From NCBI GenBank assembly GCA_023621975.1, contig JAMOAC010000270.1:1-8614 (forward strand): DNA of 8,614 bases, in the 5' to 3' direction. The stretch is from Bacillota bacterium (GTDB lineage Bacteria > Bacillota_A > Clostridia > Acetivibrionales > DUMB01). Each line of letters starts with the position of its first letter. Position 1 is the first letter of the stretch. The notes under the pieces are model-generated. The model had not been told where the DNA came from and did no database searches. It worked only from the letters and a program-made list of their open reading frames with translations. Below, one piece after another: positions 1 through 8,614 of this stretch. The position numbers were made by a program, and so were the translations under genes.

Positions 1-818
1 ACATCTCCAATGTAAATATACTCGGGAATGGCAGTGGAACATATATATCCTTCAAAAGCAGGAACGGAAGAAAGAACCATTTTTTGATAAGCGTTCATAT
101 CGGAAACGCTCATTATCTCGTTGAGGACCTTTCTGAAATAACGATCCATTTCCGAGGCTTTTTCCCTGAAACTGCTCTGAAGGCGTTTCATTTCCTCATT
201 AAACCTGACGGATTCCTTGAAACGATCCATTTCGGCAGATTCATTTTCCAGTCTGACCTTTGCCTTATAAAGCAGCTCCTGCTGTTCACGGTATCTCCTG
301 AATGCAGCATGCAGCAGTATTCTTAAATTACGTGCACGTAGCAGGGCTGTATTTAACTCGCTTTCCATGGAAGAAAACCGGCCGGCAACAATCTTTTCGA
401 GCATCTTACGAATAAAGCCTTTCGTAATGTTATTCTGCAGGTATGCCTCAAGATCCTCATGGTACCCGTGGTAAGACCTTTTTTCCCTATGGTCGATGGC
501 AGCCATGGTGTTGTTATGTGTATTTTTGAGGTCGTTTACTTTTGTATTTAAACGATTATTTATTTCCGCCAGATTTAAACGATTCCGGTCATAAATCCGT
601 TTCTTGTCAGCCTCGTATTTTTCCTTTATCTTGGTGAGTTCTTTTTGATAAGCTCCACATAGCTCTTTAAGGAATTGCATGACAAGCACTGCTGAATGCT
701 CGTTTATTTTTCCCTTCCAGCTTTTCCATAACGACCAGTCCCGGTTCAACAGCATTTCCTGCTTTTTTCCATCAACTATTATTTCTGTAACTTTCCTAAT
801 AATCTTATTGTCGTCCAT
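1..818 (-). CDS. Long coiled-coil protein of unknown function, C-terminus beyond the left edge
   Basis: Reading leftward from an ATG at 818 gives 272 uninterrupted codons with no stop before the window ends, so this is the N-terminal part of a longer protein. I do not recognise a family. Residues 1-45 are a small Trp-rich head (W28, W31, W34). Residues about 55-245 are almost entirely charged helix, with heptad-like Leu/Met/Ile spacing typical of a coiled coil. From about residue 250 the character changes to a Pro- and aromatic-containing segment (SVPAFEGYICSTAIPEYIYI), which suggests that a globular domain is beginning at the cut. No signal peptide or membrane segment is visible. The ATG at 818 is preferred because GGGGGT lies 7 bases upstream. 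An in-frame ATG at 848 would add ten residues but has no ribosome binding site. The gene follows the ParB-like gene after 44 bases and is probably the fourth or fifth gene of the same operon. A further ATPase domain downstream is possible but is only a guess. Confidence 0.82.
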   Translation of the reverse strand, partial: MDDNKIIRKVTEIIVDGKKQEMLLNRDWSLWKSWKGKINEHSAVLVMQFLKELCGAYQKELTKIKEKYEADKKRIYDRNRLNLAEINNRLNTKVNDLKNTHNNTMAAIDHREKRSYHGYHEDLEAYLQNNITKGFIRKMLEKIVAGRFSSMESELNTALLRARNLRILLHAAFRRYREQQELLYKAKVRLENESAEMDRFKESVRFNEEMKRLQSSFREKASEMDRYFRKVLNEIMSVSDMNAYQKMVLSSVPAFEGYICSTAIPEYIYIGD

Positions 819-825
819 TTCCTCT

Positions 826-831
826 ACCCCC
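826..831 (-). promoter_or_regulatory. Ribosome binding site (GGGGGT) of the left-edge coiled-coil gene
   Basis: On the minus strand GGGGGT ends 7 bases before the ATG at 818. It can pair with the anti-Shine-Dalgarno sequence using one G-U wobble in place of GGAGGT. It supports 818 as the start over the in-frame ATG at 848, which has only AT/C-rich sequence in front of it. Confidence 0.5.
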
Positions 832-862
832 GGTTTGTTATTTGTCATTGTTGGAATGTCGT

Positions 863-2020
863 TCAGGTGTTTTCCGCAGGTGTCGAAATACGTTTTCGAG
901 TTCCTATCACCCTGACAGGTATATCAAAACCCATTTCGCGGGCTGCAAGGATCCTGTGGCGCCCATTTTCCTGGAATTCATAATAGCCATCACATTCCTT
1001 TACTCTTGGCAAATTTGTCGGATCAAAGTAGATGGATGCGCACTTTCCCAGCCTAGGATCTTCGACCAGTTCATCCAAGCTGCGTCCTGAAGCAAGTTGC
1101 GCCTGCACCTCGGGAATTAATGCTGTAATTGCTTTGAAAGAATCAGCCGTCCCGTCGGTGCAATGCTGAGTCCAAAAGATGGAGGGATCTGAAATTTCAC
1201 TGTTGCCCAGCCGGATACCTTCTATTTCATTGGGATTTATTGTTCGTATCTCCGGCGAGTCGAACTCGTTCTCTTTAAACTGCCTGGAATCATAGCTTTC
1301 CCAGTCCCTCAAAAAAGCTTCAAAATTATCTCCTTTCACAAATCCATGAGGACCGATTTCAAACGAACCAAACCGTCGTCCGGCAGGTTCTCTCTTTTTT
1401 AGCATGCCAGGCAAATGATTGAAGAATCCTTTTACCCCTGTTTCGTTTAAATTCCCATATGCAGCAGGCCCGCTTCCAACGAAACCCTGTACACCCGTCC
1501 GTGAAACAAATCCTTCAGAGTATGATTTTCCAGTCGCCGGCACGCCCATACTTCGCAACAGCTGCAGGCGGGCTTGCTCTCCGGAATTCATACGAGCCGC
1601 AAGATCTGCCATAAAAGCGTTTACATTGCTGCCTGATCTCTTTTTCTGCAGCTCCTGCAGCTTTGACAGGTTTTCTTCTTCAACAGCTTCGTAGTGTTCT
1701 ATTTCGCGCACAGCCTCCATCTTGCGGTTGTTTATCAATTCAAGCTGCCGGTCTGCTTCCGCCAGATCGGCTTCAGCAGCTTCAAGCATCGCTCTTGCAG
1801 CAAATAATTCTGCCCTGGCGCTTTTCAAGTCGCCAGCGGAAATATCTTTTTCATCAGTTTCGGACGCGGTTTTCTCAAGCCTGGTATAACGGGTATAAGC
1901 GGCCACCAATCTTGCTCTGGCAGATTCAACCGCCTTCCGGCATTCGATTTGTCTTAGCTTAGCATTTTCGCCCTGTTCTATTAAATCTTCCGCTTCACGT
2001 GTTATTTCACGGATTTTCAT
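863..2020 (-). CDS. Coiled-coil protein with C-terminal ParB/sulfiredoxin-like domain
   Basis: 385 residues in three parts. Residues 1-128 form a long charged, Ala-rich helix (coiled coil) with no signal peptide. Residues about 129-230 are a linker with repeated Gly-Phe pairs (residues 170, 179, 198 and 226) and a duplicated TGVxGF unit 19 residues apart. Residues about 255-378 are compact, with a conserved-looking core of FWTQH (282-286), SLDELVEDPRLGKC (314-327), YYEF (346-349) and NGRHRILAARE (352-362), followed by IPVRVIG. The GRHR-(x)-AA stretch followed by a beta strand resembles box II of the ParB/Srx fold, which carries the nucleotide- or DNA-binding residues in ParB and occurs as a nuclease-type tip in polymorphic toxins. 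The family match is from memory of motifs; nuclease activity is inference. The start at 2020 has AGGGAGA 5 bases upstream. It lies 23 bases after the 170-residue gene in the HerA operon, so it may be a DNA-binding partner of the ATPase or an exported effector. Confidence 0.88.
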   Translation of the reverse strand: MKIREITREAEDLIEQGENAKLRQIECRKAVESARARLVAAYTRYTRLEKTASETDEKDISAGDLKSARAELFAARAMLEAAEADLAEADRQLELINNRKMEAVREIEHYEAVEEENLSKLQELQKKRSGSNVNAFMADLAARMNSGEQARLQLLRSMGVPATGKSYSEGFVSRTGVQGFVGSGPAAYGNLNETGVKGFFNHLPGMLKKREPAGRRFGSFEIGPHGFVKGDNFEAFLRDWESYDSRQFKENEFDSPEIRTINPNEIEGIRLGNSEISDPSIFWTQHCTDGTADSFKAITALIPEVQAQLASGRSLDELVEDPRLGKCASIYFDPTNLPRVKECDGYYEFQENGRHRILAAREMGFDIPVRVIGTRKRISTPAENT

Positions 2021-2025
2021 AATGT

Positions 2026-2032
2026 TCTCCCT
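2026..2032 (-). promoter_or_regulatory. Ribosome binding site (AGGGAGA) of the ParB-like gene
   Basis: AGGGAGA on the minus strand ends 5 bases before the ATG at 2020 and fixes that start. It lies in the 23-base gap after the stop of the 170-residue gene, so the ParB-like gene has its own initiation signal within the operon. Confidence 0.6.
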
Positions 2033-2043
2033 GCAAGAAAAAT

Positions 2044-2556
2044 TTATCCAAAAATGCTTTCAATGGAACTTTTAAGCGATTCAACCTCTTTTTTGGTATC
2101 TTCAATAATGGATTCAGCTTCGGACACGAATTCCTCGTATTCAGCAGCGCTGCTTCTCATCCTGTCAGCTGCGCTTTCTGCATTTCTTCGGCCAATATCC
2201 GTAATTCTGGCCATTTCGCCTAATTTTTCCTCTGCATCCTTAACTTTTCCCAATTCTTCAGAAGCTGAATCTGAGGCTTCACCTTCAATCCTTTCCATTT
2301 CTGCCTCCTTCGTTTCAACCTCTTCCCTGAATGCAGACTTAAAATCTGCACTGTATCCGTATTCTGCATTCCGGACAGCAGAGACATCATCCTCGTCCAT
2401 TGATGTATCAATCCCATCGAGAAGGGACTTAATTTCCCTTGCATCAGCCTCCAGCCGTTCACCGGCTTCAACAGCCTCTCTTCCAAGCAAGCTGGTCGCC
2501 TTCTCTGATTTTTTCAAGGATTCCACTTTTCTTGCTTCCCATGATATTTCCCCCAT
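2044..2556 (-). CDS. Small acidic coiled-coil protein, HerA-operon partner
   Basis: 170 residues, not assignable to a known family. It is almost wholly helical, rich in Glu, Lys, Ser and Ala, contains no Cys or Pro, and has a single Trp (W6). Two helical stretches (about 8-48 and 72-165) are separated by an Asp-rich turn near residues 50-58 (DTSMDEDD). This could form a helical hairpin broadly like small adaptor proteins of secretion or SMC-like machines. The W-x-G turn of WXG100 proteins is absent, so membership of that family is not supported. No signal peptide or membrane segment is seen. The ATG lies only 6 bases after the TAG of the ATPase gene and lacks a good ribosome binding site, so translation is probably coupled to the ATPase. 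A GTG at codon 11 is a less likely alternative start. The spacing implies it is made together with the ATPase and may bridge it to the ParB-like protein, which is inference. Confidence 0.85.
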   Translation of the reverse strand: MGEISWEARKVESLKKSEKATSLLGREAVEAGERLEADAREIKSLLDGIDTSMDEDDVSAVRNAEYGYSADFKSAFREEVETKEAEMERIEGEASDSASEELGKVKDAEEKLGEMARITDIGRRNAESAADRMRSSAAEYEEFVSEAESIIEDTKKEVESLKSSIESIFG

Positions 2557-2562
2557 TCTAAG

Positions 2563-5500
2563 CTATTTGGATTTGGGCAATATATTTTTTGCTTTGAATA
2601 TAGTCACCGCACGTTCAATTTCCTGGCGAACCTGCAATGCGTTTTTTAAATGCGGGCTTGCCATAATAAACAACTGCTGGGCAATAAGCAAAGCACCCTT
2701 TTGGATTTCGTTCACAGCATGTACCATTTTCTGAATCCGGGAAAGTTCCACACCGGACGATGCAAGCTGGCTGAAATCCATGAAACCGGTAATTCCCAGA
2801 CGGATCCAGTGCTTTTTACGGTCATGGATGCGTCTTGCAAGATTAATGCAGTCAACAATGGCATCGTATGCTTTCATGAACTTCTCAGAAGACAAGTACC
2901 TGGTTTTCAGCTCCATTTTCAGCTGTCCTACATAATCAGCCATGTTTTTAATAATATTCTGTTGCTCGCGATTGTCTTCCCATCCGGGTGTTGCTGTCAG
3001 TTCCTCGGACATCTCATAAACCCGCGCTTCGAGCTTCTTTATTTCAACCTCCCTGATGTTTATTTCCCTGAAATGCTCAATAATGCTTTCAACCTTGTCA
3101 CTAAGCCTCATGTATTCCCGGCTGAACTTGGTACTCTCAATAATGAAACTTCTTTCACATATTTCCCTGTATACTTCCCGTCCTTTCATAATTTCAACAA
3201 GCTCTTCATCAGCAGGCGGGGAGGTAATTTTGCTTCGTTCATTTTCATCAGGCACGCAGTCACCGTTTGCATAATATGAACAGTTCGCCTTGCACCATTC
3301 TATATCCAGGTTATCCCTGTCACATTGTCCGGTTGACCATCTGCCACACCATTCATGCATTTGAATGGTAAACGGTCTCATTAATCCCTCGTAGCTTATA
3401 AGTGCCCTGCCAACATTAAAAGTCGCCATCTCTTCAATTTGAATCGGGCTCGCTGCCATGGTGCTTCCCAGCAGCACACGGTCATCAGCGGAAGTAATAC
3501 GCAGTCCTATTTTTAAACCTGTGTTTTTGATCACTTCCTGGGCCATTACTGTAGGCAGCTGATCGGCAATTACGATGCCCTCCTGAAGAGCCCGAACCTC
3601 CGCAAGCATTCTGACGATGAACGTAGTTGCAGCTTGCTTGGGATTCGCCTCGGCGCCATATGCCTCTTCAGCTTCAGACCCAATGAGGTTATGCGCCTCT
3701 TCGATGAATATGACATGGCGGGCATAGTCCTTGTCATGGTGCGGGTTAACTTTCAGGGCTTCGCGAATCAATGTGCAAAGCATTAATGTTAAAAAGTTTG
3801 CCGGGCCGGTTCCCATGGATTCCAGCTCTATTATTGCAGGAATCGTAAGCCACTTTTCCGGGGGAATTGTCGAGCTTGGAACATCAAACACATCGCCCAT
3901 CTCGCGGCGAAGCAGGCTGCCAATGCGAACCTTGAGTGCAGATTCAAGGTTGCCCCGGATTTCATCGCTGTAAGTCGTTGTTTTAAGTTCGTCTTCCAGG
4001 CGCTTGTAAAGCATCGACATTGTGGGGAACTTGAGCGTGGTTTCGTCTGTATACACGGTTTCCGGCGTCCATCCCAAATCGCGATACACGGCTTCAATTG
4101 CCTGATCAAGGAGGAACGGCATCGGGTTTTCCAGCGGAAAAGCACCTTCGAAAACTGAGCACAACCTCCTGATGTGTTCTGCCAGCATCAGCCCCTTTGG
4201 AAATTCGAAGGGGTTTATATGCAACGGAAAGGCCATATCTGCATTCGGCGAGAATACATATACGCCTTCCATGCCTTTTTGCTTCACAAGGGCACGGTAT
4301 TCCTGTTTTGCAGGCTCAAGAACCAGGAACGGAATCCCATGTTTTCTCCAAAGTGTGGATGTTAAATGATGCATGGTGTTTGTCTTGCCTGAACCGGGAG
4401 CACCGGCGATAAAAGCATGCTTTGAAAGATTCCTGAGGGGAAAGTACACGTCATAGCCGTTGTCATCCGTACCAAGGTACAATCCTTCTTCCGCCTTTAC
4501 GGCTTTTGGAGCGGTTTCCTTTCTTATTTGAATTACCTCACCCTCATAAAGAGCCGGGAACCTGAAAAACGGAGCCACCTCTTCAAGAGTGAACAAAGTG
4601 GGAAGATACCTTAGCTTGTAATTTTGGGATTCCTCCTTGCAGATAATCAGTCCCCTGCCGGTTTTCTGCATAATGATTTTTTTGTGCCTGTTATATAAGT
4701 CAACGGTTTCTCCCGCTTCAAGAAATGCGTGCATGCCAAATTTTCCGGAGAAGGTGCCGATTTCATAGCTTCCCTTCATCAAGGCCTCGGCCCCGGCCGC
4801 ATCCAATACCACTGCGGAGTTTTCACGATCATTGGCAAAAACAAACAGGTTGGCAATGAAGTGTGGCGAAGAATCCACTTTATTTAAAAGATCTTCGTAT
4901 CCTTTTAAGACGTTCTCGGCCTCAAAGTCTCTCTGATCCAATATACCTGCCTTGGAATATTGCCTTTCCCTTAATACAGAAATCGGTTTTCTCAAGGCTT
5001 CCCTGAGATCCTCACTTTTTTCTGCGGGGTAAAGGTCGATTCGATAGAGCATTTGCCTGTCAAGGGATTCCATCAGTTTGCACATATTATAAAGACGCCC
5101 GTCTTCATTCATTTCCCATTGGGGAACAGTATAATACCCGCCGTCTTCGCCGGCCATTTCAAGGGATGGCTTGATAAAAACTTCCTTCTTGATAAGGGTA
5201 CTGCATACTGAAAAGGAAGCATCCCTGATCTTACATTCTTCCAGAAAACCTTCAAATGTACAGGGAATAAATTTGAAATAGTCTGACAGTGTTGAAGAGG
5301 ATACCAATTGTGGTACGTTATTTAATTTTTCTTCTTCACCACGAACTTCGAATAGAATTTTCAGCTTGCTGCCTTTTGCACCGATAGCATATGTACCGTC
5401 TTCCCTTTGTCCGTCGTAAAAATAATATAAATGAACAGAAATTCCGGAAAGTGCTCCTTTTCGATTCCACTGGCGTAAAAAAGCAAGATGTTTCTTAAGA

Positions 5501-5595
5501 ACACCATCTACTCCGTTTCCTTCCAGTGAAGCGTATTTGTTAAGGCTCAAATCCGGAATCACTTCAATTTTATAGCAAAGTTCCTTGACCCCCAT
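2563..5595 (-). CDS. HerA/FtsK-superfamily (DUF87-type) ATPase, 1010 residues
   Basis: A large ATPase of the HerA branch of the FtsK/HerA superfamily, whose members assemble as hexamers and pump DNA or protein substrates. Residues 1-380 are an N-terminal region without a family I can name; residues 345-390 are strand-rich. The motor core is clear: Walker A GAPGSGKT (398-405), the LEPAKQEYR motif (426-434) typical of HerA/VirB4-like ATPases, Walker B HVIFIEEAH (627-635) with the catalytic Glu pair, and the ADQLPT motif (677-682) followed by a polar strand GLKIGLRITSADDR (693-706). After the core, five cysteines (750, 758, 768, 772, 780) suggest a small metal-binding insert, followed by a coiled coil (about 825-900) and a helical tail. 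The start at 5595 has TAAGGAGA 6 bases upstream. It heads the operon unless the small overlapping ORF upstream is real. No NurA-type nuclease gene is adjacent, which argues against the classical HerA-NurA end-resection pair. The substrate is unknown. Confidence 0.95.
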   Translation of the reverse strand: MGVKELCYKIEVIPDLSLNKYASLEGNGVDGVLKKHLAFLRQWNRKGALSGISVHLYYFYDGQREDGTYAIGAKGSKLKILFEVRGEEEKLNNVPQLVSSSTLSDYFKFIPCTFEGFLEECKIRDASFSVCSTLIKKEVFIKPSLEMAGEDGGYYTVPQWEMNEDGRLYNMCKLMESLDRQMLYRIDLYPAEKSEDLREALRKPISVLRERQYSKAGILDQRDFEAENVLKGYEDLLNKVDSSPHFIANLFVFANDRENSAVVLDAAGAEALMKGSYEIGTFSGKFGMHAFLEAGETVDLYNRHKKIIMQKTGRGLIICKEESQNYKLRYLPTLFTLEEVAPFFRFPALYEGEVIQIRKETAPKAVKAEEGLYLGTDDNGYDVYFPLRNLSKHAFIAGAPGSGKTNTMHHLTSTLWRKHGIPFLVLEPAKQEYRALVKQKGMEGVYVFSPNADMAFPLHINPFEFPKGLMLAEHIRRLCSVFEGAFPLENPMPFLLDQAIEAVYRDLGWTPETVYTDETTLKFPTMSMLYKRLEDELKTTTYSDEIRGNLESALKVRIGSLLRREMGDVFDVPSSTIPPEKWLTIPAIIELESMGTGPANFLTLMLCTLIREALKVNPHHDKDYARHVIFIEEAHNLIGSEAEEAYGAEANPKQAATTFIVRMLAEVRALQEGIVIADQLPTVMAQEVIKNTGLKIGLRITSADDRVLLGSTMAASPIQIEEMATFNVGRALISYEGLMRPFTIQMHEWCGRWSTGQCDRDNLDIEWCKANCSYYANGDCVPDENERSKITSPPADEELVEIMKGREVYREICERSFIIESTKFSREYMRLSDKVESIIEHFREINIREVEIKKLEARVYEMSEELTATPGWEDNREQQNIIKNMADYVGQLKMELKTRYLSSEKFMKAYDAIVDCINLARRIHDRKKHWIRLGITGFMDFSQLASSGVELSRIQKMVHAVNEIQKGALLIAQQLFIMASPHLKNALQVRQEIERAVTIFKAKNILPKSK

Positions 5596-5746
5596 TTTTT
5601 CTCTCCTTAATCCAAATCCATATCGAAGAAAACTTTTTTATGAACTCTTCAAAATAACCTGTATATATTCCTAAAACGGATAACAGCTGATTTGTACCTT
5701 TTGTTGCTCTATTGAAAACAGAAAAGTTGCCTGGAGAGTAAGCCAT
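5570..5746 (-). CDS. Possible 58-residue leader ORF overlapping the ATPase start
   Basis: An ATG at 5746 opens 58 codons ending in TAA at 5572-5570, so the ORF overlaps the first 26 bases of the ATPase gene in another frame. The peptide begins MAYSPGNFSVFNRATKG, then has a hydrophobic and aromatic stretch (about residues 21-46, including GIYTGYFEEFIKKF and IWIWI) and a basic tail. The ribosome binding site is weak (GAAGAAG close to the ATG). In favour of a real gene are its place directly behind a good promoter, its use of most of an otherwise long leader, and its overlap with the next gene, as is common in bacterial operons. Against it are its small size, the poor initiation signal and the lack of any recognised family. 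It could be a small membrane-associated or amphipathic subunit, a leader peptide, or chance. Confidence 0.4.
   Translation of the reverse strand: MAYSPGNFSVFNRATKGTNQLLSVLGIYTGYFEEFIKKFSSIWIWIKERKNGGQGTLL
5602..5609 (-). promoter_or_regulatory. Ribosome binding site (TAAGGAGA) of the HerA-like ATPase gene
   Basis: TAAGGAGA on the minus strand ends 6 bases before the ATG at 5595, which is near-ideal spacing and confirms the start. The site lies inside the 3' end of the small ORF 5746-5570, an arrangement that would allow translational coupling if that ORF is translated. Confidence 0.8.
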
Positions 5747-5794
5747 ATCTTCTTCAGCAATTTTCCCCGATATTCACTTTCTTCCGGTAATTTT

Positions 5795-5829
5795 CCTGTT
5801 AAGCTGGAAAGAAAACTCAATTAAACAGG
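5795..5829 (-). repeat. Inverted repeat at the predicted transcription start of the ATPase operon
   Basis: The arms CCTGTTAA (5795-5802) and TTAAACAGG (5821-5829) are complementary except for one extra base, around an 18-base centre. The right arm begins 4 bases downstream of the -10 element and covers the expected start point. It could be a repressor operator or, as RNA, a hairpin at the 5' end of the transcript. The pairing is seen directly; the role is inferred. Confidence 0.45.
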
Positions 5830-5832
5830 TTT

Positions 5833-5862
5833 ATTCTACCATAAATAGGCTGATATTTTCAA
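5833..5862 (-). promoter_or_regulatory. Sigma-A type promoter with extended -10 for the ATPase operon
   Basis: On the minus strand TTGAAA (5862-5857) and TAGAAT (5838-5833) each match the vegetative consensus at 5 of 6 positions and are separated by 18 bases. TGG directly before TAGAAT forms an extended -10 (TGn). Transcription would begin near 5826, leaving a leader of about 230 bases before the ATPase ATG, or about 80 bases before the small ORF at 5746. Confidence 0.6.
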
Positions 5863-6055
5863 TACAGGTCATACATACTCTGTGCTACATTCATTTTTGT
5901 TTATATTTTTGCATCTACTATTCTTATTGCAAAATATGAATAAAACAGCCGCATTATCATAAGAGTTGGCAGCAGAATCCCAGGAAATGAAACATGATAT
6001 GCAGAAAGACTGGAACAGGGTCAACAAGATGTGTGTAATAAATACGCCTTATCAT
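5863..6055. other. AT-rich spacer with no supported gene
   Basis: This lies between the end of the arginase-like gene and the ATPase promoter. I see no intrinsic terminator (no GC-rich hairpin followed by a T-run on the minus strand) and no family-recognisable ORF. A 32-codon plus-strand ORF starts at 5987 but runs into the arginase-like gene and is not convincing. Confidence 0.5.
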
Positions 6056-6757
6056 TCATGCCATCAAATAATTGATCTGGTTTGATAAGCTGATATTTTC
6101 CGTGTCCCATTTTCTTACAGGGCAGTTCAATATTTCATATGGAATTCCCATTGCATCAATGAATCGGGCAAACTTATCATCCAGCCACGGTGGAGTCCAT
6201 GCGCCCGACCTGCATATATGTATTGCAGATACCATGAAGTTTTCATCCAAATCGTCAAATTTGCAATATCCAATATTATAAATGCTGTTTATCTGCTTGA
6301 AATACTCAGGCTTCTCCATTGTATAAGGGCTGTAAAAAATATAAGCTTCATTGATTTGATTATCTTTAAAGAGCTTGCCAAGCCAGTTGGAACAGTTGAC
6401 TTCAAAGTTCAGGGAGGATAGACCGCCGTAGCCAAGGTCAGCGTGGGCATCAAACAGGCAAACTGTTCTGCAGTTGTTTTCTTTTGCTATTTTATATGAC
6501 CAGGCATGGGAGTCTGTAACATATGCTTTAGTGTGCCTGTCAAACACGAAACGCTCCCTTATCCTCTCCCAGAATGTTTTCCACTCAGGAGAGAGCCTGT
6601 ACGACTCCTTAATGTCCCTTCCCAATGCCTTTTCCTGGATATATCTTTTATACCAAAGGTCAACCAGGCTCCTGTTGTTTTCAATAAAAGAACCCCAATT
6701 CTCCTTTTTGGTATAGATATAATAATCCCAGTCTACAGATAGCAGGCATTCTTTCAC
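6056..6757 (-). CDS. Arginase-fold protein of the UPF0489 type (possible peptide arginase)
   Basis: 233 residues from a GTG at 6757. Key motifs numbered from that start are SVDWDYY (7-13), TDSHAWSY (81-88), LFDAHADLGYGG (101-112) with the metal-binding D103-x-H105-x-D107 pattern of the arginase/ureohydrolase fold, NCSNWL (121-126) and IHICRSGAWTPPW (179-191). The DSH, DAHxDLGYGG and N-C-x-NWL motifs together match my knowledge of UPF0489 proteins. Some of these act on arginine inside ribosomally made peptides, converting it to ornithine with Mn(II). That activity is an inference here, since no precursor peptide or maturation enzyme is visible nearby. The open frame extends to a GTG at 6841 (261 residues), but that codon has no ribosome binding site. 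At 6757 a GGGGG lies 8 bases upstream and the first strand then sits at the N-terminus. No signal peptide is seen. It is separated from both neighbours by long spacers, so it is probably transcribed alone. Confidence 0.82.
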   Translation of the reverse strand: MKECLLSVDWDYYIYTKKENWGSFIENNRSLVDLWYKRYIQEKALGRDIKESYRLSPEWKTFWERIRERFVFDRHTKAYVTDSHAWSYKIAKENNCRTVCLFDAHADLGYGGLSSLNFEVNCSNWLGKLFKDNQINEAYIFYSPYTMEKPEYFKQINSIYNIGYCKFDDLDENFMVSAIHICRSGAWTPPWLDDKFARFIDAMGIPYEILNCPVRKWDTENISLSNQINYLMA

Positions 6758-6765
6758 AGCACCAT

Positions 6766-6770
6766 CCCCC
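6766..6770 (-). promoter_or_regulatory. Candidate ribosome binding site (GGGGG) deciding the arginase-like start
   Basis: GGGGG on the minus strand lies 8 bases before the GTG at 6757 and can pair with CCUCC through one G-U wobble. The alternative GTG at 6841 is preceded by a TTTACAGCA repeat with no purine-rich site. This favours the shorter protein but is not conclusive. Confidence 0.4.
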
Positions 6771-6848
6771 AAAATGAAATTGCCACATCCGTTTGACCGA
6801 CGCCAAAAACATCTTTCCTTGAGAAACTTATGCGACCTCACGCAGCTG

Positions 6849-6876
6849 TGCTGTAAACATGTAGCCTTGCTGTAAA
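6849..6876. repeat. Direct repeat TGCTGTAAA, two copies
   Basis: TGCTGTAAA occurs at 6849-6857 and 6868-6876, 19 bases apart, just upstream of the longer arginase-like ORF. Spacing of roughly two helical turns could suit a dimeric regulator. The function is unknown and chance is possible. Confidence 0.4.
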
Positions 6877-6916
6877 GGAATATATATGCAAAATAATTTT
6901 ATAAAGGTTAAATCCT

Positions 6917-6937
6917 GAATTGTTCCGCAAGAATTGT
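6917..6937. repeat. Direct repeat GAATTGT, two copies
   Basis: GAATTGT at 6917-6923 and 6931-6937 flanks TCCGCAA. The internal TTCCGCAA (6923-6930) recurs at 7013-7020 inside the nested inverted repeat, so this leader contains more internal repetition than the other spacers. No function is assignable. Confidence 0.35.
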
Positions 6938-6976
6938 GGTACTGTATTGATTTATGTGAAATATATCATATGTACC

Positions 6977-7042
6977 CTCAAGCAAAAGCCACCTCACACA
7001 GATTCCACCAGTTTCCGCAAAAATTAACGGAAGTTGCTTGAG
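6977..7042 (-). ncRNA. Nested inverted repeat, candidate structured leader RNA
   Basis: A perfect 9-base outer stem is formed by CTCAAGCAA (6977-6985) and TTGCTTGAG (7034-7042). Inside it, TTCCG (7013-7017) pairs with CGGAA (7028-7032) around a 10-base loop, and a 27-base G-rich (minus-strand) segment lies between the inner stem and one outer arm. This would fold as a closed element with one hairpin and a large bulge or third arm, in a transcript from the promoter at 7107-7080 leading to the arginase-like gene. I tried to match TPP, guanidine, c-di-GMP, fluoride and THF riboswitch cores and none fits. No T-run follows, so it is not a plain terminator. A 47-codon ORF (7051-6908) crosses the element but lacks a ribosome binding site. 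Whether the element acts as RNA, as an operator, or not at all is open. Confidence 0.4.
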
Positions 7043-7079
7043 TCTTAACATATGCCGTGATAAAATGCTTATACTTATT

Positions 7080-7107
7080 GATATATACTTTTTTCATTAA
7101 AAGTCAA
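7080..7107 (-). promoter_or_regulatory. Candidate promoter for the arginase-like gene
   Basis: TTGACT (7107-7102, 5 of 6 to consensus) and TATATC (7085-7080, 4 of 6) are separated by 16 bases on the minus strand. Transcription would begin near 7073 and give a leader of over 300 bases to the GTG at 6757, carrying the nested inverted repeat at 7042-6977. The -35 is good but the -10 is mediocre, and the region is AT-rich, so confidence is modest. Confidence 0.35.
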
Positions 7108-7234
7108 TTAATGACAGTGCCGATTTAAGAGAATAATTTCGGATATGCCCAAAATGTCCCTGAAAAATCCATGTTATTTGAAAAATATCTGATTTCTCAC
7201 TGCGTTTTTAATAGCTCGTTCACTTTTCCATAAG
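7108..7234. other. Spacer downstream of the flavodoxin gene, nothing recognised
   Basis: I see no ORF worth calling. A short ATAGCT/AGCTAT inverted repeat sits just past the flavodoxin stop (about 7210-7239), but its stem is short, its loop is long and no T-run follows on the coding strand, so it is not called as a terminator. Confidence 0.4.
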
Positions 7235-7738
7235 CTATACTTCAGTCTGCCCTTCTTCTTGGAGGCTTCCAAATTCTGCTTCAATAATCTTTTTGAAAAA
7301 TTCAACCGCACAGTTAATATCATTTTCATTTGGGTGTCCTTTTGCGATTCCGCCTATTAATTTAAAAGGCCCAAATGTATCAAAGCCCCTGCATCCATAC
7401 GTTCCGAGCAAGCGGCAGGATTTATCTGCAATGATCTTTTTCATATCCTTTGTATAATCTCCTTTAACACCATAGGTATTTATGAGAAATACAGGTTTTT
7501 TGCCTGGCAGGTTGTTCCGGGCAAATTCTACAACCTTCTTACTGAAATTGTTAAAATATGTACCTGATGCAAAGCCTATTATATCGTAATCGGATAAATC
7601 CGCCTCCTTGCATTCGACCACATTGATTAGTTTTACATCATGCAGTTCCTTAACAGTATCTCCAAATTCCTTGATTGCATCCAAAAGTTTCTTCGTGTTC
7701 CCATGATGCTGGGAATAGTATGCAATCGCAACCTTCAT
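7235..7738 (-). CDS. Flavodoxin family protein (FMN-binding electron carrier)
   Basis: 167 residues, the usual length for a single-domain flavodoxin. The N-terminal strand MKVAIAYYSQ runs into SQHHGNTKK (9-17), which is the FMN phosphate-binding loop. The next conserved pieces are YDIIGFASGTYF (51-62), the loop contacting the isoalloxazine ring, and FLINTYGVKG (84-93). Near the end, GTYGCRGFDTFGPF (112-125) resembles the C-terminal part of clostridial flavodoxin-like proteins. It should be a cytoplasmic FMN-dependent electron carrier or small oxidoreductase; the redox partner cannot be read from the context. The ATG at 7738 is chosen because AGGAGGT lies 6 bases upstream; an in-frame ATG at 7768 would place that site inside the coding region. 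Long spacers on both sides suggest a monocistronic gene. Nothing links it functionally to the neighbouring restriction or HerA genes. Confidence 0.92.
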   Translation of the reverse strand: MKVAIAYYSQHHGNTKKLLDAIKEFGDTVKELHDVKLINVVECKEADLSDYDIIGFASGTYFNNFSKKVVEFARNNLPGKKPVFLINTYGVKGDYTKDMKKIIADKSCRLLGTYGCRGFDTFGPFKLIGGIAKGHPNENDINCAVEFFKKIIEAEFGSLQEEGQTEV

Positions 7739-7744
7739 AAGAAT

Positions 7745-7751
7745 ACCTCCT
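7745..7751 (-). promoter_or_regulatory. Ribosome binding site (AGGAGGT) fixing the flavodoxin start
   Basis: A perfect AGGAGGT on the minus strand ends 6 bases before the ATG at 7738. It rules out the longer in-frame start at 7768. Confidence 0.9.
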
Positions 7752-7814
7752 GATTTTGCTTTCATCAAAAAAAATTAATTATTTGCGCTTTTTGAATTGC
7801 TATTTCATCATAAT

Positions 7815-7851
7815 GTTATATAACCTTGATATAGTTACAATAGAATATTCT
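7815..7851. promoter_or_regulatory. Two short palindromes upstream of the flavodoxin gene
   Basis: GTTATATAAC (7815-7824) and AGAATATTCT (7842-7851) are perfect 10-base palindromes with centres 27 bases apart. Between them lies TTGATATAGTTACAA (7827-7841), with TTG/CAA ends. They sit 77-113 bases upstream of the flavodoxin ATG and could be regulator sites. The region is very AT-rich, so chance palindromes are likely enough to keep confidence low. No convincing -35/-10 pair was found here. Confidence 0.25.
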
Positions 7852-7956
7852 CATATAAAATTCTTCTATAAGGAGAACTATTTTTATAATATTTGAAACG
7901 ACTGCCAAACATTAATTTACCAAAATAAAACAGAGAATTAAAACAGGGTCTGATCG

Positions 7957-8614
7957 TTAATAGCGTACTATAAATTCTATATCTTCTTCTATTTTAAACT
8001 CTATAGATAATAATCTTATATAGTTTATTATATCTTGTGCACTTAAATTAGTTTCTATATATAAATCTTTTGCTAGTTTTTCCCCTTTTCTCATATTATT
8101 TTGATCTTTCGAAAGTAATCTTTTAAAGTTGCTATTATTCAATAATGAATAAAATAATTCTTTATCTAAATCCAATAAAAATGAACACGTCTTAAGTAAC
8201 ATCTCTTTCCATGTAGAAACTGCAATTTTATCACCATCAATAATAAGTGCACTTGGTTTATATCCAGTAACTTTTATATCGTCCATAATTGAATACTCTA
8301 TCCCCGGAACTAAGTTATCTTGATTTACATTAACATAATTATCAGTTGGAAGTGGCCAAATTTCATTGGCTACTTCATATAATTTTTCTGCTCTGTCAAT
8401 TATAGTATCTTTATTCCATACATCATAATATTTTGCAATATCCCTTGTTATTTGAATATTGGAGTTTTTATAAAATTCCTTTTTTTCTTCAAAGCTTTTA
8501 TTTGATATTTCAGAGTTATAATTTGTAATTGTCAGATTTCCAATTGTATCTTTGTATAATTTATGTATTTCATCCCCGTCTCTACCTAAGTCTATATTCC
8601 ATTTTGGTGTGAGA
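7957..8614 (-). CDS. GmrSD-type (DUF262/DUF1524) restriction protein, C-terminal fragment
   Basis: The frame is open from the right edge to TAA at 7959-7957, giving 218 residues of a protein whose N-terminus is outside the window. Residues 1-88 of the fragment contain TIGNLTIT (23-30), YNSEISNKSFEEKK (32-45), SNIQITRDI (51-59), IIDRAEKL (71-78) and EIWPLP (84-89). These are the pattern I know from the back half of DUF1524, the HNH-type nuclease domain of GmrSD-like type IV restriction enzymes; the catalytic His motif should lie just outside the window. Residues about 112-218 form a separate C-terminal domain with KPSALIIDG, STWKEMLLK and LYIETNLSAQDII, which resembles an accessory domain found at the end of many restriction proteins. 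GmrSD enzymes cut DNA bearing modified, often glucosylated, cytosines, so the role is phage defence. The Met at 8286 is internal, not a start. Codons are markedly AT-rich compared with the HerA operon. Confidence 0.85.
   Translation of the reverse strand, partial: LTPKWNIDLGRDGDEIHKLYKDTIGNLTITNYNSEISNKSFEEKKEFYKNSNIQITRDIAKYYDVWNKDTIIDRAEKLYEVANEIWPLPTDNYVNVNQDNLVPGIEYSIMDDIKVTGYKPSALIIDGDKIAVSTWKEMLLKTCSFLLDLDKELFYSLLNNSNFKRLLSKDQNNMRKGEKLAKDLYIETNLSAQDIINYIRLLSIEFKIEEDIEFIVRY

Follow-up and report, generated by a model that had tools for sequence, protein, structure and literature searches.

The window, the whole stretch of 8,614 nucleotides that was analysed, contains a real four-gene operon, which forms the left portion of a larger, recurrent cluster that the window edge truncates. 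The operon encodes a HerA-type ATPase (gene 1), a small helical protein (gene 2), a polymorphic toxin-family protein (gene 3) and the start of a further ATPase, which is FtsK/EssC-like (gene 4). It is probably part of a sporadic two-motor system, related to type VII secretion, whose work is to handle and, most likely, to export polymorphic toxins directed against bacteria. Type VII-like export of a toxin-like cargo had been among the readings offered by an initial annotation of this DNA, whose system-level interpretation was partly supported; it is favoured here because relatives carry polymorphic tips with co-varying immunity-like genes and because the second motor is, among curated families, nearest EssC/EccC.

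Organisation of the operon

Four consecutive minus-strand reading frames were found in the ORF listing of the window (Table 1). They are not chance ORFs, since the order ATPase, small protein, toxin-family gene recurs in nine other loci (L002-L007, L009, L014 and L017); in additional loci these genes are arranged differently. The genes are separated by 6, 23 and 14 bases. The initial annotation gave 6, 23 and 44, the last of which holds if gene 4 starts at an alternative ATG at position 818, preceded by the ribosome-binding-like stretch GGGGGTAGAGG. A single promoter had also been placed ahead of the operon, and a promoter-like site was indeed found there that is among the two best-scoring (10/12), but such sites as a class were at chance level, with 21 in the window against 18.0 (sd 4.9) in shuffles. 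The GmrSD-like gene annotated at the right edge was confirmed by a Pfam match to GmrSD_C (E 1.3e-17).

Table 1. Positions of the genes and sequence features of the operon within the window
Feature	Position	Strand	Remarks
Gene 1, HerA/FtsK-superfamily ATPase	2563..5595	-	1010 aa
Gene 2, small helical protein	2044..2556	-	170 aa
Gene 3, polymorphic toxin-family protein	863..2020	-	385 aa
Gene 4, N-terminal coiled-coil part of second FtsK/EssC-like ATPase	3..848	-	282 aa, open at window edge
Promoter-like site	5833..5862	-	TTGAAA-18-TAGAAT, TG before second hexamer
Gene 1, Walker A GAPGSGKT, residues 398-405	4381..4404	-	Conserved in 59-row alignment
Gene 1, Walker B VIFIEEAHN, residues 628-636	3688..3714	-	E632-N636 invariant in 59-row alignment
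Gene 3, constant N-terminal domain, residues 1-170, with ETDE loop	1511..2020	-	From alignment; candidate trafficking domain
Gene 3, ParB-like module, NGRHRILAAREMG motif	863..1405	-	C-terminal here, internal in some relatives

Recurrence and carrier genomes

Forty-seven loci were gathered, all via the HerA ATPase, and comprised 41 closer loci and six distant ones (L039 and L041-L045), which were counted apart. Profile searches found the gene 2 family in 35 of the 41 closer loci and the second motor in 29. The gene 2 profile was trained on 21 loci and the window, with 14 of its 35 matches outside the training set, and that of the second motor on 21 loci, with 8 of its 29 matches, and the window, outside. 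Where either gene was missing from a closer locus this was mostly at contig ends. The gene 2 family was found in none of the six distant loci (Chloroflexi, Armatimonadetes-type, Paenacidovorax), two of which, L041 and L042, contained a 495-aa ORF weakly matching the second motor (E 1e-4), which was left out of the counts. Because of this difference between closer and distant loci the HerA family must be regarded as broader than the two-motor system. The initial annotation had named ATPase homologues lacking the partner genes as a refutation; judged by the small partner, such homologues make up the distant loci but not most of the closer ones.

The cluster is distributed sporadically, mainly in gut and rumen clostridia. 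Many loci add a kinase, a phosphatase (PP2C) and FHA, vWA, ClpB-like AAA+ and NrdG-like radical-SAM proteins, and some (L057, L047) have a TerD gene, or C-C bond lyase and PRTase_2/TRSP genes. No membrane protein cluster extends beyond a few loci. In 11 carrier genomes, which may be incomplete, WXG100 was found in two, on contigs other than that of the system, YukD also in two, near the WXG100 genes in G001 and on contigs other than the system's in G008, and YukC in none. As nine of the 11 are without WXG100 and none has YukC, classical type VII secretion seems to be absent from most carriers.

The toxin family and its partner genes

Gene 3 belongs, by alignment of its homologues, to a polymorphic toxin family with a constant N-terminus and variable C-terminal toxin domains. 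The N-terminus is common to 42 of 60 homologues, all 861 pairs of which align with a median identity of 75%, and in the 11 carrier genomes all six strong matches to it were at the ATPase locus. The last 150 residues of the same 42 proteins fell into 12 clusters, one consisting of truncated proteins and one (P0140) a possible fusion to a neighbour, which leaves about ten tips. These include ADP-ribosyltransferase, glutamine deamidase, protease-like and ParB-like tips, with Pfam matches to PF03496, PF15644 and PF13529. Further Pfam tips in the loci were Gln_amidase, Endonuclea_NS_2 and ADPrib_exo_Tox, the latter two on N-terminal families other than that of gene 3.

The description of gene 3 as a coiled-coil/ParB-like protein in the initial annotation stands as far as the motif is concerned, but no Pfam family whatever, ParB included, was matched at E <= 1, and in relatives the ParB-like part either is one of several tips or lies inside a toxin-family protein. 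When this tip was searched for, the plasmid collection contained no match and a set of 392 genomes just one, located at a contig edge where no downstream gene could be read. The placing of the module bears on whether the window's protein is a complete toxin. P0122 and P0135, which have the common N-terminus and the ParB-like module, continue past the module into another domain, marked by an HExxH motif or a Gln_amidase match, and in the window gene 4 begins 14-44 bases past the gene 3 stop with no gene between them, as would be expected of an unarmed cargo from which toxin tip and immunity gene have been deleted and in which the ParB-like part is a pre-tip module. Against this, the module is the C-terminus of P0142, P0143 and other short proteins, which end within about ten residues of the window protein's end, and the NGRHR motif is intact in gene 3. 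Such a deletion is possible but less likely than not, and it would be compatible with the export reading.

Downstream genes were compared for 27 toxins, hand-picked from the 26 of 47 loci with a complete toxin-family or toxin-position gene, with cut-off genes and the window's own toxin left out. An ORF of at least 50 aa followed the toxin in 26 of the 27, although the shortest among them may be spurious. Of the 351 pairs of toxins 16 share a tip, and in 10 of these the ORFs were homologous; in the other 335 pairs they never were, including 61 pairs with a common N-terminus but different tips. In L022 an Endonuclea_NS_2 tip (E 6.6e-22) is followed by a protein of the 'Immunity protein YezG-like' family (E 1.4e-7). 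Judged by their sequences, the tip-matched genes of the relatives behave as cognate immunity genes would; a gene of this kind, co-varying with the tip, was found in relatives and not in the window itself.

Gene 2 is a candidate partner of the gene 3 cargo. It is 41% identical to its L002 homologue (E 8e-27, BLAST) and matched no Pfam family above cut-off. Among the 25 of 41 families listed, the WXG100 cut-off was reached by none of 22 small proteins (the window's own match was at E 0.068) and EspB_PE was matched by one; with these counts, sub-threshold matches of gene 2 to EspB_PE, WXG100 and YwqH-like families were dropped as evidence. Sequence matches in the PDB for the small protein (best E 0.0003) and for the toxin N-terminus (best E 0.003) were to helical or coiled-coil proteins and were treated as composition matches; they included designed bundles, V-type ATPase subunit I and SMC1A.

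The two motors

Gene 1 consists of a conserved N-terminal region of ~370 aa that has no Pfam name, a DUF87/HerA motor (about residues 373-750; E 2.3e-9, Pfam) and a variable C-terminal region. It had been annotated as a HerA/FtsK-superfamily ATPase with intact Walker A and B, and both motifs are there. In an alignment of 59 rows G398, P400, G401, G403, K404, T405, E632-N636 and D678-P681 were invariant, the last of these in an ADQLP motif at residue 677. Hydropathy predicted no membrane helix in 43 of 49 HerA ORFs.

Gene 4, annotated as another long helical protein, does have a coiled coil, but it is only the N-terminal part, truncated here, of another ATPase, a protein of ~1200 aa that in relatives combines a coiled coil with FtsK/EssC-like ATPase domains. 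It runs into the window edge at PEYIYIGD and has the operon position of the full-length second motors. It matched a profile of 21 full-length relatives at E 3e-7 and the L017 protein at E 1.3e-7 with 23% identity (BLAST), scores that coiled-coil composition may inflate. The best NCBIfam family of the second motor was EssC/EccC in L003 (E 3.7e-28), L038 (1.6e-30) and L047 (9.8e-28), at 97-106 bits against cut-offs of 509-778, whereas DNA translocase FtsK gave 3.1e-6 and 6.9e-9 for the first two and was not among the matches listed for the third. The best solved relatives were 4nh0 (E 5.5e-47), which was deposited as FtsK/SpoIIIE and which we take to be EccC, YukB (2.6e-37) and EccC5 (4.5e-35); a DNA translocase coupling protein (1.5e-21) and FtsK (6.6e-18) scored less well. 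When the second motor was aligned with two EssC proteins the match extended over 439 columns (residues 347-833, E 1.2e-21) and covered two EssC domains, but the middle domain alone aligned with housekeeping FtsK over 255 columns with a better E-value (2.2e-25). A Walker A motif could be read only in this middle one of the EssC/EccC-like ATPase domains. In a tree of the active FtsK-type domain the second motor formed its own clade (84/95) and EssC and FtsK were not separated as the nearer relative, so descent from EssC is kept as a weak claim. No membrane helix was predicted from hydropathy in 26 of 29 second-motor ORFs, some of them incomplete, and one helix in the other three; the same method does detect membrane helices in two EssC proteins.

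Since both HerA and FtsK families include DNA translocases, the motors might be thought to move DNA in partition, conjugation or DNA-directed defence, with the ParB-like motif of gene 3 marking a DNA-binding adaptor. Distant relatives of the ATPase do occur in 44 plasmid records, one of them near mobilisation genes. However, the ParB-like part is an alternative tip without a Pfam ParB match, no ParA-type match was found among the seven window proteins scanned with Pfam, and the second motor is nearest to secretion ATPases among curated families. HerA-like relatives on Streptomyces, Rhodococcus and Priestia plasmids lie outside the 41 closer loci; profiles of the small protein and of the toxin N-terminus matched nothing there, and the Rhodococcus HerA protein itself has a weak second-motor profile match (E 7e-5). 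Neither the ATPase nor the ParB-like tip, used as a single query sequence, gave a confirmed match in viral contigs, and an alignment search of the viral collection with the ATPase found one contig, L047. A DNA-moving system is very improbable. Partition, conjugation and MADS-type defence were rejected, and the segregation machine of the initial annotation is not supported; the one support found for its defence machine lay in PADLOC matches of gene 1 to HerA/Mad8 models, the best to Mad8 (E 1e-15), with no Mad partners among the other three genes, which match no PADLOC model below E 0.029.

The same Mad8 match, the predicted solubility of both motors in most members and the likeness of the kinase, PP2C, vWA and AAA+ genes, and of the additional genes in L057 and L047, to stress or conflict systems would also suit an abortive-infection-like system. 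In this the motors and the kinase/phosphatase/FHA/AAA+ proteins would sense invasion and free a variable toxin within the same cell, the downstream genes would be antitoxins and nothing would be exported. Such intracellular action is considered unlikely: it is exported polymorphic toxins that combine a constant N-terminus with swapped tips and cognate small genes, one toxin-immunity pair is type VII-like, the closest curated families of the second motor are EssC/EccC, and the PADLOC likeness does not extend to genes 2-4.

Proposed mechanism

In the export reading gene 3 would be the cargo, its constant helical N-terminus serving as targeting signal and its interchangeable tip, here ParB-like, as effector. 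Gene 2 would encode a small helical partner that does for this cargo what WXG100/Lap proteins do for LXG toxins. The complete gene 4 protein, with its coiled coil and EssC/EccC-like ATPase domains, and gene 1, as an additional HerA-type motor, may both recognise the cargo-partner complex and drive its passage through the membrane; lineage-specific membrane proteins could serve as anchors. Against this reading, no candidate for the channel emerges, as the motors are mostly without predicted membrane helices and no membrane protein cluster is widespread. The kinase/phosphatase/FHA, ClpB-like AAA+ and NrdG-like radical-SAM proteins of many relatives could control assembly or recycling, and the exported toxins would probably be aimed at competing bacteria.

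Competition among gut and rumen clostridia is dense, yet the number of killing machines known from these bacteria is, as far as we are aware, small. In anaerobes, a toxin system with two motors, probably under phosphorylation control, would widen the type VII concept and provide named, testable genes. It would also pose the question of what links a HerA motor, a kind of protein otherwise known for pumping DNA, to protein toxins. More speculatively, and only tentatively, the cluster might represent a separate class of protein-toxin exporter unlike every named secretion type. In such a class a HerA-type motor and an EssC-like one with a coiled-coil stalk, both soluble, would handle a helical toxin and its partner in tandem, with Ser/Thr phosphorylation as the switch and with the service of a ClpB-like unfoldase and of a radical-SAM enzyme resembling glycyl-radical activases; the class would spread from one anaerobic gut bacterium to another and share toxin cassettes with type VII systems.

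Comparison with known systems

Among HerA-type ATPases (HerA, CedD, Mad8) gene 1 is alike in its DUF87 motor with intact Walker motifs. It differs in falling far under the NCBIfam cut-offs (50 against 600 bits for CedD), in its N-terminal region and in its linkage to toxins and an EssC-like motor. The TerD, C-C bond lyase, PRTase_2/TRSP and vWA genes beside some loci are a likeness to Ter/TerY-type stress systems, but the recurrent part here is a toxin-family gene with two motors. The LXG toxins with YezG-like immunity, a type VIIb cargo, have a helical N-terminus of similar length and recall the nuclease and YezG-like pair of L022, whereas none of 12 toxin-family proteins scanned with Pfam matched LXG and the N-terminal families are the cluster's own, that of the window's type having the ETDE loop.

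Type VII secretion systems have been divided into subtypes T7SSa-T7SSj; kinase, phosphatase, FHA and vWA components occur in several variants, and the ubiquitin-like TsxB/YukD is absent from T7SSd (Garrett et al. 2024, PMC11217815). The main text of that paper does not contain the word HerA. The present cluster differs from these systems in the HerA-type ATPase that belongs to it and in a second motor with a long coiled-coil N-terminus and, in 26 of 29 ORFs, no predicted membrane helix, whereas a T7SS motor is membrane-bound; neither a WXG100 component nor TsxB/YukD, by which a T7SS is also recognised, was found as part of it. It shares with them a second motor whose closest curated families are EssC/EccC, a small helical protein, toxins with a helical N-terminus, variable C-terminus and immunity, and, at many loci, kinase, phosphatase, FHA and vWA genes. 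The cluster, which fits none of the described types compared, looks like a relative of the type VII secretion family.

Organisation of the window

The initial annotation had described an operon of a HerA-like ATPase and three coiled-coil partners, one ending in a ParB-like domain; that observation was confirmed and its overall interpretation is supported in part. Four consecutive minus-strand genes with short gaps were found, the spacings being 6, 23 and 14 bases, the last becoming the 44 originally reported when gene 4 starts at 818. In the ATPase both Walker motifs, A and B, are intact, as claimed, and a Pfam scan matches it to DUF87/HerA (E 2.3e-9); the GmrSD-like gene noted at the right edge was likewise borne out. 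The promoter-like site at 5862..5833 is among the two top-scoring in the window, but such sites as a class occur at chance level. A tRNA search of the window found none, and no link was seen between the 261-aa ORF and the toxin cluster.

Features of the window and of a recurrent protein in related loci
Feature	Position	Strand	Basis
Gene 1, ATPase, 1010 aa	5595..2563	-	ORF
Gene 2, helical protein, 170 aa	2556..2044	-	ORF
Gene 3, 385-aa protein	2020..863	-	ORF
Gene 4, 282-aa frame open at window edge	848..3	-	ORF
ORF of 261 aa, GTG start assumed	6056-6841	-	no Pfam match at E <= 1
Flavodoxin-domain protein	7235-7768	-	PF12724, E 6e-9
GmrSD-type protein, C-terminal part, cut by window edge	7957-8613	-	PF07510, E 1.3e-17
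NrdG-like radical-SAM (Fer4_12) protein, recurrent in clusters	L003 21041-21652; L030 4047-4646

Distribution of the gene set

Among 7995 candidates scored, 1474 were homologues of gene 1 at E <= 0.001. A genome scan queried with 17 ATPase homologues gave 46 loci, a viral-contig scan added locus L047, and proteins predicted for all 47 loci plus the window (48 stretches) were clustered. The loci came mainly from MAGs named Lachnospiraceae, Oscillospiraceae and other clostridia, many gut or rumen by name, with single records of Fibrobacterales, Spirochaetales and others. At E <= 1e-100 carriage was rare (2/392 genomes in one order and 1/300 in one family, the carrier at the centre of each being counted in it). 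The recurrent set comprises the HerA ATPase, a helical protein of ~160 aa, a protein whose N-terminus is constant while its C-terminus varies, a small gene and one large protein of 1100-1340 aa. As loci were gathered via the HerA ATPase only, all co-occurrence counts are of partners given HerA. The recurrence of partners beside ATPase homologues, which had been taken as potential support for a system, holds for the small helical protein in 35 of the 41 closer loci but in none of the six distant ones (profile search). The same kind of search found the large protein, the second motor, in 29/41 closer loci, counting two edge fragments; at L018 it sits just beyond the fetched stretch, and contig ends or short contigs account for eight of the 11 other loci where it is missing, leaving L011, L034 and L046. 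Its best match shared the ATPase contig in all 10 carrier genomes searched.

On plasmids of Streptomyces, Rhodococcus and Priestia (L073, L074 and L075) a HerA-like relative is encoded next to longer low-complexity proteins and a small gene, whose product in the first two has a membrane helix as judged by eye; these are perhaps a simpler one-motor relative. Directly after the distant HerA ATPase of a Chloroflexi (Anaerolineae) locus (L043 12704-13573) lies a coiled-coil protein that terminates in NGRHRI, a short motif of ParB-like type; its likeness to the window tip rests on 21 residues (E 2e-5, two-sequence comparison).

Cargo and candidate immunity genes

Gene 3 is a member of a polymorphic-toxin family. 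The same N-terminus was found in 42 of 60 homologues, in which all 861 pairs align with a median identity of 75%, and their last 150 residues fall into 12 clusters. One of these (P0155, P0169) consists of proteins that stop short of the tip and that of P0140 possibly reflects fusion with a neighbouring gene; with both set aside about ten tips remain. Tips of the homologues with a Pfam name are PF15644, PF03496 and PF13529; named tips within the loci are Gln_amidase (L003, L047), Endonuclea_NS_2 (L022) and ADPrib_exo_Tox (L024), the toxins of the last two loci having other N-terminal families than gene 3, and further tips show HExxH-type motifs by eye. Between L003 and L017 the ATPases are 88% and the toxin N-termini 91% identical with unrelated tips, whereas between L005 and L010 the N-termini are unrelated and the tips 52% identical. 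A search of 11 carrier genomes with the window-type N-terminus gave six strong matches (E <= 2.7e-39), every one at the ATPase locus, and two weak ones (E 2e-4 and 8e-4) to long ORFs away from it. Five genomes gave no strong match; the four of them examined, all but G382, carry a different N-terminal family at that locus (L010, L021, L030, L038).

The small gene that follows the toxin varies in the manner of an immunity gene. When 27 hand-picked toxin genes from 26 loci were compared for tips, N-termini and following small ORFs, an ORF of at least 50 aa followed 26 of them. Tips were shared in 16 of the 351 pairs, ten of which had homologous following genes, as did none of the 335 pairs lacking a shared tip, 61 with the same N-terminus included. 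Four of the six exceptions are crosses between two Gln_amidase groups and the other two are comparisons with L036, where no such ORF follows the toxin. At L022 the candidate immunity gene is YezG-like (PF04634, E 1.4e-7), a family linked to immunity of the EsaD/EsaG kind, and at L021 it is DUF7675 (E 1.5e-27); the eight others scanned gave no family above cut-off. Nuclease toxins with a dedicated immunity protein occur in type VIIb secretion, as in EsaD/EsaG (PMC9484751).

The ParB-like module reported in gene 3 is real but does not mark a partition protein, being internal or C-terminal in toxin-family relatives. It precedes an HExxH-containing domain in P0122 and a Gln_amidase tip in P0135, and forms the C-terminus in P0142 and P0143, as in the window; P0142 differs in its N-terminus, which is short and gives a below-threshold WXG100 match (E 0.025). 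From these positions window gene 3 may be a ParB-tipped toxin, or cargo that has lost a further tip; no immunity gene lies between it and gene 4. P0173, with an HExxH stretch followed by a C-terminal ParB-like module, is a possible two-warhead protein. P0139, from a single contig of 3381 bases, joins a Pfam integrase-type N-terminus to a ParB-like tip and could be an artefact of assembly or insertion.

The second motor

Gene 4 is, by sequence comparison, the second motor cut by the window edge. Relatives at this position combine a coiled coil at the N-terminus with an FtsK_SpoIIIE domain (L003, E 8.1e-28), and a profile of 21 full-length relatives, the window being outside the training set, matched the fragment at E 3e-7. 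It ends at PEYIYIGD, resembling VPDYVMLGD and like stretches in relatives. What had been called another long helical protein does contain coiled coil, but is only the N-terminal part of this second ATPase. Read by eye, the alignment has three ATPase-like regions, with Walker A in the middle one only. The nearest families were EssC and EccC in NCBIfam and the nearest PDB sequences 4nh0, YukB and EccC5. Profile alignment with two EssC proteins of carrier genomes spanned 439 columns (E 1.2e-21), whereas that with housekeeping FtsK spanned 255 columns in one domain at a better E (2.2e-25). In a tree of the active domain the family formed its own clade (84/95), with neither EssC nor FtsK standing out as the nearer kin. 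Membrane helices were predicted absent in 26/29 second motors and present in both EssC proteins by the same method.

Further genes and mechanism

Downstream of the second motor L003 and its continuation L048 encode, in this order, a protein with one helix, two unknowns and a radical-SAM protein whose nearest NCBIfam family, NrdG, stays below its cut-off; next come a Ser/Thr kinase, another unknown, an FHA protein and, last, a ClpB-like AAA+. A phage-type integrase lies upstream in L003. Over the 48 stretches, many too short to show them, clusters named from representative members were radical-SAM in 15, kinase in 14, AAA+ in 10 and PP2C in seven. L047 has a vWA protein, and a C-C bond lyase and PRTase_2/TRSP pair comes after the cluster there. 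Upstream of L021 (L057 8826-13090, Butyrivibrio sp. AC2005) is a run of genes of ~150-210 aa, of which the single one examined proved to be TerD (E 2.2e-62).

The comparisons show a pair of conserved motors and a small helical protein that is likewise conserved, together with toxin-family cargo of modular build, small genes that co-vary with it, and regulators at many loci. Gene 2 would pair with the cargo N-terminus, one motor would select cargo and the other drive it, lineage-specific membrane proteins might serve for membrane passage, and phosphorylation could control assembly. The lack of a conserved channel is the weakest point of this scheme. The main rival to export, an intracellular effector system, is considered unlikely.

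Comparison with known systems

A literature search, with most subscription journals outside its reach, found no description of the present gene set. The nearest published hint found is a passage on 'YueA-like' ATPases, which are mobile, contain three HerA/FtsK domains of which the middle alone is active, and occur with solo WXG domains; firmicutes are not among the lineages listed in it (PMC3482391). Besides T7SSa and T7SSb eight further subtypes have been described, with a membrane-bound ATPase and a WXG100 protein reported as common to all and kinases, phosphatases and FHA proteins as frequent; T7SSc additionally has a vWA protein (PMC11217815). Completeness is not given for the 11 carrier genomes, in which YukC was found in 0/11, WXG100 in 2/11 and YukD in 2/11, and YukC marks T7SSb only, so that a classical T7SS is only probably absent from most of them. 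Set against T7SS as that study presents it, the present system differs in that the gene 2 family falls below the WXG100 cut-off, the second motor mostly lacks predicted membrane helices and a HerA motor is added; it is alike in that, among curated families, those of the T7SS motor type are closest to its second motor, and in its toxins with helical N-termini, candidate immunity genes and regulators. It is best read as a polymorphic-toxin system that is related to type VII and has two motors.
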